Assembly: GCF_900141895.1 (NCBI RefSeq)
Contig: NZ_FQYT01000005.1
Span: forward strand, 62,001 to 126,000
DNA from: Parasporobacterium paucivorans DSM 15970
Lineage (GTDB): Bacteria > Bacillota > Clostridia > Lachnospirales > Lachnospiraceae
Direction: 5' to 3'
DNA length: 64,000 nucleotides
Made by a program: the position numbers and the translations under genes. Shown here piece by piece: positions 1 through 64,000 of this stretch. How positions within the stretch are numbered: the first letter of the stretch is position 1; the number at the start of each line of letters is the position of its first letter. The notes beneath the pieces are model-generated. The model ran no database searches. It saw only the letters and a list, made by a program, of their open reading frames with translations, and was not told where the DNA came from.

Positions 1-1
1 A

Positions 2-457
2 ATAGTAATTAGTATTATGGCAATGACTGCTTGTTCAAATTCTCAAGAAGGCCAGGTAAACGAAAAATTTCAAGAATATTATAATGCTAGAGTTCAATAT
101 ATAGGTGATAACTCTAAGGTGATTGCATTGCTTGACATTATTGGTGTTGGTGAAATGGGGGAATATACAATAGCGATGAAAACGGATAAAGAGCCTTATG
201 GATTGACGGTGGATTATTCAAAATTGAAAAATGCAAGAGATGAAACAAAATTCGAAAATATGGATAGAATAGATTATGCTTACTTTGCATTGGCCTTGAT
301 TGAAAATCTTAATGAGGTTGATGTTATTTACAATGGCTATAAGTACCACTTGACAATAGAACAAGCAAATGAGCTGGTTAAAGGGAATATCAAAAATTAT
401 GGAGGTTCAAGCGAAAAAGTGAAAGAATTTAATGGAATATTAAACTCTGCAGACTGA
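2..457 (+). CDS. DUF4825-like lipoprotein, 5' end outside window
   Basis: The reading frame is open to the left edge, so the gene starts before the window. The first visible residues look like the end of a lipoprotein signal peptide: hydrophobic residues then MTAC, which fits a lipobox with the cysteine as lipid anchor. The mature part (about 135 residues) begins after a short polar linker with YIGDNSKVIALLD, which resembles the start of the DUF4825 domain seen in Firmicute lipoproteins and BlaR1-like proteins. No enzymatic motif is visible. The role is unknown; a surface sensor or binding protein is possible. The lipoprotein call is fairly firm and the domain call is from memory. Confidence 0.6.
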   Translation: MVISIMAMTACSNSQEGQVNEKFQEYYNARVQYIGDNSKVIALLDIIGVGEMGEYTIAMKTDKEPYGLTVDYSKLKNARDETKFENMDRIDYAYFALALIENLNEVDVIYNGYKYHLTIEQANELVKGNIKNYGGSSEKVKEFNGILNSAD

Positions 458-661
458 TATTAAACCAGAGATGGACATAGCATGATTTAGGGATGAGGGA
501 GCGTTTTACGAGCATAATGTGGGGGTAAACTTGTCCATGAGTGGGGTGTATTTCAAATATCTTTTGCTAAGTAAAACGGTTGTTATGACGCACGTGGAGA
601 CGGTAGTATGGAAGTCGAGAAAAGTCAAATAATAGAGACAAATACATTTGGAGAAAACGCC

Positions 662-1222
662 ATGGACCATAAAGGTACAAAAAATATTGAAACGGAGAGG
701 CTTATCCTTCGTCCGTTTATCAAAGAGGATGCAGACTTGGCATATAAAAACTGGACTTCGGATGATGCTGTTACCAAGTTCCTGCGCTGGCCGGCTCACA
801 AGGACATTTCTGTAACAAAACGAGTACTGGATGACTGGATTTACGGATATGAAAGTCTGGATTTCTATCAGTGGGCTATCGTACTGAAGAGCATCGGAGA
901 ACCTATCGGTACAATCAGCGTAGTTGATAAAAACGAAAGGCTTGACATAGTACATATTGGATATTGCATTGGCAGCAAATGGTGGCAACAGGGAATTACA
1001 AGCGAGGCTTTTGGGACGGTAATTCCGTTCTTCTTTGATGAGATTAAAGTTAATCGCATAGAATCGCAGCATGATCCGGACAATCCCGCCTCAGGAAGAG
1101 TCATGAAAAAGTGTGGTCTGAAATACGAAGGAACAATGCGACAGGCGGACTTCAACAATCATGGTATTGTTGATGCCTGCATGCACAGTTTGCTCAGAGA
1201 TGAGTACATAAGCAGATTTTAA
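662..1222 (+). CDS. GNAT acetyltransferase, RimJ/RimL type
   Basis: The protein starts with ETERLILRPF, the typical opening strand of the RimJ/RimL branch of GNAT acetyltransferases, which move an acetyl group from acetyl-CoA to an amine. Further family signs are IGYCIGSKWWQQGIT (the acetyl-CoA loop region) and the C-terminal NPASGRVMKKCGLKYEGT. About 186 residues is a normal length. I chose ATG 662 because GGAGA lies 8 bases upstream and the domain begins soon after. An in-frame ATG at 608, also behind GGAG, would add 18 non-conserved residues. The substrate cannot be read from sequence. It stands alone between the lipoprotein and a MerR gene. Confidence 0.85.
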   Translation: MDHKGTKNIETERLILRPFIKEDADLAYKNWTSDDAVTKFLRWPAHKDISVTKRVLDDWIYGYESLDFYQWAIVLKSIGEPIGTISVVDKNERLDIVHIGYCIGSKWWQQGITSEAFGTVIPFFFDEIKVNRIESQHDPDNPASGRVMKKCGLKYEGTMRQADFNNHGIVDACMHSLLRDEYISRF

Positions 1223-1242
1223 TATCGTTTTGCGAATATCTC

Positions 1243-1273
1243 TTGACCTGGAGTTAACTGCAGGGTATAGGCT
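1243..1273 (+). promoter_or_regulatory. MerR-type promoter with internal operator
   Basis: A -35 TTGACC (1243-1248) is followed by an 18-base palindrome at 1247-1264 with half-sites CCTG-g-AGTT and AACT-g-CAGG. The -10 is TATAGG with a 17-base spacer or TAGGCT with a 19-base spacer. A dyad between -35 and -10 in a long spacer is the hallmark of promoters activated by MerR-family proteins, and the AGTTAACT core resembles the AdhR/NmlR/SoxR class. It sits 46 bases before the MerR gene, so autoregulation is likely. Confidence 0.65.
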
Positions 1274-1318
1274 GGAATAGAAAAGAGTATTAATGAAATG
1301 AGTCAGGGAGGTGAAAAT

Positions 1319-1702
1319 ATGATGACCATCGCTGAAGTAGCAAAAAAATATGGGTTGACGGCTGATACCCTGCGGTATTATGAACGTATAGGATTACTTC
1401 CGAATGTGCGCCGTACGTCAGGTGGAATAAGGGATTATTCTGAAGAGGATTGTCGCTGGGTCGAATATATAAAATGCATGCGTGCTGCCGGAATTTCAGT
1501 CGAAGCACTGATTGAATACGTCAGGATGTTTCATGAGGGAGCGAAAACGATTCAGGAACGGAAAAAACTGCTCCTTGAGCAGCGGGAGCAGATCGTGGCA
1601 CGTATCAATGAGATGAATGACGTATTGGCCAAGCTTGACTGGAAACTGGATGGATATGAGGAACGAATGCTTAAATTTGAAGAAGAGCATTTCGGAAAAT
1701 AG
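1319..1702 (+). CDS. MerR-family transcriptional regulator
   Basis: The N-terminus (MTIAEVAKKYGLTADTLRYY, ERIGLLP) is the classic MerR winged helix-turn-helix. It is followed by the second recognition region around RDYSEEDC and the LRAAG-like helix KCMRAAGIS. The C-terminal part (residues about 75-125) is a long, charged dimerisation coiled coil. There is no cysteine-rich metal loop at the end, so a metal sensor of the MerR/CueR kind is unlikely; the AdhR/YcgE-like electrophile-responsive group fits better. The start at 1319 has GGGAGGTG 6 bases upstream. An upstream GTG or ATG in frame would only add residues encoded by the ribosome site. Confidence 0.88.
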   Translation: MMTIAEVAKKYGLTADTLRYYERIGLLPNVRRTSGGIRDYSEEDCRWVEYIKCMRAAGISVEALIEYVRMFHEGAKTIQERKKLLLEQREQIVARINEMNDVLAKLDWKLDGYEERMLKFEEEHFGK

Positions 1703-1763
1703 CAAGCTTGCACATCTCTGTCCTGCAAATTATTGAATCCCAGACGAAGGTAAAAAAATCCTA

Positions 1764-1792
1764 TTGACAATAAATGAACGGTCGTTTATTAT
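1764..1792 (+). promoter_or_regulatory. tetR-family promoter with embedded palindrome
   Basis: TTGACA (1764-1769), a 17-base spacer and TATTAT (1787-1792) form a near-consensus sigma-A promoter. The spacer is almost filled by an inverted repeat at 1769-1790 with arms AATAAAtGAaC and GtTCgTTTATT around the centre. The position would block RNA polymerase when bound. The ATGAACGGTCGTTTATT-like core is typical of operators of TetR regulators in Firmicutes, and the next gene encodes one, so this is probably its own operator. Confidence 0.7.
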
Positions 1793-1815
1793 TGAAAATG
1801 TATAGAGGTGGTGAA

Positions 1816-2382
1816 ATGAGAAAAAAAGATGATGAAAAAGAGAAAAGCATAAAAGAGGCTGTCATTAAGCTCATACTTCAGGAAGGATTTCATGGTACTT
1901 CAATCTCAAAAATCGCAAAAGTGGCTGGGGTTTCTCCGGCAACGGTTTATATCTATTTTGAAAACAAAGAGGTCATGCTTCAGGATATTTACAGCGAGTA
2001 TTCCGAAGAAATTTTTGAGTATCTCCTGAATCGGGTAAATCAAGAAATGAGAGGACGACAGCTGATTGAAGTACTTGTCAAAAGCTACTACAACTATATA
2101 CGGGAACACAAAGAAATTTTCAGTTTTGTGGAACAGTTTTCGACCTGTCCCTCGCTGGCCGGCAGCTGCCGCGTAGAAATTAAAGGCATCAACAACATCA
2201 ATAATCTGATTGCTGAGATGAAAAACAACCAGGTAATCAGGGATTACAGCAATGATAATTTGCTTGCTATAATATTTTATCCGGTAAAAGCAATCGCAGT
2301 GAATAATCACAAAAGCGAGTCAGAAAGAGCGGTTCTGCTCCAGGAAATGATTCAAATCATACAGGATGCCTTGCTTATATAA
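1816..2382 (+). CDS. TetR/AcrR-family transcriptional regulator
   Basis: Residues 10-60 form a TetR DNA-binding domain: IKEAVIKLILQEGFHGTSI, then IAKVAGVSPATVYIYF and ENKEVMLQDIY, the usual helix-turn-helix and YxYFxNKexL signature. The remaining ~130 residues are the variable ligand-binding and dimer domain. The start at 1816 has GAGGTGG directly upstream; a further upstream ATG at 1774 lies inside the operator and is unlikely. The gene lies directly behind a promoter carrying a palindrome in its spacer, which points to negative autoregulation. The inducer is unknown. It is followed in the same direction by lon, but a hairpin and a separate palindrome lie in between. Confidence 0.9.
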   Translation: MRKKDDEKEKSIKEAVIKLILQEGFHGTSISKIAKVAGVSPATVYIYFENKEVMLQDIYSEYSEEIFEYLLNRVNQEMRGRQLIEVLVKSYYNYIREHKEIFSFVEQFSTCPSLAGSCRVEIKGINNINNLIAEMKNNQVIRDYSNDNLLAIIFYPVKAIAVNNHKSESERAVLLQEMIQIIQDALLI

Positions 2383-2398
2383 AGAGGAAAACCTTTAA

Positions 2399-2452
2399 AC
2401 GGGACGATTTTGTGAAATCACTGCAAAGGGATCCCGTTATTATTTAACTTTT
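2399..2452 (+). terminator. possible terminator after tetR
   Basis: An outer pair AACGGGA ... TCCCGTT (from about 2399 and ending near 2443) encloses a smaller hairpin GATTT-TGTG-AAATC, followed by an A/T-rich stretch with TTTT. The U tract is weak, so this may only attenuate read-through into lon. Confidence 0.35.
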
Positions 2453-2460
2453 AATTAAAC

Positions 2461-2482
2461 GAATATTCACTTATGAATATTC
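2461..2482. promoter_or_regulatory. perfect 9-bp inverted repeat before lon
   Basis: GAATATTCA and TGAATATTC are exact reverse complements separated by CTTA. The repeat ends 2 bases before the AAAGGA ribosome site of lon. It could be a repressor operator or a small hairpin affecting translation. It matches neither the CIRCE nor the CtsR heat-shock operator as I know them. Confidence 0.5.
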
Positions 2483-2498
2483 AGAAAGGATGGATACA

Positions 2499-4880
2499 AT
2501 GCGGAATTTTAATGAAAACAATAGAGAAGGAATGGTTATTCCCATCTCTAATACAGTATTATTGCCAGGAGTAATGTCAGTGCTTAGAGTAGCCAGGCTA
2601 AGTGAGGAGCAGCTCAGGTATTTAGAAAAGGACGGTACTGTAAACATTGCATTGCCATTGAAACAAAACTTCAGTCAAAAAACATTGAAAGAAGAAGATT
2701 TTTATCGGATCGGCGTAACCTTTCAGGTCGAAGAAGTGGAAAAAACGGAAAAGGGCTATCATCTTAAAATCAAAGTTTTGGATAGAATTGAAACAAAAGC
2801 ACTCGAAATCATCACAAATGATTTTATACTTGCTGAATATGACAGCTACCCAGATGATATAGATATGAATGAAAAGAGTCAGGAAGATATGCTGGGGTAC
2901 CTGAAAAAAGTCATGCATGAAATAAGTGAAAAATTTTCAGGCGGAGAGCAACACAGCAAGGTCATTGATGAGTTTAAGGATTTGAACTCATTTATTGTGT
3001 ATATGTCTCCATTTATGCCGATATCAAACGAGGACAAGTATGAATTACTTGAAACACAGTCCTTGAAGGAGAGAAGCCTGCGTTTTATGGATTATGTGCT
3101 GAAGCAAAAAGAATCCATTGAACTGCAGATTCAGATGGCAGAAAAATTTTCTGAAAAAGCAAACAAACATTACAGGGAGTCTGTACTCAGAGAACAATTA
3201 AAAGTCATTCAAGAAGAATTGAACGAGGGGACTGGAGAAGGGCCAAAAAAGGATAAAGACTATCTGAGTAAAATCGAAGAGGCACAGATGCCGGGTGATA
3301 TAAAAAGTGCTGCGCTTGACGAATTGGAGAAATTGCAGACGCAAGGACCTAATGGCCCCGAATATAATGTCATTCGGAATTATTTAGAACTATTGGTACA
3401 GCTGCCCTGGAAAAAGGCGGAGGTCAAACCGATTGATTTAGCGAAAGCAAGACAAATTTTAGATGAACAGCACTATGGATTGGACAAGGTCAAGGATCGA
3501 ATCATACAGCATTTAGCAGTCATGCAGCTGAAAAAAGACAAAAAAGGTTCCATTCTGCTCTTTGTAGGACCTCCCGGGACCGGAAAGACAAGCCTGGGTA
3601 AGAGCATTGCAGAAGCGCTGGATAGAAAGTATATCAGACTAAGTCTGGGCGGAATCAGGGATGAAGCTGAGATTAGAGGGCATCGCAGGACTTATGTCGG
3701 AGCTATGCCGGGGCGGATTATTCAAAGCATCAAAAAGGCGGGGGAAAGCAATCCGGTTATGTTTTTAGATGAGGTGGATAAATTGATGACCGGAGGTTAT
3801 AGCGGTGATCCGGCCAGTGCCTTGTTAGAAGTGCTTGATCCAGAACAAAACAACAGCTTTACAGACCATTATTTAGACCTGCCATATGACTTGTCTGATG
3901 TTTTCTTTATAGCCACTGCGAATTCAATAGAAAGCATTCCGGCACCGTTACTGGATAGAATGGAAGTCATCCAGATTTCCAGCTATACAACGAATGAAAA
4001 GTTTCACATTGGCAAAAATCACTTGATTAAGGATGCCTTAGAAGAACATGGTTTAACAGATGCGGATGTTCAAATTAGCGATGAAACCTTAAAGAAAATC
4101 ATTTCAGACTACACTATGGAAGCCGGAGTCAGGGGACTGAAGAAACAGTTGGCCGCCATCGCAAGGAGCGTTGTCGAAAAAATCGTACTCGGAACCATAG
4201 AAAAGCCTTATGTTGTCGATGCGGATGACTTGGAGGGGATCCTTGGAAGAAAAATATCAAGGCATGATGTGGCCCAGGAGATCAATTCACCTGGAGTTGT
4301 CACCGGATTAGCATGGACGCCGGTGGGAGGCGAGATTCTGTTTATTGAAGTGACAGAAATGCCTGGAAGTGACCACATCATTTTAACAGGTCAGTTAGGA
4401 GATGTTATGAAGGAATCGGCGAGAATTGCTTTAAGCCTTCTGAAATCCAGGCTGCCGATGAATGCCATTCAGTTTAAAGATAAAGACATGCATGTACATG
4501 TACCGTCCGGAGCGGTATCCAAGGACGGTCCGTCAGCGGGAATCGCACTATTTACGGCATTCGCCTCTTTGATTACCGGGATCATGGTGGATGCGAAGCT
4601 TGCCATGACAGGGGAAATCACGCTCAGGGGTGTTGTTCTGCCAATCGGTGGATTGAAAGAAAAATTGATTGCTGCAGAACGCGCTGGAATCAGGAAAGTC
4701 TTGATTCCAAAAGATAATGTTGCCGATCTAAAAGATGTTCCGGAGGAAGTGAAAAACAAAATCCAAATTATTGCAGTGGAAACCATCGAGGATGTACTGA
4801 AAGAGGCGTTGGGAATAGCCTTGCCTAAGATTGAGCAAGTCCTGACAGGACCCGAGTTTTTTACCAAGGTAGCCAATTAA
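2499..4880 (+). CDS. lon: ATP-dependent protease Lon (LonA)
   Basis: This is a full-length LonA of about 793 residues, a cytoplasmic AAA+ protease that degrades damaged and regulatory proteins. The order is the N-terminal substrate domain (from about residue 12), a coiled coil near residues 200-250, Walker A GPPGTGKTS near residue 357, Walker B VMFLDEVDK, and the C-terminal protease domain. The catalytic dyad is present: S679 in DGPSAGIAL and K720 in GGLKEKLIAA. ATG 2499 was chosen because AAAGGA sits 8 bases upstream; an in-frame ATG at 2490 overlaps that site. A perfect palindrome lies just upstream, suggesting specific control. A strong terminator follows. Confidence 0.97.
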   Translation: MRNFNENNREGMVIPISNTVLLPGVMSVLRVARLSEEQLRYLEKDGTVNIALPLKQNFSQKTLKEEDFYRIGVTFQVEEVEKTEKGYHLKIKVLDRIETKALEIITNDFILAEYDSYPDDIDMNEKSQEDMLGYLKKVMHEISEKFSGGEQHSKVIDEFKDLNSFIVYMSPFMPISNEDKYELLETQSLKERSLRFMDYVLKQKESIELQIQMAEKFSEKANKHYRESVLREQLKVIQEELNEGTGEGPKKDKDYLSKIEEAQMPGDIKSAALDELEKLQTQGPNGPEYNVIRNYLELLVQLPWKKAEVKPIDLAKARQILDEQHYGLDKVKDRIIQHLAVMQLKKDKKGSILLFVGPPGTGKTSLGKSIAEALDRKYIRLSLGGIRDEAEIRGHRRTYVGAMPGRIIQSIKKAGESNPVMFLDEVDKLMTGGYSGDPASALLEVLDPEQNNSFTDHYLDLPYDLSDVFFIATANSIESIPAPLLDRMEVIQISSYTTNEKFHIGKNHLIKDALEEHGLTDADVQISDETLKKIISDYTMEAGVRGLKKQLAAIARSVVEKIVLGTIEKPYVVDADDLEGILGRKISRHDVAQEINSPGVVTGLAWTPVGGEILFIEVTEMPGSDHIILTGQLGDVMKESARIALSLLKSRLPMNAIQFKDKDMHVHVPSGAVSKDGPSAGIALFTAFASLITGIMVDAKLAMTGEITLRGVVLPIGGLKEKLIAAERAGIRKVLIPKDNVADLKDVPEEVKNKIQIIAVETIEDVLKEALGIALPKIEQVLTGPEFFTKVAN

Positions 4881-4924
4881 TAAGATCAATAAACAACCAG
4901 CAGTGATTTAGATTCACACTCCAT

Positions 4925-4977
4925 GCAGGTGATTATGTACGTCATATTTCGACGTCATCATAATCACCTGCTTTTTT
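4925..4977 (+). terminator. Rho-independent terminator of lon
   Basis: A perfect 13-bp stem (4925-4937 with 4959-4971), carrying a smaller internal ACGTC/GACGT stem, is followed by TTTTTT. It is 45 bases after the lon stop codon. Confidence 0.92.
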
Positions 4978-5018
4978 GTGACGTTTACATCGCCCGGATA
5001 TTCCAGAAGTTTCCGAAC

Positions 5019-5047
5019 TTGTCTGCGTATGGATTGGCGAGTATAAT
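5019..5047 (+). promoter_or_regulatory. sigma-A promoter for tkt
   Basis: TTGTCT (5019-5024), a 17-base spacer and a consensus TATAAT (5042-5047) lie between the lon terminator and the transketolase ribosome site. No operator-like repeat is seen in it. Confidence 0.7.
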
Positions 5048-5111
5048 GAAAATGAGACAATAAAAAGAAAAAGCATTCCCCTCACAAAAGTGAAAATAAG
5101 GAGTATTGCGT

Positions 5112-7100
5112 ATGAAGACTTTGGATGAAATGTCAATAAACACCATTCGTTTTTTAGCGGTAGACGCTGTCGAAGCAGCCCAATCGGGTCATCCGGGGCT
5201 GCCCATGGGCGGCGCGGCAATGGCTTATACCTTATGGTCCCGTTTTCTGAAACATGACCCTCAAGATCAAAAATGGCCGGATAGAGATCGTTTTGTACTT
5301 TCAGCTGGGCACGGTTCCATGCTTCTTTATGCTTTGCTCCATTTAAGCGGTTATGATGTTTCTTTAGAGGATATTAAAAAATTTCGGCAGTGGGGCAGTA
5401 AAACACCCGGACATCCGGAATATGGACATACTCCCGGGGTAGAAACCACCACAGGTCCGCTGGGACAAGGCTTTGCCAATGCGGTGGGTATGGCAATTGC
5501 AGAAAAAAAACTGGCGGCGGAGTTCAACCGCCCCGGATATTCCATAGTGGACCATAATACGTATGTTTATACCGGAGACGGGTGCATGATGGAGGGGATA
5601 ACCTCTGAAGCAGCCTCTCTGGCAGGCCACTTGCGGTTAGGAAAACTCATTTGCCTTTATGATGACAACCAGATAACCATCGACGGGAAAACAGAGATTA
5701 CCTTTACCGAAAATGTGGGCATGCGGTTTGAAGCATACGGCTGGCAGGTCATCAGGGTGCCGGAAGGAAATGATGTAGAAAAAATAACCCGGGCAATCGA
5801 AGAAGCGAGACAGGAGAAAGAACGGCCGACATTAATAATGGTACGGACTGTAATCGGGTTCGGTTCACCGGGCAAAGCGGGTTCGTCTGAAGTGCACGGG
5901 GCACCCCTGGGTGCGGAAGAAACCGCCCGGACCAAAAAAAATCTGGGATGGCCGCAGGAACAGCTGTTTTTTGTTCCGGATGAGGTGAAAAAGCATTTTG
6001 AGGAGATTGGGAAGAAAAATGCTATTGCCCGACAAGCCTGGCAGCAATTAATGGGCAGTTTTCAAAAAGAATATCCGGAGCTGGCGGCACGCTGGCAGGA
6101 ATGGATGACCGGAAGTGTGCCTATGGGTCTGGAAAACGAGCCTGAATTATGGAAGTTTGATAAGCCGATGGCTACCAGGGATGCTTCAGGCCAGATAATG
6201 CAGGTGTTATCGCATTACCTTCCTAACATGATGGGCGGCTCAGCCGATCTTAATGCCTCTACGAAAACATACCTTGAAAACCGGGGGGATTTCCAGCACG
6301 ATAATCCTGCTGGCAGCAATATTTATTTTGGCATCAGGGAACATGCCATGGGCGCTATTCTTTCAGGGATAGCTTTACATGGAGGCCTGCGTCCATTTGG
6401 TTCAACCTTTTTGGCTTTTTATGATTACATGAAACCTGCAGTCAGGATGGCATCGCTGATGGGTCTTCCTGTTGTTTTGGTATACACGCATGACAGTATT
6501 GCCCTGGGCGAGGACGGTCCTACCCATCAACCTGTTGAGCAATTGGCTAATCTGCGCTCCGTCCCTGGCTTGAGAGTTCTGAGACCGGCAGACGGCAAGG
6601 AAACTGCGGCTGCCTGGCTCGTAGCTGTCACAAATGCAGCAGGGCCGACGGTTCTGGTCCTTTCCCGCCAGAAGCTGCCCCAGCTGAGAGGGACGGGGAA
6701 GGAAGCCGCCCGGGGTGGGTATATAGTAAGCAGGGAGGATAGAGGAAATCCAGACATCATTCTTCTGGCCAGCGGTTCTGAGTTATCCCTGGTTATGGAA
6801 GCTAGTGTCGAGTTGAGAAAAAAAGGCGTTTCTGTACGAGTGGTAAGCATGATGAGCTGGGAGCTTTTCCGGAAACAAGAAAAAAATTACAAGGATGATG
6901 TTTTGCCTCCCGGCATTAAGAATCGTCTGGCAGTGGAAGCGGCCCACCCAATGGGATGGTTGGAATTTGTCGGTTCCGAGGGAGTAGTTTTAGGGGTCGA
7001 AAGGTTTGGTTCGTCGGCCCCCGGACAGATAGTAATGGAAAAAATGGGTTTCACCGTTGAAAATATTCTCAAGCTGTCCAGGGAAATGTTAAAAAAATGA
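5112..7100 (+). CDS. tkt: transketolase
   Basis: This full-length transketolase (about 662 residues) transfers two-carbon ketol units with thiamine diphosphate in the non-oxidative pentose phosphate pathway. Visible marks are the substrate-binding [12 protein letters not shown] near the N-terminus, the ThDP motif GDG(C) in [10 protein letters not shown] near residue 155, the conserved TTGPLGQG, and in the pyrimidine domain [17 protein letters not shown] and [21 protein letters not shown] 5112 has AAGGAG 8 bases upstream; a TTG two codons earlier is less likely. It has its own promoter and is followed closely by a DUF4389 gene. Being one intact chain, it differs from the split N and C halves found in many Clostridia. 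Confidence 0.96.
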
Positions 7101-7114
7101 AGGAGGTAACAGGC

Positions 7115-7753
7115 ATGGAAGAAAATACAGCCACATACCCGGTTAAGCTGTCAATCGAGTATCCGGAGCGGCAACTTGACAGAATGACCAGTTTCTTTCG
7201 ACTCTTTACGGTCATACCTATTGCGATAATATTAGGATTGGTTGTGGGAGGCAATGGCGGGGATAGCAATGCGGGCCAAGAAGCGTGGCATTACACGTTT
7301 TCAGCAGGCGGAGTTCTAGCCCTGCCAACGTTGTTAATGATCTTGTTTAGGCAGAAATATCCCAAATGGTGGTTTGATTTCAATCTGGAGCTGACGAAGT
7401 TCAGCATACGTGTATGTTCATATATTTGTCTTTTAACAGATGTTTATCCTTCAACAGATGAAGAGCAATCTGTTCATATTTCGGTACCCTATCCGGATGC
7501 AAAAAATGATTTGAACAGGGGGCTTCCCTTGGTTAAATGGTTTCTGGCCATACCACACTATTTTATTTTGTTTTTCTTATGGATTGCCGCAGGTATCTGT
7601 GTTGTTATTGCCTGGTTCGCAATCATATTTACCGGCAGATATCCCAGGAGTTTATTTGATTTTATAGTGGGCGTCATCCGCTGGTCTTTGAGGGTTTCGG
7701 CATATGCGGCTCTTTTGGTTACGGATCAATATCCGCCTTTCCAGTTTGAATAA
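7115..7753 (+). CDS. DUF4389 membrane protein
   Basis: The protein (about 212 residues) opens with YPVKLSIEYPERQLDRMTSF, characteristic of DUF4389 proteins, followed by four hydrophobic segments arranged as two similar halves. In each half a pair of helices is followed by a WWFDFNLELTKFSIRV-like or SLFDFIVGVIRWSLRV-like amphipathic stretch ending in a Y-L-L-TD-YP motif. This points to an internal duplication. ATG 7115 has GGAGG 8 bases upstream, only 14 bases after the tkt stop, so the two are probably co-transcribed. No function is established for the family. Confidence 0.8.
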   Translation: MEENTATYPVKLSIEYPERQLDRMTSFFRLFTVIPIAIILGLVVGGNGGDSNAGQEAWHYTFSAGGVLALPTLLMILFRQKYPKWWFDFNLELTKFSIRVCSYICLLTDVYPSTDEEQSVHISVPYPDAKNDLNRGLPLVKWFLAIPHYFILFFLWIAAGICVVIAWFAIIFTGRYPRSLFDFIVGVIRWSLRVSAYAALLVTDQYPPFQFE

Positions 7754-7821
7754 TTGTCTTGATTTTTTGATAATGCTTCCTTAAACGATAAAATTTTTAA
7801 ACAAAAGACAGGGGTTGGGGC

Positions 7822-8187
7822 GTGAATCTAAAGGAGAAAGCAAAGGCTTTAAAAATTTATATTCCAGCCCTTTTCATTGCGATGAAGAGAAAAGATACGC
7901 CGCTTGCTGCAAAGATTTTTGCAGGGATTACGGTGGGATATGCATTGTCACCAATTGATCTGATTCCGGATTTCATACCTGTGTTGGGCTATTTGGATGA
8001 TATTGTCATTCTTCCGTTATTAGCATCATTGGCTATAAAATTCATCCCCAATGAAATAATGGAGGAATGCAAAGCCGAAGCAGAAGAAATGTGGAAAGAT
8101 GGAAAGCCAATAAAGTGGTACTATGCAATACCAATTATATTATTCTGGATTTTGGTGGCTGCAGTTGTTTTCAATATTCTCATTTAA
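7822..8187 (+). CDS. DUF1232 (YkvA-like) membrane protein
   Basis: A 121-residue protein whose core, YALSPIDLIPDFIPVLGYLD followed by DIVILP, is the almost invariant signature of DUF1232. It has one amphipathic or membrane segment in the core and a clear C-terminal transmembrane helix (about residues 98-119). Translation starts at GTG 7822 behind a G-rich stretch; no ATG alternative precedes the domain. Role unknown. It sits between DUF4389 and DedA genes, all small membrane proteins, on the same strand. Confidence 0.85.
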   Translation: MNLKEKAKALKIYIPALFIAMKRKDTPLAAKIFAGITVGYALSPIDLIPDFIPVLGYLDDIVILPLLASLAIKFIPNEIMEECKAEAEEMWKDGKPIKWYYAIPIILFWILVAAVVFNILI

Positions 8188-8313
8188 ATCCAAAAAGTTT
8201 AGAAAAAATTTATATATCATTATATGCAAATTTATATTTGTGGTTTATGATAGGGTATATGATAAGAGAAAAAAGCGACAAATGCTTATCACATACAAAA
8301 AAGGAGATTATAA

Positions 8314-8949
8314 ATGCAGGAATTTATTATACATATCATGAACCAGTTCGGTTACCTTGGAATTGCGTTTATTTCAGCGTTAGAAAATGTTTTCCCGGTA
8401 ATCCCGTCAGAAGTCACGCTGACATTTGGCGGATTTATGACGACCTATTCGAACCTTACAATATTGGGAGTCATAATTACTGCTACGATTGGTTCCTGGT
8501 TGGGTTCCGTCGTATTATATGGGATTGGGAGATTTCTGTCAGCAGAAAGATTAGGAAAAATCATGGAGGGAAAGATCGGACGCGTCCTTCATTTGAAAAA
8601 AGAGGATGTCATGAAATCCTGTGACTGGTTCAACAGCAAAGGAAGAGGGACTGTACTAATCTGCAGATGCATACCGGTTGTACGGTGTCTTATCTCTCTT
8701 CCAGCTGGCATGGCAAAAATGAACCTGTGGTTTTTCTCGGTAATGACCATCATTGGATCCCTGGTATGGAATACGCTCCTTGTTAATTTTGGTGCTCTGG
8801 CAGGCAGTTCATGGGAGAAAATAGTATCAGGTGCAGGAGAGTATACGAAAATAACCGTTGTGGTGATTGGCCTGGCCTTTATTATTGCAGCAGCCCTGTT
8901 CCTGAAGAAACGTTCCGGAGGAAGTAAGCCGGTAAAGGATGAATATTGA
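8314..8949 (+). CDS. DedA-family membrane protein
   Basis: The 211-residue protein has the DedA/VTT layout: an N-terminal helix with FGYLGIAFISALENVFPVIP, a re-entrant region with PSEVTLTFGG and, in the second half, the G-x-x-x-R-FIP-like signature RCIPVVRCLISLPAGMAKM. Several transmembrane segments and a basic C-terminal tail follow. DedA proteins take part in envelope homeostasis, and related VTT proteins move undecaprenyl phosphate or phospholipids between leaflets. AAGGAG lies 7-8 bases before the ATG. A second VTT protein is encoded at 49085. Confidence 0.92.
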   Translation: MQEFIIHIMNQFGYLGIAFISALENVFPVIPSEVTLTFGGFMTTYSNLTILGVIITATIGSWLGSVVLYGIGRFLSAERLGKIMEGKIGRVLHLKKEDVMKSCDWFNSKGRGTVLICRCIPVVRCLISLPAGMAKMNLWFFSVMTIIGSLVWNTLLVNFGALAGSSWEKIVSGAGEYTKITVVVIGLAFIIAAALFLKKRSGGSKPVKDEY

Positions 8950-9007
8950 TCAGGCTGCTTTAGCAAAGTGGCGAGAACGTGAAGAGAAATAAATCACAAA
9001 ATTATTG

Positions 9008-9046
9008 GCCGTCGCCTTAAGGGTAAATCTGGAGGTGGCGGCTTTA
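9008..9046 (+). terminator. terminator after dedA-like gene
   Basis: GCCGTCGCC (9008-9016) pairs with GGTGGCGGC (9034-9042), including two G-U pairs, and is followed by a short TTT. The stem is strong but the U tract is poor. Confidence 0.55.
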
Positions 9047-9058
9047 AGTTAATAATTA

Positions 9059-9088
9059 TTGTAAAATATATTTTTTATGGGATAATAA
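9059..9088 (+). promoter_or_regulatory. putative sigma-A promoter
   Basis: TTGTAA (9059-9064), an 18-base spacer and TAATAA (9083-9088) lie in an A/T-rich stretch 74 bases before the next gene. Confidence 0.45.
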
Positions 9089-9161
9089 AATAAGAACTGA
9101 ATTTAGAGAAATTATTCATATACTGATTTTCCAAATATCTGATGAAGTTGAGGTGGCAACG

Positions 9162-9842
9162 ATGATAAACAAGACGGATATCAATGGAGTTAATAAGGGA
9201 AGAATGGATATTTCTAAAATTACTTTCTATACAATAGTATGGAATTTTTTATTGGGGAGCTTTTTTGGATTTTGCTTGGAAACCATCGTATATTTCTATC
9301 TCCTTGGGCATTTTATCAATCGACAGGGCGTCATCTACGGACCGTTTAGCCAGATTTATGGATTTGGGGTCATAGTATTTCTGGTTTGCCTGTATAAAAT
9401 CAGGGATAGAAAATGGTATATCGTCTTTTTGGCCAGCATGGCAATAGGGACGATTTTTGAATATGTGGCTTCGATTTATTTGGAAAAAATAGCAGGATAT
9501 GCGTCCTGGGATTACAGCAGTCACGCCTTTAATTTTGAGGGACGGGTCTGCCTGCTGATTTCTGCGGCATGGGGTATATTTGGGATGCTTTATATTAAAA
9601 ATGCTTACCCGTTTTTCTGCAAAGTCCTGAGCAGGATAAATAAAAAATTAATTAAAACGCTTTTGTGGCTGTTTTTTTTGTTCATGATTTTTGATCTGAC
9701 TTTATCCGAATTTGCCATAAACAGGATGGAAGAAAGAGAATCAGGTATCCCAGCCGAGAATAAAATTGAAAAATATTTAGATGAGCATTACCCAGATGAA
9801 AAATTAAAGGAAATCTTTACCAGCGTTAAATTCATAAAATGA
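9162..9842 (+). CDS. CmpB-like putative ABC transporter permease protein
   Basis: The sequence matches the PF06541-type 'putative ABC transporter permease' (CmpB) family: FFGFCLETIVYFYLLGHFINR and QGVIYGPFSQIYGFG near the N-terminus, then FEYVASIYLEKIAG and DYSSHAFNFEGRVCL. Five or so transmembrane helices are visible, the last at about residues 165-185, with a charged C-terminal tail. ATG 9162 was chosen over GTG 9153 because GAGGTGG lies 6 bases before it. The family is common in Firmicutes and its transport role is unproven; no ATPase gene is adjacent. Confidence 0.85.
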   Translation: MINKTDINGVNKGRMDISKITFYTIVWNFLLGSFFGFCLETIVYFYLLGHFINRQGVIYGPFSQIYGFGVIVFLVCLYKIRDRKWYIVFLASMAIGTIFEYVASIYLEKIAGYASWDYSSHAFNFEGRVCLLISAAWGIFGMLYIKNAYPFFCKVLSRINKKLIKTLLWLFFLFMIFDLTLSEFAINRMEERESGIPAENKIEKYLDEHYPDEKLKEIFTSVKFIK

Positions 9843-9890
9843 CAGTCTGATCAAGTAAATAAGCTGGGGCAGGAAAGTGAGTAAAATAAA

Positions 9891-11423
9891 ATGATAAAAG
9901 AGGGCAAACTTTTTATCAATATATCCTATGTAATATATTTCATATTCTTTGGAATCGTATGTATCGGAACTTTTGGGTTTTATATGGTCACGCAGCCTCT
10001 TAGTTTGGTGATGGGACTTGTGATGTTTTTCCTGGCAATTGCGGGATTTATAGTGATTAAAAATGCGAAAATCAGATGTTCGGACAAAGTTTTTATCATC
10101 ATACTTATCTTTATGATGCTTTGCATGATAATCATACAGGTGTTTGTAGCGTGGATATTAAGAATGGAACCGAGCAATGACAGGCTGGTAATACTTCGGC
10201 AGGCTTTGGATATGATAAATCGGGATTCGTTGCATACAGCCCCAAGATGGAACCATTATTTTTTGAAATATACAAACAATCAAATGTTTTTGATATTGGA
10301 AACGGGATATCTATATCTGATGAATCTTTTGGGGTTTGGCAAATCCTACCTTATGAGTCTTTCTGGATGGAATATTTTATGTATAGACAGTGCTGTTATT
10401 CTGACAGTTCTCTTAAGCAAGAGAATATGGAATAAAAGAATTGCAATGATGCTAGCCATATTCTGCTTTGCGTTTACGCCGTTCTACACGTATGTACCGT
10501 TTTTTTATACTGATACATTGGTGTTGCCGATAGTAGCCGCAATTTTATATCTCTATCACATATTACTCCAGGAAGACAGATTACTGTCTGTGAAATCGCT
10601 GGTAATCACATTGATTCTAGGAATTCTTTTTGCCACAGGCTATATGATAAAAGCTACAGTGATTATTTTATTCGTTGCATTGGCAATACATATTTTTTAT
10701 AGCAAACATTTTCAAAAAGCGATTGTATATATATGCATAATCATTGTGGTAATTGCGGCGGGCGTTGGAACTGCAAATAAAATGGTAACAAAAATGGGTA
10801 TATTTGACACTGCTGATTACAACACCCAGAATTTCCCGGTGACACACTGGATAATGATGGGATTGCAGGGAGTTGGAAAATATCAGGAATCAGAAAAAAT
10901 ATTCACAACCTCTTTTGCAACAAAAGAAGAAAAAATGGATGCAAATATAGAAGTGATCAAGGAACGCGTGAAGGCCTATGGTTTCTTTGGGATGTTAAAA
11001 CATCTGGCGGTAAAATCCGTATATACCTGGTCCAACGGAGAATACGATATGGATTATTATCTGGAAATGAATCAGCAGGAAGGGACCTGGATGCATACGT
11101 TTACAGATTATAATGGCAAAAATCATATATATGTACATATGTATAGTAATGGGATCCATATTTGTTTATTGCTGTCACTTTTTTATTCCGGAATCTGTGG
11201 CTTTAAAAGAAAAGACAAAGGCTTTAACTGGTTTATTAAATTGGGTATTTTGGGGCTTTTTTCTTTTTTGCTGATCTGGGAAACAAGACCGAGATATCTG
11301 GTACAATATTTGCCATTGATTTTGCTGGCATCAATGCAGGGGTGGCTTTTTATTTCGAAAAAAATGGAGAATCGAAGGTTTGGAAAATTTATCTTGAGTG
11401 TAATGACCGGGAGGCGTACGTAA
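9891..11423 (+). CDS. GT-C fold membrane glycosyltransferase-like protein
   Basis: A 510-residue polytopic protein with about 11-12 hydrophobic segments. The first extracytoplasmic loop, after helix 3, contains RMEPSNDRLVILRQALDM; an acidic residue in this loop is the usual catalytic or metal-binding site in GT-C enzymes that use polyprenyl-phosphate sugars. Near the end ETRPRYLVQYLPLILL resembles the RYxxxxxPxxxxL motif of ArnT/PMT-like proteins. It overlaps functionally with the next gene (1-base gap), a GT2 that makes such lipid-linked sugars. The predicted role is transfer of a sugar to an exported polymer or lipid. The acceptor is unknown. The ribosome site is weak. Confidence 0.75.
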   Translation: MIKEGKLFINISYVIYFIFFGIVCIGTFGFYMVTQPLSLVMGLVMFFLAIAGFIVIKNAKIRCSDKVFIIILIFMMLCMIIIQVFVAWILRMEPSNDRLVILRQALDMINRDSLHTAPRWNHYFLKYTNNQMFLILETGYLYLMNLLGFGKSYLMSLSGWNILCIDSAVILTVLLSKRIWNKRIAMMLAIFCFAFTPFYTYVPFFYTDTLVLPIVAAILYLYHILLQEDRLLSVKSLVITLILGILFATGYMIKATVIILFVALAIHIFYSKHFQKAIVYICIIIVVIAAGVGTANKMVTKMGIFDTADYNTQNFPVTHWIMMGLQGVGKYQESEKIFTTSFATKEEKMDANIEVIKERVKAYGFFGMLKHLAVKSVYTWSNGEYDMDYYLEMNQQEGTWMHTFTDYNGKNHIYVHMYSNGIHICLLLSLFYSGICGFKRKDKGFNWFIKLGILGLFSFLLIWETRPRYLVQYLPLILLASMQGWLFISKKMENRRFGKFILSVMTGRRT

Positions 11424-11424
11424 A

Positions 11425-12369
11425 ATGAATGATATATTGTGTTTGGTAATACCGTGCTATAACGAGGAAGCCGTTTTACCTGAGACAGCAAAACGATTGG
11501 TCTCAAAAATGGAAAAAATGATAGCGGAAGACTTTATATCAGAAGATAGCAAAATATGTTTTGTAAATGATGGATCAAAAGATCACACTTGGAAAATTAT
11601 TGAGGAATTACATAGAAAAACGCCAATGATTGTGGGAATTAAGATCTCCAGAAATGTCGGACATCAAAATGCGCTGATGGCGGGTTTGAAAACAGTTAAA
11701 GAATTTGCTGATATGGTGATTTCTTTGGATGCTGATTTACAGGACGATATTGAAGTACTCGATCAATTCGTACAAGAATTTAAGAATGGCTGCGAGGTGG
11801 TTTATGGAGTCAGAAATTCCAGAAAAAAAGACTCCCATTTTAAACGTTTTACGGCAGAAGGATTTTATAAAATGATGAGTCTGTTTGGATGTGAATTGGT
11901 TTTCAATCATGCGGACTATAGACTGATGGGAAAAAAATCACTCGAGGCATTGGAAGAATATAAGGAAGTGAATGTGTTCCTACGCGGAATAATTCCCATG
12001 CTGGGGTTTAAAACAGGTTCAGTAACGTACGGCAGGAAAGAAAGATTTGCAGGAGAAAGCAAATATCCCCTGAAAAAGATGGTAGCATTTGCTCTGGAAG
12101 GTATCACCTCCCTTAGCATCAAGCCGATCAAAATGATTATATCGCTTGGAGCTTTGTTTTTTGTGATCAGTATATGTATTCTTATATACATCCTGATAAG
12201 GCACTTCTCAGGACAGACGGTAAGCGGTTGGACAAGTCTGGCAATATCCATTTGGGCAATTGGAGGGCTGCAGTTGCTTGCGATTGGTGTTGTTGGAGAA
12301 TATATTGGCAAGGTGTACCTGGAAACAAAAAACAGACCCCGCTATATAATTGAAAAAACATTATTCTAG
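11425..12369 (+). CDS. GT2 polyprenyl-phosphate glycosyltransferase (GtrB/CsbB/DPMS-like)
   Basis: Residues 1-220 form a GT2 catalytic domain: LVIPCYNEEAVLP, the VNDGSKDHTW nucleotide loop, and SLDADLQDD with the metal-binding DxD. Two C-terminal transmembrane helices (about residues 235-262 and 272-298) end with VVGEYIGKVYLETKNRPRY, the classic GtrB/CsbB ending. Such enzymes load a sugar onto undecaprenyl phosphate at the inner face of the membrane. The neighbouring GT-C protein would use that donor outside. No small GtcA-like flippase gene is adjacent. The sugar cannot be predicted. Confidence 0.92.
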   Translation: MNDILCLVIPCYNEEAVLPETAKRLVSKMEKMIAEDFISEDSKICFVNDGSKDHTWKIIEELHRKTPMIVGIKISRNVGHQNALMAGLKTVKEFADMVISLDADLQDDIEVLDQFVQEFKNGCEVVYGVRNSRKKDSHFKRFTAEGFYKMMSLFGCELVFNHADYRLMGKKSLEALEEYKEVNVFLRGIIPMLGFKTGSVTYGRKERFAGESKYPLKKMVAFALEGITSLSIKPIKMIISLGALFFVISICILIYILIRHFSGQTVSGWTSLAISIWAIGGLQLLAIGVVGEYIGKVYLETKNRPRYIIEKTLF

Positions 12370-12426
12370 ATCAGCAGAAAATCTAAGCTTGTGATTATGA
12401 GTCAGCAAATTGAAAGAAGTGATTTT

Positions 12427-13668
12427 ATGAATGTATTGTCTTCAATAAAGAAAAGTTTTAACAACCCGTTTATCTCGATGAGACATAAGAATTTCAGATA
12501 TTACATTATAGGCATGTTCATCTCGTTGATAGGAACATGGATGCAGAACATAGCCCAGCCATGGCTTGCGTATACATTGACGAAATCGCCGCTGTTGCTT
12601 AGTCTGATAGGTGCGCTGCAATTTACACCTATGCTTATTTTTGCATTGTTTGCAGGCGTTATTGTTGATAGATTTCCCAAGAAAAACATTATCTTTTTAA
12701 CGCAATTGGCTTCGTTGATTATTACGCTCATTCTTGTGCTTCTGGTATGGAGTGGTCAGATAAAGTATTGGCATCTCCTCATTTTAGCAACAGCACTTGG
12801 TATAGTGAATACCCTGGACATGCCCGCGCGGCAGTCGTTTGTTATCGAACTTGTTGGCAGGGAAGATTTAATGAATGCAATTGCACTCAATTCAATGACA
12901 TTCAATTTGGCAAGGATTATTGGACCGGCAGTTGCTGGGCTGGTCATGAGTTTTTGGGGGATTGGAACTTGTTTCCTCGTCAACTCCATTTCCTTTGCGG
13001 CAGTCATCATAAGTCTTTTTTTTATTAAGCCAAATTACATACAAAACGCATATAAGGCAAAGGTGAACATAGCAGAACAAATAAAAGGCGGTGTAAGATA
13101 TATTTTAAAAAACAAAACGCTCTCTTATGCTGTGCTTGTTTTAGCCATAGTAGGAACTTTTGCTCCGAATTTCAATGTTCTTATTCCGGTGTTTTCGGCT
13201 GAAATATTGAATTCAGGAGAGATGGGTTTTGGGCTGTTGATGTCGTTTATGGGGGTGGGCTCATTTTTGGGGGCCATGTATATAGCCATATCGAGCAAAA
13301 CAGGCCCCAACAAGCTACTGGTCAGTGCAGCGCCTGTGGTGGTGGGAGCATTGCTTATAATTACTGGATATACTCATTTGTTCTTTGTGACGGGAGTGCT
13401 GATTGGAATTACTGGTTTTTTCCTGATTGCATTTCTATCAAGCGTCAATTCAACCTTACAGATTAATTCAAGCAATGAATACCGTGGGAGAGTGATGAGC
13501 ATCTATACTCTTGTTTTTGCTGGTTCGACACCCTTTGGCAATTTATATGCCGGGTGGTTTGCTGACCATTTCAATCCCAGGATAGGCTTTGCAGCTTGTG
13601 GATCAGTGATAATTTTGCTGATGATTCCGGTATATTTAAAGAAGATGAAGAAATCCGTACGAAGATAG
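12427..13668 (+). CDS. MFS transporter (EntS/MFS_3-like)
   Basis: About 413 residues with 12 predicted transmembrane helices. GTWMQNIAQPWLAYTLTKSP in helix 1 and the loop GVIVDRFPKKN between helices 2 and 3 are typical of the MFS_3 (EntS-like exporter) branch. TLDMPARQSFVIELV and LNSMTFNLARIIGPAVAG are further family motifs. The start is uncertain: ATG 12427 is the last reasonable start with AAGAAGTGAT upstream, while ATG 12397 or GTG 12391 would add 10-12 residues without a clear ribosome site. It follows the two glycosyltransferases by about 57 bases. Substrate unknown. Confidence 0.85.
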   Translation: MNVLSSIKKSFNNPFISMRHKNFRYYIIGMFISLIGTWMQNIAQPWLAYTLTKSPLLLSLIGALQFTPMLIFALFAGVIVDRFPKKNIIFLTQLASLIITLILVLLVWSGQIKYWHLLILATALGIVNTLDMPARQSFVIELVGREDLMNAIALNSMTFNLARIIGPAVAGLVMSFWGIGTCFLVNSISFAAVIISLFFIKPNYIQNAYKAKVNIAEQIKGGVRYILKNKTLSYAVLVLAIVGTFAPNFNVLIPVFSAEILNSGEMGFGLLMSFMGVGSFLGAMYIAISSKTGPNKLLVSAAPVVVGALLIITGYTHLFFVTGVLIGITGFFLIAFLSSVNSTLQINSSNEYRGRVMSIYTLVFAGSTPFGNLYAGWFADHFNPRIGFAACGSVIILLMIPVYLKKMKKSVRR

Positions 13669-13710
13669 GGAGCTGCAGCACATCCAATCATAATGGAAGC
13701 AATACTTCAA

Positions 13711-16335
13711 TCAATCACCAAATTTCCGGATAAACCATGTTTTGACCAGCTGTGTGAGAACTACATAGCATACCATCATGACAGCAAGCAGAAACCAGTA
13801 AAAAGAGGGCAGTGGTACGAAACCAAGAGTTTTTGCTAAAGGTGAAATTGTAAGAAAAACAGCAGCGGAAACAATGGCAACGGAGGAAATAATAAGCGGC
13901 CAGCTTGCCCGGCTTTGGATAAACGGAATTTTGTTGGTCCGGATAACATGGATTATCATGGTCTGCGTAAAAATCGACTCCACAAACCAGCCAGTATGGA
14001 ACAAAGCCGGATTATTCCAGCAGTTAAAAATATTAAGCATGATGAAGAATGTCAGATAGTCAAATATCGAACTTATCGGTCCTATAATTAATATGAACTT
14101 CTCGATCCCTCTGATTTTCCATTGGCGGGGTTTCTTGAGCCAGTCTGAATCAACCTCGTCCGACGGGATTGTTGTTTGTGAAAAGTCGTACAATAAATTG
14201 TTGGTTAGGACCTGAATAGGAAGCATTGGCAGGAATGGGAGAAATGCACTAGCCCCCACTACACTGAACATATTTCCAAAGTTGGAGCTGGCCGCCATCT
14301 TTATATATTTTATAATATTTCCGAATACACGGCGCCCTTCCATTACGCCCTGAGCCAAAACAAGCAGATTGTTGTCTAAAAGAATGATATCTGACGATTC
14401 TTTGGCGATATCCACGGCACTGTCTACCGAAACACTGACGTCAGAAGCTTTCAGCGCAGGAGCATCGTTGATTCCGTCACCCATAAACCCTACCACATGA
14501 CCGTTTTTTTGCAGGGCATGAATAATAAGCTCTTTTTGATTAGGTGACAGCCTGGCAAATATGCTCGTATTGTTTACCGCTTTTGCAAGTTCATCCTCGC
14601 TCATGGCCTCTATTTGAGGACCGAGAAGAATACCGCCGGAGGAAAGACCGACCTCTTTGCAAATATAAGTGCTTACAACCTCATTGTCCCCTGTCAGGAT
14701 TTTTACATCCACACTCAGAGTTTCTAACTGCTTCAATGCTTCTGGTGCCGATTTTTTAGGTGGATCAAAAAAGGTTAAAAAGCCCAGAAGTATAAGCTCT
14801 GACTCGTCCCCAATCTCATAGACAGGCTCATCAGGCGCACCCGGCATTTCCTTGTATGAAAGGGCAATTGCACGGAAGCCTTGCGCATTGAGTCCGCTCA
14901 CGGTTTCCGTCGCACTATCTTTGTATTCAGGCAGCATAGGGAGAATATTGCCATCAATTTCCACACGGCTGCAGCACGACATGATTTGCTCAACAGCACC
15001 TTTGCAAATGAGTGTATTCATGCCGGTTTCATCTTCCACAATGACAGACATGCGTTTGCGGGTGAAATCAAAAGGTATCTCATCAATTTTGTGGTATTTT
15101 ACGTTTGCCTGAAGAGTTTCTTCCAGATCCCCATGTTTCAGAATCGCTTCATCGGTAATATTCCTCAACCCGGTATGGTGGTAGCTGTTCAGGTATCCGT
15201 AATGCAGCACCTTTGCGCTTGTTTCTCCGTGCACATCGAGATGCTTCTCCAGTACAATCTCTCCCTCTGTAAGGGTGCCGGTCTTATCGGTGCACAGCAC
15301 ATCCATGGCTCCCAAATTTTGAATGGAATTCAGGCGCTTTACGATGACCTTCTTGCGGGACATCATCATGGCACCCTTGGAAAGGTTGACCGATACGATC
15401 ATAGGCAGCATTTCCGGAGTCAGCCCTACTGCCACGGCCATGGCGAAAAGGAAGGCCTCCATCCAGTTGTGTTTACTGAATCCATTTACAAGGAATACAA
15501 TAGGAACCATGACCGCAATAAAGCGGATCATCATCCAGGTGATTCCGTTAATCCCTTTATCGAAACTTGTCAGTTCCCGCTTCTCGACAATACTGGCAGA
15601 AAGTGCACCAAAATATGTTTTCCCTCCTGTATGTATAACTGCAGCAATGCCCGTTCCGCTCACCACGTTCGATCCTAAAAAGCAGAGGTTGGGAATTTCA
15701 AGAGGATTATCAAGTTCGTCGCCGGCAATATCGGAACTTTTTTCAACAGGCATTGCTTCTCCGGTGAGCGCCGACTGGTTGAGAAACAGATCTTTCGCAG
15801 ATAGAATGCGTACATCTGCCGGTATCATATCCCCTGCAGCTATACTTATTATATCTCCGGGCACCAAAAGCTTAAGTGGTATTTCTTCTTCTTTTCCATC
15901 GCGTACAACCGTTGCCTTATTGCTGACCATTGCTTTGAGTGCTGCCGCCGCATTATCGGCACGAAGTTCCTGAAAAAAGCGAAGTATGATTCCCAACACG
16001 ATCATTACGGAGATGACAAGTGTTGCACGCAGATCTCCGGTGAGATAAGAGAGAAGCGCAAGAGCGGCCAGCAAAATGACCAGAGGATTCTTTAAATTGT
16101 TCACTAGATGCATCAAAACAGATAGCCGTTTTTCTTTGGCAAATTCGTTGACTCCATACCGCTTCAGACGCAAATCAGCGTCGGAAGTGCTTAGCCCTGC
16201 AAGTCTGGTTTCAAGGTGTCCCAAGACGGATTCGGTCTCCAAGTTGGCCATTTCCAACAGCTCTGCAGAAAAGGTTCTGGCTGATTCACTGCTTTGGTTG
16301 TTGGAATGGCTTGAACCGGTGCTTTTTTTGGACAT
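13711..16335 (-). CDS. mgtA: MgtA/MgtB-type magnesium-translocating P-type ATPase
   Basis: About 874 residues. The P-type core is complete: TGE in NQSALTGEAMPVEKS, the phosphorylation motif DKTGTLT near residue 350, KGAVEQIMSC in the nucleotide domain and GDGINDAPALKASDV. The C-terminal membrane part carries NNLLYDFSQTTIPSDEVDSD, diagnostic for the P3B Mg2+ importers MgtA/MgtB, which bring in Mg2+ using ATP. A Ser/Asn-rich N-terminal tail precedes the domain. The start at 16335 has a G-rich ribosome site (GGGGGGTGG); a frame extension upstream is probably untranslated. I see no M-box Mg2+ riboswitch before it. It is transcribed away from the enoate reductase. Confidence 0.93.
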   Translation of the reverse strand: MSKKSTGSSHSNNQSSESARTFSAELLEMANLETESVLGHLETRLAGLSTSDADLRLKRYGVNEFAKEKRLSVLMHLVNNLKNPLVILLAALALLSYLTGDLRATLVISVMIVLGIILRFFQELRADNAAAALKAMVSNKATVVRDGKEEEIPLKLLVPGDIISIAAGDMIPADVRILSAKDLFLNQSALTGEAMPVEKSSDIAGDELDNPLEIPNLCFLGSNVVSGTGIAAVIHTGGKTYFGALSASIVEKRELTSFDKGINGITWMMIRFIAVMVPIVFLVNGFSKHNWMEAFLFAMAVAVGLTPEMLPMIVSVNLSKGAMMMSRKKVIVKRLNSIQNLGAMDVLCTDKTGTLTEGEIVLEKHLDVHGETSAKVLHYGYLNSYHHTGLRNITDEAILKHGDLEETLQANVKYHKIDEIPFDFTRKRMSVIVEDETGMNTLICKGAVEQIMSCCSRVEIDGNILPMLPEYKDSATETVSGLNAQGFRAIALSYKEMPGAPDEPVYEIGDESELILLGFLTFFDPPKKSAPEALKQLETLSVDVKILTGDNEVVSTYICKEVGLSSGGILLGPQIEAMSEDELAKAVNNTSIFARLSPNQKELIIHALQKNGHVVGFMGDGINDAPALKASDVSVSVDSAVDIAKESSDIILLDNNLLVLAQGVMEGRRVFGNIIKYIKMAASSNFGNMFSVVGASAFLPFLPMLPIQVLTNNLLYDFSQTTIPSDEVDSDWLKKPRQWKIRGIEKFILIIGPISSIFDYLTFFIMLNIFNCWNNPALFHTGWFVESIFTQTMIIHVIRTNKIPFIQSRASWPLIISSVAIVSAAVFLTISPLAKTLGFVPLPSFYWFLLAVMMVCYVVLTQLVKTWFIRKFGD

Positions 16336-16659
16336 TAATTCCACCCCCCTGTGATGTACATATAATTCATGAGCAATCAATGGTTTTACGGATTGGATTT
16401 TCTAATAATAATATATCATACAGCCATTCTTTATTAAATAAATTTATCGAAAGAAAGTGGTGAATACCAGAAAAATATGACTGATTATCTATATGGAAGC
16501 GACACATATTTGGTAAAATGCACTAAGGCTCGTTAATTGTTTGTCAAAATGAATATGGACAAAACCAGCACGAATAGTTATAATTTAAGTAAGCAATTAG
16601 AAAATCCTCTGAATAAAGTGGATAAATGTGCTAAAAATATTAGAATGGAGTGATAAGTG
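16336..16659. other. divergent intergenic region mgtA / enoate reductase
   Basis: This 324-base A/T-rich gap separates two divergent genes. It holds the ribosome site of mgtA on the minus strand and a good plus-strand promoter at 16556-16584. I found no coding frame, no long repeat and no known riboswitch fold on either strand. Confidence 0.6.
16556..16584 (+). promoter_or_regulatory. sigma-A promoter for enoate reductase
   Basis: TGGACA (16556-16561), a 17-base spacer and consensus TATAAT (16579-16584) lie 76 bases before the start codon. Confidence 0.7.
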
Positions 16660-18606
16660 ATGAATTTTGAATCAACATTCAAACCTCTTTACATTGGTAA
16701 AATGCTTGTGAAGAACAGATTGGTAGTGCCGGCTATGGATTCTGCAATGTGTGAGGAAGATGGAACAATCAAAAAAATGGCCTGTGATTACTACGGCGCC
16801 AGAGCCAAAGGCGGATTTGGAATTGTTATTACCGAAATTGCTGCGGTTGATGAACGGGCACCGGGCATGCCGGGCGAACCCAAATTATATTCAGACGAGT
16901 ACTTGCCAGGGTTGACAAAATTAGCAAATGCGATTCACATTGGAGGAGCGAAAGCGATCGTTCAGCTCCATCACGCAGGACGGGAAACTTCTTCTGCAAT
17001 GATCGGGCAGACACCAACCGCACCATCCTCCATCCCTTCAGTTGTTTATAGAGAACCGGTTAATGAGTATACTACGGAACAAGTATATGAGCTGATTGAT
17101 TCTTACATACAATCTTCCGTTCGATGTAAAAAAGCAGGCTTTGACGGAATTGAATTCCATAGCGCTCATGGTTATATGGGACTTCAATTTATGAGTCCAC
17201 GCACAAATAAAAGAATTGATGAATTTGGCGGTGGAGTTTCAGAGAGATCATATTTTCACAAATTAATAATTGAAGGAATCCGCAAAGAGTGTGGTGAAGA
17301 TTTTGCCATTATCGTGAGAATGGATTCCATTGAGGGAAGAGCAGGCGGTCTCGAGGAAGAAGAGGCAGTTGTATTTGCCAGATTATTGGAGTCATATGGT
17401 GCAGATGCATTGAATATTTCTGCTGGTACATACGCCGCATGGGATGTAATTGTTCCTCCAACAGCCTGGCCACAGGGCTGGAACTGGAGAATTTGCAGAA
17501 GGATAAAGGAATCTGTCCATGTTCCGGTTATGCTTGCAGGTAGATTTTCCGATCCTTTTGTCATAGAACAATCCATTGAACGCGGTGACACGGATTTTGT
17601 CTGTTTGGGACGTCAATCCATTGCTGATCCGGAATTCGCAAACAAAATGGCGGGTGGGGATCTTGCTGATATCGTACCTTGCGTGGGATGCACTCAAAGA
17701 TGTATGTCCTTTAATGACCATGACTCTTTGCAGGAGGGCGACTGGGGGGTTTCCTGTATATTCAATCCAATGAGCAACAACCGTAAAGATGTCCAGTATG
17801 ATCCGACCGAAACTCCTAAAAAAGTAATAGTAATCGGTGCAGGTGTTGCCGGCATGGAAGCTGCATGGATAGCGGCGGAACGCGGACATGATGTGACCTT
17901 GTATGAAAAGAATGGACAGAATAAAGTGGGCGGTCAGTTCTTAATTGCCTCCTATCCTCCGTACAAACAGGAATTGACCAGACCAATCAAATTTTACAAA
18001 CATATGTGTGAAAAGAACGGCGTAAATATGGTTTATAATAAAACCGTTGATGCAGAATTCATACAATCCGAAAAACCAGATGTGCTCATTGTTGCCACGG
18101 GAGCAAAACCATTCAAATTGAATATCCCTGGAAATGATGCAGAGAATGTGTTTATGGCCAATGATGTACTTGTTGGAAATAAAATACTTGGAAACAGCGC
18201 TTTGGTGATTGGCGGCGGAATGGTTGGGGTTGAAACGGCTGAATTCTGTAAAGACTATTGCGCGCGAGTTGCCGTGGTTGAAATGAAAGAAGATATTGCC
18301 ATGGATTTATATATGACCGTTCGCGACGATCTTCTTAAACGCTTTAAGAATGAAGGCGTTGAGGTATATAAAAATACTACGGTCTTAAAGATTGAGGGTA
18401 AAACAGTATTTGCAGAACAAGATGGCAAGCAAATCGCATTAGAAGGCTTCGACAACATCATTTTTGCTGTGGGATCCAAGCCAGAGGCACAATTTGACAA
18501 TGTAGAAAAACTTGCAAAAGAAGTGTATGTTATCGGCGATGCAAAACAGGCAAGAAGCGCTTTGGAAGCAATATATGAAGGTGCCAGAGTAGGTATGTCC
18601 ATTTAA
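16660..18606 (+). CDS. NADH-dependent enoate reductase-like flavoprotein (OYE + Fe-S + FAD)
   Basis: About 648 residues in the two-part layout of 2-enoate/2,4-dienoyl-CoA reductases (FldZ, BaiCD/BaiH relatives). Residues 1-330 are an Old Yellow Enzyme FMN barrel with HHAGR and FHSAHGYMGLQFMSPRTNK. A [4Fe-4S] site follows with C341, C344, C348 and C366; the last gap (17 residues) is longer than the usual ~11. Then comes an FAD/NAD half with VIGAGVAGMEAAWIAAERGH and VIGGGMVGVETAEFC. Such enzymes reduce alpha,beta-unsaturated acids or acyl-CoAs with NADH in amino-acid or bile-acid fermentation. ATG 16660 has GGAG 8 bases upstream. Substrate is open. It has its own promoter and terminator. Confidence 0.9.
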   Translation: MNFESTFKPLYIGKMLVKNRLVVPAMDSAMCEEDGTIKKMACDYYGARAKGGFGIVITEIAAVDERAPGMPGEPKLYSDEYLPGLTKLANAIHIGGAKAIVQLHHAGRETSSAMIGQTPTAPSSIPSVVYREPVNEYTTEQVYELIDSYIQSSVRCKKAGFDGIEFHSAHGYMGLQFMSPRTNKRIDEFGGGVSERSYFHKLIIEGIRKECGEDFAIIVRMDSIEGRAGGLEEEEAVVFARLLESYGADALNISAGTYAAWDVIVPPTAWPQGWNWRICRRIKESVHVPVMLAGRFSDPFVIEQSIERGDTDFVCLGRQSIADPEFANKMAGGDLADIVPCVGCTQRCMSFNDHDSLQEGDWGVSCIFNPMSNNRKDVQYDPTETPKKVIVIGAGVAGMEAAWIAAERGHDVTLYEKNGQNKVGGQFLIASYPPYKQELTRPIKFYKHMCEKNGVNMVYNKTVDAEFIQSEKPDVLIVATGAKPFKLNIPGNDAENVFMANDVLVGNKILGNSALVIGGGMVGVETAEFCKDYCARVAVVEMKEDIAMDLYMTVRDDLLKRFKNEGVEVYKNTTVLKIEGKTVFAEQDGKQIALEGFDNIIFAVGSKPEAQFDNVEKLAKEVYVIGDAKQARSALEAIYEGARVGMSI

Positions 18607-18619
18607 AGAACCGGTATTT

Positions 18620-18660
18620 AAGATGGAGCTCCATTTTTTCAGGAGCTCCATCTTATTTTT
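18620..18660 (+). terminator. terminator between convergent genes
   Basis: A perfect 13-bp stem (18620-18632 with 18642-18654) is followed by ATTTTT. It terminates the enoate reductase; the stop codon of the convergent PucR-type gene lies in its 3' arm. There is no U tract on the minus strand. Confidence 0.9.
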
Positions 18661-19879
18661 GATATGTTATCATTTCTAAGCTTATTAAGAGGGACAATAA
18701 TGTTTTGTAATCATTAAGGTCTAATCCGAACAGTACTTCAATTCTGTTCAGTCGATAATTGAGTGTGTTCCTGTGAATATGCAGATGTTCCGAGGATTCA
18801 TTTTTCTGAAACAAATTCTTGCAGAAACATTCCAAAGTCATGTAAAATTCGGTGTTGTTTTCTGAATCGTATTTCTTGATTTTCTCAAGAGCCGGGTGAA
18901 TGAAACACGCATATTCTTCATGCTGGCTCAGATACAAAAACAAGGGAGACGGAGCAATTTCGTGATAATAGTATAAAGGTGTATGCAAATTGTTGTTTGT
19001 GACCTCGTCTCTGTAACGGAAGATAGCAGTCAGCCTTGCCTGAAGATAATAATCGGGAAGAGAATATATATCGGTCACAGGATTGACGGCGCCACAAAGA
19101 ATTTTATATTGCATCAGGTATTCTGAAATTTTTTCAGCAACGGCTGTCAGAAGGGTCTGTTCGTTTTCGTTTGTAAGCAGGATCACCAGGTCGTCGTTAT
19201 ATATTATTGGCAGGGAGCTAGGGAAATTATGCAAACAATAATTTATCGCAACAGAAGCGAAGGCATGCTGTGATTTTATCTGGTCGAGAGGTGCTACCAG
19301 AAGCAACGCAGGTTCCTTGTTTATTTTGGACAGTTGAACAATGGCACGAGCTTTTTCCTGTTTTGTTGTATTTCTATTTAATAAACTTTGCAAACTGTAG
19401 GAATGAACTAAGGGAACCTGACTCGTCAGGTTTATTTTAATCCTCAGAGTACTGGTCAGGATTGACGCTGCCTCCAGGTGCCATGGCTTAAAATCCTTTT
19501 CCTCAAGAAAAACAGCGATATGGCCAATAACGGTCGCATCATTGTATACTTCTGCAAAAATTCTCGGAAAGTTTTTGACAAGACCATCTTTTTCAAAAAA
19601 TGGCTGATACCTTGTGCCAGGTTTTTTAAGATACTCTTCATGGAAAGCTTTGATGGTTTCATCGGGCAGGCAGCCGGTTTTCAGCAGTGTGTCATAGACG
19701 AAATCACCAATTTTTTTAGCTGGGAATAAAGAAATAAGCCGGTACTGATTATCTGTAAACAAAACAGGAGCATCAAATATTTTACTTGCACATCGAATAA
19801 GCGGACGAAAACCAGGTTTGTCCATATTCGCATGAAACTCTTCATAAATCTCAAGCAAATCATGTTTTTGTTTATCCAA
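18653..19879 (-). CDS. PucR/CdaR-family transcriptional regulator
   Basis: The C-terminus carries the PucR-type helix-turn-helix: HLHIHRNTLNYRLNRIEVLF followed by LNDYKTLLSLLISL. The rest (residues 1-330) is a ligand-sensing and GGDEF-like linker region without recognisable catalytic residues. The start is uncertain. TTG 19879 has AAGGAG 9 bases upstream, while the longest frame begins at GTG 19933 without a ribosome site. PucR-type proteins act mostly as activators of catabolic genes. This gene is divergent from the hydrogenase and one-carbon genes and convergent with the enoate reductase, so either may be its target; the shared upstream region with a palindrome favours the former. Confidence 0.82.
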   Translation of the reverse strand: MDKQKHDLLEIYEEFHANMDKPGFRPLIRCASKIFDAPVLFTDNQYRLISLFPAKKIGDFVYDTLLKTGCLPDETIKAFHEEYLKKPGTRYQPFFEKDGLVKNFPRIFAEVYNDATVIGHIAVFLEEKDFKPWHLEAASILTSTLRIKINLTSQVPLVHSYSLQSLLNRNTTKQEKARAIVQLSKINKEPALLLVAPLDQIKSQHAFASVAINYCLHNFPSSLPIIYNDDLVILLTNENEQTLLTAVAEKISEYLMQYKILCGAVNPVTDIYSLPDYYLQARLTAIFRYRDEVTNNNLHTPLYYYHEIAPSPLFLYLSQHEEYACFIHPALEKIKKYDSENNTEFYMTLECFCKNLFQKNESSEHLHIHRNTLNYRLNRIEVLFGLDLNDYKTLLSLLISLEMITYQK

Positions 19880-19989
19880 GATGACAGGCTCCTTCACGAT
19901 TTGTATAATATTTAACAGCTCTAATAAATACACTATATCAAATTAATCCAGAATGTCTAATGCGTAAAACGTATCAATGCTCTCAGACG

Positions 19990-20004
19990 AAATATCCGAT
20001 ATTT
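19990..20004. promoter_or_regulatory. palindrome in PucR-hydrogenase divergent region
   Basis: AAATATC and GATATTT are exact inverted repeats around one base. The site ends 8 bases before the -35 of the hydrogenase promoter, where an activator would bind. Assignment to the PucR-type protein is inference. Confidence 0.4.
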
Positions 20005-20012
20005 TGCTTTTA

Positions 20013-20041
20013 TTGTAAATGTTAATGAACAGAGATATAAT
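20013..20041 (+). promoter_or_regulatory. sigma-A promoter for hydrogenase genes
   Basis: TTGTAA (20013-20018), a 17-base spacer and consensus TATAAT (20036-20041) lie 57 bases before the small ferredoxin-like gene. Confidence 0.7.
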
Positions 20042-20097
20042 GTGCTAAGAGGTGCTCGGTATAAGCGACACAGGAAAATGAAAATGGGAGGAACAAC

Positions 20098-20370
20098 ATG
20101 AAGGTGAAGGTTTGCGTAGGTTCAAATTGCACATTGCTGGGAGCAATGGGGATTTTGGATCAGATAGAGGGATTGAAGGACATCGTGAATGAGGATATGG
20201 ACGAATTCGATATGGAAGGGCTGGATATTGAGGTGGTCAAGTGCTTAGGATTCTGCAAAAAAACGAATAAAAAGATTGCTCCCGTAGTAGTAATTGATGA
20301 CGAGCCGATATTCAATGCTACCGGCCAGACTGTAATGGAAAAAATCATCAATAAAATGAGAACCCAGTAA
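20098..20370 (+). CDS. NuoE-like thioredoxin-fold [2Fe-2S] protein
   Basis: A 90-residue protein with four cysteines in the pattern of thioredoxin-like [2Fe-2S] ferredoxins (NuoE/HndA/HymA family): C6 and C11 in CVGSNC, and C49 and C53 in CLGFC. It lacks the N-terminal helical extension of full NuoE subunits. GGGAGG precedes the ATG by 6-7 bases. It lies 26 bases before the [FeFe] hydrogenase and is very likely co-transcribed with it. The likely role is electron transfer to or from the hydrogenase; no NADH-binding NuoF-like subunit is encoded beside it. Confidence 0.88.
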   Translation: MKVKVCVGSNCTLLGAMGILDQIEGLKDIVNEDMDEFDMEGLDIEVVKCLGFCKKTNKKIAPVVVIDDEPIFNATGQTVMEKIINKMRTQ

Positions 20371-20396
20371 TCGGAAACCTCGGAGGAAATATTTCA

Positions 20397-21908
20397 ATGA
20401 AAGAAAGCTATGTTAATCTGATTAATATCAGAAGAGAAGTTTTTGCAACAATTGCAAAGATGGCATATGACGGTTCTGATTTGAGTGAATTAGAGAAATC
20501 ATCGTTTGATCTTTTGCCTGGTGAGGTTGGCAGGTATAGAGACAGCATATTCAGAGAAAGAGCAATAGTGGAAGAACGCCTGAGGTTGACAATGGGCCTG
20601 GACGCAAGAAAGCCAACAGAATACCACCGCATTACGGATGGGATTTCTGAAGTGGATGTGGATAAAACGCAATTTATTGAGCCATTGGTAAATGTCATCA
20701 CTCATGCATGTGAGGCATGCCCGACGAAAGCTTTTTATGTGACGGACAATTGCAGAAAGTGCCTGGCCCATCCATGTACGAATGTATGTCCAACAAATGC
20801 GATTTCTATGGGAAAGAACAGGGCGGTTATCGATTATGAAAAATGTATTAAATGCGGCAGATGCAAAGAAACCTGCCCATTCAGTGCAATTGTAAAATAT
20901 GAAAGGCCATGCGCCGCTGCCTGTGGCGTTAACGCAATAGACAGTGATTATTTAGGGAGGGCCCAGATAAACAGAGACAGGTGCGTATCATGCGGCAGCT
21001 GCGTAACTCTTTGTCCATATGGAGCAATTGCAGATAAATCTCAGATATATCAGCTGATCAAATCACTGAAGACCAATGTTCACATGTACGCCATAATAGC
21101 CCCTTCATTTTTGGGGCAGTTTGGACCTTTGGCATCTCCGGTTCAAATATTTGAAGGAATAAAACAGCTGGGATTTGAGGACGTGATAGAAGTCAGTCTG
21201 GGTGCAGACATCACAACTCTTCATGAAGCAAAAGAATTCCTCAAAAAAGTACCTGGTGAAATTCCCTATATGGGAACAAGCTGCTGCAATTCCTGGACAT
21301 TAATGGTTGAAAAGTTATTTCCCGACCAGTACGAGTATATATCGGACTCTGCTTCTCCGATGGTCGAGACTGCAAAGCATATTATGAAAAAAGATCCACA
21401 TGCAAAGATAACATTTATAGGGCCATGTATTTCAAAGAAATTAGAGGCATTGAGAGAAGATGTTAAGGATTATGTTCATTTTGTGATTACCTTTGAAGAA
21501 CTTATGGGCATGATTGTTGCCAAAGGAATAGAATTATCGGAAATTGAGGTATCCAGAGAAATACAGGATGCTTCTACGCTGGGGCGGGGATATGCAATAG
21601 CAGGCGGAGTGGCTGATGCAGTAAAAAGGACGGCTATGATTATGGATCCTTTAAGAGAAATCAATGTGGAAGGTGCATCGACTCTGGAGGAATGTGTAAA
21701 GCTTATGAAAATGGCAAAAGCCGGTAAAAAGAACGGCTATTTGCTCGAAGGCATGGCCTGCCCTGGTGGCTGCATTGCTGGACCGGGAACAATCGCATCC
21801 CTGAACAGAGTTAAAAAGGCAGTAATGGATTTTGAAAATCAGTCAGAATATAAAACTCCCTTTGATAATGTTATTATTAATGAAGAATTACGCAACAAAG
21901 GAATCTGA
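20397..21908 (+). CDS. [FeFe] hydrogenase, group B type
   Basis: About 503 residues. The N-terminal third has several ferredoxin motifs (CRKCLAHPCTNVCPTNAI, CIKCGRCKETCPFSAI, CVSCGSCVTLCPYGAI). The H-cluster domain retains all ligands: L1 TSCCNSW with C296 and C297, L2 GPCISKKLE with C344, and L3 ACPGGCIAG with C455 and C459. The residue after the L1 cysteine pair is Asn instead of the Pro of the well-known group A enzymes, and the overall layout fits the group B1/B3 family. Group B enzymes are poorly characterised; H2 evolution or uptake with ferredoxin is assumed. It is followed by an MBL gene. Maturases HydE, F and G are not in the window. Confidence 0.92.
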   Translation: MKESYVNLINIRREVFATIAKMAYDGSDLSELEKSSFDLLPGEVGRYRDSIFRERAIVEERLRLTMGLDARKPTEYHRITDGISEVDVDKTQFIEPLVNVITHACEACPTKAFYVTDNCRKCLAHPCTNVCPTNAISMGKNRAVIDYEKCIKCGRCKETCPFSAIVKYERPCAAACGVNAIDSDYLGRAQINRDRCVSCGSCVTLCPYGAIADKSQIYQLIKSLKTNVHMYAIIAPSFLGQFGPLASPVQIFEGIKQLGFEDVIEVSLGADITTLHEAKEFLKKVPGEIPYMGTSCCNSWTLMVEKLFPDQYEYISDSASPMVETAKHIMKKDPHAKITFIGPCISKKLEALREDVKDYVHFVITFEELMGMIVAKGIELSEIEVSREIQDASTLGRGYAIAGGVADAVKRTAMIMDPLREINVEGASTLEECVKLMKMAKAGKKNGYLLEGMACPGGCIAGPGTIASLNRVKKAVMDFENQSEYKTPFDNVIINEELRNKGI

Positions 21909-21942
21909 TGTGTGATTAACGAAGCGGGGAGTTGGTGGAGAT

Positions 21943-22767
21943 ATGATAATAAGAATGCTGGTGGAAAACACCTCAACAGCTGAATCTTTAGGCAGCGAGC
22001 ATGGATTAAGCGTATATATAGAGACTGATCATCATAAGATCTTATTTGATACAGGAGCCAGTGGGCTGTTCGCTGAAAATGCAGAAAAAATGCAGATTGA
22101 TTTATCAAAGGTGGATTTGGCGGTTATTTCTCATGGACATTATGATCATGGCGGGGGACTCAGGACTTTCCTGGAAATGAATAGCAGTGCAAAAATCTAT
22201 TTCGGCAAAAAGGCGTTTGGCGACTACTATGCAAATCGATCCAATGGTGAAAAGAAATACATTGGTCTGGACAAAACCCTGATGTCAGATGATCGTTTTG
22301 TTTTTGGGGAAGGGCAGATTGTCATCGATGAGGAGCTGGAGCTGTTTTCGGGCGTAAAGGGCAACAGGCTGAAACCGCCAGGCAATCAGGATTTATTTAT
22401 GAGGGAGGGCGAATCGTATAAACTGGATGATTTTTCTCACGAACAGAACCTTGTAATCAAAGAAAATGGAAATACGGTTCTGGTTGCTGGATGTGCTCAT
22501 GCCGGGATTGTAAATATACTGGAGCACTTCCGTGCAGATAAAAACGGGAAGCCAAGTCATGTTATCGGCGGGTTTCATCTTTATAACCGGGGCGCGGAAC
22601 AATATGAGAATTCTGACGCGATGGCAGAAATTGGATCATATCTGTTAAGTACCGGCGCCATGTTCTACACCTGCCACTGCACGGGAATCCCGGCATATGA
22701 ACGTTTAAAATCAATGATGGGAGAGAGTGTGAATTATCTTTCAACGGGCAGCCGCCTAATAATATAA
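21943..22767 (+). CDS. MBL-fold metallohydrolase (MptE/FprA-like DHPR-synthase family)
   Basis: A 274-residue metallo-beta-lactamase fold protein. The metal motif HGHYDHGGGL (HxHxDH) is intact, with downstream ligands in GCAHAGI, IGGFHLY and a terminal TCHCTG region. The pattern with CHCTG resembles the archaeal/clostridial family annotated as 7,8-dihydropterin-6-methyl-4-(ribofuranosyl)aminobenzene-5'-phosphate synthase. The start codon is preceded by GGAG about 6 bases away. It is 34 bases downstream of the hydrogenase and probably in the same transcript. A pterin-related activity would fit the folate genes downstream, but that link is speculative. Confidence 0.82.
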   Translation: MIIRMLVENTSTAESLGSEHGLSVYIETDHHKILFDTGASGLFAENAEKMQIDLSKVDLAVISHGHYDHGGGLRTFLEMNSSAKIYFGKKAFGDYYANRSNGEKKYIGLDKTLMSDDRFVFGEGQIVIDEELELFSGVKGNRLKPPGNQDLFMREGESYKLDDFSHEQNLVIKENGNTVLVAGCAHAGIVNILEHFRADKNGKPSHVIGGFHLYNRGAEQYENSDAMAEIGSYLLSTGAMFYTCHCTGIPAYERLKSMMGESVNYLSTGSRLII

Positions 22768-22962
22768 AGCGACGGACGGAAGGTTGAAAGTGGAGAATAA
22801 GAAGCAGGATGCATTGGATGATAGATAATTATTAAACAATACTGGAAAATGACATAATATTGTGATAAAATTCATAATAGTTTTAGTATTAAAATTAGTA
22901 CAAGTATAGTATGATTTGAGTGTATAGGTATTTGGTTAGTCTAAGTTTAAGGAGGCATGCAA

Positions 22963-24927
22963 TTGGAGGATTACACGAAATTTAAGTTAAAGAGAAGGGA
23001 AGAGCTGGATGCGGTTCTGGCAGACAAGGATGACTTGTTTGTTGTGGCCTGCAACAAGTGCTTTAAGGAACTCGTCAGTTTTGATGAGCCGGACTGTGGT
23101 CTGTTTGAAGACATTGCCAGGGAACAGGGCAAAAACGTCGTCGGCCGTGCAAAGATTGATTTTCTGTGCAACGAACCGTTGACAACAAAAAGTTTTCAAG
23201 GGCTTCTTCCAGAAGGAACCAAAAATGTGTTTGTTAGTTCATGCGGTCTGGGAATTCAGACGATTACAGGGTTGGCGGAAATTCCGGTTTATGCTGCAAG
23301 CGACACCATTGCCGTGGATGGACATCACGGAATGGCATTGACAACCACGTTATGCGGAGCATGCGGTCAGTGCTATCTGAACATGACCGGAGGAATCTGC
23401 CCTATCGTGGACTGTTCAAAGAGCTTGTTGAACGGACAATGCGGAGGTGCCAAAAACGGAAAATGTGAAGTGGACAAAGAGATGGATTGCGGATGGCAGC
23501 TCATCTATGAAAGACTGGAAAAACAGGGAAGACTTGATGAACTGTTGAACCAGCCTGTGGAAATCCGTGATTATTCCAAGGTGAATTTCAAGTTCGTCAG
23601 CGAATACGTGAAATCGGTCCGTGAAAATCGGTACGAAGGATATTATGGTGGAATACATCCGGTCGAACACAAGGAATTAAGTGACCATCTGGCATTAGTG
23701 CGTTTTCCGGATCCGCTTACATTAGTCGTTCCGATGGCGCAGCATACTGGTGCACCGGCTCAGCCCATCGTAGAAATCGGACAGCATGTAAAGATGGGTC
23801 AGAAAATTGCCGAAGCCCAAGGCTTTGTGAGCAGTCCGATTCACGCCAGCGTCAGCGGTACCGTCGTAGCCATAGAAATGCGGCCGCATACGGTTAATGG
23901 AACGGAAACGTTGTCCATCATCATCCAGTCAGACGGAATGAACACGCTCCACGAGTCCGTAAAGCCGGCTGGAGAGCTTGAAAGTCTTACTCCGGATGAA
24001 ATCATCGAAATTGTACGGGACAAGGGTATTGTCGGAATGGGTGGCGCAGGGTTTCCTACTGCCGTCAAACTCAAAGCACCTAAACCTATTGATTTGGTTT
24101 TACTCAACGGCTGCGAATGCGAGCCGGTTTTAACGGCGGACCACAGGGTTCTGCTAGAGTATGCAGATGAAGTGATTTATGGCTTGAAAGCTATGATGAA
24201 AGCGTCGGGAGCGGAAAAAGGCGTGATAGCCATAGAAGACAACAAACCGGATGCAGTCGAATTGCTGCAGGAAAAAACGGCAGATATGCCAAACATCGAG
24301 ATCGTTACTGCGAAAACGAAATACCCACAGGGTGCAGAAAAGATGCTGATCAAACGTGTAATGGGTCGAGAGGTGCCACGAGGAGGACTTCCGATGGATG
24401 TCGGAGCTGTCGTAGCCAACGTGAGTACAGCCAAAGCCGTTTCTGATGCCATTCAAAAAGGCATGCCGCTCATTGAACGTGCTGTAAGCGTCAGCGGTGA
24501 GCGAATGATCAATCCTGGCAACTATATCGTAAAAAATGGTACATCAGTCAAAGAAATCATCAACTATTGCGGCGGTGTGGAAGGTGATGACGTTACCATT
24601 AAAATAGGCGGTCCAATGATGGGAATCAAAATAGAAAATCTGAATGTCCCGGCATTGAAGTGCTCTAACGGAATCGTCGCTGTCGAAACTATTTGCAAAG
24701 AAGCGGTGGAATGCATCAAGTGCGGACGTTGTGTTGACGTCTGCCCGATGGAGCTTCGCCCATTGTACTACACAAAATATGCGCTGTCAGAAGACTGGGA
24801 AGGCATGAAAACACAGAACGTGATGGATTGTATTGAATGTGGATGCTGCGAATATATTTGTTCCTCAAAAATCCCAATTGTTGAGAGAATCAAAATTGGA
24901 AAAACTGCCATAAGGGAGGGTAAATAA
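22963..24927 (+). CDS. rnfC2: MetV-like domain fused to RnfC (RnfC2-type NADH subunit of MTHFR)
   Basis: About 654 residues in two parts. Residues 1-215 are a MetV-like domain with paired cysteines (CNKCFKE, SCGLG, CGACGQCYLN, GGICPI, NGQCGGAKNGKCE) very close to those of the next gene. Residues 220-650 match RnfC: VPMAQHTGAPAQP, GFVSSPIHASVSGTV, the NADH/FMN loop GIVGMGGAGFPTAVKL and LNGCECEPVLTADHR. Two [4Fe-4S] motifs end the protein (CIKCGRCVDVCP, CIECGCCEYIC). RnfC2 of the Acetobacterium woodii MetF-MetV-RnfC2 reductase is a comparable NADH-oxidising subunit. TTG 22963 has GGAGG 7 bases upstream; ATG 22957 is only 1 base from it. No other rnf gene is present. Confidence 0.9.
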   Translation: MEDYTKFKLKRREELDAVLADKDDLFVVACNKCFKELVSFDEPDCGLFEDIAREQGKNVVGRAKIDFLCNEPLTTKSFQGLLPEGTKNVFVSSCGLGIQTITGLAEIPVYAASDTIAVDGHHGMALTTTLCGACGQCYLNMTGGICPIVDCSKSLLNGQCGGAKNGKCEVDKEMDCGWQLIYERLEKQGRLDELLNQPVEIRDYSKVNFKFVSEYVKSVRENRYEGYYGGIHPVEHKELSDHLALVRFPDPLTLVVPMAQHTGAPAQPIVEIGQHVKMGQKIAEAQGFVSSPIHASVSGTVVAIEMRPHTVNGTETLSIIIQSDGMNTLHESVKPAGELESLTPDEIIEIVRDKGIVGMGGAGFPTAVKLKAPKPIDLVLLNGCECEPVLTADHRVLLEYADEVIYGLKAMMKASGAEKGVIAIEDNKPDAVELLQEKTADMPNIEIVTAKTKYPQGAEKMLIKRVMGREVPRGGLPMDVGAVVANVSTAKAVSDAIQKGMPLIERAVSVSGERMINPGNYIVKNGTSVKEIINYCGGVEGDDVTIKIGGPMMGIKIENLNVPALKCSNGIVAVETICKEAVECIKCGRCVDVCPMELRPLYYTKYALSEDWEGMKTQNVMDCIECGCCEYICSSKIPIVERIKIGKTAIREGK

Positions 24928-24928
24928 T

Positions 24929-25543
24929 ATGCTGATTACCCAACTAAAACCAAAAGAAATAATCGAATCGCTGGCTAAGGGAAAAACTGTGGTCATTAAT
25001 TGCCATGGATGTAAGGAGATTTATTTTCCGGAACACCAGGCGGATGAACTGCAGAAGGAACTTTCGGACAGTAAAGAAGTGACCCGGATCATGACAAGGG
25101 ATTACATCTGCAATCCGGATAATCTGAAGCTGCAGCTGGAGAAGTATATGGCCGATCTTAATGCGGCAGACACCATACTGGTATTTTCCTGTGGTGTGGG
25201 TGTTCAGACCGTTGCGGATCAATTCACAGAGAAAAGAGTATGCGCCGGCTGCGATACCTATCCATTACCTGGATTTCAGGGTGTGACTGCGCTGAATGTG
25301 GATTGCGCACAGTGTGGGGAATGCTATCTGAATTACACTGGAGGAATCTGTCCGATTACTGCATGCTCGAAAAGTCTGGTCAACGGCCAATGCGGGGGTG
25401 CCAAAAATGGCATGTGTGAAGTCGACAAGAACATGGAATGCGGATGGGAACGTATCTACAGAAAACTGGAGAAACTGGATAAACTGGATACCCTGAAATA
25501 TGCCCCCAAAGTGCGTAAATACGGAAATCCTGATGCAGAATAG
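24929..25543 (+). CDS. metV: MTHFR small subunit MetV
   Basis: A 204-residue protein of the methylenetetrahydrofolate reductase C-terminal-like (MetV) family. It has NCHGCKE near the N-terminus, SCGVGVQTV, CAGCDTYPLPG, CAQCGECYLNYTGGICPI and NGQCGGAKNGMCEVD. MetV binds an Fe-S cluster (and zinc) and stabilises and feeds electrons to MetF. It is the nearest relative of the N-terminal domain of the upstream RnfC fusion, so the locus carries two MetV units. It follows that gene after one base, with GGGAGG upstream of its ATG, and precedes metF by 49 bases. Confidence 0.9.
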   Translation: MLITQLKPKEIIESLAKGKTVVINCHGCKEIYFPEHQADELQKELSDSKEVTRIMTRDYICNPDNLKLQLEKYMADLNAADTILVFSCGVGVQTVADQFTEKRVCAGCDTYPLPGFQGVTALNVDCAQCGECYLNYTGGICPITACSKSLVNGQCGGAKNGMCEVDKNMECGWERIYRKLEKLDKLDTLKYAPKVRKYGNPDAE

Positions 25544-25592
25544 ACATCTGCTGGTGTTTATTTAAGAATATGATGAGTAGGAGTGATAATAA

Positions 25593-26489
25593 ATGAGAAT
25601 AACCGAATTGTTTCAACGTGGCGAATTTGTAGTAACGGCAGAAGTGGGACCACCAAAAGGGTTTCATATAGAACATTTGATTGAAGAAGCGAATACATAT
25701 TTAAAGGACCGGGTTCATGCGGTGAACGTGACGGACAATCAGTCCTCCGTAATGCGACTTGGCTCATTGGCTACCTGTAAAGTATTGAAGGATCAGGGAC
25801 ATAACTCAATCTTTCAGATAACCTGCCGGGACAGAAACCGTATTGCCCTGCAGTCCGATATCTTGAGTGCTGCCCTGCTTGGCATCGATAATCTGTTGTT
25901 GTTGACAGGAGATTACACCACTTTTGGGGATAATCCGCAGGCGAAACCAGTTTTCGACCTGGACTCTGTATCTTTGCTCCACACGGTGAAAAGATTGGAA
26001 GAAGGCTTCGATCTGGCAGGCAATCCTCTCGATGGAGAACCTCCCAAGTTCGCCAAAGGTGCAGTCGTGTCTCCATGCAGCGACTCTGTGGATATACAGC
26101 TGGCGAAAATGGAGCAGAAGGTGAAAGCCGGAGCTGAATATTTCCAGACCCAGGGTGTATATGAGCCGGAAAAATTCATCCAGTTCATGGAAAAAGCAAA
26201 ACAGTTTGGCGTGCCGGTTCAATTGGGCATCATCATCCCGAAAAATGTAGGCATGTGCAGATATATGAATGCAAACGTAGCAGGCGTTCATGTTCCCGAT
26301 GAAATGATTGCGGAATTGCAGCAGGACAAAGAGAAAACGAAAGCAGGCATCACCGGAGTTGAAATCTCCGCCCGGATCATTAGAGAATGCAAGGACTATT
26401 GCCAGGGCGTACACATCATGGCATTAGGCTGGGAAAGCAAGGTTCCGGACATTCTTGATTTGGCTGGAATTGCACCTGTATCAAAATAA
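25593..26489 (+). CDS. metF: methylenetetrahydrofolate reductase
   Basis: A 298-residue FAD- or FMN-dependent TIM-barrel enzyme that converts 5,10-methylene-THF and methyl-THF. Signs are the N-terminal VTAEVGPPKG (the catalytic Glu region), VTDNQSSVMRL, ITCRDRNRIALQSDIL, LLLTGDY and the late barrel stretch AGAEYFQTQGVY. It lacks an NADH-binding extension; electrons would come through MetV and the RnfC-like subunit encoded upstream. AGGAG stands 9-10 bases before the ATG. The direction of reaction (acetogenic methyl synthesis, or methyl oxidation) cannot be told here. A terminator follows. Confidence 0.95.
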   Translation: MRITELFQRGEFVVTAEVGPPKGFHIEHLIEEANTYLKDRVHAVNVTDNQSSVMRLGSLATCKVLKDQGHNSIFQITCRDRNRIALQSDILSAALLGIDNLLLLTGDYTTFGDNPQAKPVFDLDSVSLLHTVKRLEEGFDLAGNPLDGEPPKFAKGAVVSPCSDSVDIQLAKMEQKVKAGAEYFQTQGVYEPEKFIQFMEKAKQFGVPVQLGIIIPKNVGMCRYMNANVAGVHVPDEMIAELQQDKEKTKAGITGVEISARIIRECKDYCQGVHIMALGWESKVPDILDLAGIAPVSK

Positions 26490-26517
26490 TCAGAAATTGA
26501 ACATACCAGATAGATAC

Positions 26518-26562
26518 TGCCCGGGTAGAGCGCATTGCTTTAACCGGGCATTGTTTTTATTT
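26518..26562 (+). terminator. terminator after metF
   Basis: TGCCCGG (26518-26524) pairs with CCGGGCA (26544-26550) and is followed by TTGTTTTTATTT. Confidence 0.85.
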
Positions 26563-26611
26563 CGATATATGAATATAATATGAATTATGAGTAAGGAGAG
26601 GTGAATTCCAG

Positions 26612-26878
26612 ATGAATGATAGGGTTTATGAGTTTGAAGCTGAAATCAAAAAAGTGCCGGATATGGATGGCGCCTACATAGAGATCCCTTTTGACGTGAA
26701 GGCAGAGTTTGGAAAGGGCAGAGTGCCCGTAAGGGCTACTTTCGATGGGGAACCATACACCGGCAGTCTTGTGAAAATGAAAACGCCTTGCCACATTATC
26801 GGAATCAGAAAGGAAATCAGGGCGAAAATCGGAAAGCATCCAGGAGATGTGGTCAAGGTGACAATTCGGGAGAGGTGA
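26612..26878 (+). CDS. DUF1905 domain protein
   Basis: An 88-residue protein that is essentially one DUF1905 domain: [20 protein letters not shown], the [19 protein letters not shown] strand pair, and [19 protein letters not shown] at the end. The fold is a small beta barrel found alone or joined to YdeI-like domains; the function is unknown. AGGAGAGG lies upstream of the ATG. It is monocistronic between two terminators. Confidence 0.88.
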
Positions 26879-26913
26879 GGAACATGTCAGGTGAATATTT
26901 GGTGGAAAAAGAG

Positions 26914-26950
26914 CCGGAGACTTTTCTGTTTAAAAGTCTCCGGTCCTTTT
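26914..26950. terminator. bidirectional terminator
   Basis: A perfect 12-bp stem (26914-26925 with 26932-26943). On the plus strand it is followed by TCCTTTTGG and on the minus strand by CTCTTTTTCC, so it can end both the DUF1905 transcript and the convergent minus-strand genes. Confidence 0.88.
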
Positions 26951-26971
26951 GGATTGGTAAATCCTAAAGTG

Positions 26972-27361
26972 TCATGTTTCGATGCGGGTAATCCAAAATT
27001 TTCGTTCAACCCCGCCGGCTCCCTTGCTCTTTGCAGTGAATCCTAACTCTTTGCAAAAATTCATGTATTCTGTTTCCAAATCTTGTGAGGGATTGGGATT
27101 GTGTTTTAATATCTGGCTTATAGCCGGGCCCGTATCCCTTGCCTCACGATTGTATTTTGTATGGGCATCATAGCTGTTGTTTTTATAACCTATAAATCTG
27201 CTTGGGTAAAAACTATATCCCTGTTCTTTCTTCACAGCTACAAAATTTATGCCTTCTGTAATTAAGCCTATCGCGAAGTCTTGCTTGGCTGGATCCTGAA
27301 GATAGTCATCAAAAGTAAGTATGTTCTCAAAAATGTCAGCTGATTCCGTTATAAAGTCCAT
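26972..27361 (-). CDS. uncharacterised 129-residue protein
   Basis: I do not recognise this protein. It is soluble and mixed in charge, with an aromatic stretch GYSFYPSRFIGYKNNSYDAH, then REARDTGPAISQIL and a C-terminal AGGVERKFWI. The wording of the central part reminds me of modules attached to HNH or McrB-like nucleases, but no catalytic motif is present, so I give no function. The ORF appears real: AAGGTGG lies about 8 bases before the ATG, it is the last gene of the minus-strand MarR cluster, and a bidirectional terminator follows. It could be a truncated remnant of a longer protein. Confidence 0.55.
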   Translation of the reverse strand: MDFITESADIFENILTFDDYLQDPAKQDFAIGLITEGINFVAVKKEQGYSFYPSRFIGYKNNSYDAHTKYNREARDTGPAISQILKHNPNPSQDLETEYMNFCKELGFTAKSKGAGGVERKFWITRIET

Positions 27362-27485
27362 TACGCCACCACCTTTTCACAATATTCTGATTCATTTCAA
27401 TTATATATTCAGGCATACATTCGTGCAAAAGGAATTCCACACATCATGACCGAATGCAGGCAGAACAGCATTCAGAAAAAAAGTC

Positions 27486-28091
27486 TTAAAACGTTTTTGC
27501 AAATTCCTTCGCTTTCTCTATAGCCGCTCCAACGATAGCATCAACATCATTTCCAATGACGTCTAAACCATCTGCTGCGATAGTTGTGAAATCAATAATT
27601 CCCAGGAAGCCAAGTATTGTCCGTAGATATCTGTCACCCATTTCAAAGGTTGCGGCGGGACCTGCTGAATAATCGCCTCCTCTGCCAGAAATGTTAACGG
27701 CTTTTTTGCCTGTGCATAATCCCACTGAACCTGTCGCCGTATACTTAAAGGTGATTCCGGTAACGGAAATATAATCGATATAAGCTTTGAGGATAGCCGG
27801 AATGCTCAGGTTCCATAATGGTTCTGCGATTACATATTTGTCTGCCTCTAAAAACTGATATGCATATTTCAGGATTGGATGGTCTCTGCCAAATCCTGGA
27901 GCGGGAATGTGCAGTTCCTGAAGCTGTCCGACTGGAAGCAGGGTAACTCCTTCTTTGTACAAATCCAATGTGATAATTTCATCGTCGGGATTTAGTTTTT
28001 TGTACTCCTCGATGAAGCTGTCTGAAATCTTGAAGGTCCTTGACTGGCCCTTTTCTTTGGCGTTTGCTTTAATGTACAATACTTTACTCAT
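27486..28091 (-). CDS. azoR: FMN-dependent NADH:quinone/azo reductase (AzoR family)
   Basis: A 201-residue flavodoxin-like protein. It starts with KVLYIKANAKEKGQSRTFKIS (phosphate-binding loop for FMN) and has FLEADKYVIAEPLWNLSIPA and TFKYTATGSVGLCTGKKAVN, with ISGRGGDYS, all typical of AzoR/AcpD. It reduces quinones and azo compounds by two electrons using NAD(P)H. It is the third gene of a minus-strand operon led by a MarR regulator, consistent with control by reactive electrophiles or quinones. Ribosome site AAGGAG lies upstream. Confidence 0.93.
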   Translation of the reverse strand: MSKVLYIKANAKEKGQSRTFKISDSFIEEYKKLNPDDEIITLDLYKEGVTLLPVGQLQELHIPAPGFGRDHPILKYAYQFLEADKYVIAEPLWNLSIPAILKAYIDYISVTGITFKYTATGSVGLCTGKKAVNISGRGGDYSAGPAATFEMGDRYLRTILGFLGIIDFTTIAADGLDVIGNDVDAIVGAAIEKAKEFAKTF

Positions 28092-28127
28092 AGTGTTTTT
28101 CTCCTTTTCTTGCTTGGTTTTATATTC

Positions 28128-29051
28128 CTATAAGCTGCATACTCCAGAAATGGTATCGCAGGACAGCGGGCTGGTAACCGCCTCTATAAAAACTCCGTTT
28201 CCGGCGCGAATTGTCCTGCATTGATTCTTTTTCAAAAGTTTATCAATCATTTCAGTATATTCCCTCGTTGTCATATCAAAGCACATTTGCAATTCAATTG
28301 GTGCCACTCTCTCATATTTAGATATGAAACCCAATACATTTTCTTCAGTCTTTTCAGGCCTGGAACCGGTAACCGATCCCGCAGTCAGGGAATTGATTAC
28401 AGCCTGAAAGGATTCAAAGCTTTGATAGCTGTGCAGCAGAATCTCTTTATCACCATACCTTACTAAAAAGGTTGGAAAACCCCGGACACCATATTTCTGA
28501 GTTATCTTTAAATCTTCCTGGAATGCTGCCTCTGCGGAACCATCAGATAATCTCTCTAAAAATTTCGATATATCCAAGCCCACCTCGGAGGCTAATTCGA
28601 TCTGCACCTCCGGCCTGCTTGTTTGCTTTGCTTCTGCGGAGGAAGCTTCCCGCATCCGCCTTAAAAACTTGTCAGCCAGCACCTGGTTTTCCATCTGGGC
28701 TGCTTTGTAAGCGATGTTCTGAGGATAGGTGGATGGATATTCGTTCGAAAACAAATGAAATCCTTCGCTTTCAACCGGCATTCCATGCCTCTCGGAAGCT
28801 TCAACCCAATGTTTTACGATCTGTTTGTTTGACCGTTCAGGGTCTCTCCCGATGTCATTGTAGCTGTCATAGAAGTCTCTTATATCCTTTACCAGACCTC
28901 CCATCACATATTTAACTTCCAGCTGGTCTCCATACCAGGTTTCCAGCTTACGTAAAAATGGTTCACTGCCCCAGCACCAGGTACAGACAGGATCTGTGAA
29001 TTCGATTATGTCAATTTTTTTATTGCTTTTCATTTCATCTCTTCTTTCCAT
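28128..29051 (-). CDS. DsbA/FrnE-family thioredoxin-fold protein
   Basis: About 307 residues. It begins IIEFTDPVCTWCWGSEPFLR, with a CxxC-like site CTWC, and has FYDSYNDIGRDPERSNKQ and a cis-Pro stretch YGVRGFPTFLV, typical of cytoplasmic DsbA-like proteins such as FrnE and the SpxH/YjbH adaptor group. No signal peptide is present. The C-terminal ~80 residues (after residue 220) form an extra helical and beta region ending in a Cys-containing tail. ATG 29051 was chosen: GAGG lies 9 bases upstream and the start is 4 bases after the MarR stop codon. A thiol redox or Spx-degradation role is possible; the latter is unproven. Confidence 0.82.
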   Translation of the reverse strand: MERRDEMKSNKKIDIIEFTDPVCTWCWGSEPFLRKLETWYGDQLEVKYVMGGLVKDIRDFYDSYNDIGRDPERSNKQIVKHWVEASERHGMPVESEGFHLFSNEYPSTYPQNIAYKAAQMENQVLADKFLRRMREASSAEAKQTSRPEVQIELASEVGLDISKFLERLSDGSAEAAFQEDLKITQKYGVRGFPTFLVRYGDKEILLHSYQSFESFQAVINSLTAGSVTGSRPEKTEENVLGFISKYERVAPIELQMCFDMTTREYTEMIDKLLKKNQCRTIRAGNGVFIEAVTSPLSCDTISGVCSL

Positions 29052-29055
29052 ATAA

Positions 29056-29499
29056 TTATACCTCAATTTTTCTGGCAATACTAATTAATGTTAATTTTTC
29101 TTCTTCTGTCAGGTTCTGAAAACTTATTCCTAAATCCTTAAGATGGCTAGGGAAGATCTCTTCAATTTGCTGTTTCCCCTTTTCCGTGATGGAAATCATC
29201 CAGGATCTTTTGTCTGCAGGATTGATGCGCCTTACTATCAATGCATCTTTTTCAAGATTATTGATCACAACGGTCACGTTTCCGGAAGAGGAGAGTATTT
29301 TCTCAATTATCTCGTTGATTGTAAGCTCGCCCTTATGGTATAAGACTTCCAGAACAGCAAATTGTGAAGTAGTCAGACCTCCTTCGCCAAATATTTTGCC
29401 AGCTCTTTTGTGAAGCGCCTGTGTAGCTCTGCTTAAACAGATAAACACCTTTAGATTCGAGTCATTTAATGCACCGTAGGATATTTCATTTTTCTTCAT
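29056..29499 (-). CDS. MarR-family transcriptional regulator
   Basis: A 147-residue MarR protein: GEGGLTTSQFAVLEVLYHKG, NEIIEKILSSSGNVTVVINN (recognition helix), and the wing IVRRINPADKRSWMISITEKG. MarR proteins are dimeric repressors released by phenolics or oxidants. It heads the operon with the DsbA-like and AzoR genes and is divergent from an extradiol dioxygenase. A palindrome lies inside its own promoter. There is no Shine-Dalgarno sequence before the ATG, and the predicted transcript start coincides with it, so the mRNA may be leaderless. Confidence 0.92.
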   Translation of the reverse strand: MKKNEISYGALNDSNLKVFICLSRATQALHKRAGKIFGEGGLTTSQFAVLEVLYHKGELTINEIIEKILSSSGNVTVVINNLEKDALIVRRINPADKRSWMISITEKGKQQIEEIFPSHLKDLGISFQNLTEEEKLTLISIARKIEV

Positions 29500-29505
29500 A
29501 TTTTT

Positions 29506-29535
29506 AGTATATTACTAACTAGTGATATATGTCAA
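29506..29535 (-). promoter_or_regulatory. marR promoter with internal palindrome
   Basis: On the minus strand TTGACA (29535-29530), an 18-base spacer and TATACT (29511-29506) form a strong promoter. The spacer contains the imperfect inverted repeat ATATtACTA / TAGTgATAT (29509-29528 on the plus strand), a size and place suited to a MarR dimer. Confidence 0.72.
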
Positions 29536-29540
29536 TGGAA

Positions 29541-29588
29541 TTGATTGGCGCTGGAAATAGTTGTATAATCAAATTAGTTGCTCAACTA
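29541..29588 (+). promoter_or_regulatory. dioxygenase promoter with downstream palindrome
   Basis: TTGATT (29541-29546), a 17-base spacer and TATAAT (29564-29569) are followed at 29575-29588 by the perfect repeat TAGTTG-CT-CAACTA. The repeat covers the predicted start of transcription and shares a TAGT core with the palindrome in the divergent marR promoter, so the same repressor may bind both. Confidence 0.65.
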
Positions 29589-29606
29589 TTTAAAGGAGGC
29601 ATGAAT

Positions 29607-30386
29607 ATGGCAAATACTGGAAAAAAAATGCCGGCATTATTTATTGGACATGGATCACCCATGAATGCAGTAGAAGATAATGTATATACAAGGAACTGGC
29701 AGAAGATAGCTGGAAGAATCCCAAAACCGGAGGCAATTCTTTCGGTTTCAGCCCATTGGTATACAGATGGAAGCAGAATAATGGATGAGACTCACCCCAA
29801 AATGGTGTATGATATGTTTGGGTTTCCAGATGAACTATACAGGGTTGAATACAAAGCCAAGGGATCGCCCGAACTCTCACACATAACAAGGGATTTGATC
29901 AAGAAGGATGTGCGGATTGACAACAGCTGGGGCTATGATCACGGTACATGGTCCGTTCTTAGGAGGATGTACCCTGAGGCGGACATTCCTGTGTATCAGC
30001 TTAGCATAGACAGGAATTCCAGTGCCGAGATGCATTTCCAAATAGGGCAGGAAATAAGCGCTCTGCGGGAAAGAGGCGTTCTGATTTTGGGCAGCGGAAA
30101 TGTGGTCCACAATCTTTCGGAAATAAATTGGAACATGGAGGACGGTTATCTGTGGGCGGAAGATTTTGATGAGTATATCAAACAAAAGATAATACAAAGG
30201 CAATACCGGGATGTAATAGATTATAAGTCAGCCGGAAAATCTTCTGAGTTGGCATTTTATACTCCGGAACATTTTTATCCTCTGCTTTATGTGTTGGGGG
30301 CGTCAAGGGAAGATGACCAGATTTCCATTTTCAATGACACATGTACGATGGGGTCAATGTCCATGACATGCTATTTGTTTGAGTGA
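29607..30386 (+). CDS. LigB-family extradiol dioxygenase (4,5-DOPA dioxygenase-like, YgiD)
   Basis: About 259 residues. Metal ligands and neighbours of the class III ring-cleaving dioxygenases are present: FIGHGSPMNAV near the N-terminus, SVSAHWYT, WGYDHGTWSVLRRMYPEADI, and LGSGNVVHNL. These Fe(II) or Zn(II) enzymes open catechol rings using O2, which is notable in an anaerobe; an O2-independent role cannot be excluded. ATG 29607 has AGGAGG 7 bases upstream, while ATG 29601 is only 1 base from it. It is divergent from the MarR operon and probably co-regulated with it. Confidence 0.9.
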   Translation: MANTGKKMPALFIGHGSPMNAVEDNVYTRNWQKIAGRIPKPEAILSVSAHWYTDGSRIMDETHPKMVYDMFGFPDELYRVEYKAKGSPELSHITRDLIKKDVRIDNSWGYDHGTWSVLRRMYPEADIPVYQLSIDRNSSAEMHFQIGQEISALRERGVLILGSGNVVHNLSEINWNMEDGYLWAEDFDEYIKQKIIQRQYRDVIDYKSAGKSSELAFYTPEHFYPLLYVLGASREDDQISIFNDTCTMGSMSMTCYLFE

Positions 30387-30509
30387 AAGCATATGAAATA
30401 ATTCTGCACCCATATAAAAATGGGAGGTGGTAACATTCTTCGATTTCAGGAAAGTTACAGATATGGTATGATTATTCAAACTATAAAATGTAGAGGAGTG
30501 ATTGCTTGC

Positions 30510-30935
30510 ATGAATTCAGTGAACGACGAAAAAACACATCCTAATGTCACACACCCTGAAGAACTCATAAATAAAGAGTTTAAGGGTATATACAAGTTTA
30601 ATTACTGGCTTGCGGTCAGGATTACCAATGGTGTTGGTACCATGTGGTGCGCATATGTGTTCTTCATACTTGATCTTTTTATGCTGCCACCGGTTATTAA
30701 ATCCAACAGTGTAATGATTTGGGTGACATATATCGCGCAAACGGTTCTTCAGCTGGTGCTTCTGCCGATAATTATGGTTGGTCAGAACGTTATCCAATCT
30801 CAAAATGAAGCGAAAGCCGATTCAGACCATAAGACATTAACGTATCTTGCCACTTTACAGGATGAGCAGATGCGGGAACTTAAAAACCAGACCGAAATGC
30901 TGATTAAACTCGAAGAACTTACAAAAAATAAATAG
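30510..30935 (+). CDS. DUF1003-like membrane protein
   Basis: About 141 residues with two transmembrane helices (about residues 45-65 and 75-100) and a long polar C-terminal helix. IAQTVLQLVLLPIIMVGQNV followed by a charged Q-S-Q-N-E-A-K-A-D-S-D stretch matches DUF1003 proteins, which usually have QAA-x-APxIMMSQNR here. The N-terminus is soluble. ATG 30510 has GAGGAG 11 bases upstream, a long but usable gap. Function unknown. A small terminator follows. Confidence 0.75.
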   Translation: MNSVNDEKTHPNVTHPEELINKEFKGIYKFNYWLAVRITNGVGTMWCAYVFFILDLFMLPPVIKSNSVMIWVTYIAQTVLQLVLLPIIMVGQNVIQSQNEAKADSDHKTLTYLATLQDEQMRELKNQTEMLIKLEELTKNK

Positions 30936-30952
30936 CCGGTCAGTCAGAAATC

Positions 30953-30979
30953 AGCATCTGTTAATATAGGTGCTTTTTT
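30953..30979 (+). terminator. terminator after DUF1003-like gene
   Basis: AGCATC (30953-30958) pairs with GGTGCT (30969-30974), followed by a T6 run. The stem is short, so efficiency may be modest. Confidence 0.6.
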
Positions 30980-31066
30980 ATGCCATGTTGTGCTTGTGAT
31001 GTCATTAAAAACGATGTATATTGTATAAAACACAAGCAAATACTTTATACCGGGAGAAAAATTATC

Positions 31067-31957
31067 ATGGTAAAATTGGATAAAAAAAGTAGGTTCGCTC
31101 TGCTGTCAGTAGGTTCAAATACAATATTAATAATCTTTAAAATAGTGGCAGGAATTTTGAGCGGTTCTGTCAGCATTATTTCGGAGGCGATCCATTCGGC
31201 AATGGATCTTGTGGCATCGATTGTGGCATTCTTTTCTGTCAGGAGTTCTTCAAAGCCTGCCGATAAAGAGCATCCTTATGGACATGGAAAAATTGAAAAT
31301 CTCTCAGGTGTAGCGGAGGGGCTTTTGATTTTTGTAGCTTCCGGTATGATTATCTTTGAAGCGATAAAAAAGATATCCAAACCGGTAGAGATCGAGCAGG
31401 CATATGTAGCCATCGGGGTAATGGTCGTTGCCGCAATCGTTAATTTTTTCGTCTCGAGACAATTGCACAAGGTTGCAAAAGAAGAAGATTCCATGGCGCT
31501 TGAAGCGGACTCTCTTCACCTGAAAACAGACGTATACACATCGCTGGGCGTAGGTGTCGGCATACTGCTTATTAAAGTGACGGGCTTTCACATTCTGGAT
31601 TCAATTGTAGCCATACTGGTAGCCCTCCTGATTATCAGGGAGGCGTGGGAGCTATGCTATAGAGGTGTCGAATATCTGATCGATGTCAGGCTGACAGATG
31701 AAGAGGAACAGGAAATAGAAAGCATTATTCAGAAGGTTATTGCCGATCAGGGCAACCAGGTTATGGATTATCATAAACTCAAAACGAGAAAGTCAGGGAA
31801 CAAAAGACATATAGATTTTCATATTGTCCTTGATTCCAGGCTTACAGTGGGAGAGTCCCATGATATTGTCGGGTGCTTCAAAAAAGAGATTGGTGAAAAA
31901 TTCAATAATACCAGGGTAAACGTTCATATTGATCCATATAAAGAGGAAGAACAATAA
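31067..31957 (+). CDS. cation diffusion facilitator (CDF) metal transporter
   Basis: About 296 residues with six predicted transmembrane helices. The CDF signature is clear: SVSIISEAIHSAMDLVASIV (helix 2, with the metal site residues), the HPYGHGKIENLSG loop, and ALEADSLHLKTDVYTSLGVG (helix 5 with D-x3-D-like residues). The cytoplasmic C-terminal domain ends with HDIVGCFKKEIGEKFN and NVHIDP. CDF proteins export Zn2+, Fe2+, Mn2+, Co2+ or Ni2+ against protons. ATG 31067 has GGGAGA 9 bases upstream. I see no metal riboswitch in front of this gene. Confidence 0.93.
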   Translation: MVKLDKKSRFALLSVGSNTILIIFKIVAGILSGSVSIISEAIHSAMDLVASIVAFFSVRSSSKPADKEHPYGHGKIENLSGVAEGLLIFVASGMIIFEAIKKISKPVEIEQAYVAIGVMVVAAIVNFFVSRQLHKVAKEEDSMALEADSLHLKTDVYTSLGVGVGILLIKVTGFHILDSIVAILVALLIIREAWELCYRGVEYLIDVRLTDEEEQEIESIIQKVIADQGNQVMDYHKLKTRKSGNKRHIDFHIVLDSRLTVGESHDIVGCFKKEIGEKFNNTRVNVHIDPYKEEEQ

Positions 31958-31998
31958 TTGTTTTCCTCCAGTTACCGTGGTCAGAGAGGATGGCATAA

Positions 31999-32532
31999 AT
32001 GGGAATATTCAGAAGAAGATCAAAACACAGTACGAGTGAGATCCCTGCAATATGCAATGTGAATCTTGAACGTTATCTGGGGACGTGGTATGAGATTGCC
32101 AGACTGCCCCATTCATTTGAAAAAGGACTTGATAATGTAACAGCTACGTACAATCTTAAAACGGATGGAAATATCGAGGTTGTAAACGCTGGGATGAAAA
32201 ACGGCGAAAAAAAAGCTGCGAAGGCGACCGCCTGGATACCTGATAAAAACTGTACGGGGAAATTGCTTGTGAGTTTCTTCAGACCGTTTAAAAGTGAGTA
32301 TAATATTATCAAACTCAATGAAGACTACAGTTTTGCCATAGTTACAAGCAGTTCAAAGAATTACCTGTGGATTCTGAGCCGGGAACCCAGGATCAGCGAA
32401 GAATTATATAACGATTTGATTTCATTTGCAGCTTCCAAGGGATTTGATACTTCAAAAATTATTAAAGTAAATCAAAGTGACATTCGGAGGCAACCTTGTG
32501 AAAAAACCAATGCCGAGCACCAAAAACGGTAA
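31999..32532 (+). CDS. lipocalin-family protein (Blc-like)
   Basis: A 177-residue protein whose N-terminal half is a lipocalin: LERYLGTWYEIARLPHSFEK (the GxW motif), then NVTATYNLKTDGNIEVVNAG, a mid-strand FRPFKSEYNIIKL, and NYLWILSREPRISEELYNDL. These are small barrels that bind lipids. Unlike bacterial Blc of Gram-negatives there is no signal peptide or lipobox, so it is probably cytoplasmic. Its 3' end overlaps the YfhO start by 35 bases, suggesting translational coupling with a membrane protein that handles lipid-linked sugars. Confidence 0.88.
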   Translation: MGIFRRRSKHSTSEIPAICNVNLERYLGTWYEIARLPHSFEKGLDNVTATYNLKTDGNIEVVNAGMKNGEKKAAKATAWIPDKNCTGKLLVSFFRPFKSEYNIIKLNEDYSFAIVTSSSKNYLWILSREPRISEELYNDLISFAASKGFDTSKIIKVNQSDIRRQPCEKTNAEHQKR

Positions 32533-34966
32533 GGATACAATAGCGTATTTACTGCTGATTATTTTTGCGGCAATACTAATCCTTATAATTAAAAAAGATG
32601 GGTTTTTGTATGGATCCAGGGTAGACTGGATTTCTCAGCATAGCGTTATACCAGATTACTTTCGACAGAAATTCTATGAAACGGGGAATCTTTTCCCGGA
32701 TTTTGCAATGAATCTGGGTGGCGGGCAAAATATTTACAATTTCTCCTACTATGGACTGTTGAGTCCAATTGTCCTTTTCTCTTATTTACTTCCATGGGTA
32801 TCTATGACAGCCTATATTTCGGCAACGAGTATTATCATTGTTATTTCAAGCGGCTGCTTATGCTACAAATGGCTGACAGCTAATGAAATACCTCGTAAAA
32901 TAGCATTTACGGCTGCAATCTGCTTTATTTGTGCAGGACCGCTCATTTTTCAGTCACATCGGCAGATAATGTTCGTGGACTACTTCCCGTTTTTATTTTT
33001 GGGACTTTTTGGTGTGGATCAGTACCGCAGAATTCATAAAAAAGGGATGTTTATTTTGGGTGCGTTCTGCTGTATCATGACAAGCTACTTTTTTAGTGTG
33101 GGATGTATTTTGACTCTATTGATTTATGCTGCTTTTGTAAATTTAAAGAGCAGGCCAGATTCCAGTCTGCGGGAATTATCGAAAGGGCTGATTCCTTTTA
33201 TTAAAGGAATTGCTATCGCGGTTTTTATGGCAGGAGTGCTTTGGCTGCCCACACTTTATGTAGTCGTGAACGGGAGGGGTGGAGGTTCCGTTTCGTGGCT
33301 GTCGTTAATTATTCCAACATTACCTTTCAAAGCATTAATGCAGGGGGAATATTCACTGGGATTGACTGCCATCTCCCTTATTGCGTTGATATCGGCATTG
33401 CTTGGCAAGAAAAGAAATGAGAAGATTATAGCACTTATTTTAACCTTATTTTTGATATCCCCTCTTTTTTTGTATCTGCTTAACGGAACCATTTATATTC
33501 GTGAAAAGGCGCTGATTCCTTTATTGCCCCTTTATATTCTTGTAACGGCAGTATTTTTGAGGAAGGTCGAAAAGACAGTCAACAGGTTCGAAATAAAAAA
33601 GTTTTGCAGGAAAGGAATACTTGTTGTCGGATTGCTTTTACTGGTCATTTCCTATGCGACACTAAATTGCTTACTTGTGAATGCAAAGGATGAACTGGTA
33701 AAGGTTGATGAATACATGAATTATAACAACCCGGAGAAACTTTCGCTGATTCAGAAAGTTTTAAAAAATGACAGTTCTTTTTTTAGAATAAATGAAATTG
33801 CAGATGGTAATGTTACCAGCAATTACGTATATGGGGCACATTATAATCAGACCTCTATCTACTCCTCAACTTATAATAAGGATTACAACGTATTTTTTTA
33901 TGATGTTATGAATAACCCGTTCGTAGCTAGAAATCGGGTTATAAGTGTTTCGTCAAAAAATATCTTCTTTCAGAATTTTATGAATGTAAAATATGTAATC
34001 GCAAAAGGGAACGCCACAGCAGGGTACAAGTTGATTGATCAAAAGGGAGAGTATAAATTGTATGAAAATCAGAATACCATGCCGCTTGGCTTTGCAACAA
34101 GCAGGACAATAAGCCAGAAGAATTTCGACCAAATATCTTTTCCTCAAGGTATGGGAGCAGTGTTTGAGAATATTATCGTAAGCAAAGAAATTAAAGCTGT
34201 GAATGCAGAAATGAGTCCATCCGGTTTTGATTTTAAGAGGATTGATTTAAAGGAAAATATGCCGTTAATAGAGAATCAAAAAAATGTACTGATACAAAAT
34301 GAAGAAGGGCATTTTAATATTAAGGCAAAGCAGGGTGCATCCATTGAAATACCTTTGGATATAAACCTTAGGGATACTGTTCTGGTTGTCAAATTCAAGG
34401 TGTCAGACAAAGAAAATCAAGAGGATGTCGATACCTCTGTTACTATTAATGGACTAAAAAATAAACTGTCAAGCAGGTTGGCTGCGTACCCAAATGGCAA
34501 CCGTGAGTTTGTTTACATTCTTTCATCAAACAAAAAGTCGGATCGTCTGACCGTTGAATTTTCCCCGGGCAAATATGAAATATCTGACTTGGAAGCATAC
34601 GTTTTATCAGCGGCGGCTGTTGGAGAGGCAATCAAAAAAAAGGATCCTTTTCTTGTCGATATGAAGAACACAGGGGAAAATCAAATAACTGGGGATATTA
34701 AAGTAAGGGAAAATGGGTATTTTGCAATTACAATACCATTTGATAAAGGATTTGATGTCATCGTGGACGGTAAAAAACAAAATTATGAAAAAGTGAATAC
34801 TGCCTTTATTGGATTTCCAATTGATAAGGGTGAGCATCATATCGAAATTAGATATAATTCCCCGTATAAAAGGGCAGGGATGGCAGTGTCTGTAATCGGT
34901 TTTATCATGTTTGCATTAAGCTGTATTTCTGACCGAAAATACAGAATTAATAGCAGGAAGCTTTAA
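32498..34966 (+). CDS. YfhO-family membrane protein
   Basis: About 822 residues with a dozen or more transmembrane helices in the first 400 residues (including one at residues 12-30), then a large extracytoplasmic region and a final helix. GSRVDWISQHSVIPDYFRQK near the start and MNLGGGQNIYNFSYYGLLSP are typical of YfhO proteins, which have a GT-C fold. In Staphylococcus aureus and Bacillus, YfhO transfers sugars from polyprenyl phosphate to lipoteichoic acid together with CsbB. GTG 32498 has GGAGG 7 bases upstream. A CsbB-like GT2 lies far away at 11425. The next gene is a secreted-side PIG-L deacetylase. Confidence 0.88.
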   Translation: MKKPMPSTKNGKDTIAYLLLIIFAAILILIIKKDGFLYGSRVDWISQHSVIPDYFRQKFYETGNLFPDFAMNLGGGQNIYNFSYYGLLSPIVLFSYLLPWVSMTAYISATSIIIVISSGCLCYKWLTANEIPRKIAFTAAICFICAGPLIFQSHRQIMFVDYFPFLFLGLFGVDQYRRIHKKGMFILGAFCCIMTSYFFSVGCILTLLIYAAFVNLKSRPDSSLRELSKGLIPFIKGIAIAVFMAGVLWLPTLYVVVNGRGGGSVSWLSLIIPTLPFKALMQGEYSLGLTAISLIALISALLGKKRNEKIIALILTLFLISPLFLYLLNGTIYIREKALIPLLPLYILVTAVFLRKVEKTVNRFEIKKFCRKGILVVGLLLLVISYATLNCLLVNAKDELVKVDEYMNYNNPEKLSLIQKVLKNDSSFFRINEIADGNVTSNYVYGAHYNQTSIYSSTYNKDYNVFFYDVMNNPFVARNRVISVSSKNIFFQNFMNVKYVIAKGNATAGYKLIDQKGEYKLYENQNTMPLGFATSRTISQKNFDQISFPQGMGAVFENIIVSKEIKAVNAEMSPSGFDFKRIDLKENMPLIENQKNVLIQNEEGHFNIKAKQGASIEIPLDINLRDTVLVVKFKVSDKENQEDVDTSVTINGLKNKLSSRLAAYPNGNREFVYILSSNKKSDRLTVEFSPGKYEISDLEAYVLSAAAVGEAIKKKDPFLVDMKNTGENQITGDIKVRENGYFAITIPFDKGFDVIVDGKKQNYEKVNTAFIGFPIDKGEHHIEIRYNSPYKRAGMAVSVIGFIMFALSCISDRKYRINSRKL

Positions 34967-35005
34967 CTATATCATATTTGCTCTTTAGAACCTGGAAGGG
35001 GAATC

Positions 35006-36805
35006 ATGAAAAAACACAAAAATAGACGTATCGAAAAACTGTTTATATTTATTTTGTGTATAGCAGTATCAATTCCATATCTTTTCCTGGATGACTGCAG
35101 TTATGGAAACGATTTTTCAAATAGCATTTACGGATTACAATTTTTGAAAGAAAAAAGGGCAATGGTTATAGTTCCTCATGAGGATGACGAAATTATGGTG
35201 ACAGGCGCATTGATCAGGACGCTGATTGATGCAGGGAATGAAGTCGTGGTACTATATACTACAAACGGCGATAAACATGGTTTAAGCGAAGTGAGAATAA
35301 ACGAGGCGGTCAGCTCGTTGAAAACACTGGGTGTAAAAGAAGAAAATGTGATTTTTTTAGGTTACGGTGACACTTGGGATACTATTTATAAGCATATATA
35401 TAACGCTCCTGAAAATGAAGTAATCACGTCATATATCGGGAAAAATGCAACTTATGGAACGGCGTCATATAATGATTTCAGTTTTGATTTTTATGGCAGC
35501 CATTCTTTATATACCCGTAATAATTATAAGAAAAATTTGAAGGATGCAATACTGAGAACCCATCCGGACATATTGATATCAGTAGATTTTGATTCGCATC
35601 CAGACCATAGGGCGGCCTCTCTGTTTTTTGAGGAAGTCATGTGTGAAATATTAAAAGAAAATGAACAATACACACCCCTGGTTTATAAGGGATTTGCATA
35701 TAATACGTCATGGAAAGCAAAAGACGATTTTTATAATATTAATATGGAATCTACTGTTTTGCCAGATAAAGCCAAGGTATTGAACTCGATTTACAGATTG
35801 GACATACCAAGCTATGAGTGGGAGAATAGAGTAAGATTTCCTGTACCAAACGAAATGCTCAGCTATACAAAAAGAAGCAACTTGATATTTGAAGCACTTA
35901 CAAAACATAAGTCCCAAAATGCAAAGGCAAAAGCAGGTAAAATTATTAATTCGGATCAGGTCTTTTGGGAAAGAGATACAAAAAGCATCACGTATAATTC
36001 AAAGATTATTACATCGTCAGGTGAATCCAAGTACTTAAATGATTTTAAGCTGATCGATTGCTCGGACATTACGGAGAGAAATGCCGAGTTTGACCATTGC
36101 ATCTGGCTTCCTGAAAAAAGTGATACGGAAAAATCAGCAAAAGTAATATTTGATAGGCCAGAAGATATTTCATCAGTGGTGTTATATGATAATTTTGGCC
36201 CGGAAGATAATATACTAAAAGGTCAATTGGTTTTTAGCGATGGAAGCCAAATAGATACTGGTCCGCTTAAGAAAAATGGAGAGCCTACCAGGATAGACTT
36301 TCCAACCAAGAAAGATATAGAATATGTTCAGTTCAAAATAAATGAATATGAAGGCAGCCAACCAGGGTTATGTGAGCTTGAGGTATTTGAAAACAGCAGA
36401 GCAACTACCCCTTCTTTCATAAAAATCATGCTTGATAATACAGCGCAAACATTTATATATAAGTATATTTTGACGAATGAGAAAAAAATTCAGTTACGCG
36501 TATATTCATATCCAGCGATTGAACATGGTGATTCGTCAGGTGTATACAAGTTTTCTGTAATTGGCAATAACGGTCAAGGAATTACTATAGATGGGAATAC
36601 GTTGGAAATTTCTGACAATATTAGGGCAGGAAAATATAAAGTAAGAGTTGAATTAATTAATAATCCTGAAATTTTCGATCAAGTCGAATTTGTCGTACCG
36701 ACAAGGTTAGAATTATTAAAAATCAAAGGGCTAATGAAATATGAAATGTTCATAGATTTTGTTCAGGAGAAATGGCGAAGTGTACAGCGACAAGCTGACC
36801 ATTAA
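35006..36805 (+). CDS. membrane-anchored PIG-L deacetylase with C-terminal F5/8-like domain
   Basis: A 599-residue protein. One N-terminal transmembrane helix (about residues 9-28) points the rest outside. Residues 50-240 form a PIG-L/LmbE domain with VPHEDDEIMVTG (the HxDDE metal site) and SHPDHRAAS (the second metal site); such zinc enzymes remove N-acetyl groups from GlcNAc-containing lipids or glycans. Residues about 350-470 look like a discoidin (F5/8 type C) carbohydrate-binding fold ending with PGLCELEVFE, and a beta-rich C-terminal domain follows. It is 39 bases downstream of YfhO, so it may trim sugars added by that protein. Confidence 0.82.
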   Translation: MKKHKNRRIEKLFIFILCIAVSIPYLFLDDCSYGNDFSNSIYGLQFLKEKRAMVIVPHEDDEIMVTGALIRTLIDAGNEVVVLYTTNGDKHGLSEVRINEAVSSLKTLGVKEENVIFLGYGDTWDTIYKHIYNAPENEVITSYIGKNATYGTASYNDFSFDFYGSHSLYTRNNYKKNLKDAILRTHPDILISVDFDSHPDHRAASLFFEEVMCEILKENEQYTPLVYKGFAYNTSWKAKDDFYNINMESTVLPDKAKVLNSIYRLDIPSYEWENRVRFPVPNEMLSYTKRSNLIFEALTKHKSQNAKAKAGKIINSDQVFWERDTKSITYNSKIITSSGESKYLNDFKLIDCSDITERNAEFDHCIWLPEKSDTEKSAKVIFDRPEDISSVVLYDNFGPEDNILKGQLVFSDGSQIDTGPLKKNGEPTRIDFPTKKDIEYVQFKINEYEGSQPGLCELEVFENSRATTPSFIKIMLDNTAQTFIYKYILTNEKKIQLRVYSYPAIEHGDSSGVYKFSVIGNNGQGITIDGNTLEISDNIRAGKYKVRVELINNPEIFDQVEFVVPTRLELLKIKGLMKYEMFIDFVQEKWRSVQRQADH

Positions 36806-36857
36806 ATACAAGTCATGCTTTGGGATTGAGACGGGAACAAAGAACTTATTAAAAGGT

Positions 36858-36891
36858 AACGGTTGAGAGGAGGCTCTTGACCGTTTTTTTT
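36858..36891 (+). terminator. terminator after PIG-L gene
   Basis: AACGGTTGAGAG (36858-36869) pairs with CTCTTGACCGTT (36874-36885), two of the pairs being G-U, around a GAGG loop, followed by a T-rich tract. The rest of the 248-base gap up to 37053 shows no gene. Confidence 0.88.
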
Positions 36892-37053
36892 ATGAAAAAG
36901 ATTCAAAAGAAAACACAATGAAAACTGGCAAATAAGAAATTTCTCAGATTGAGTTCATAACTCTATTAGATTGCCTATTTAGACTTGTCAATATAAACTG
37001 CAGTACCAAAAACCGCAGGACAACTAATATAGATTGCGAAAGGGAGATTCAAG

Positions 37054-37857
37054 ATGAAAGAGAGAAACAGGAATATGCAAGACAGTATTGATACACCCGT
37101 AGTACGCCAATTGTTGAATAAAGTGCCTGAAATAACCATTTTCTTTTGGATAATTAAGATACTGGCAACAACGGTGGGTGAAACGGCCGCCGATTTTTTA
37201 AGTGAAAACCTAAACCTTGGACTTGCAGTCACAAGTGTGATTATGGCCTGCCTATTGGCTTTTTCATTGTTTTTTCAGTTCAGATCAAAGAAATATGTTC
37301 CCGGCCTCTATTGGCTGGTAGTCGTGCTTATCAGTATCGTGGGCACGCTGGTTACAGATAATCTGGTGGATAATCTTGGAGTTCCGCTTGAAACAACAAC
37401 AGTCTTTTTTGCCGTCGCCTTAGCAGCCACATTTTTCATATGGTATGCAAATGAAAAAACCCTGTCGATCCACTCGATTTTAACGGCAAAAAGAGAAGCA
37501 TTCTACTGGATAACCATTTTGTTCACATTTGCATTAGGTACTGCTGCCGGAGATCTTATCGCAGAAGGGCTTGCCTTGGGATATGGAGTATCCGCTCTAA
37601 TATTTGCAGCACTGATTGGGATTGTAGCACTTTCGCGTTATTTTTTGAAACTGGACACCGTGCTTGCTTTTTGGATTGCATATATTCTGACACGTCCGTT
37701 AGGCGCCTCTCTCGGTGATTTGCTATCGCAGCCACATAAGGCTGGGGGTCTGGGGCTTGGAACAGTAGGAACGACGGCTATTTTTCTTCTTACAATTTTG
37801 AGCGTTGTCGTCTATTTGACGAAAACCAAGAAAGATTCATCGATAGTCGTAGAATGA
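37054..37857 (+). CDS. COG4705-like membrane protein with four internal repeats
   Basis: A 267-residue protein of the uncharacterised membrane-anchored COG4705 type. About eight transmembrane segments occur as four similar units, each with a W-x-I helix, a small residue, then G-(T/E)-x-(A/V)-x-D-x-(L/V) and a G-rich end. Examples are TTVGETAADFL, IVGTLVTDNLV, ALGTAAGDLIA and PLGASLGDLLS. A conserved acidic residue in each repeat (AAD, VTD, AGD, LGD) could line a path for ions. GGGAGA lies 6 bases before the ATG. It is 18 bases before the ABC transporter genes but need not belong to them. Confidence 0.78.
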   Translation: MKERNRNMQDSIDTPVVRQLLNKVPEITIFFWIIKILATTVGETAADFLSENLNLGLAVTSVIMACLLAFSLFFQFRSKKYVPGLYWLVVVLISIVGTLVTDNLVDNLGVPLETTTVFFAVALAATFFIWYANEKTLSIHSILTAKREAFYWITILFTFALGTAAGDLIAEGLALGYGVSALIFAALIGIVALSRYFLKLDTVLAFWIAYILTRPLGASLGDLLSQPHKAGGLGLGTVGTTAIFLLTILSVVVYLTKTKKDSSIVVE

Positions 37858-37875
37858 ATTTAAGGGGGAACGGTA

Positions 37876-38595
37876 ATGCTGAAGACAGAAAATTTAGGAA
37901 AAAAATACGGGGATTTTTCAGCGGTCGAAAACCTGAATTTAGAGGTAAAGGAAGGTTCGGTATTTGGATTTCTTGGTCATAACGGAGCAGGAAAAACAAC
38001 CACAATATCGATGCTGACAACATTAATCCTACCCACCTCGGGGAAAGCAGCCATTGGCGGTTACGATGTGGTAAAAGACAATCTGAAGGTAAGAAATCTG
38101 ATAGGATATCTTCCTGAAAACGTGACATTGTATGGAGACCTTACCGCGGTGGAGAATCTGAGGTTTTTTGGCAGGCTTTCCGGAGTGGAGAACGTGGATG
38201 CAAGGATTGAAGATACCTTAAAGCTGCTTGATTTTACCGATTGGAAAAACCGCAAAGTAAAAACATATTCCAAGGGCATGAGACAAAGAATCGGCATAGC
38301 ACAGGCAATTTTACACAGCCCTAAAATCCTGTTTCTGGATGAGCCGACGTCCGGCCTTGATCCTCAGGGAACAAAAGAATTGAGGGATATACTGCTTATG
38401 CTGAATCAGGAACGGGGAACGACGATTTTCATGAATACACACCTTTTGTCAGAAGTGACAAAGCTGTGTACGGATATCGGCATTATAAGCAAGGGGAGGC
38501 TTCTCCTGGCCGATTCCATCAAAAATATCGAAAAGGAGTTCCCGGAAGAAAAATCTCTTGAAGAGATATACTTTAAAATTGAGGGGGGAAAATGA
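37876..38595 (+). CDS. ABC transporter ATP-binding protein
   Basis: A 239-residue ABC ATPase with Walker A GHNGAGKTTT, Q-loop region GYLPENVTLYG, signature YSKGMRQRIG, Walker B ILFLDEPTSGLDP and the H-loop MNTHLL. The sequence is of the ABC-2 exporter type (CcmA/NosF/YhaQ-like) with a short C-terminal tail. It overlaps the first permease by 4 bases and is the first of five exporter genes on this strand. Confidence 0.95.
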   Translation: MLKTENLGKKYGDFSAVENLNLEVKEGSVFGFLGHNGAGKTTTISMLTTLILPTSGKAAIGGYDVVKDNLKVRNLIGYLPENVTLYGDLTAVENLRFFGRLSGVENVDARIEDTLKLLDFTDWKNRKVKTYSKGMRQRIGIAQAILHSPKILFLDEPTSGLDPQGTKELRDILLMLNQERGTTIFMNTHLLSEVTKLCTDIGIISKGRLLLADSIKNIEKEFPEEKSLEEIYFKIEGGK

Positions 38596-39521
38596 TGAAT
38601 GGTATCATGACACTGGCCCGAAAGGAAGTGAAAACCGCATTTCGGGATAATATATTCCTGATTGTCACAGGACTGTTCATCTTGCTGTCTGTTATCTCAG
38701 TCTATATAGGATCCAGCACGAAAAATGAAGAATTGCAGGCATACCAGGATATTGTGCAGCTGTTAAAAGGCCAGGGCGCAGCAACCCTGCCGTCCCCGCC
38801 AGCGATTTATCCGCTGTCCGTGTTAGGCAACATCGTAAGCTATGTAAGTATGATTGGAGCGGTTGTGGCGATTTTTCTCGGTTTCGAATCCTTCAGCGGA
38901 GAGCGCAACAACGGCACTTTGAAATTAATTGCAGCACGACCGGTATACAGGGATCAGATCGTGACAGGAAAACTTCTGGGCGGGGGGATGGTTATTGGCG
39001 TTCTTCTTGGTATCATCCTGATTTTTAACCTTGTGCTGTTTACTTTTGTGTCAGGTATGACTCCAGGTGCAGATGAGATCATAAGATTGCTGGGTTTCTT
39101 TTTGCTCGCATCTGTCTATATGATGGTTTTTTATACAGCAACAATGTATGTTTCAATTAAGACAAATGACAGCGCTTTCGGGTTCATGCTGATGATGATC
39201 ATATGGCTCGCAATTTCGTTCGTTCTGCCTCAGCTTGCGGAGAGTCAGAGGAACTTCGCCTATGCTTTAAATGCTGCTTCTCAGACAGTAACACAGGTTC
39301 CATCTGACACGTCCGTTTCAAAAATGATAGAACTGTTTTCGCCAGCCGTACAGTTCCAGAATATTGGCAAGGATCTTCTTCAAGTGATTCCTGAAACATC
39401 GGACATCGGTATCGGGGCGTTGCTTCTTAAGCAGATAGGGGCCATCGTAGAAATATTGATACCTGGATTGGCGGTGCTGCTTCTCTCCTACAAAGCTGCC
39501 CAAAAGGAGGAAGTGATATGA
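38592..39521 (+). CDS. ABC-2 family permease (first copy)
   Basis: A 309-residue permease with six predicted helices, the first at residues 18-38. The stretch MIGAVVAIFLGFESFSGERN followed by NGTLKLIAARPVYRDQI (an EAA-like cytoplasmic helix) is shared with the second permease of the operon, so the two are paralogs. The large loop after helix 1 is extracytoplasmic. Start ATG 38592 or 38595 behind GGGGGGA. It overlaps both neighbours by 4 bases, so translation is coupled. Confidence 0.9.
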   Translation: MMNGIMTLARKEVKTAFRDNIFLIVTGLFILLSVISVYIGSSTKNEELQAYQDIVQLLKGQGAATLPSPPAIYPLSVLGNIVSYVSMIGAVVAIFLGFESFSGERNNGTLKLIAARPVYRDQIVTGKLLGGGMVIGVLLGIILIFNLVLFTFVSGMTPGADEIIRLLGFFLLASVYMMVFYTATMYVSIKTNDSAFGFMLMMIIWLAISFVLPQLAESQRNFAYALNAASQTVTQVPSDTSVSKMIELFSPAVQFQNIGKDLLQVIPETSDIGIGALLLKQIGAIVEILIPGLAVLLLSYKAAQKEEVI

Positions 39522-40339
39522 ACAGGATAAGAAATGCAATGCTGGTTTTGAGTGTGCTGGCACTTATGCTTGTGTCCTCCGTTTCGACAGTGTTTGCAGC
39601 AGATGCGAGCGGAACGGAGTTTTTAACCGGCTGCAATCTGACACTTGGAGAAAGCAAAGCGGTAGCACTTTTCATACGAAATGACGATGCAGCCCCACAT
39701 GTCTATAAACTGACCACAGAAGGTTCTGCAAACAGTTATGAATTGTATTTTTCTTCGAATGGAGCTGCAATAAAAAACGTGACGGTTCCAGCCGGTACGA
39801 GCAGCCAGGTCGATGTGAACATAACCCTGAATGGGAATGTGTCGGTCATTGAAGACAAGCTGTCTGTGAAAGCTGTCCGGGATGATGGGAAAGAAAATGT
39901 GATTAATCTTTCCATAATGATTAACAAAGATTATGCACTTTCTGTTAAAAGCATGCTGGATAAAATTGATATTTTGAGTGGAAAGTCTGGTGAATTCACC
40001 TTTTCAGTAACGAATAACGGATCAAAGGATCTGAACAACATTAAGATTAAACCGGAGCTGCCATATAAATGGGTTGTCAGCCAGGGTGCTGAAACCACAA
40101 TGAATTTAAAGCCTGGAGAAACAGGTACTGCTACGATGAAAATCGATGTACCAAGCTCACAGGCAGCCGGGAATTTTACGGCCAGTTTCACTGCAGCGAG
40201 CGATGAAACAAGCAGCATCCAGGTCAGCATTCCGGCAACCGTGAAAACCAGTTCAAATATTGCCTACTGGGCGATTGGAATTCTGGTCCTGATTGCAGCA
40301 TTTACTGTTTTTCAATTCAAAAGGCATGGAAGGAGGTAG
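39518..40339 (+). CDS. secreted membrane-anchored NEW3-like beta protein
   Basis: A 273-residue protein with a Sec signal peptide (residues 1-28, likely cut after VFA), two beta-sandwich units and a C-terminal transmembrane helix (about 247-265) with a basic tail RHGRR. The units have FTVTNNGSKDL-like and LKPGETGTATMKIDVP stretches typical of NEW3 (alpha-galactosidase-associated, Ig-like) domains, the first with LGESKAVALFIRNDD. It sits between two paralogous permeases with overlapping starts, so it is probably an extracytoplasmic part of the exporter complex. Function unknown. Confidence 0.8.
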   Translation: MNRIRNAMLVLSVLALMLVSSVSTVFAADASGTEFLTGCNLTLGESKAVALFIRNDDAAPHVYKLTTEGSANSYELYFSSNGAAIKNVTVPAGTSSQVDVNITLNGNVSVIEDKLSVKAVRDDGKENVINLSIMINKDYALSVKSMLDKIDILSGKSGEFTFSVTNNGSKDLNNIKIKPELPYKWVVSQGAETTMNLKPGETGTATMKIDVPSSQAAGNFTASFTAASDETSSIQVSIPATVKTSSNIAYWAIGILVLIAAFTVFQFKRHGRR

Positions 40340-40345
40340 TGAGAA

Positions 40346-41311
40346 ATGATTATCGAAATTGCGAAGAAAGAAATGCGAGATGCTTTCAGAAATAAATTGT
40401 TTCTCAGCATTCTCGCTATGCTTCTGGTTCTGACAGGCGTTTCAATCGTGCTTGGATCCTGCCAGGTAAAGGCCGCAATGGACAATTACAACAATTCTAT
40501 AAGCTTTCTGCAGTCACTTGGGAAGGCCCAGCTGCCGCCCATGCCGAATCTGAATCCGATTTCCGCCTCAAAAGGGTTTGTTAATTATATCGGAATGATT
40601 GGTGCACTGCTGGCCATTGTGCTGGGCAACACCTCCATCTCGAAGGAGCATAAAAATGGAACATTGCGGTTGATTTTATCAAGGGGTGTGTTCAGGGATA
40701 CCTTTCTCAACGGGAAACTTCTGGGAAACCTTTCCATATTGGCTGGAATCACAGTTTTAACAGGAATCATTACTTTTGTATCGCTTATAGCCATCGGAGG
40801 CGCCGCTCTTACGGCCAGTGAAGTGGCGAGGATGTTGTTGTTTTTTGGAATGTCTTTCCTGTATATGACCTTTTTTACCGTATTAAGCATGGGGATCGCG
40901 ACGGTCTCCACGAAAGGAAGCCGGGCGCTCCTTATAACCGTAATCGTATGGCTTGTACTGTCCTTTGTTTTACCCCAGATAGGCGATACTATGGACATGG
41001 ACAATCAAATACCGGGAGGCTTCTTCAGCACGATGGGAATGTCCAGAGATCAGGAGCATCAGGTGCTTCAGAAATTCAAATTCTATGAAACGCTCAGAGA
41101 CGGGGTGGAAGAGATGTCGCCAACCAAACATTATGAAAGAATAAGCTATGCACTTTTAAACGTGAAGCCAGGTTTTGAAACCAATACACCCTGGGAGGTT
41201 GTTGGCTTGAAATGGATCAATCTGCTGGGGCTGCTTGCACCGAGCGTTGCCATTTGGCTGCTTACCTATATCGCTTTTTTAAGGCGTGAAAATATATATC
41301 AATCAAACTGA
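40346..41311 (+). CDS. ABC-2 family permease (second copy)
   Basis: A 321-residue permease with six helices. IGMIGALLAIVLGNTSISKE followed by HKNGTLRLILSRGVFRD aligns well with the first permease at 38592. Both share the IVWLVLSFVLPQI-like fifth helix (first copy: IIWLAISFVLPQL). Differences in the extracytoplasmic loops suggest a heterodimeric channel. GGAGG lies upstream of the ATG, only 6 bases after the NEW3-like gene. Confidence 0.9.
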   Translation: MIIEIAKKEMRDAFRNKLFLSILAMLLVLTGVSIVLGSCQVKAAMDNYNNSISFLQSLGKAQLPPMPNLNPISASKGFVNYIGMIGALLAIVLGNTSISKEHKNGTLRLILSRGVFRDTFLNGKLLGNLSILAGITVLTGIITFVSLIAIGGAALTASEVARMLLFFGMSFLYMTFFTVLSMGIATVSTKGSRALLITVIVWLVLSFVLPQIGDTMDMDNQIPGGFFSTMGMSRDQEHQVLQKFKFYETLRDGVEEMSPTKHYERISYALLNVKPGFETNTPWEVVGLKWINLLGLLAPSVAIWLLTYIAFLRRENIYQSN

Positions 41312-41340
41312 AAACAATAAGTAATTTGGAGGAAATAAAA

Positions 41341-42036
41341 ATGAATAAAAAAATCAATACGGGCAAAACATGGAAGACAACCTTTACGGTTGCGTTTATC
41401 CTTTCACTCTCGGCATTTGCGCTTGCCGGATGCTCATCAGGAAACAGCTCCAGTACGGCTGCCACTTTACCGGCAGTCACTTCAGGCACAAACACGAAAA
41501 GTTCAACGGACACCGACGGGGATGGCATGCCGGATTCAGTGGAGAAAACATATGGAACCAATCCATACACTTCCGATTCAGACGGTGACGGAGTCAACGA
41601 CAAGCAGGATAAGGAACCATTAAAAACGGAAAACTTAATGAAAGAGACAAGCACCGCACCGCTGGAAGTGACAGTTACAGATGCCAAGGTAGAAGACAAT
41701 GCAACGGCGGATCATCTGGAAATTACGATGACAAACAACGGAAACACGGATTTAAACAATTTTGATATCTATTATACGATGACCGATAAGGTTGATAAAA
41801 CACTGGAGTCCTATTACCAGGTACTGAATGGATTAACCCTGAATGCAGGAGAAACGAAGACTATCCACTTTGACAATAAGGTTTCAGAAGCAGGACATTA
41901 TTACATGAACATGAACGGACTTTACGGAAATTCTAAAAATGGATTGACCTTTGATATCCAGCTCCACGCAAAAGATTTCCAGCCGATGACGTTCCAGATT
42001 GAAAAAGCAAAAGGTACTGCCGAAGTGGCAGATTAA
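41341..42036 (+). CDS. lipoprotein with thrombospondin type 3 calcium repeats
   Basis: About 231 residues. The signal peptide ends in a lipobox (ALAGC). After a Ser/Thr linker come two TSP3-like repeats, TDGDGMPDSVEKTYGTNP and SDGDGVNDKQD, which bind Ca2+ through Asp side chains. The C-terminal ~140 residues form a beta-rich domain with ITMTNNGNTDLNNFDIYY, resembling an Ig-like or DUF4352-type fold. ATG 41341 has GGAGG 8 bases upstream. It follows the exporter genes by 29 bases and precedes the two-component genes; it may be a substrate-binding or sensing partner. Confidence 0.85.
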   Translation: MNKKINTGKTWKTTFTVAFILSLSAFALAGCSSGNSSSTAATLPAVTSGTNTKSSTDTDGDGMPDSVEKTYGTNPYTSDSDGDGVNDKQDKEPLKTENLMKETSTAPLEVTVTDAKVEDNATADHLEITMTNNGNTDLNNFDIYYTMTDKVDKTLESYYQVLNGLTLNAGETKTIHFDNKVSEAGHYYMNMNGLYGNSKNGLTFDIQLHAKDFQPMTFQIEKAKGTAEVAD

Positions 42037-42050
42037 AAGCTTTGAAAAAG

Positions 42051-42079
42051 TTGTTAAAAAGTGTATAGTAGATTATATA
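42051..42079 (+). promoter_or_regulatory. promoter for two-component system
   Basis: TTGTTA (42051-42056), a 17-base spacer and TATATA (42074-42079) lie 84 bases before the response regulator. It could allow separate expression from the ABC genes. Confidence 0.5.
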
Positions 42080-42162
42080 TATGCAGCATACATAAACGAA
42101 ATCCAAAGGTTGGAATTAGGGCATTTATTGTTCTGATTCCTTTGCCAGTGAGGTGGTAATTG

Positions 42163-42843
42163 TTGAAGAACAAAGACATTCTGATAATTGAAGATGATAA
42201 GGCGATTACAAGAATATTGGAACTTGAATTTATGCATGAAGGATACACCTATGACATAGCCTTTGACGGGAAGGAAGGACTTGAAAAGTTTCAGACCGGT
42301 CAGTATGGAATCATTTTGCTTGATTTAATGCTTCCTGAAATCAGCGGCATGGAAGTATGCAGAAAGGTACGCAAAGGCTCGGACATACCGATTATCATGA
42401 TGACAGCAAGAAGAGACATCACAGATAAAGTGATTGGGTTGGATCTTGGGGCCGATGATTACGTCACCAAGCCATTTGAAATGGAAGAGCTGCTGGCGAG
42501 AATCAGGGTAGGTCTCAGGAGAAGCAAGGCCAAAACTGGAGAACAGAAAATATTGGAGCTGGCTGATTTGAGCATAAATCTTTTGACCAGAGAGGTTATA
42601 AAACAGGGGGATTGCATTGAACTTACTAAAACCGAGTATGATCTGCTCGAGTATTTGCTTCGGAATAAAGGTCTTGTACTAACCAGGGATCAGATTCTTG
42701 AACATGTCTGGGGCTATGATTTTGTAGGGGACAGCAATGTCCTGGATGTCTATATCAGATATCTGAGGAATAAAATCGACTATCCTTACGAGACAAAATT
42801 TATTCACACAGTCCGGGGTGTGGGTTATTCACTTAAGGAGTAG
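42163..42843 (+). CDS. OmpR-family response regulator
   Basis: About 226 residues. The receiver domain has IIEDDKAIT, the phosphorylated Asp (D54) in LLDLMLPE, MMTARRD and the DDYVTKPF lysine. The C-terminal winged helix has LTKTEYDLLEYLLRNKG and VYIRYLRNKIDYP with HTVRGVGYS, typical of OmpR/PhoB proteins. TTG 42163 is preferred because GAGGTGG is 6-7 bases upstream; an adjacent TTG at 42160 is closer than usual. The histidine kinase follows after 7 bases. Likely targets are the ABC operon upstream or the envelope genes downstream. Confidence 0.93.
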   Translation: MKNKDILIIEDDKAITRILELEFMHEGYTYDIAFDGKEGLEKFQTGQYGIILLDLMLPEISGMEVCRKVRKGSDIPIIMMTARRDITDKVIGLDLGADDYVTKPFEMEELLARIRVGLRRSKAKTGEQKILELADLSINLLTREVIKQGDCIELTKTEYDLLEYLLRNKGLVLTRDQILEHVWGYDFVGDSNVLDVYIRYLRNKIDYPYETKFIHTVRGVGYSLKE

Positions 42844-42850
42844 AGAAAAT

Positions 42851-44215
42851 ATGTTTAAATTCAGGCCGACTAAAATATCGCATAGATTGACGCTTACTTA
42901 TGCAGTGCTTTTTTTTACGGCACTCGCATTGGTGAATTTCGCAACCCTGTTCAGTATTAATTACTATATAAACCAGACCTCGGCCCAACAGCTTTGGCGA
43001 GTCGATCAGGCTATAGCGACCGATGTAAAAACATTAAATGACATCCCCAATATTGATTTGAAAAATCTCTCACAGATTGCCGAAAACACAGATATTAATC
43101 TTATATACAACGACAGGAGCCTCTATAACACGGGCGAGCTTTATAATTTGCCTGCTGTAGATACATCCACGATTGGCAGAACCCTGAAAGGCGAATCAGG
43201 AAATAATAAAATCATGTATCTGAATAATATCCTTATCTTGGACGGTGGCGAGACAATCACTGTTCAAATCGTAAAGGATATGGACAATGAAGAGGATTTT
43301 CTCCGTGTACTTGCCGTAATCATGCTCATAATGGATGTCGTAGTATTGCTGTTGGCAATAATAGTCGGCTACATCATCAGCAGAAGAGCGTTAAGCCCTA
43401 TTGACAAGATTACAAACCAGGCGAAAAAGATCAGTGCCAGCGACCTTTCTGCCAGAATCCATATAGATGGGCCGGATGATGAGCTGAAAAGGCTTTCGGA
43501 TACTTTTAATGACCTCATTGGCAGAATCCAGCATTCCTACGAAAAACAGAATCGATTTACATTGGATGCCTCTCATGAATTAGCTACGCCGTTGGCGGTT
43601 ATCAAAGGCTATATTGATGTCCTCGACCGCTGGGGCAAGGGGGATAGAGAAGTACTAAATGAAAGTATCTCGTCCATAAAGGTTGAACTGGCAAATATGA
43701 CCGGTCTTCTGGACATGCTGCTTTTTCTGTCAAAAGGCGACAATGAAATTTATAAAGTGGAAAAAACAAAATTCTGGGTGAATGATCTGATAAAAGAGCT
43801 TGTTAAGGAGAGCACTCTCGTAGATGAAAAACATCATATCTTTTGCAGCGCCTATCCGCAACTTCAAATGGAAGGGGACCGAAGGCTGATCAAACAGATG
43901 CTCAGGGCGATCATGGACAATAGCATAAAGTATTCGCCTCAGGATACAAAAATCGAAATAGAATACTGGGCATTAGATAAAAAGGTTGTTATTGAGATAT
44001 CCGACGAAGGCATCGGAATACCGGAAGAAGACCTCGCTCAGGTTTTCGACCGCTTTTACAGGGTGGACAAAGCCAGGTCAAGGTCAATTGGAGGTTCAGG
44101 ACTTGGTTTGTCGCTTGTGAAATGGATAGTGGATATACATAATGGAAGAATTGAGGCAGAAAGTGAGATTGGAAAAGGGACGAAAATGATGGTTGAGCTG
44201 CCGATAGAAGCATAA
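42851..44215 (+). CDS. sensor histidine kinase
   Basis: About 454 residues: a transmembrane helix at residues 14-35, an extracytoplasmic sensor domain of ~120 residues, a second helix at about 155-178, a HAMP linker (RRALSPIDKITNQAKKIS), a HisKA domain with the phospho-accepting His near residue 242 in DASHELATPLAV, and HATPase motifs NSIKYSP, ISDEGIGIPEED and SIGGSGLGLSLVKWI. The H box has ELATP instead of the commoner ELRTP. ATG 42851 has AAGGAG 10 bases upstream; it follows the regulator at once, so the two form one system. The ligand is unknown. Confidence 0.93.
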   Translation: MFKFRPTKISHRLTLTYAVLFFTALALVNFATLFSINYYINQTSAQQLWRVDQAIATDVKTLNDIPNIDLKNLSQIAENTDINLIYNDRSLYNTGELYNLPAVDTSTIGRTLKGESGNNKIMYLNNILILDGGETITVQIVKDMDNEEDFLRVLAVIMLIMDVVVLLLAIIVGYIISRRALSPIDKITNQAKKISASDLSARIHIDGPDDELKRLSDTFNDLIGRIQHSYEKQNRFTLDASHELATPLAVIKGYIDVLDRWGKGDREVLNESISSIKVELANMTGLLDMLLFLSKGDNEIYKVEKTKFWVNDLIKELVKESTLVDEKHHIFCSAYPQLQMEGDRRLIKQMLRAIMDNSIKYSPQDTKIEIEYWALDKKVVIEISDEGIGIPEEDLAQVFDRFYRVDKARSRSIGGSGLGLSLVKWIVDIHNGRIEAESEIGKGTKMMVELPIEA

Positions 44216-44502
44216 CATTTTATCAGATGATTCCCATGGTCCTTTTATTGCAGTCTCGTTCTCATTAAAATCTCATTTAAGACGATTATAATCATTAAAT
44301 AATATTTACGAAAGGCTGATTTGGAGATTACTCTCTTTTTTTTGTATTTGCTTAACAAAAAGACGAGAAATATTGGTATAATAACACCATGTGCATTATC
44401 CAGGTAATGCAGATGTTTGTGGTAAGGCCATCTCATATTTATATTAGCGCAAAATTTAGGATAAACGAATCATAGAAAAAATAAATTTATAGGAGTCATA
44501 AC

Positions 44503-45615
44503 ATGATAAAAAATTTATTGATTATTTCCTCAGACCATACCGGACATGGACATAAAAGCATAACGGAGGCATTGTGTGAAGAATTTGCACAATATGAAGA
44601 TTTGAAAGTTCATATTTTTGATGGGTTTTCATTCGGAGGGAAGCCTTTGCTCCAAGTGGCAAAATCATATGGGCCAATTACCAGAAACGCCAAAGATCTA
44701 TGGAAAATAATCTGGAAAATAACTCTGGCGCAGCCTTCATTAATTAACGATGCCATAGAAATAATCATAAAGGAAAATCTGTTAGAGGTGCTGGAGAAGG
44801 TAAAACCCGACATGATTCTAACGGTTCATCCGAATTTCAATGGTTCTGTACTGAATGTGCTGGAACACAACAACCTCAAGATTCCGTTCATCACCCTCCT
44901 GGCGGATTTGGTAAATATAACACCATTATGGGCTGATCCCAGAGCGGATTATGTTATTTGCCCTACCTTTGAAGCCAAAGAAGTATGCATGCGATTAAAT
45001 GTGGAAGAGGAAAAGATAAAGGTTTTGGGATTCCCGGTGCGATCGAGGTTTTATAAGGATGAGGCGGGATCACAGGAAGAAAAGGAATATAAATCGGACA
45101 GACCTTTGAAATGCCTGGTCATGAGCGGGGGTGAAGGCTCTGGAAATATGAGCAGAATAGCTTCGATTCTCCTAGATAATTTTAATTGTACAGTAAAGAT
45201 TGTCGCTGGTAAGAATATTGCAGCAAGAAGGAGACTGGAGAGTGCTTTGCTGGGGAAATATGGGAAAAGGGTTGAGATATATGGGTTTATCAATCATATT
45301 CAAGACCTAATGATGGATTCAGATATTGCCATTACAAGAGGAAGTCCTAATGTCATGATGGAGGCAGTATCCTGCAACGTCCCACTTGTAATTGTAGGTG
45401 CGTTACCTGGACAGGAGGAAGGAAATCCAGATTATGCTTTGAAAAATGATCTTGGAGTGGTTTGCAAAGATGAGGGAAATCTGCAAAAAGTGATCAGTGA
45501 TTTGCTTTCTGATAATGCCAGGAAATTGAATCTAATAAAAAAATCTCAAAGACAGTATTCTAATCCTGATACAGCCAAGAACATAGTTGAGTTTATTCTG
45601 GGGTTGGAAATATAA
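44503..45615 (+). CDS. MGDG-synthase/UgtP-like glycolipid glycosyltransferase (GT28)
   Basis: A 370-residue protein. The N-terminal MGDG-synthase domain has LIISSDHTGHGHKSITEAL and a stretch DMILTVHPNFNGSVLNVL; the C-terminal GT28 domain has VMSGGEGSGNMSRIAS, IYGFINHIQDLMMDSDIAI and the donor-binding TRGSPNVMMEAVSCNVPLV with PGQEEGN. These features match diacylglycerol glucosyl- or galactosyltransferases such as UgtP and MurG relatives. It acts at the inner face of the membrane. It opens a run of seven same-strand, lipid-related genes. The sugar donor is probably UDP-glucose or UDP-galactose. Usual length is about 380-400 residues. Confidence 0.85.
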   Translation: MIKNLLIISSDHTGHGHKSITEALCEEFAQYEDLKVHIFDGFSFGGKPLLQVAKSYGPITRNAKDLWKIIWKITLAQPSLINDAIEIIIKENLLEVLEKVKPDMILTVHPNFNGSVLNVLEHNNLKIPFITLLADLVNITPLWADPRADYVICPTFEAKEVCMRLNVEEEKIKVLGFPVRSRFYKDEAGSQEEKEYKSDRPLKCLVMSGGEGSGNMSRIASILLDNFNCTVKIVAGKNIAARRRLESALLGKYGKRVEIYGFINHIQDLMMDSDIAITRGSPNVMMEAVSCNVPLVIVGALPGQEEGNPDYALKNDLGVVCKDEGNLQKVISDLLSDNARKLNLIKKSQRQYSNPDTAKNIVEFILGLEI

Positions 45616-45637
45616 AGGGAAAAACTATGGAGGTGTA

Positions 45638-47038
45638 ATGGCATTCAATAGAAAAAAAATTAGAATAATATACACCATAAGTGTGTTTATAGGCTTGGCA
45701 GCCTTCGACAATATTGTTATCGGACTTTTTCCGCCGTTGTTTTCACTGATTGCAAAAGATTTCGATGTGCATGTTTCGGCTTTAGGATATGTATCAGCAG
45801 CCAATATACTGGTTACCTGTGTATCGTCTGTCTACTGGGGATATCTGGCTGGGAAAGGAAACCGTAAAAAATATATAATAATTGGTACGGTCATTTGGGC
45901 AGTATCGGTCTTTCTGACATCGTTTTCCAGAAACTATGCACAGCTTCTTGTTTTACAGATATTTACCGGGGTAGGCTTGGGGTGTATAGCGTCCATAGGA
46001 TACAGCATATTAACCGATTATATACCTAACAGGTACAGAGGAATGCTTTTAAGTCTTTGGGGCATGTCGCAGGGTTTTGGCGGGATTGCAGGAGCATTGA
46101 TGGCATCGTTGATAGCTTCTTCGACAAGCTGGAGAATTCCTTTTGAAATCGTAGGTGTGATCGGTTTTCTTCTTTTACCCTTATATTTGTTTGTAAGAGA
46201 ACCGGATATGGGTGAATCGGAACCTGAATTGAAAGAACTCAAGGAAAAAGGACTTAATTATAACTACAAAATTGAAATTAAACAGCTGAATGGAATCATT
46301 TCAAAGCCTAGTAATATCTGGCTCCTTTTTCAGGGTTTTTTCATGAACATTGCAACGGGTACTCTGATCTGGCTTCCTACATTATATATATCTAAAATAG
46401 AGCATGCCGGATTCAGTGTCCAAACCGCTGTTATTGCCTCAGGATATCTTTTTGCCATGTTCCAGCTTGGAGGCCTTACATCTTCGTATTTCGGACATCT
46501 GGGCGATGTTTTCCAGCGCAGAACGTATAAGGGAAGAGCATATCTGGCTGCAATCGCTGTTTTTCTGGCCGCACCTGCATATATAGCGATGTTTATGATT
46601 CCGATGAAGAATTTATCACTGCCTGATAATGGCAATCAAATCATGGTATTGTTGCAGCTTTTGAAGGAAATAATCCTGAATCCGTGGCTTATGCTGATGT
46701 TCGTACTATCCTTTGTCGCAGCGGCAGCCCAGTCGGCCAATACCCCTAATTGGATGGCGCTCATAACGGAAGTAAACCTTCCGGAACACAGAGCCACGGT
46801 TTTCAGCCTGGCTAATCTCATAGGCGGTATTGGGAGGACAATTGGAAACGCAGGGGTAGGCATTGTTCTGGCATATGTGTCCGGTTTTACAAATGAACCA
46901 AATAATTATATAATTACATTAGTCTTATTCCAGGTAATTTTCGTCCCGGCAGCGCTGTGCTATCTAAAAATGGCCAGGTTCAATGTGATTGATATAAAAA
47001 GGGTCAGGTTTACGCTGCGACGAAGGGGTAGATCTTAA
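45638..47038 (+). CDS. MFS transporter, Spinster-like candidate lipid transporter
   Basis: About 466 residues with 12 transmembrane helices. The N-terminal half has AAFDNIVIGLFPPLFSLIAK, GYLAGKGNRKK between helices 2 and 3, and ILTDYIPNRYRGMLLSLWGM, a layout like Spns/Spinster-type carriers. Between helices 6 and 7 is a charged loop (EPELKELKEKGLN). GGAGGTG precedes the ATG by about 4 bases. It lies between a glycolipid-making GT28 and further envelope genes, which fits the idea of a lipid or glycolipid flippase (as LtaA, another MFS protein, is in lipoteichoic acid synthesis). That function is inferred from context only. Confidence 0.78.
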   Translation: MAFNRKKIRIIYTISVFIGLAAFDNIVIGLFPPLFSLIAKDFDVHVSALGYVSAANILVTCVSSVYWGYLAGKGNRKKYIIIGTVIWAVSVFLTSFSRNYAQLLVLQIFTGVGLGCIASIGYSILTDYIPNRYRGMLLSLWGMSQGFGGIAGALMASLIASSTSWRIPFEIVGVIGFLLLPLYLFVREPDMGESEPELKELKEKGLNYNYKIEIKQLNGIISKPSNIWLLFQGFFMNIATGTLIWLPTLYISKIEHAGFSVQTAVIASGYLFAMFQLGGLTSSYFGHLGDVFQRRTYKGRAYLAAIAVFLAAPAYIAMFMIPMKNLSLPDNGNQIMVLLQLLKEIILNPWLMLMFVLSFVAAAAQSANTPNWMALITEVNLPEHRATVFSLANLIGGIGRTIGNAGVGIVLAYVSGFTNEPNNYIITLVLFQVIFVPAALCYLKMARFNVIDIKRVRFTLRRRGRS

Positions 47039-47059
47039 TAATGAAGGGTGGCGGAGATT

Positions 47060-47551
47060 GTGAATAGATCGCCTGAAAAGATAAATGGTCTGGATATCGG
47101 CTTCTATGCAGGATTGGCCATCAAAGCTATAAATGCGCTGATTGAATTTGTCGGCGGTTTAATGATGATTGTTCTGAATCATGATTGGCTCAACAGGCTT
47201 ATACGGCTTGTCGCCATTCCTGAATTAAGAGAAGATCCAAATGATTTTATAATGAATTACCTCGTAAGGTTAGGACAAAACCTTTCAATCAACTCACAGC
47301 ATTCCGTTGCCATATACATGCTGCTGCATGGAATAACCAAGCTGATAGTAATATGGTTTCTGTGGAAGAAAAAAACGTGGGCATACCTTCCGGCGGTGGC
47401 CGTATTCGGACTTTTTATTGCTTACGAAATATACAGCTATGTACATACCCAGTCACCAATTATGGTTCCAATCATCATTATCGATGTGGCGATAATTGTT
47501 TTGATAATTTTAGAATACATACGGTTGAAAGCAGGAAAAGAAAAAAAGTGA
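47060..47551 (+). CDS. DUF2127-like membrane protein
   Basis: About 163 residues with four transmembrane helices: FYAGLAIKAINALIEFVGGL, a middle helix with SVAIYMLLHGITKLIVIWFL, YLPAVAVFGLFIAYEIYSYV and IIIDVAIIVLIILEYIRL. HGITKL followed by W-x4-K-x2-AY matches DUF2127 proteins. The start is ambiguous: GTG 47060 (GGAG 3-4 bases upstream) or GTG 47048. It begins about 20 bases after the MFS gene and ends 9 bases before the metallophosphoesterase, so it is part of the operon. Function unknown. Confidence 0.75.
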   Translation: MNRSPEKINGLDIGFYAGLAIKAINALIEFVGGLMMIVLNHDWLNRLIRLVAIPELREDPNDFIMNYLVRLGQNLSINSQHSVAIYMLLHGITKLIVIWFLWKKKTWAYLPAVAVFGLFIAYEIYSYVHTQSPIMVPIIIIDVAIIVLIILEYIRLKAGKEKK

Positions 47552-47560
47552 GGTGTGACT

Positions 47561-49042
47561 ATGAAAATGAAAAAAATCATCAACATAGCTATAATTACCT
47601 TATGCGTATGCCTTGCGGCCGGGATAGGTTCCTTTATATACAATACTGTGAGTTCGTATAAAATAAACAACGACTTTGCAAGCATCCCGCTTCAATTTAA
47701 TCCGGACGATTCTTCATCAACCTATCAAATGGGAAATGCAGAAGTCACCGTTTATGGCGGTTTTATCAAAGGAATCCAAAAGGAAAAAAATGGATCAGAA
47801 AGCCTTGTCATTAGGGCGCTGTCACCTTTGCCGTCTTTGAAAATCAAGGGAAAGACAGCGCAAAATATCTCATTGAGACTTGAAAACATAAACCCTGATT
47901 ATTATGCAGGCAGCATCATTGCGAACAATCTGCCGACTGCAAAGGTGACGGTCAATACCTTGCAGCTAAGTGTAGCATTGCATGCCGGTGAGAGTATCGA
48001 CATCGAACCGGTAGAGCCGGCGGGAAAACATAAATATCTGATACTTGGGGATAACCGGGATGGATATGACATATTTGCACAGATTATTCAGCAGTCAAAT
48101 GCATTAGAGCCTGTATTTGTTATCGATAATGGCGATCTTGTATTCAGCGGGAAAGCAAACCAGTACCGATTGTTCAATAAAACGGTGGGAAACCTCTCCA
48201 CAACGCTTTGCACGACTCTGGGCAACCACGACATCCGAGGAAATGGGCGTAACACCTATACCATGTTGTATGGTCCTGCCTATTATTCTTTTGATTTCGC
48301 AGACAGTCATTTTGTGTTTTTGGATTCATCACCGGGATGGGCCCAAAAACAGGCGATATCAGACAAACAATATACCTGGCTGGAAAACGATTTGAAAAGG
48401 GCACAGGGTAAACGTATTTTTGTTATCAGTCATATACCGCCAAAGGATCCGCGAAGCGGCGTGACAAAAAATGAAATTCCAAATTACGTAAATGAGATTA
48501 AAAATAATGCGAGCTGGCTGGAGCAGAAATTAAATAACTACAGTATAAGCAAAAGCATGAATCACGGGTTTCAGGATCCGGTGGAGGCGGCTAAGTTTGA
48601 AAACCTGATGAGCACCTATCACGTGGATACGGTGTATCTGTCACATATCCACAGCTATATGGAGTACACCAGGGACGGCGTGCGTTATCTTATAACTGGA
48701 GGTGCAGGGGCAGAGCTTTTAACGGAAAACAGCTATTACCATTATATTATCGAAAATCTTGGTGATTCCAAGGCTGCGACAATCGTGGAGCTTCCTTCAC
48801 CGGCGAACACCTATCTTGCGAGGTATGTGGCAACAGTACAGCTGTTTGCAAATGCGATGTACGAAGAGAATCCGGCTGCTGTTGTTCTGATAATTGCAGG
48901 CACTGTTATAATCCTGCTTTTATTGATCGTTAAAATCTATCTGTGGAAAAGAAAACCATTTAACACCCTGGGAAGATGGCTGCTTGATATCGGAAAATAT
49001 GCAGTGAAACGGTTTAAGGAGCTGTTTGGAAATAAAAAATAA
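47561..49042 (+). CDS. membrane-bound extracytoplasmic metallophosphoesterase
   Basis: A 493-residue protein with an N-terminal transmembrane helix (5-26), a beta-rich N-terminal part, a calcineurin-like phosphoesterase domain (about 160-400) and a C-terminal helix (about 440-462) with a basic cytoplasmic tail. Catalytic motifs are intact: LGDNRDG, DNGDLVFSG, LGNHDIRG, ISHIPPKD and LSHIHSY. The active site would face outside. The likely substrate is a phosphate ester or diphosphate in the envelope, for example a lipid diphosphate, but this is inference. It is a clear paralog of the domain in the 49711 gene, which has lost these residues. GAGGTG lies 6 bases before ATG 47561. Confidence 0.88.
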   Translation: MKMKKIINIAIITLCVCLAAGIGSFIYNTVSSYKINNDFASIPLQFNPDDSSSTYQMGNAEVTVYGGFIKGIQKEKNGSESLVIRALSPLPSLKIKGKTAQNISLRLENINPDYYAGSIIANNLPTAKVTVNTLQLSVALHAGESIDIEPVEPAGKHKYLILGDNRDGYDIFAQIIQQSNALEPVFVIDNGDLVFSGKANQYRLFNKTVGNLSTTLCTTLGNHDIRGNGRNTYTMLYGPAYYSFDFADSHFVFLDSSPGWAQKQAISDKQYTWLENDLKRAQGKRIFVISHIPPKDPRSGVTKNEIPNYVNEIKNNASWLEQKLNNYSISKSMNHGFQDPVEAAKFENLMSTYHVDTVYLSHIHSYMEYTRDGVRYLITGGAGAELLTENSYYHYIIENLGDSKAATIVELPSPANTYLARYVATVQLFANAMYEENPAAVVLIIAGTVIILLLLIVKIYLWKRKPFNTLGRWLLDIGKYAVKRFKELFGNKK

Positions 49043-49084
49043 CAGATTGCAATGAAAGCTGAATAAAAAAGGATGTGAGAAAAG

Positions 49085-49684
49085 ATGGAGACGAAAAAAC
49101 CGAAATATAATTTTATGAAATTCAGTTCATATATAGGCTTGGCAGCAGTCGGTATCTTTGTGTTTTACGGTTTTCGGACGGGAATGTTTTCTTCGGCTGA
49201 AAATTTCCACAAATTTATCGTCGGTTTTGGTGTGTGGTCAGCCTTAGTGTTTGTAATAATCCAGATTATTTCAGTTGTTGTCCCCCCGTTGCCCACATCA
49301 ATCGGAGGTATTGCCGGTATTATTGCTTTCGGACCGTGGTTGGGATTTTTATATAGTTATATCGGTATCTGCATCGGCTCCGTTTTTGCGTTTATGCTTT
49401 CAAAGAGATTTGGGCAGAAATTCGTGAAAGGCATGGCTGGTGGGAAAGCCTATGACAAATATATAAGCTGGGCCGGGAGGGGAAAGAAGTTTGACAGAAT
49501 GTTTGCTCTGGCTATTTTCTTTCCCGGAGCCCCGGATGATCTGTTATGCTATATTGCAGGCCTGACGGAAATGCACCTCAAAAAATTTATTTCAATAATT
49601 GTACTTGGAAAGCCGATGTCAATAGCCGTATATAGCCTGGGACTCACCACGGCTGCCCATTATATCTTTTCGTTGTTTAAATAA
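49085..49684 (+). CDS. TVP38/TMEM64-family (VTT) membrane protein
   Basis: A 199-residue protein with five or six helices. IISVVVPPLPTSIGGIAGII and FGPWLGFLYSYIGICIGSVF followed by LSKRFGQKF are typical of the VTT core, and FFPGAPDDLLCYIAGLTEMH is the second conserved region. Members of this superfamily scramble or flip phospholipids or undecaprenyl phosphate. It lies between a phosphoesterase and a glycosyltransferase fusion, which supports a lipid-translocating role. GATGTGAG-like ribosome site upstream is weak. Confidence 0.9.
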   Translation: METKKPKYNFMKFSSYIGLAAVGIFVFYGFRTGMFSSAENFHKFIVGFGVWSALVFVIIQIISVVVPPLPTSIGGIAGIIAFGPWLGFLYSYIGICIGSVFAFMLSKRFGQKFVKGMAGGKAYDKYISWAGRGKKFDRMFALAIFFPGAPDDLLCYIAGLTEMHLKKFISIIVLGKPMSIAVYSLGLTTAAHYIFSLFK

Positions 49685-49710
49685 ATGAAAATGTGGAAGA
49701 GGTATGGACA

Positions 49711-51924
49711 TTGAGCAGAAATATGTTGAAAAATCTGATATACAGTGCATCGGTAATTCTTATCATCATCATATCCTATAAAGTATATCTGTCATTTCAT
49801 GAATCGGATTTTAAAAACAGAAATTATGAAAATATTAAAATGATAAACAGCGGTGAAGAGGCAGGTGTATTTTCTTTTGCAGTAGAGGGATCGATTGAGA
49901 ATTCAATAGATGTATTTCAAAATGAAATCATACAAAATATCAATTCGCACAAGGATATTGCCTTTAATATTTCGACCGGTGATGCGGTGCTTGACGGTTC
50001 CGAAGATAAATACAGGATATTGAATACTGCCTTAAAAGGACTTAACGTGCCATCCGTCATCGGTATAGGGAATTCCGAAATATCGGATGGAGGAGCAAGG
50101 CTGTTTTATAAACATTTCGGACCCTATTACTTTTCCTTTGTTTATGGAGGCAGTTATTTTATTTTCATTGATACAACCGGGACGACCGCGTTTGATCTGC
50201 AGGAATCCTGGCTATCTGATGAATTGATAAAAGCAGATGATTACAGTCATATTTTCGTGATTATGGACAAATCTCCTTTGAAACAGGATGCAATAAAAAA
50301 TAAAGACTTTAGAACATTTCTTGTCGATAAATTTTCAGAGCATAAAGTGACTGGTGTGTTTACGAATGGAAATGCATTCGAGGAAAATATCGAGAAGGGT
50401 GTAACGTATTATTCCAGTGGCGGAGCCGGCGGACTGATGCTGAATGCTTCGGCAACAGGTGATTATCATTATCTGAAGGTGGATGTCACACCGGGTGGAG
50501 CAGTCGTAAAACCTGTTGATATTCTCACTGTTTCCAAAAATCCCTTCATAAAAATGATAGAGGGTATTTGGATTTATATTCATTCTGTTTTCTATGCACA
50601 ATTTGTGAATTTATCGCTGGGGATTTTTGCAGTCTGGCTTATCTTTTTGATTATGTACAGAAAAGTTTCAAAAGACGTGAATTACTACAGGGATTTCAAC
50701 CGTACTCATAAAAGCATTGATTTGAACAGAAAATTAAACATTGCTATGTTTACAAATAACTATCTGCCTTTTGTCGGAGGTGTGCCTGTCTCTGTCAACA
50801 GACTTGCCACAGCATTGCGTAAAAAAGGAAACAGGGTGGTTATATTTGCCCCCTATTACCCCGGTGCAGATGACAGCAACGATGATGTTGTTCGCTGTAA
50901 GCTTCTTCGCTATAAAAAAACGGACAAATTCAGCTTTGCAATTGCGAATATTTATTCGAAACAAATCAGTAAAGAATTCGACAAATATGATTTTGATGTC
51001 ATTCATGTCCACCATCCATTTTGGATGGGTAAAAAAGGCCTGAAATTAGGAATCAAAAAAAATATTCCAGTAATTCTGACATACCATACGCGTCTGGAGA
51101 TGTATGCGCAGAACATGCCTATTTTTAAATTGACATTTAAAAATATACTTTCACATGGCATGATCAAAAAATTTGCCCAAAAATGTGATGGCATCATAGC
51201 ACCTACCGAATCGGCCAAAGAATACCTGGAAAATATTGGTGTAAGCAGGGAGAAACTTGTGATGCCGACGGGTGTGGATTCTGAATATTATGAAAACATA
51301 GACGAATGCACAATAAAAAGCATAAAAAAAACATATGCGCCAAATGGTGAAATGCTTCTATGTTCTGTATCAAGGCTGTCCTCTGAAAAGAATATCAGGT
51401 TTCTTATAAACGGATTGAAATATATAAAAGAAAACACTCCCTTAAAGTTTAAGTGCATTATTATCGGAGACGGGCCGGATCGTGGAGATTTACAGAGTCT
51501 TATAGATGAATATTCGTTAAAGGATTACGTTCTTTTGATTGGAACGGTCAATCAGAATGAAATACCGCGATATTATCTGGCATCGGATTTATTCGTCTTC
51601 AGTTCCCAGTCTGAAACCCAGGGAATGGTGCTTCTGGAAGCAATGTCAGGAAAATGTCCCGTTGTCTGTGTACGGTCAAGCGGAACGGATGATATGGTCA
51701 GAAATGGGTTCAATGGCTATAAGACATCCCCTGATATAACGGAATGGGCAGAAAAGGTAATGTACCTGATCGAAAATAGAGAAATTCTTGAAAAAATGAG
51801 CATGAATGCATTCAAATACTCAAAGGAATTTACGCTGGACAAAATGGCAGAGAATGTTTCTATGTTTTATAAAAAACTGATAAGTGTACATGAAAATGAG
51901 ACCAGGGAGAACGAAAATGTTTAA
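49711..51924 (+). CDS. transmembrane fusion: inactive phosphoesterase-like domain + GT4 glycosyltransferase
   Basis: About 737 residues: N-terminal transmembrane helix (about 7-25), an extracytoplasmic domain (30-285) homologous to the phosphoesterase at 47561, a second helix (about 300-322), then a cytoplasmic GT4 glycosyltransferase (340-730) with FTNNYLPFVGGVPVSVNRLA, VIHVHHPFWMG, PTGVDSEYY and the EX7E motif ETQGMVLLE near residue 635. In the phosphoesterase part the metal ligands are lost: GNSE (S122) replaces GNHD, MDKS (D186) replaces SHIP, and NGN (219-221) replaces HIH. The GT4 part resembles diacylglycerol or glycolipid glucosyltransferases. TTG 49711 has AAGAGG 8 bases upstream. 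The next gene overlaps by 8 bases. Confidence 0.87.
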   Translation: MSRNMLKNLIYSASVILIIIISYKVYLSFHESDFKNRNYENIKMINSGEEAGVFSFAVEGSIENSIDVFQNEIIQNINSHKDIAFNISTGDAVLDGSEDKYRILNTALKGLNVPSVIGIGNSEISDGGARLFYKHFGPYYFSFVYGGSYFIFIDTTGTTAFDLQESWLSDELIKADDYSHIFVIMDKSPLKQDAIKNKDFRTFLVDKFSEHKVTGVFTNGNAFEENIEKGVTYYSSGGAGGLMLNASATGDYHYLKVDVTPGGAVVKPVDILTVSKNPFIKMIEGIWIYIHSVFYAQFVNLSLGIFAVWLIFLIMYRKVSKDVNYYRDFNRTHKSIDLNRKLNIAMFTNNYLPFVGGVPVSVNRLATALRKKGNRVVIFAPYYPGADDSNDDVVRCKLLRYKKTDKFSFAIANIYSKQISKEFDKYDFDVIHVHHPFWMGKKGLKLGIKKNIPVILTYHTRLEMYAQNMPIFKLTFKNILSHGMIKKFAQKCDGIIAPTESAKEYLENIGVSREKLVMPTGVDSEYYENIDECTIKSIKKTYAPNGEMLLCSVSRLSSEKNIRFLINGLKYIKENTPLKFKCIIIGDGPDRGDLQSLIDEYSLKDYVLLIGTVNQNEIPRYYLASDLFVFSSQSETQGMVLLEAMSGKCPVVCVRSSGTDDMVRNGFNGYKTSPDITEWAEKVMYLIENREILEKMSMNAFKYSKEFTLDKMAENVSMFYKKLISVHENETRENENV

Positions 51925-52594
51925 TGATATATTTGAAAAAACCGCGGTTACGGTTATGAAAAAGTATATTGAATTCGTATATAATACAAGTAATGTAAGG
52001 ATATGTGGGAATAAAGACATTTTCAAAAAAAATTCAGAGGAAAGGGTGGTAGCTCTATTTTGGCATGGCGACAGTTACTGCCTTTACCCCGCACTGAGAG
52101 GATCCGACATGTACATTATTACAACAAAAGATAGAAGAGGAGACTACATCTCAGACATATGCAGCTATTTTGGCTACAAGACGATAAAGGTGCCCGATGC
52201 ATCCGATGGAGGACAATATATATTCAAAATTGGAAAAACTATCGCAGAAGGAGATGTTTCTAACATTGCCATATCGGCTGACGGGCCGCTTGGCCCATAT
52301 CATGTGCCGAAAGACTTTGCAATTGCCACGGCGGCTCTGACAAAAAGAAAGCTGCTCCCCATAACAATAGATGTGAGAAGAAAAATTGAGCTGAAGAAAA
52401 GGTGGGATGATTTTAAGATTCCCTTGCCGTTCAATGAAATAACAATTCATCTTAACGAACCAATTGAAGTTACCAGGGAAGACCGGAAAGAAAAATTTTC
52501 AACGCTGAAAAAAAACATCAGAATAATTATGGAAACCAAAAGGGAGACTGTTCAAGATCTGATTTACTTGACAAAACAGCAATCGAAATGGTAA
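51917..52594 (+). CDS. lysophospholipid-acyltransferase-like protein (DUF374)
   Basis: About 225 residues. VVALFWHGDSYCLYPALRG, IITTKDRRGDYISDICSYFG, and the second motif ISADGPLGPYHVPKDFAIAT followed by ALTKRKLLPITI match the DUF374/LPLAT family, relatives of lipid A acyltransferases. Such enzymes transfer an acyl chain onto a lipid. ATG 51917 overlaps the stop of the GT4 fusion, with GGGAGA upstream, so translation is coupled. It ends the glycolipid operon. The next promoter begins inside its 3' end. Confidence 0.85.
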   Translation: MFNDIFEKTAVTVMKKYIEFVYNTSNVRICGNKDIFKKNSEERVVALFWHGDSYCLYPALRGSDMYIITTKDRRGDYISDICSYFGYKTIKVPDASDGGQYIFKIGKTIAEGDVSNIAISADGPLGPYHVPKDFAIATAALTKRKLLPITIDVRRKIELKKRWDDFKIPLPFNEITIHLNEPIEVTREDRKEKFSTLKKNIRIIMETKRETVQDLIYLTKQQSKW

Positions 52595-52597
52595 CAT
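52568..52597 (+). promoter_or_regulatory. promoter for the riboswitch transcript
   Basis: TTGACA (52568-52573), an 18-base spacer and TAACAT (52592-52597) place a transcript start near 52604, ahead of the riboswitch. The -35 lies in the last codons of the acyltransferase gene. Confidence 0.6.
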
Positions 52598-52635
52598 TTA
52601 CGCATCTAGTTGCACTGCATATAAATCTACAGTAC

Positions 52636-52741
52636 AAACTGAGCAGGCGATGAACTTTTGTATAAGTTCGTGGGGCTGGGCCGACAAGGCAGCAGGTGCA
52701 TAAAACCTGTGGGACAGTAATATGTTCCACGGGTTTTTTTA
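52636..52741 (+). promoter_or_regulatory. NiCo (czcD-type) Ni2+/Co2+ riboswitch with terminator
   Basis: The aptamer (52636-52720) matches the NiCo consensus as I know it: ACTGAGCAGGC at the 5' side (ACTG 52638-52641) pairs with CAGT (52715-52718) to form P1; GAACTT/AAGTTC forms P2 (52652-52669); a GC-rich P3 follows with a GGCAGC end; P4 is CAGGT/ACCTG (52693-52709). The conserved GGGACAG closes it. A 13-bp terminator hairpin (52703-52715 with 52724-52736, then T run) uses the same bases as P4 and GGGAC. Metal binding should therefore stop the terminator forming and switch on the P-type ATPase 81 bases downstream. Confidence 0.9.
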
Positions 52742-52821
52742 TACCTATTTTTTGGACATAGATGGATAATGCAATGCCATAGTGAAATCATTAAAAGTGA
52801 ATGGAATGGGAGAAAACCAGT

Positions 52822-55359
52822 ATGACAGAACAACAGACAAGTGGACTGAAGGGACTGACAACTTCAGAGGCGGCCAGTCTTCAGCAACAGTATGGCAAGA
52901 ATGAGCTGGCAACAGAAAAGAAAGAGAATATCCTCCATAAAATCCTTAAAGTTGTATCCGAGCCGATGTTCTTACTGCTGATCATCGCGGCTGCAATCTA
53001 TTTCATCTTAGGGGAACCCAGAGACGGAGCCATTATGTTCGTATTCGTTGTAGGGATTATCGGCATTGAAACAATCCAGGAATGGAAAACGGACCGGACA
53101 TTAAAGGCACTGAGGGATTTGTCGGCTCCCCGAATCAGAGTCCTTCGTGATGGAGAGGAAAAGACAATCGACAGTTCAGACCTGGTCCCTGGAGATATTA
53201 TGTACATTGCGGAGGGAGTCAAAATTCCTGCCGACGGATTTGTTTTAAGAGCCAGCACATTATGCGTGGATGAATCGTCGCTTACGGGGGAGTCACAGGG
53301 AGTCTGGAAGGTTACCCGGGACAAAAATACTGATGAAGCAGCTGAATATTGGCGGCGTGATTATTGTTACGCGGGAACGCTTGTCACACAAGGCACCGGG
53401 ACTGTGCAGGTAGATAAAATAGGAATGTCCAGTGAGTATGGGAAGATTGGCAAAAATATTGCCATCGCGCCGGCCGGGGAAACCCCGCTCCAAAAACAGA
53501 CGGGAAAACTGGTGAGATTCAGCGGAGGAATTGCTGCTGTTTTGTTTGCATTGGTGGGCGTTATTACATTTTTCAATATCCCGGATCATATGTTTAAAAG
53601 CAGGATTATTGAAAGCATCCTGTCAGGAATTACACTTGCCATGGCCATGATTCCCGAGGAGTTTCCGGTCATATTGACCGTGTTTTTGTCTATGGGAGCC
53701 TGGAGGCTGGCAAAAAAACAGTCCCTTGTCAGAAGACTGCCTTCGGTGGAAACTCTGGGCGCAGTTTCGGTTCTATGCGTGGATAAGACAGGAACAATAA
53801 CGCTTAATAAAATGGCTGTCAGGGAAACCAGCAGCATTTCTGGTGATACAAAGCATCTGATAAAGATAATGGGGATGGGATGTAAATCCGATGCATATGA
53901 CCCAATGGAAAAGGCCATGTTAGCTTATTGTGAGGAAAATGGCATTTCGAAGGAGACGCTCTTCGGAGGACAGCTTTTAAAAGAATATGCTTTTACGGAT
54001 GCAACAAAAATGATGGGCAATGTATGGAAGACTGGGAACGAAATTCTGGTCGCTGCAAAAGGATCTCCTGAACACATCCTTTCTATATGCTGCATATCTC
54101 CTGAGGAAAGAAAAAAAGCGGAAGAAAAGCTTTATGAAATGTCCAGACAAGGCCTTCGGGTCATAGCTGTAGGGCAGATGGGGATTCGAAATGAAAACGA
54201 TATTCCTGAGACGCTCCCGGAATGCAGTCTTGAACTTTTAGGCATGATCGGACTTGCTGATCCGCCAAGAGAATCGGTGAAGGAAGACATCAGGATATGC
54301 TCAGAGGCAGGTGTCCGGGTTGTGATGATTACAGGTGACAATGGAATTACTGCAAGCTCCATAGCAAGACAAATCAACATGAAAAACAGCGACAAGATAA
54401 TTACCGGCGATGAACTTAACACGATGAATGATGAAGAACTCCGGGAAAGAGTGAAGGAAGTGAACGTCTTTTCTCGTGTTCTTCCTGAGCATAAAATGCG
54501 GATAGTCAAAGCCTTCAAGGATAACGGAGAAGTTGTCGCAATGACCGGGGACGGAGTCAATGATGCTCCCGCCTTAAAATATGCAGACATAGGTATAGCG
54601 ATGGGAAAACGCGGTTCTGAGGTTTCGAGGGAAGCAGCAGATCTGATACTGCTGGATGACAACTTTTCAACAATTGTTGGCACCATAAAAGATGGAAGAA
54701 GGATTTACGACAACATTAAAAAAGCAGTAGGATATGTTTTTGCTATCCATATACCTATAGCGTTTGCTTCCCTGCTGGCGCCCATGATGGGGATAAGTCC
54801 TGCGAGTCTGCTGCTGCTGCCGCTGCATGTGGTATTACTCGAGCTCGTGATAGACCCGACCTGTTCCATTGTAATGGAGCGCCAGCCGGCGGAAAGTGAC
54901 ATTATGCAAAGACCGCCGCGAAATCCAAAGGAAAAACTTTTGACGCCAGCAATGCTGCTCAAGAGTGTAATGCAGGGAATGGCGATATTTGGAGCATCAT
55001 TCGCCGTGTACTACTATTTCATCAGGCAATATCCAGGCAATGCACCCCTTGCGAGGACAATGGGATTGAGCATCATTTTGATTTCAAACATTCTGCTTGT
55101 GCAGGTAAATAGTTCGAACACAGAGTTTGCCTTCCAATCCTTCAAAAGACAGTGCAGGGACAGAGTGATGTGGGCAGTCATTATCGGCACGATAGCAGGA
55201 CTTTTAATTATGATTTATACGCCACTGAACGGATTTCTGAAATTAGCACCCTTATCTGCCGGGCAGCTGCTCCTTACGGCATGCGTCTCCTGTGCAGCCG
55301 TATTGTGGTATGAGCTGGTCAAAGCAGGCAGAAATTGGGCAGCCAGAAATAGAAAATAA
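52822..55359 (+). CDS. cation-translocating P-type ATPase, probable Ni2+/Co2+ exporter
   Basis: About 845 residues with an N-terminal cation-ATPase domain (GLTTSEAASLQQQYGKNELA), SSLTGESQG near residue 155, a membrane motif AMIPEEFPVILTVFL near residue 278, DKTGTITLNKM near residue 321, KGSPEHILSIC and GDGVNDAPALKYADIG. By sequence it looks like a Ca2+-type P2 ATPase. The PEEFP membrane site (in place of the PEGLP of true SERCA-like pumps) and its control by a NiCo riboswitch suggest efflux of Co2+ or Ni2+. ATG 52822 has GGGAGA 8 bases upstream; ATG 52801 is less likely. Confidence 0.88.
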   Translation: MTEQQTSGLKGLTTSEAASLQQQYGKNELATEKKENILHKILKVVSEPMFLLLIIAAAIYFILGEPRDGAIMFVFVVGIIGIETIQEWKTDRTLKALRDLSAPRIRVLRDGEEKTIDSSDLVPGDIMYIAEGVKIPADGFVLRASTLCVDESSLTGESQGVWKVTRDKNTDEAAEYWRRDYCYAGTLVTQGTGTVQVDKIGMSSEYGKIGKNIAIAPAGETPLQKQTGKLVRFSGGIAAVLFALVGVITFFNIPDHMFKSRIIESILSGITLAMAMIPEEFPVILTVFLSMGAWRLAKKQSLVRRLPSVETLGAVSVLCVDKTGTITLNKMAVRETSSISGDTKHLIKIMGMGCKSDAYDPMEKAMLAYCEENGISKETLFGGQLLKEYAFTDATKMMGNVWKTGNEILVAAKGSPEHILSICCISPEERKKAEEKLYEMSRQGLRVIAVGQMGIRNENDIPETLPECSLELLGMIGLADPPRESVKEDIRICSEAGVRVVMITGDNGITASSIARQINMKNSDKIITGDELNTMNDEELRERVKEVNVFSRVLPEHKMRIVKAFKDNGEVVAMTGDGVNDAPALKYADIGIAMGKRGSEVSREAADLILLDDNFSTIVGTIKDGRRIYDNIKKAVGYVFAIHIPIAFASLLAPMMGISPASLLLLPLHVVLLELVIDPTCSIVMERQPAESDIMQRPPRNPKEKLLTPAMLLKSVMQGMAIFGASFAVYYYFIRQYPGNAPLARTMGLSIILISNILLVQVNSSNTEFAFQSFKRQCRDRVMWAVIIGTIAGLLIMIYTPLNGFLKLAPLSAGQLLLTACVSCAAVLWYELVKAGRNWAARNRK

Positions 55360-55383
55360 ATTGTCGGAAAATATACGTTTTAG

Positions 55384-55413
55384 TTGTTGATATCAAGAGG
55401 ATTGTGATACAAT
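55384..55413 (+). promoter_or_regulatory. promoter for DUF362 gene
   Basis: TTGTTG (55384-55389), an 18-base spacer and TACAAT (55408-55413) lie 116 bases before the start codon. No repeat is seen in the leader. Confidence 0.5.
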
Positions 55414-55528
55414 ACTTGATGGCAACGCGATACGCCGGCATGATACAGAACCGGTGGTGTGGATGAGAGTTTAAAATTATCATCGGGAGTCATGGAAGAC
55501 ACCTATGAGGAAAAGCAAAGGGGCAGAC

Positions 55529-56656
55529 ATGGAAAAGGTATCAGTAGTTGAATGTAATTCGTATATCACAGAAGAGGTATGCAGCGCGGTTGCAGAGGCT
55601 GTCTACAGACTTGATTTTACCATACCAAGGAACAGTACGGTCCTGATTAAACCGAATATCATGTCACAAAACACTCCAAGACAGGGTACCATTACGCATT
55701 TTTCCCTTATCGAAGGTTTGTGCAGAATTTTGCAAGAACATGGCTGCACTATTATTATAGGAGAATCCATTTCCTTTTATCAGAAGGGAATGACCCGCAA
55801 AGCTTTTAAAACATCGGAGATAGATAAGGTGGCCGAAAAATATGGTGCAAAGTGCATAGCCTTTGAGGAGGAACCTCTTGTAAAGGTCGACACGGGACTC
55901 ACCTGGATGAAGGAACTGTATTTGCCTGAAATCCTTTTGAAAGCCGATATGGTTATTAATGTATGCAAGTTGAAATCACATGGATCCCTTCGTCTTTCCG
56001 GAGCCGTGAAGAACATGTTCGGCTGTCTGCCGGGCGGATATAAGCAGAAAATACACACTTGGAGCCGGAATGAATTGGAGCTCGCTGATGTTTTTTTGGA
56101 CATCAATGAAATCGTCAAACCGGCGTTGTCTATCATGGATGCTATTGACAGCCTGGACGGAGGTCCGAGCTCTCTGGGCAAACTGGTTGATACCTGCAGG
56201 ATACTGGCCTCCACCAATGCCGCGGCCCTGGACGTGGTTGCGACAGAAATGATCGACTACAAAAACGAAGAATCCCCGATACTTGTGCAGGCTTTGAAAA
56301 GGGGCATGATAAAGAGTTTTGATGATATTGAGGTTCTTGGCGAGCCCAAGAAGGTGCTGTTTAAGAAGCCGGTAAAAGCCAATTTGGAAAAGCCGATAAA
56401 CAAAAATTCCGCGCTCATTAAACATACCTATGTGGATCTTGAGATAAATCAGGAGAAATGCACTGGTTGCAAGAAATGTGTTCATGCCTGTCCGGTGGGG
56501 GCCATAGCCACAGAAGGGGACAAAGTGAAACTGGATCAGGAAAAATGCATCAGCTGTTATTACTGCCTGCATGTCTGTCCGGTGAATGCAATTCTCATCA
56601 AACCGACCATGATGAACCGTCTGATCCGGTTCGGACGTTTTTTAAGCGGACTTTAA
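55529..56656 (+). CDS. DUF362 protein with C-terminal 2[4Fe-4S] ferredoxin
   Basis: About 375 residues. The N-terminal DUF362 domain has TVLIKPNIM, ITHFSLIEGLCRILQEHGCT, VNVCKLKSHGSLRLSGAVKN and MFGCLPGG. The C-terminus is a bacterial-type ferredoxin domain with CTGCKKCVHACPVGAI and CISCYYCLHVCPVNAI, each able to bind a [4Fe-4S] cluster. DUF362 proteins occur in anaerobes beside reductases; their reaction is not established. ATG 55529 has AAAGGGG upstream; ATG 55505 would add eight residues. The rubredoxin gene follows after 79 bases, so an electron-transfer pair is possible. Confidence 0.88.
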   Translation: MEKVSVVECNSYITEEVCSAVAEAVYRLDFTIPRNSTVLIKPNIMSQNTPRQGTITHFSLIEGLCRILQEHGCTIIIGESISFYQKGMTRKAFKTSEIDKVAEKYGAKCIAFEEEPLVKVDTGLTWMKELYLPEILLKADMVINVCKLKSHGSLRLSGAVKNMFGCLPGGYKQKIHTWSRNELELADVFLDINEIVKPALSIMDAIDSLDGGPSSLGKLVDTCRILASTNAAALDVVATEMIDYKNEESPILVQALKRGMIKSFDDIEVLGEPKKVLFKKPVKANLEKPINKNSALIKHTYVDLEINQEKCTGCKKCVHACPVGAIATEGDKVKLDQEKCISCYYCLHVCPVNAILIKPTMMNRLIRFGRFLSGL

Positions 56657-56735
56657 CCCTTACACTTTACTTGAAGCATAAATTTTGATATTATTTAATT
56701 AACGATAAATAAACTACAATTCAGGAGGTTATGGT

Positions 56736-56894
56736 ATGGATAAGTATGTATGCGGCGTTTGCGGTTATGAATATGATCCGGCAGTTGGAGACCCTGACAA
56801 CGGAGTGCCGGCTGGAACTTCTTTTGAAAATGTCCCCGTGGACTGGGTATGCCCAACTTGCGGAGCCGCTAAAGAAGAATTTTCAAAAGCTTAA
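56736..56894 (+). CDS. rubredoxin
   Basis: A short gene of 52 codons encoding a complete rubredoxin. The iron site is C6-x2-C9 in [12 protein letters not shown] and C39-x2-C42 in [11 protein letters not shown], with the usual [17 protein letters not shown] between. Rubredoxin carries single electrons in the cytoplasm of anaerobes, often to oxygen or peroxide reductases. AGGAGG is 7 bases before ATG 56736 (an ATG at 56731 is out of frame). It has its own terminator and lies between the DUF362 ferredoxin and purine nucleoside phosphorylase. Confidence 0.97.
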
Positions 56895-56910
56895 TAATCC
56901 CGAAAATTGA

Positions 56911-56938
56911 AAGGCATTGCCGGAAGGCAGTGCCTTTT
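56911..56938 (+). terminator. terminator after rubredoxin
   Basis: AAGGCATTGCC (56911-56921) pairs with GGCAGTGCCTT (56926-56936) around a GGAA tetraloop, followed by TT. The stem has one G-U pair. Confidence 0.8.
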
Positions 56939-56965
56939 GGATTAAGGATACCAAAGGAGGATAAA

Positions 56966-57796
56966 ATGAATAAAATATACGAAAAACTTGTATCTTGTTA
57001 CGAAAGTGTCAGAAAAATTACGGACTTTGTTCCGGAAACAGCTCTGATCCTCGGATCCGGACTGGGGGATTATGCAGACTCGATTCAGGTTGAATGTGAA
57101 ATAGATTACCATGATATCGAAGGCTTTCCGGTATCAACGGTTTTAGGCCACGAAGGAAAATTCATTTTCGGACATGTAAACGATGTACCAGTGGTATGTA
57201 TGAAAGGCCGGGTCCATTATTATGAAGGCTACCCTATTTCAGATGTGGTGCTTCCAATCAGGCTTATGAAGCTTTTAGGGGCAAAGGTGCTGTTTCTTAC
57301 CAATGCCTCCGGTGGAATCAATCCGGAATTTAATCCGGGAGAGCTTATGATTGTCACGGATCATATTTCCTGCTTCGTTCCAAATCCCCTGTTGGGTGAG
57401 AACATAGAGGAGCTGGGCACAAGGTTCCCGGATATGAGCGATATATATAATAAAGAGATGAGAAACATTATCCAGGCATCAGCAGAAAAACTGGGCATAG
57501 GAATCAGGGAAGGCATTTATGTTCAGCTGACCGGCCCTTCCTATGAATCCCCGGCAGAGATAAAGATGCTGGGAGCCCTGGGAGCGGACGCTGTAGGAAT
57601 GAGCACGGCTGTGGAGGCGATTGCCGGGAATCATATGGGAATGAAGGTCTGCTGTATTTCCTGTGTTTCCAATCTGGCAGCAGGCATTTCCAAGGCCCCG
57701 TTGTCCCATAAGGAGGTACAGGAAGCGGCAAACATCGCTGCTCCGAATTTCAAGAAACTCGTAAGTGAATGTATTGCGGCGTTCAGCCGGAACTAA
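56966..57796 (+). CDS. punA: purine nucleoside phosphorylase (trimeric PNP)
   Basis: A 276-residue enzyme that splits purine nucleosides with phosphate into base and ribose-1-phosphate. Motifs: TALILGSGLGDYADSI, VLGHEGKF, RVHYYEGYPISDVVLPIRLM, TNASGGINPEF, and LTGPSYESPAEIKM with GADAVGMSTAVEAI. This is the class I trimeric family (PunA/XapA/Pnp-like) of normal length. AAGGAGG lies 5-6 bases before ATG 56966. Upstream is the rubredoxin terminator and downstream a weak hairpin near 57809-57833, so it may be monocistronic. Confidence 0.95.
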   Translation: MNKIYEKLVSCYESVRKITDFVPETALILGSGLGDYADSIQVECEIDYHDIEGFPVSTVLGHEGKFIFGHVNDVPVVCMKGRVHYYEGYPISDVVLPIRLMKLLGAKVLFLTNASGGINPEFNPGELMIVTDHISCFVPNPLLGENIEELGTRFPDMSDIYNKEMRNIIQASAEKLGIGIREGIYVQLTGPSYESPAEIKMLGALGADAVGMSTAVEAIAGNHMGMKVCCISCVSNLAAGISKAPLSHKEVQEAANIAAPNFKKLVSECIAAFSRN

Positions 57797-57871
57797 ATAT
57801 CGAATCCGACAATCCCGTCATAGATGGGATTGTTGAATTTTGAAAAGAAAAAAGTAAAGGAAGAGAAGCGC

Positions 57872-59284
57872 ATGAAGGTTGAATACTCCGGATATTTAGG
57901 GAAATGCAAACCCCTTATCAGGAAACTGGTTGAAGAACTCTCAAAGGACTACGGATATGTTTCTGTGCTGGGAACCGACACGAAAGGCAGGAGCTACAGG
58001 GTATCCAGGACGGGAACCATAATAAAGGATTATGATTTCGGGGAAAGAGGTTTTGTTGTAAGGATACATAACGGCATAAACTACTCCGAATATTCCTTCA
58101 ACGAAATCAAGGAGGAGAATCTTGGCGATATAATGGCTGCTGTACACAGCAGCCTGGGCCGTGCGGGGAATCTCAAACGGAATATTTATGACATTATCGT
58201 TGAAGATGAGGTGGCAGAAAACTTTCAGGGGGAAATGGAAGTCAACCCGGAAGAGCTGGGACAGAAGGCCATCCTAGCGGATCTCACGGATATACGGGAC
58301 AAGGGACTGGCCGAATCGGAGCTTGTAGTGAATTTCAGTGCATCCTATAGTTCCAGCCATGTATCCAAACTGTTCCTGTCCGGCAAAAAAGAACTGGAGC
58401 AGTCTTATATGCTGGGTGAAGCACGTCTGCTATCTCTGGCCGCACGTAATGGAAAGATAAAATACTATTACAAATCGGCATCGGGAATGAAGGGATATGA
58501 GGTAATGGATGAGATCCGGGATAAATACCGGGAAACGGTTCAGGAGAGCGTCAATCTTCTGGATGCAAAGCCTTTTAATCCCGGCGAATACGATGTTATC
58601 TGTGCACCCGACATCACGGGGCTTATCGCCCATGAGGCTTTCGGCCACGGCGTGGAAATGGATATGTTTGTAAGGGAAAGATCCAAAGGGGCGGATTACT
58701 TAGGGAAACAGGTCGCTTCAGAACTGATTACCATGCACGATGGTGCGACTGCCGCAAAGCAGGTATCCTCTTACCTGTTCGATGATGAAGGGGTAATGGG
58801 CACCGATACGGTCATTATCGAGAAAGGGATTTTGAAGGCCGGTATTTCCGATATTCTGAGCGCCGGAAAGCTGGGAACGAACCCGACCGGAAACGGAAAA
58901 CGGGAATCCTATGAGAGAAAGGCCTATGCCAGAATGACCAACACCTGCTTCGAAGCCGGTGAGAGCAGAGTGGAAGATATGATCGCGTCCATAAAGTGCG
59001 GGTATCTTCTGGAAGGCATGTACAGCGGAATGGAGGATCCCAAGGATTGGGGAATCCAGTGCATTGCTCTTTTAGGACGGGAAATCAGAGACGGGAAACT
59101 AACAGGGGAGTTGATTTCTCCGGTTGTAATGACTGGTTTTGTCCCGGACCTTTTAAAGTCCATCTCCATGATTTCTGACAAGGTAGAAATGGAGGGGGCA
59201 GGCTACTGCGGAAAGGGGTATAAGGAATTTGTCAAGACATCCAATGGAGGTCCCTATATTAAAGCGAAAGTGAGGCTGGGATAA
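57872..59284 (+). CDS. tldD: TldD-family metalloprotease
   Basis: About 470 residues. The zinc site of TldD, HEAFGHGVEMD (HExxxH-type helix with downstream Glu), is present near residue 253, preceded by PFNPGEYDVICAPDITGLIA. Other TldD features are GTNPTGNGKRESYERKAYAR and MISDKVEMEGAGYCGKGYKE at the C-terminal end. TldD works with TldE as a heterodimer that digests unfolded peptides and matures some ribosomal peptides. ATG 57872 was taken because GGAAGAG stands before it; an upstream ATG overlaps a hairpin. TldE starts on the last base of the stop codon. Confidence 0.9.
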   Translation: MKVEYSGYLGKCKPLIRKLVEELSKDYGYVSVLGTDTKGRSYRVSRTGTIIKDYDFGERGFVVRIHNGINYSEYSFNEIKEENLGDIMAAVHSSLGRAGNLKRNIYDIIVEDEVAENFQGEMEVNPEELGQKAILADLTDIRDKGLAESELVVNFSASYSSSHVSKLFLSGKKELEQSYMLGEARLLSLAARNGKIKYYYKSASGMKGYEVMDEIRDKYRETVQESVNLLDAKPFNPGEYDVICAPDITGLIAHEAFGHGVEMDMFVRERSKGADYLGKQVASELITMHDGATAAKQVSSYLFDDEGVMGTDTVIIEKGILKAGISDILSAGKLGTNPTGNGKRESYERKAYARMTNTCFEAGESRVEDMIASIKCGYLLEGMYSGMEDPKDWGIQCIALLGREIRDGKLTGELISPVVMTGFVPDLLKSISMISDKVEMEGAGYCGKGYKEFVKTSNGGPYIKAKVRLG

Positions 59285-60576
59285 TGCTGGGGATAATAAG
59301 AAAAATTCTTTCGGAAGAAAAGGCAGATGCCTATAAAATAACGGAGTACAGGACAGAATCCAGGGAGCTGTTTTTGGTTAAGAAAAACGTCGATATGGAC
59401 AGGGCAAAAAACGTCAGGCATTTCAAGGTCGTCGTCTATAAAGATTTCGAAGAAGAAGGCATCCTTTACAGAGGAAGCTGCAATACGGATATTCACCCGA
59501 CTATGACAGAGGAAGAAATACGTAAAGTCGTAACGGACGCCCTTTTTGCGGCAGGATTTGTTAAAAATCCATTTTATCATTTGGCGCAGCCTGGAGAGTA
59601 CATGCCTCCCGGGAAAAGCAGATTTGCGGAGGGAAGTCTTACGGTACATATGGAAAGTCTGGTCACGGAGCTGTATGAAAATGATATCCATGAAAAAGGC
59701 GGAATCAATTCCAGCGAGATTTTCCTGAATAAACATTTCAGGCGCATAGTCAACTCGCTGGGAGTGGATGTACAGGAGGAAACAGCCGACTGTATGATAG
59801 AGTTCATAACCGTCTGGAAAGAGGAGAAGGAAGAAACAGAACTTTATAAATGTCTGCAGTTTTCCGACTATTCCAAAGGAGATGTGGCCAGAGCCGCTGC
59901 AAAAAAGCAGGAAGAGTGCCAGAAAAAAGCAAAAGCCGAGAAGCTTTTCGCGTTGGATTCCGGAAACATCCTGCTGACGGGAGAAGCCGTACAATCTTTT
60001 TTTGAATATTATTGTGCCAAAAGTAATGCGGCGGCAGTTTACAACGGAGAATCGGACTGGAAACCCGGAGATAATATCCAGGGAGAGATTTTGGGGGATG
60101 CGGTGAATATCAGTCTTGATCCTGGAATGTCTGCATCGACCCGCTCATCTGGATTCGATGAGGATGGCTTTCCTTTACGCCCGGTAAATATCGTGGAGGA
60201 AGGCGTATTGAAAAGATATGCTGCGGATATCCGATATGCCCATTATTTAAAGGTTGAACCTACCGGTGTGATAAAAAACATCCGGGTGAAGGGCGGAACT
60301 CGAAGTATTGAGGAGATGAAGAGGGAGCCCTATCTGGAAATTCTGACCTTCTCTGATTTTTCTATGGATGCCATTACGGGAGATTTCGGAGGGGAAATCC
60401 GCCTGGCGGAATATTTTGACGGTAAAGATACGATTCCGGTAACCGGCGGAAGCGTTACCGGAAATATAGGCAGAGTTCATGGCCATATGTATTTGTCAAG
60501 GGAAATACAGGCAGAGAATGATTTTGAGGGACCGGCAGCCGTCAGCATGAAAGGGATAAATGTAACCTCCGGATGA
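59284..60576 (+). CDS. pmbA: TldE/PmbA-family protein
   Basis: A 430-residue partner of TldD. It lacks the HExxxH zinc motif, as expected for TldE/PmbA. The C-terminal half has SDWKPGDNIQGEILGDAVNI, TRSSGFDEDGFPLRPVNIVE, EPTGVIKNIRVKGGT and the ending TGDFGGEIRLAEYF with TGGSVTGNIGRVH, all conserved in the family. The start ATG overlaps the TldD stop codon by one base, so translation is coupled. No precursor-peptide gene or other peptide-maturation gene lies nearby, so a general peptidase role is more likely than toxin maturation. Confidence 0.9.
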   Translation: MLGIIRKILSEEKADAYKITEYRTESRELFLVKKNVDMDRAKNVRHFKVVVYKDFEEEGILYRGSCNTDIHPTMTEEEIRKVVTDALFAAGFVKNPFYHLAQPGEYMPPGKSRFAEGSLTVHMESLVTELYENDIHEKGGINSSEIFLNKHFRRIVNSLGVDVQEETADCMIEFITVWKEEKEETELYKCLQFSDYSKGDVARAAAKKQEECQKKAKAEKLFALDSGNILLTGEAVQSFFEYYCAKSNAAAVYNGESDWKPGDNIQGEILGDAVNISLDPGMSASTRSSGFDEDGFPLRPVNIVEEGVLKRYAADIRYAHYLKVEPTGVIKNIRVKGGTRSIEEMKREPYLEILTFSDFSMDAITGDFGGEIRLAEYFDGKDTIPVTGGSVTGNIGRVHGHMYLSREIQAENDFEGPAAVSMKGINVTSG

Positions 60577-60712
60577 CGTTAAAATAAAATGGACAAGGGT
60601 TTTGATTTAACGTAAAATGTAATCATATATATGAATACAAGCTGCACGTTTAAAGCAGACAAAAAAACATGCGGCTGAAATCGCCGATTGAGAAAGGATG
60701 GTCAGTGCAAGA

Positions 60713-61009
60713 ATGAATGAGATAAAAAAAGGAACAAACAAATTCTACATGGAAGATGACAAGAACGAAATGACTGCGGAGATATGCTTTATTCCGGAAA
60801 AAAACTGTCTGGTAGTCAACCATACCTACGTGGACCGCTCTCTGAGAGGCAAAGGAGTTGGAAAACAGCTGGTGGATAAGGTTGCCTGCTACGCAAGGGA
60901 CGAACGTAAAAAAATCATCCCTGTATGTTCTTATGCAAAAAAGGTCATGACAGAAGAAGAAAAATACAGGGATCTGATAGAGGATCAGGACTACGACAAG
61001 AGATATTAG
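60713..61009 (+). CDS. small GNAT N-acetyltransferase (YjdJ/GCN5-like)
   Basis: A 98-residue minimal acetyltransferase: KNEMTAEICFIPEKNCLVVN, HTYVDRSLRGKGVGKQLVDK (the acetyl-CoA pyrophosphate loop R-x2-G-x-G) and ARDERKKIIPVCSYAKKVM. It matches the PF14542 family of single-domain GNAT proteins, some linked to protein or small-molecule acetylation. ATG 60713 follows AAAGGATGG by about 11 bases; ATG 60698 overlaps that sequence. It ends at the strong bidirectional terminator before trxA. Confidence 0.88.
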   Translation: MNEIKKGTNKFYMEDDKNEMTAEICFIPEKNCLVVNHTYVDRSLRGKGVGKQLVDKVACYARDERKKIIPVCSYAKKVMTEEEKYRDLIEDQDYDKRY

Positions 61010-61020
61010 AAATCCTGGAA

Positions 61021-61064
61021 ATCCATCAAAAAAGAGAAGCATGCGCTTCTCTTTTTTGATGGAT
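61021..61064. terminator. 20-bp perfect bidirectional terminator
   Basis: A perfect 20-bp inverted repeat (61021-61040 with 61045-61064) around an ATGC loop. The inner part has A6 on one side and T6 on the other, so each strand sees a GC-containing hairpin with a U run. It serves the convergent acetyltransferase and thioredoxin genes. Confidence 0.93.
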
Positions 61065-61069
61065 AAGAA

Positions 61070-61381
61070 TTAAAGTCCTAACATTTTTTCCAATTCTGCT
61101 TTTGGTCTGACACCGACGGCAGTTGAAACTGCCTTACCATCTTTGAATGCAATAAGGGTCGGGATGCTCATTACCTTGAATTGTCTTGCCAGCTCTGGTT
61201 CTTCGTCTACATTTACTTTGGCGATTTTGATGTTGGAATACTGAACAGCTATTTCGTCTAAAATAGGACCGATCATTTTACAGGGTCCGCACCATGCTGC
61301 CCAGAAATCTACTAATACGGGTACGCTTGACTCAAGAACTTCACTTTTAAAGCTGCTGGTTGTTACTACTACTGGTTTCAT
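61070..61381 (-). CDS. trxA: thioredoxin
   Basis: A 103-residue thioredoxin with the active site WCGPC (C31 and C34) in [12 protein letters not shown], the [14 protein letters not shown] strand, and the cis-Pro loop [13 protein letters not shown]. It reduces protein disulfides in the cytoplasm. A good ribosome site (GGAGGA) lies upstream on the minus strand. No thioredoxin reductase gene is adjacent. It is convergent with a small acetyltransferase gene and divergent from an MBL gene. Confidence 0.97.
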
Positions 61382-61473
61382 ATATCATGTCCTCCTGCAC
61401 TTTTTTATTTTTAATTATTATATCATAAGTATACGCTGAATGTGTATAATTTCCGTGATTAAGTTACACAGCC

Positions 61474-61502
61474 TTGAAATACCCGCGAAATTGTTCTATT
61501 AT
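61474..61502 (+). promoter_or_regulatory. sigma-A promoter for MBL-chromate operon
   Basis: TTGAAA (61474-61479), a 17-base spacer and TATTAT (61497-61502) lie 30 bases before the start codon. Confidence 0.65.
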
Positions 61503-61531
61503 TGGTTTAGGAAAAAAGAGAGGTGAGCTGA

Positions 61532-62236
61532 ATGAAGATAACCTACGTGCGGCATAGCTGTTTCACACTGGAAATAGAGAAGACAGTATTAATTTTTGAT
61601 TATTTTAACGGAAAGCTTCCAAAGTTTGACAGGAAGAAAACAATCTGCGTTTTTTCCAGCCACGGGCATATGGATCATTTCAACAAAAAGATTTTCAGGC
61701 TGGCTGACATATATGAAAATGTTTATTTTATTCTGTCTGACGATATAAGGGAACAGGTGGATGTTCATAGCCTGCCCCTCGCCACAGAAGGGAAAATACT
61801 GTATATGGGGCCGGACGAGCTGCTGCAGCTGGAGAACATGGGTATAAGGACTTTGCAGTCCACGGACCTGGGAGTGGCGTTCATAATCCGGATGGAAGGA
61901 CTGTCTATTTATCACGGCGGCGACCTCCATTGGTGGTCCTGGAATTCGGAGGGTGAAGAATTCAATGATAATATGAAAAAAGCTTTTCTTCATGAGATGG
62001 ATAAAATAAAAGGAGAACGGTTTGATGTAGCCTTCCTGCCTCTTGATCCTAGGCTCCAGGAGAGATATTCCTGGGGATTCGACTATTTTATGAGAAATAC
62101 ATATACCGAACTGGCCATTCCCATGCATTTCTGGAATAATTATAAATCCCTGGCAGCTTTCAGGGAAATGGAATGTGCCCAGGAGTATAGAGATAAGATC
62201 ATGCTGATTACACACCGGGAGGAGACACTGCTTTGA
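61532..62236 (+). CDS. MBL-fold metal-dependent hydrolase (UlaG-like)
   Basis: A 234-residue metallo-beta-lactamase fold protein. It opens ITYVRHSCFTLEIEKTVLIF and has the metal motif SSHGHMDHFN (HxHxDH), then IYHGGDLHWWSW and AIPMHFWNNY with the final histidine, as in the UlaG-like branch of hydrolases. The substrate is unknown. GAGGTGAG precedes the ATG by 6 bases. The last codons overlap the TTG start of the first chromate transporter gene by 4 bases, so the three genes form an operon. Confidence 0.88.
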   Translation: MKITYVRHSCFTLEIEKTVLIFDYFNGKLPKFDRKKTICVFSSHGHMDHFNKKIFRLADIYENVYFILSDDIREQVDVHSLPLATEGKILYMGPDELLQLENMGIRTLQSTDLGVAFIIRMEGLSIYHGGDLHWWSWNSEGEEFNDNMKKAFLHEMDKIKGERFDVAFLPLDPRLQERYSWGFDYFMRNTYTELAIPMHFWNNYKSLAAFREMECAQEYRDKIMLITHREETLL

Positions 62237-62790
62237 AAATTGATGTCCGGTTTTATCTGACCCTGTTTAAAACCACCTTTTATCTGAGTGCGTTTACCTT
62301 TGGGGGCGGATATGTGATTGTCCCGCTTATGAAGAAGAAGTTTGTCGAGGAGCTGGAATGGATTGAAGAACGGGAAATGCTGGATTTTGTGGCCATCGGC
62401 CAGTCGGCTCCGGGGGTAATGGCCGTAAACACATCCATCCTGGTAGGGTACAGGCTGGCGGGAATGCCGGGTGCTCTGATCAGCACCCTTGGAACCGTTC
62501 TGCCTCCTCTGATAACTATTTCCATTTTATCCATTGTGTATAAAACCTTCCAGGAAAACATCCTGGCAAGGTACCTGCTCAAGGGCCTGCAGGCAGGGGT
62601 GGCGGCGATTATCCTGGATGTGACTATAACGATGATTGTAAATGTGTTCAGGAAAAAAGAAATCGTGTCAGACCTGATTTTGGTTGTGTCTTTTATATTG
62701 GCCTTTTTTCTCAAGGCCAATCTGATTCTGCTGATTCTGCTTTTTGGAATATCCGGAGCTCTTGCGTCAGTTCTGTATAGGAATAAATAA
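62233..62790 (+). CDS. chromate transporter, first half-length subunit
   Basis: A 185-residue CHR protein with about six helices: FYLSAFTFGGGYVIVPLMKK, the EEREMLDFVAIGQSAPGVMA stretch and NTSILVGYRLAGMPGALIST. Short chromate transporters work as pairs of homologous half-proteins with opposite topology. Translation starts at TTG 62233, behind GGAGG, overlapping the MBL stop codon. CHR proteins move chromate or sulfate in some bacteria; the native substrate in anaerobes is unclear. Confidence 0.9.
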   Translation: MKIDVRFYLTLFKTTFYLSAFTFGGGYVIVPLMKKKFVEELEWIEEREMLDFVAIGQSAPGVMAVNTSILVGYRLAGMPGALISTLGTVLPPLITISILSIVYKTFQENILARYLLKGLQAGVAAIILDVTITMIVNVFRKKEIVSDLILVVSFILAFFLKANLILLILLFGISGALASVLYRNK

Positions 62791-62807
62791 TTCGGGAGAT
62801 TAATGAA

Positions 62808-63371
62808 TTGATATATATTAAGCTGTTAATAGTGTTTTTCCAGATAGGCCTTTTCAGTATCGGCGGGGGCTATGCCATGATTCCTCTCATACAGGAGATG
62901 GTTGTAAAAAACAGCGGATGGATAACCATGAGGGAATTCGCGGACCTCGTGGCCATTTCCCAGATGACCCCGGGACCCATTGGAATCAACGCGGCCACTT
63001 TTGCGGGGCTGAAGGCAGCAGGATTGCTGGGAGGAATTGTAGCAACAATCGGCTGTGTTCTGCCTTCCCTGATTATTGTATTGATATTGGCACGGCTGTA
63101 TCGCAGATACGGCAATGTCAGGATTATTCAAGGTGCTTTCAAGGGAATCCGGCCAGTGGTAGTGGCACTGATTGCCACAGCTGGTCTGGCAATAATCAAC
63201 ATAGCGGTATGGCACGGAGAAACGATTTCCATGAAGACCCTGGATGTGGGGGCGCTGGCAATTACCGTTGCGGCCTTTGCGGCCATGCGGTTTCGCAGAA
63301 TCAATATTATTTGGATCATGCTGGGAGCCGGTGCATTGGGAGTTTTGGAATATGTTTTCACTATAGTGTAA
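62808..63371 (+). CDS. chromate transporter, second half-length subunit
   Basis: A 187-residue paralog of the preceding protein: GLFSIGGGYAMIPLIQEMVV, REFADLVAISQMTPGPIGIN and ATFAGLKAAGLLGGIVATIG. The P-G-P-I-G-I-N stretch is conserved in the family. TTG 62808 has GGGAG about 10 bases upstream. Together with the first half it should form the functional heterodimer. A terminator follows at once. Confidence 0.9.
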   Translation: MIYIKLLIVFFQIGLFSIGGGYAMIPLIQEMVVKNSGWITMREFADLVAISQMTPGPIGINAATFAGLKAAGLLGGIVATIGCVLPSLIIVLILARLYRRYGNVRIIQGAFKGIRPVVVALIATAGLAIINIAVWHGETISMKTLDVGALAITVAAFAAMRFRRINIIWIMLGAGALGVLEYVFTIV

Positions 63372-63376
63372 TGCTG

Positions 63377-63411
63377 AAAAATACAGACATGCTGGTTCTG
63401 TATTTTTTTTT
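63377..63411 (+). terminator. terminator after chromate transporter genes
   Basis: AAAAATACAGA (63377-63387) pairs with TCTGTATTTTT (63397-63407), followed by further T. It is 6 bases after the stop codon. Confidence 0.85.
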
Positions 63412-63412
63412 G

Positions 63413-63461
63413 CACATATCTTTACACCTGTCTTGTCAGCTGTAAAGATATGTGTTATACT
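63413..63461 (+). promoter_or_regulatory. nadA promoter under a 42-bp palindrome, NiaR-like operator
   Basis: Two 20-base arms (63413-63432 and 63435-63454) match at 18 of 20 positions, the outer 14 perfectly. The centre (ACACCTGTC-TT-GTCAGCTGT) resembles the NiaR (YrxA) niacin-repressor box as I recall it. The -35 TTGTCA (63433-63438) starts at the centre of the dyad and the -10 TATACT (63456-63461) follows after 17 bases, so binding would block the promoter of nadA. Confidence 0.72.
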
Positions 63462-63508
63462 TCTTGCACAGAAATGCAGGTTTGCGATTTTGAAAGGAGA
63501 AACAGGTA

Positions 63509-64000
63509 ATGGTTAGTTTGACAGATAAAATCAATGCGTTAAAGAAAGAAAAGGATGCAGTTATCCTGGCGCATTATTATGTAAATGATGAAGTGCAGGA
63601 AATAGCCGATTTTGTGGGGGATTCCTACGCGCTTGCCAAGATAGCAACGACGGTTCCCCAGAAGACGATTCTGTTCTGCGGAGTGTATTTTATGGGGGAA
63701 AGTGCCAAAATCCTCAGTCCCGAAAAGATGGTGCTGATGCCGGACGTGTATGCGGACTGTCCTATGGCCCACATGGCAGACATGGAAAAAATCCAGGAGG
63801 TAAGGAAGGTATACGATGACCTGGCAGTTGTCTGCTATGTCAACTCAACGGCTGAGACGAAAGCATATTCGGACGTGTGTGTGACTTCCTCCAATGCATT
63901 GAAGATTGTCAGAAATCTTCCACAGAAGAACATTTATTTTATTCCGGATGAAAACCTGGGAAGGTATGTGGCAAGCCAGCTCCCGGAAAAGAATTTTATT
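63509..64000 (+). CDS. nadA: quinolinate synthase, 3' end outside window
   Basis: The first 164 residues of NadA, which condenses iminoaspartate with dihydroxyacetone phosphate to quinolinate in NAD synthesis. VILAHYYVNDEVQEIADFVG with the following DSYALAK, the FCGVYFMGESAKILSPEK stretch, and the first cluster ligand cysteine in VYADCPMA are all present, then VCYVNSTAETKAYSD and IPDENLGRYV. AAAGGAG is 9 bases before ATG 63509. A palindrome at its promoter suggests repression by niacin through NiaR. The nadB and nadC genes would be expected beyond the window. Confidence 0.95.
   Translation, partial: MVSLTDKINALKKEKDAVILAHYYVNDEVQEIADFVGDSYALAKIATTVPQKTILFCGVYFMGESAKILSPEKMVLMPDVYADCPMAHMADMEKIQEVRKVYDDLAVVCYVNSTAETKAYSDVCVTSSNALKIVRNLPQKNIYFIPDENLGRYVASQLPEKNFI

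Follow-up and report, generated by a model that had tools for sequence, protein, structure and literature searches.

A gene of the window (the whole 64,000-nucleotide stretch of DNA analysed) encodes a fusion protein in which a phosphoesterase domain that has lost its metal site lies between two membrane helices and is joined to a GT4 glycosyltransferase. The protein is tentatively proposed, at somewhat less than an even chance, to be a lipid glycosyltransferase that spans the membrane; its dead outer domain would hold an exported lipid without cleaving it, or a flippase, and thereby couple synthesis to export. The gene and its parts are:

49711..51924, + strand: fusion gene, 737 aa, with the order TM1, degenerate phosphoesterase domain, TM2, GT4 (open reading frame and Pfam)
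49723..49779, + strand: TM1 hydropathy peak, residues 5-23, N-terminus predicted inside (hydropathy)
49822..50565, + strand: degenerate calcineurin-like phosphoesterase domain, predicted outside, about residues 38-285 (BLASTP, profile-profile comparison, ligand table, alternating strands and helices of an AlphaFold2 model)
50602..50658, + strand: TM2 hydropathy peak, residues 298-316, with basic residues after it (hydropathy)
50734..51921, + strand: GT4 domain, predicted cytoplasmic (Pfam, NCBIfam, structure matches)
51613..51639, + strand: intact EX7E motif of GT4, ETQGMVLLE (sequence)

The open reading frame 49711-51924 is a real gene. Its TTG start at 49711 is preceded by 'ggaagaggtatggaca', and the GTG at 49693 is an in-frame alternative start. 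A frame error as the origin of the fusion is ruled out by the 14 separate fusions examined, of which 10 are from genomes and four from among 33 plasmid records. Kyte-Doolittle windows, run on the 10 fusions outside plasmids, place a first helix close to the start and a second at about residue 300; a third adjoining helix is called in G954, and the truncated L067 fusion is without the first helix. In the window fusion, a basic residue precedes helix 1 and a net basic stretch follows helix 2, charges that fit an inside N-terminus, an outside phosphoesterase-like domain and an inside GT4, while in some fusions (G954, G1005 and G1079) helix 2 is followed by a weak or reversed charge bias. By this method, a simple hydropathy scale with positive-inside charge and no trained predictor, run on 10 of the 14 fusions, the two domains are predicted to lie on opposite rather than the same sides of the membrane. 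Together with Pfam, the prediction agrees with the earlier note, which had placed the domain between two membrane helices and joined it to a cytoplasmic GT4.

By family, the C-terminal part is a GT4 glycosyltransferase. Pfam finds GT4 domains in the C-terminal part (PF13439 at 1.8e-30 and PF00534 at 5.4e-36; residues 361-708, numbered from the GTG at 49693), and structure matches reach a Z of 31. The EX7E motif of GT4 enzymes spans E635-E643; alignments show it conserved in four fusions and, separately, in three from plasmids. In a Foldseek search of the PDB with the AlphaFold2 model of the fusion (five sequences, pLDDT 69.3, pTM 0.45), the best 50 rows are GT-B glycosyltransferases, and the VIA-align matches of the model cover mainly residues 339-727; for the fold of the outside domain, the evidence is sequence profiles and the alternation of strands and helices in the model rather than the structure search. 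Among NCBIfam models, alpha-monoglucosyldiacylglycerol synthase (NF049988) scores highest on the fusion; its match is confined to the GT4 part (residues 343-727) and, at 172.7 bits, falls short of the cut-off of 400. The next models include lipid glycosyltransferases (IagA/BgsA, GlcNAc-PG synthase) but also BshA, TuaC and others, and the closest PDB structures among the matches listed are BshA and MshA, the acceptors of which are small and soluble. GT4 enzymes modify non-lipid acceptors too. That this GT4 adds a sugar to a lipid is suggested by its class and its gene neighbourhood, namely a GT28 gene like diglucosyldiacylglycerol synthase, flippase-type genes and DUF374 genes nearby.

The outside domain belongs by descent to the calcineurin-like metallophosphoesterases (PF00149), and at the level of sequence this homology is secure. 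The N-terminal part of the fusion matches the phosphoesterase encoded upstream at 47555 by BLASTP (65.5 bits, 2e-15, 22% identity), and profile-profile comparison of the two (hhalign) gives 99.8% at an E of 2.2e-30, which upholds the homology to the upstream phosphoesterase claimed in the earlier note. A profile built from 10 such domains finds purple acid phosphatases among PDB entries at 1e-5; in that alignment MHSP of the phosphatase faces MNKS and GHVH faces SGIE, the histidines of MHSP and GHVH being those of the metal site. Pfam finds nothing significant on the N-terminal part of the window fusion alone; thus, the phosphoesterase assignment rests on homology. With E allowed up to 1, PF00149 matches three of 10 domain members (best 0.0012) and does not match that of the window, so annotation can easily overlook the domain. 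Its motif positions in the window fusion are:

49882..49893, + strand: motif I position, VEGS (LGDN in the paralogue), Asp lost (ligand table)
49975..49983, + strand: motif II position, TGD, Asp kept in the window and Asn in the other 13 fusions (ligand table)
50068..50079, + strand: motif III position, GNSE (GNHD in the paralogue), Glu in 14/14 fusions (ligand table)
50263..50274, + strand: motif IV position, MDKS (SHIP in the paralogue) (ligand table)
50365..50373, + strand: motif V position, NGN (HIH in the paralogue) (ligand table)

The ligand table covers 14 fusions, four intact paralogues and one VTT fusion (L068). Positions are assigned by alignment to the paralogues, whose own activity is predicted, and the metal ligands and catalytic His of motifs I-V are those of the family. 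All four paralogous phosphoesterases retain the complete series D, D, N, H, D, H, H and H, whereas the full set of metal ligands and catalytic His expected of an active calcineurin-like metallophosphoesterase is found in none of the 14 fusions. The motif III His, the aligned motif IV His and both motif V His are each kept in 0/14, the motif I Asp in one (G383), the motif II Asp in one (window, D91; Asn in 13/14) and the motif III Asn in one (window, N121). The changes described beforehand (GNHD to GNSE, SHIP to MDKS, HIH to NGN) are exact, and the claim that every alignable metal histidine is lost holds for the window fusion, while two ligand positions that are not histidines, D91 and N121, stay. 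Relatives that keep the metal residues were sought in the same survey, and motif III and both motif V His are absent throughout; the caveat is three Rhodobacterales proteins with a GHP one residue past the aligned motif IV position, the His of which may be the original motif IV His. Residues at most ligand positions vary between fusions; by contrast, Glu123 and Tyr101 are invariant and Arg102 is near-invariant.

Over five chosen pairs the dN/dS of the outside domain is 0.095, 0.219, 0.211, 0.199 and 0.198, compared with 0.06-0.18 for the GT4 of the same pairs; with dS above 1 these values are rough, and they indicate purifying selection on the dead domain. The genes that surround the fusion gene are:

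44503..45615, + strand: GT28/MGDG-synthase-like glycosyltransferase (Pfam, NCBIfam)
45587..47038, + strand: MFS transporter of the same tight gene run (Pfam, gaps)
47048..47551, + strand: DUF2127 membrane protein, which also adjoins the phosphoesterase gene in G1140 (Pfam)
47555..49042, + strand: paralogous membrane-anchored phosphoesterase with ligands intact, ATG at 47561 (Pfam, hydropathy, ligand table)
49085..49684, + strand: VTT/DedA-type membrane protein, a candidate lipid transporter (Pfam)
51917..52594, + strand: DUF374 protein, overlapping the fusion gene by 8 bp (Pfam, gaps)

By Pfam, the same-strand run reads GT28, MFS, DUF2127, phosphoesterase, VTT, fusion and DUF374, with gaps of -29 to +42 bp; a promoter and terminator scan of the run returned 2 terminator-like sites against 6.4 expected. 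From the phosphoesterase gene to the fusion is 668 bp end to start (2.15 kb start to start), which corrects an earlier figure of 1.5 kb. The GT28 protein scores 115.9 bits against the diglucosyldiacylglycerol synthase model (cut-off 500). The VTT protein has a VTT_dom Pfam match at 2.7e-21 and no NCBIfam match at E up to 0.001, to the UptA equivalog or any other model, and the DUF374 protein is a candidate acyltransferase. A response regulator (42160, called from sequence only) and a histidine kinase (42818, Pfam) are encoded just upstream of the run. The genome that holds the window (G000) has 2.44 Mb in 52 contigs.

A flippase-type gene lies directly upstream of the fusion in 10 of the 13 loci with upstream sequence (L067, which has none, is left out of the count). 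It is an LPG_synthase_TM gene in eight of them (G699, G954, G344, G1005, G1079, L112, L114 and L115) and a VTT gene in two (the window and G809); among the frames listed for G383, G353 and Halomonas there is no such gene upstream. In three plasmids the flippase gene overlaps the fusion gene by 4 bp. DUF374 has a Pfam match beside six fusions (the window, G954, G809, G344, G1005 and G383), below the curated cut-off in G954 and G383 and equal to it as printed in G344. The G1079 candidate has no Pfam match, the G353 frame at this position is only 110 aa, G699 stops at the contig end, and in three Rhodobacterales plasmids, whose PLSDB gene tables are incomplete, the fusion has no annotated DUF374 neighbour. 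The L112 plasmid carries an annotated alkaline phosphatase D gene, which might hint at phosphate-starvation control; a Pho-box pattern has no match in L112, L114 or L115, with about one expected by chance.

A related degenerate domain occurs in L068 (contig labelled Mesoaciditogaceae), where it is fused directly to a VTT/DedA-type protein that is UptA-like (154.7 bits, below the cut-off of 250). The L068 domain keeps the motif IV His, has Asn for both Asp and Arg for the motif III His, and stands above the PF00149 cut-off (23.8 vs 21.5); no GT4 gene lies within its 11.8 kb of sequence.

In the preferred reading, the GT4 would add a sugar to a lipid inside the cell, while the outside domain, with its phosphoesterase fold kept and its metal site gone, would bind without cutting. 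Its ligand would most likely be either the exported lipid (alternatively, some lipid or polymer that carries phosphate) or the partner flippase at its outer face, and outer binding would couple glycolipid synthesis inside to export outside. As the domain is conserved, predicted outside, mostly encoded beside candidate lipid transporters and, in L068, fused to a VTT protein, non-catalytic binding of a lipid headgroup or of the transporter would be the simplest account. The best NCBIfam model of the GT4 (below its cut-off) and the diglucosyldiacylglycerol-synthase-like GT28 of the run count for a lipid substrate. Against this reading count the three of 13 loci without a flippase-type gene, the three Rhodobacterales plasmids without DUF374, the unfused GT4s that keep VTT, BshA and MshA as closest structures, and L068 without a GT4 gene. 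The matching of bacterial glycolipid synthesis to export is poorly understood, and the fusion protein spans both faces of that step.

More broadly, and with considerable doubt, the dead phosphoesterase may be a portable outer-leaflet reader or docking piece for lipid transport that links inner glycosylation to outer lipid, a possible trans-bilayer pseudoenzyme checkpoint. Fusions to GT4 occur in Bacillota, in Pseudomonadota and in the MAG with the label Deferribacteraceae; in the MAG labelled Mesoaciditogaceae (Thermotogota), the partner is a DedA-type protein. Such a domain may have a further use in two phosphodiester-glycosidase (NAGPA) proteins, of G340 (L039) and G1050 (L100). In both, the part that matches seems to fall outside the NAGPA domain and has no PF00149 match at E up to 0.001, and in L039 it contains no GNHD or GHxH. 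Thus, the domain need not be tied to lipid export everywhere.

The earlier note had suggested that the domain senses a ligand outside and tunes synthesis inside. What stands is a conserved dead domain outside, by prediction, and an intact-looking GT4 inside; the sensor itself is one possibility among several non-catalytic roles, which also include lipid handling and flippase docking, and the context points more specifically to lipid export. As an allosteric sensor, the dead domain would bind a soluble or wall ligand, and a signal through the two helices would raise or lower GT4 activity. Opposite-side topology, a dead site with new invariant residues and signs of purifying selection all suit this mechanism, yet its ligand is only postulated, a pair of single helices makes a simple path for a signal, the neighbouring genes point to lipid transport rather than a stimulus, and a histidine kinase is already present upstream of the run; as a whole it is considered rather unlikely. 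Alternatively, the domain may only fix GT4 in the membrane or place it in a complex, with no ligand. Unfused relatives exist, and over nine fusions the N-terminal part evolves faster than GT4 (mean pairwise identity 42% vs 54%), as a mere anchor or spacer might; however, a plain anchor would have no need of a 240-residue fold that distant bacteria conserve, invariant residues included, and this role is judged improbable.

Similarly low in probability is a partnership in which the dead domain pairs or competes with the intact paralogous phosphoesterase. Both are encoded in the same run of the window, G699 shares the order phosphoesterase, flippase-type gene, fusion, and paralogues of at least 48% identity are found in only three of the 391 class-sample genomes, all of them fusion carriers. 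By contrast, the paralogue occurs in only three of nine fusion genomes (G000, G699 and G954) and in none of three plasmid records, lies far from the fusion in G954, and is present in G1140, where no fusion was detected. A general pairing is ruled out by those fusion genomes and plasmid records, an obligate one carries less weight in their light, and the co-occurrence across the class is weaker than it looks. Altered catalysis, in which the domain would act on a lipid phosphate via other residues (e.g., the invariant Glu) or another metal, could draw on Glu123, Tyr101, Arg102, the Asn of residue 91 (where the window has Asp) and the Rhodobacterales GHP near motif IV, but has little probability given that the motif III His and both motif V His are absent in 14/14 fusions and that most ligand positions differ between members.

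Among known systems, the pairing of PlcP with Agt in lipid remodelling resembles the fusion in its parts, PlcP being a phospholipase C of the phosphoesterase kind. Only in the window and G699 is an intact-looking phosphoesterase gene close to the fusion. In the available portions of PMC4796936 and PMC9239053, the phospholipase C is paired with a GT4 and glycolipids are made, but by two separate catalytically active proteins, and a transmembrane fusion is not described. HexSDF of Clostridioides difficile makes a membrane glycolipid and, like the fusion locus, combines in an operon a lipid glycosyltransferase gene and an MprF-like flippase, with a two-component system adjoining; it differs in that HexS is annotated as MGDG-synthase type with no GT4 fusion and a deacetylase, HexD, is present, and the accessible parts of the reports do not mention a phosphoesterase-like domain (PMC10128005, PMC11898633). 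The same parts describe the HexF flippase as dispensable for synthesis in overexpression tests (PMC10128005, PMC11898633), and a 2025 paper, in the portion seen, says of several C. difficile glycolipids that it is not yet known which flippases, if any, take part (PMC11898633). GpgSDF of Pseudomonas aeruginosa likewise has a GT4, GpgS, with a putative flippase, GpgF, of the UPF0104/AglD2-YbhN type; as far as the accessible text goes, GpgS differs in being predicted cytoplasmic and unfused, with a deacetylase in the operon and glucosaminyl-phosphatidylglycerol as the product (PMC12713373). In the window, the gene beside the glycosyltransferase is VTT, of a family other than HexF or GpgF and with putative transport, and there is no deacetylase gene among the seven genes 44503-52594 by Pfam. 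DedA/UptA undecaprenyl-phosphate transporters share the VTT family with the window neighbour and with the L068 fusion. No description of a phosphoesterase-GT4 transmembrane fusion was found in the open-licence PMC literature, among the matches listed.

Fusions occur in Bacillota, a MAG labelled Deferribacteraceae, Rhodobacterales and Halomonas. A single-sequence query, which divergent copies could escape, found none in 298 other genomes of the family of the window, while the order sample yielded three in 391 others (G344, G353 and G383) and the class sample, with a profile query, three in 390 others (G699, G809 and G954); these samples overlap, and the counts hold for the sampled genomes only. 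Among 128 genomes of the order that contains G699 and G954, G1005 and G1079 were added, whereas 67 genomes of the order of G809 gave no further fusion. A contig search with the domain alignment recovered four loci: two labelled Candidatus Epulonipiscium, which match G383 and G353 in sequence, L067 (Deferribacteraceae MAG) and L068 (Mesoaciditogaceae MAG), the labels of the MAGs being open to misbinning. The single domain as query found none of these loci. The 33 matching plasmid records include 30 of Pseudosulfitobacter. A phage origin was discarded, with no phage record matched. The three plasmid fusions with annotation checked are named only 'glycosyltransferase', a warning for annotators. 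Weaker matches without a GT4 part were found in G340 and G428, the latter an ordinary phosphoesterase with GNHD and GHQH; in G1022, G1081 (a frame of 299 aa, examined in part) and G1021; and, by Pfam, in G695, G646, G721, G861, G1050 and G1112, all but G1050 being PF00149 proteins above the cut-off.

In a first GT4 tree, a branch separates nine genomic fusions from four unfused GT4s of VTT operons, the support of the fusion group as drawn being only 87/67. A second tree, with four plasmid sequences added (the three Rhodobacterales rows of unlike composition) and two long-branch free GT4s omitted, joins 13 fusions and the four unfused GT4s in one group at 100/100; the unfused GT4s nest inside the fusions at 91/92, with a midpoint root and below the star level of the tool. 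L067, whose GT4 is incomplete, was left out of both. The nesting favours, and does not prove, an ancient fusion from which the outside domain was subsequently lost among relatives of the family of the window. Whether nested or a sister clade, these unfused relatives lack the outside domain and keep the VTT neighbour; thus, GT4 chemistry in itself does not require the domain, and the relatives are natural controls for a fusion with an outside pseudoenzyme. The window fusion is closest to that of G699, from another order (58% identity in the N-terminal part, 72% in GT4), which, with no fusion in any other sampled genus of its own family, hints at acquisition by transfer. The GC of the fusion and DUF374 genes, 0.38 against 0.42 for the window, is a weak sign in the same direction.

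A degenerate phosphoesterase domain related to that of the window fusion, in which the domain is predicted to lie outside the membrane and is joined to a GT4 domain placed in the cytoplasm, is also found in another type of protein, encoded on a contig of a MAG labelled Mesoaciditogaceae:
L068:2328-3860, UptA-like VTT/DedA protein and degenerate domain in one fusion.
No GT4 was seen in the 11.8 kb of L068 around this gene, which is flanked by RseP-like and IspG-like genes (neighbours named from sequence). The dead-domain query also has weak matches in two phosphodiester-glycosidase (NAGPA) proteins, which apparently lie beyond the NAGPA part of each:
L039:262-2136, NAGPA protein of G340.
L100:1498-3378, NAGPA protein of G1050.
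Pfam recognised no Metallophos in the matching part. A degenerate phosphoesterase domain has possibly been put to use here too, in a different setting.

The intact phosphoesterase of genome G1140 is 69% identical to that of the window, and in both it adjoins DUF2127; no phosphoesterase-GT4 fusion was detected in G1140.
L107:519-2538, adjoining DUF2127 and intact phosphoesterase genes.
By its Pfam domains, a frame of G055 is a multi-glycosyltransferase fusion, with GT4 domains (388-724) and two stretches each of MGDG_synth and GT28 C-terminal domains:
L024:379-3747, 1123-aa frame.

Several lipid-handling genes cluster at the G1005 fusion, as two downstream frames match LPG_synthase_C (Pfam) and a VTT-PAP2 gene lies two genes upstream:
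L108:4630-5820, VTT-PAP2 protein.
The DUF374 frames 3' of two other fusions are short and perhaps decaying or frameshifted:
L042:6664-7143, 160 aa, G383.
L043:6733-7065, 110 aa, G353 (candidate DUF374).

Directly upstream of the window gene run (GT28 to DUF374) is a regulatory pair:
Window 42160-44215, response regulator and histidine kinase.
This layout recalls that of hexSDF, which HexRK adjoins. Similar pairs, judged from sequence start, lie near the G1005 fusion and next to the operons in which G015 and G003 carry an unfused GT4.
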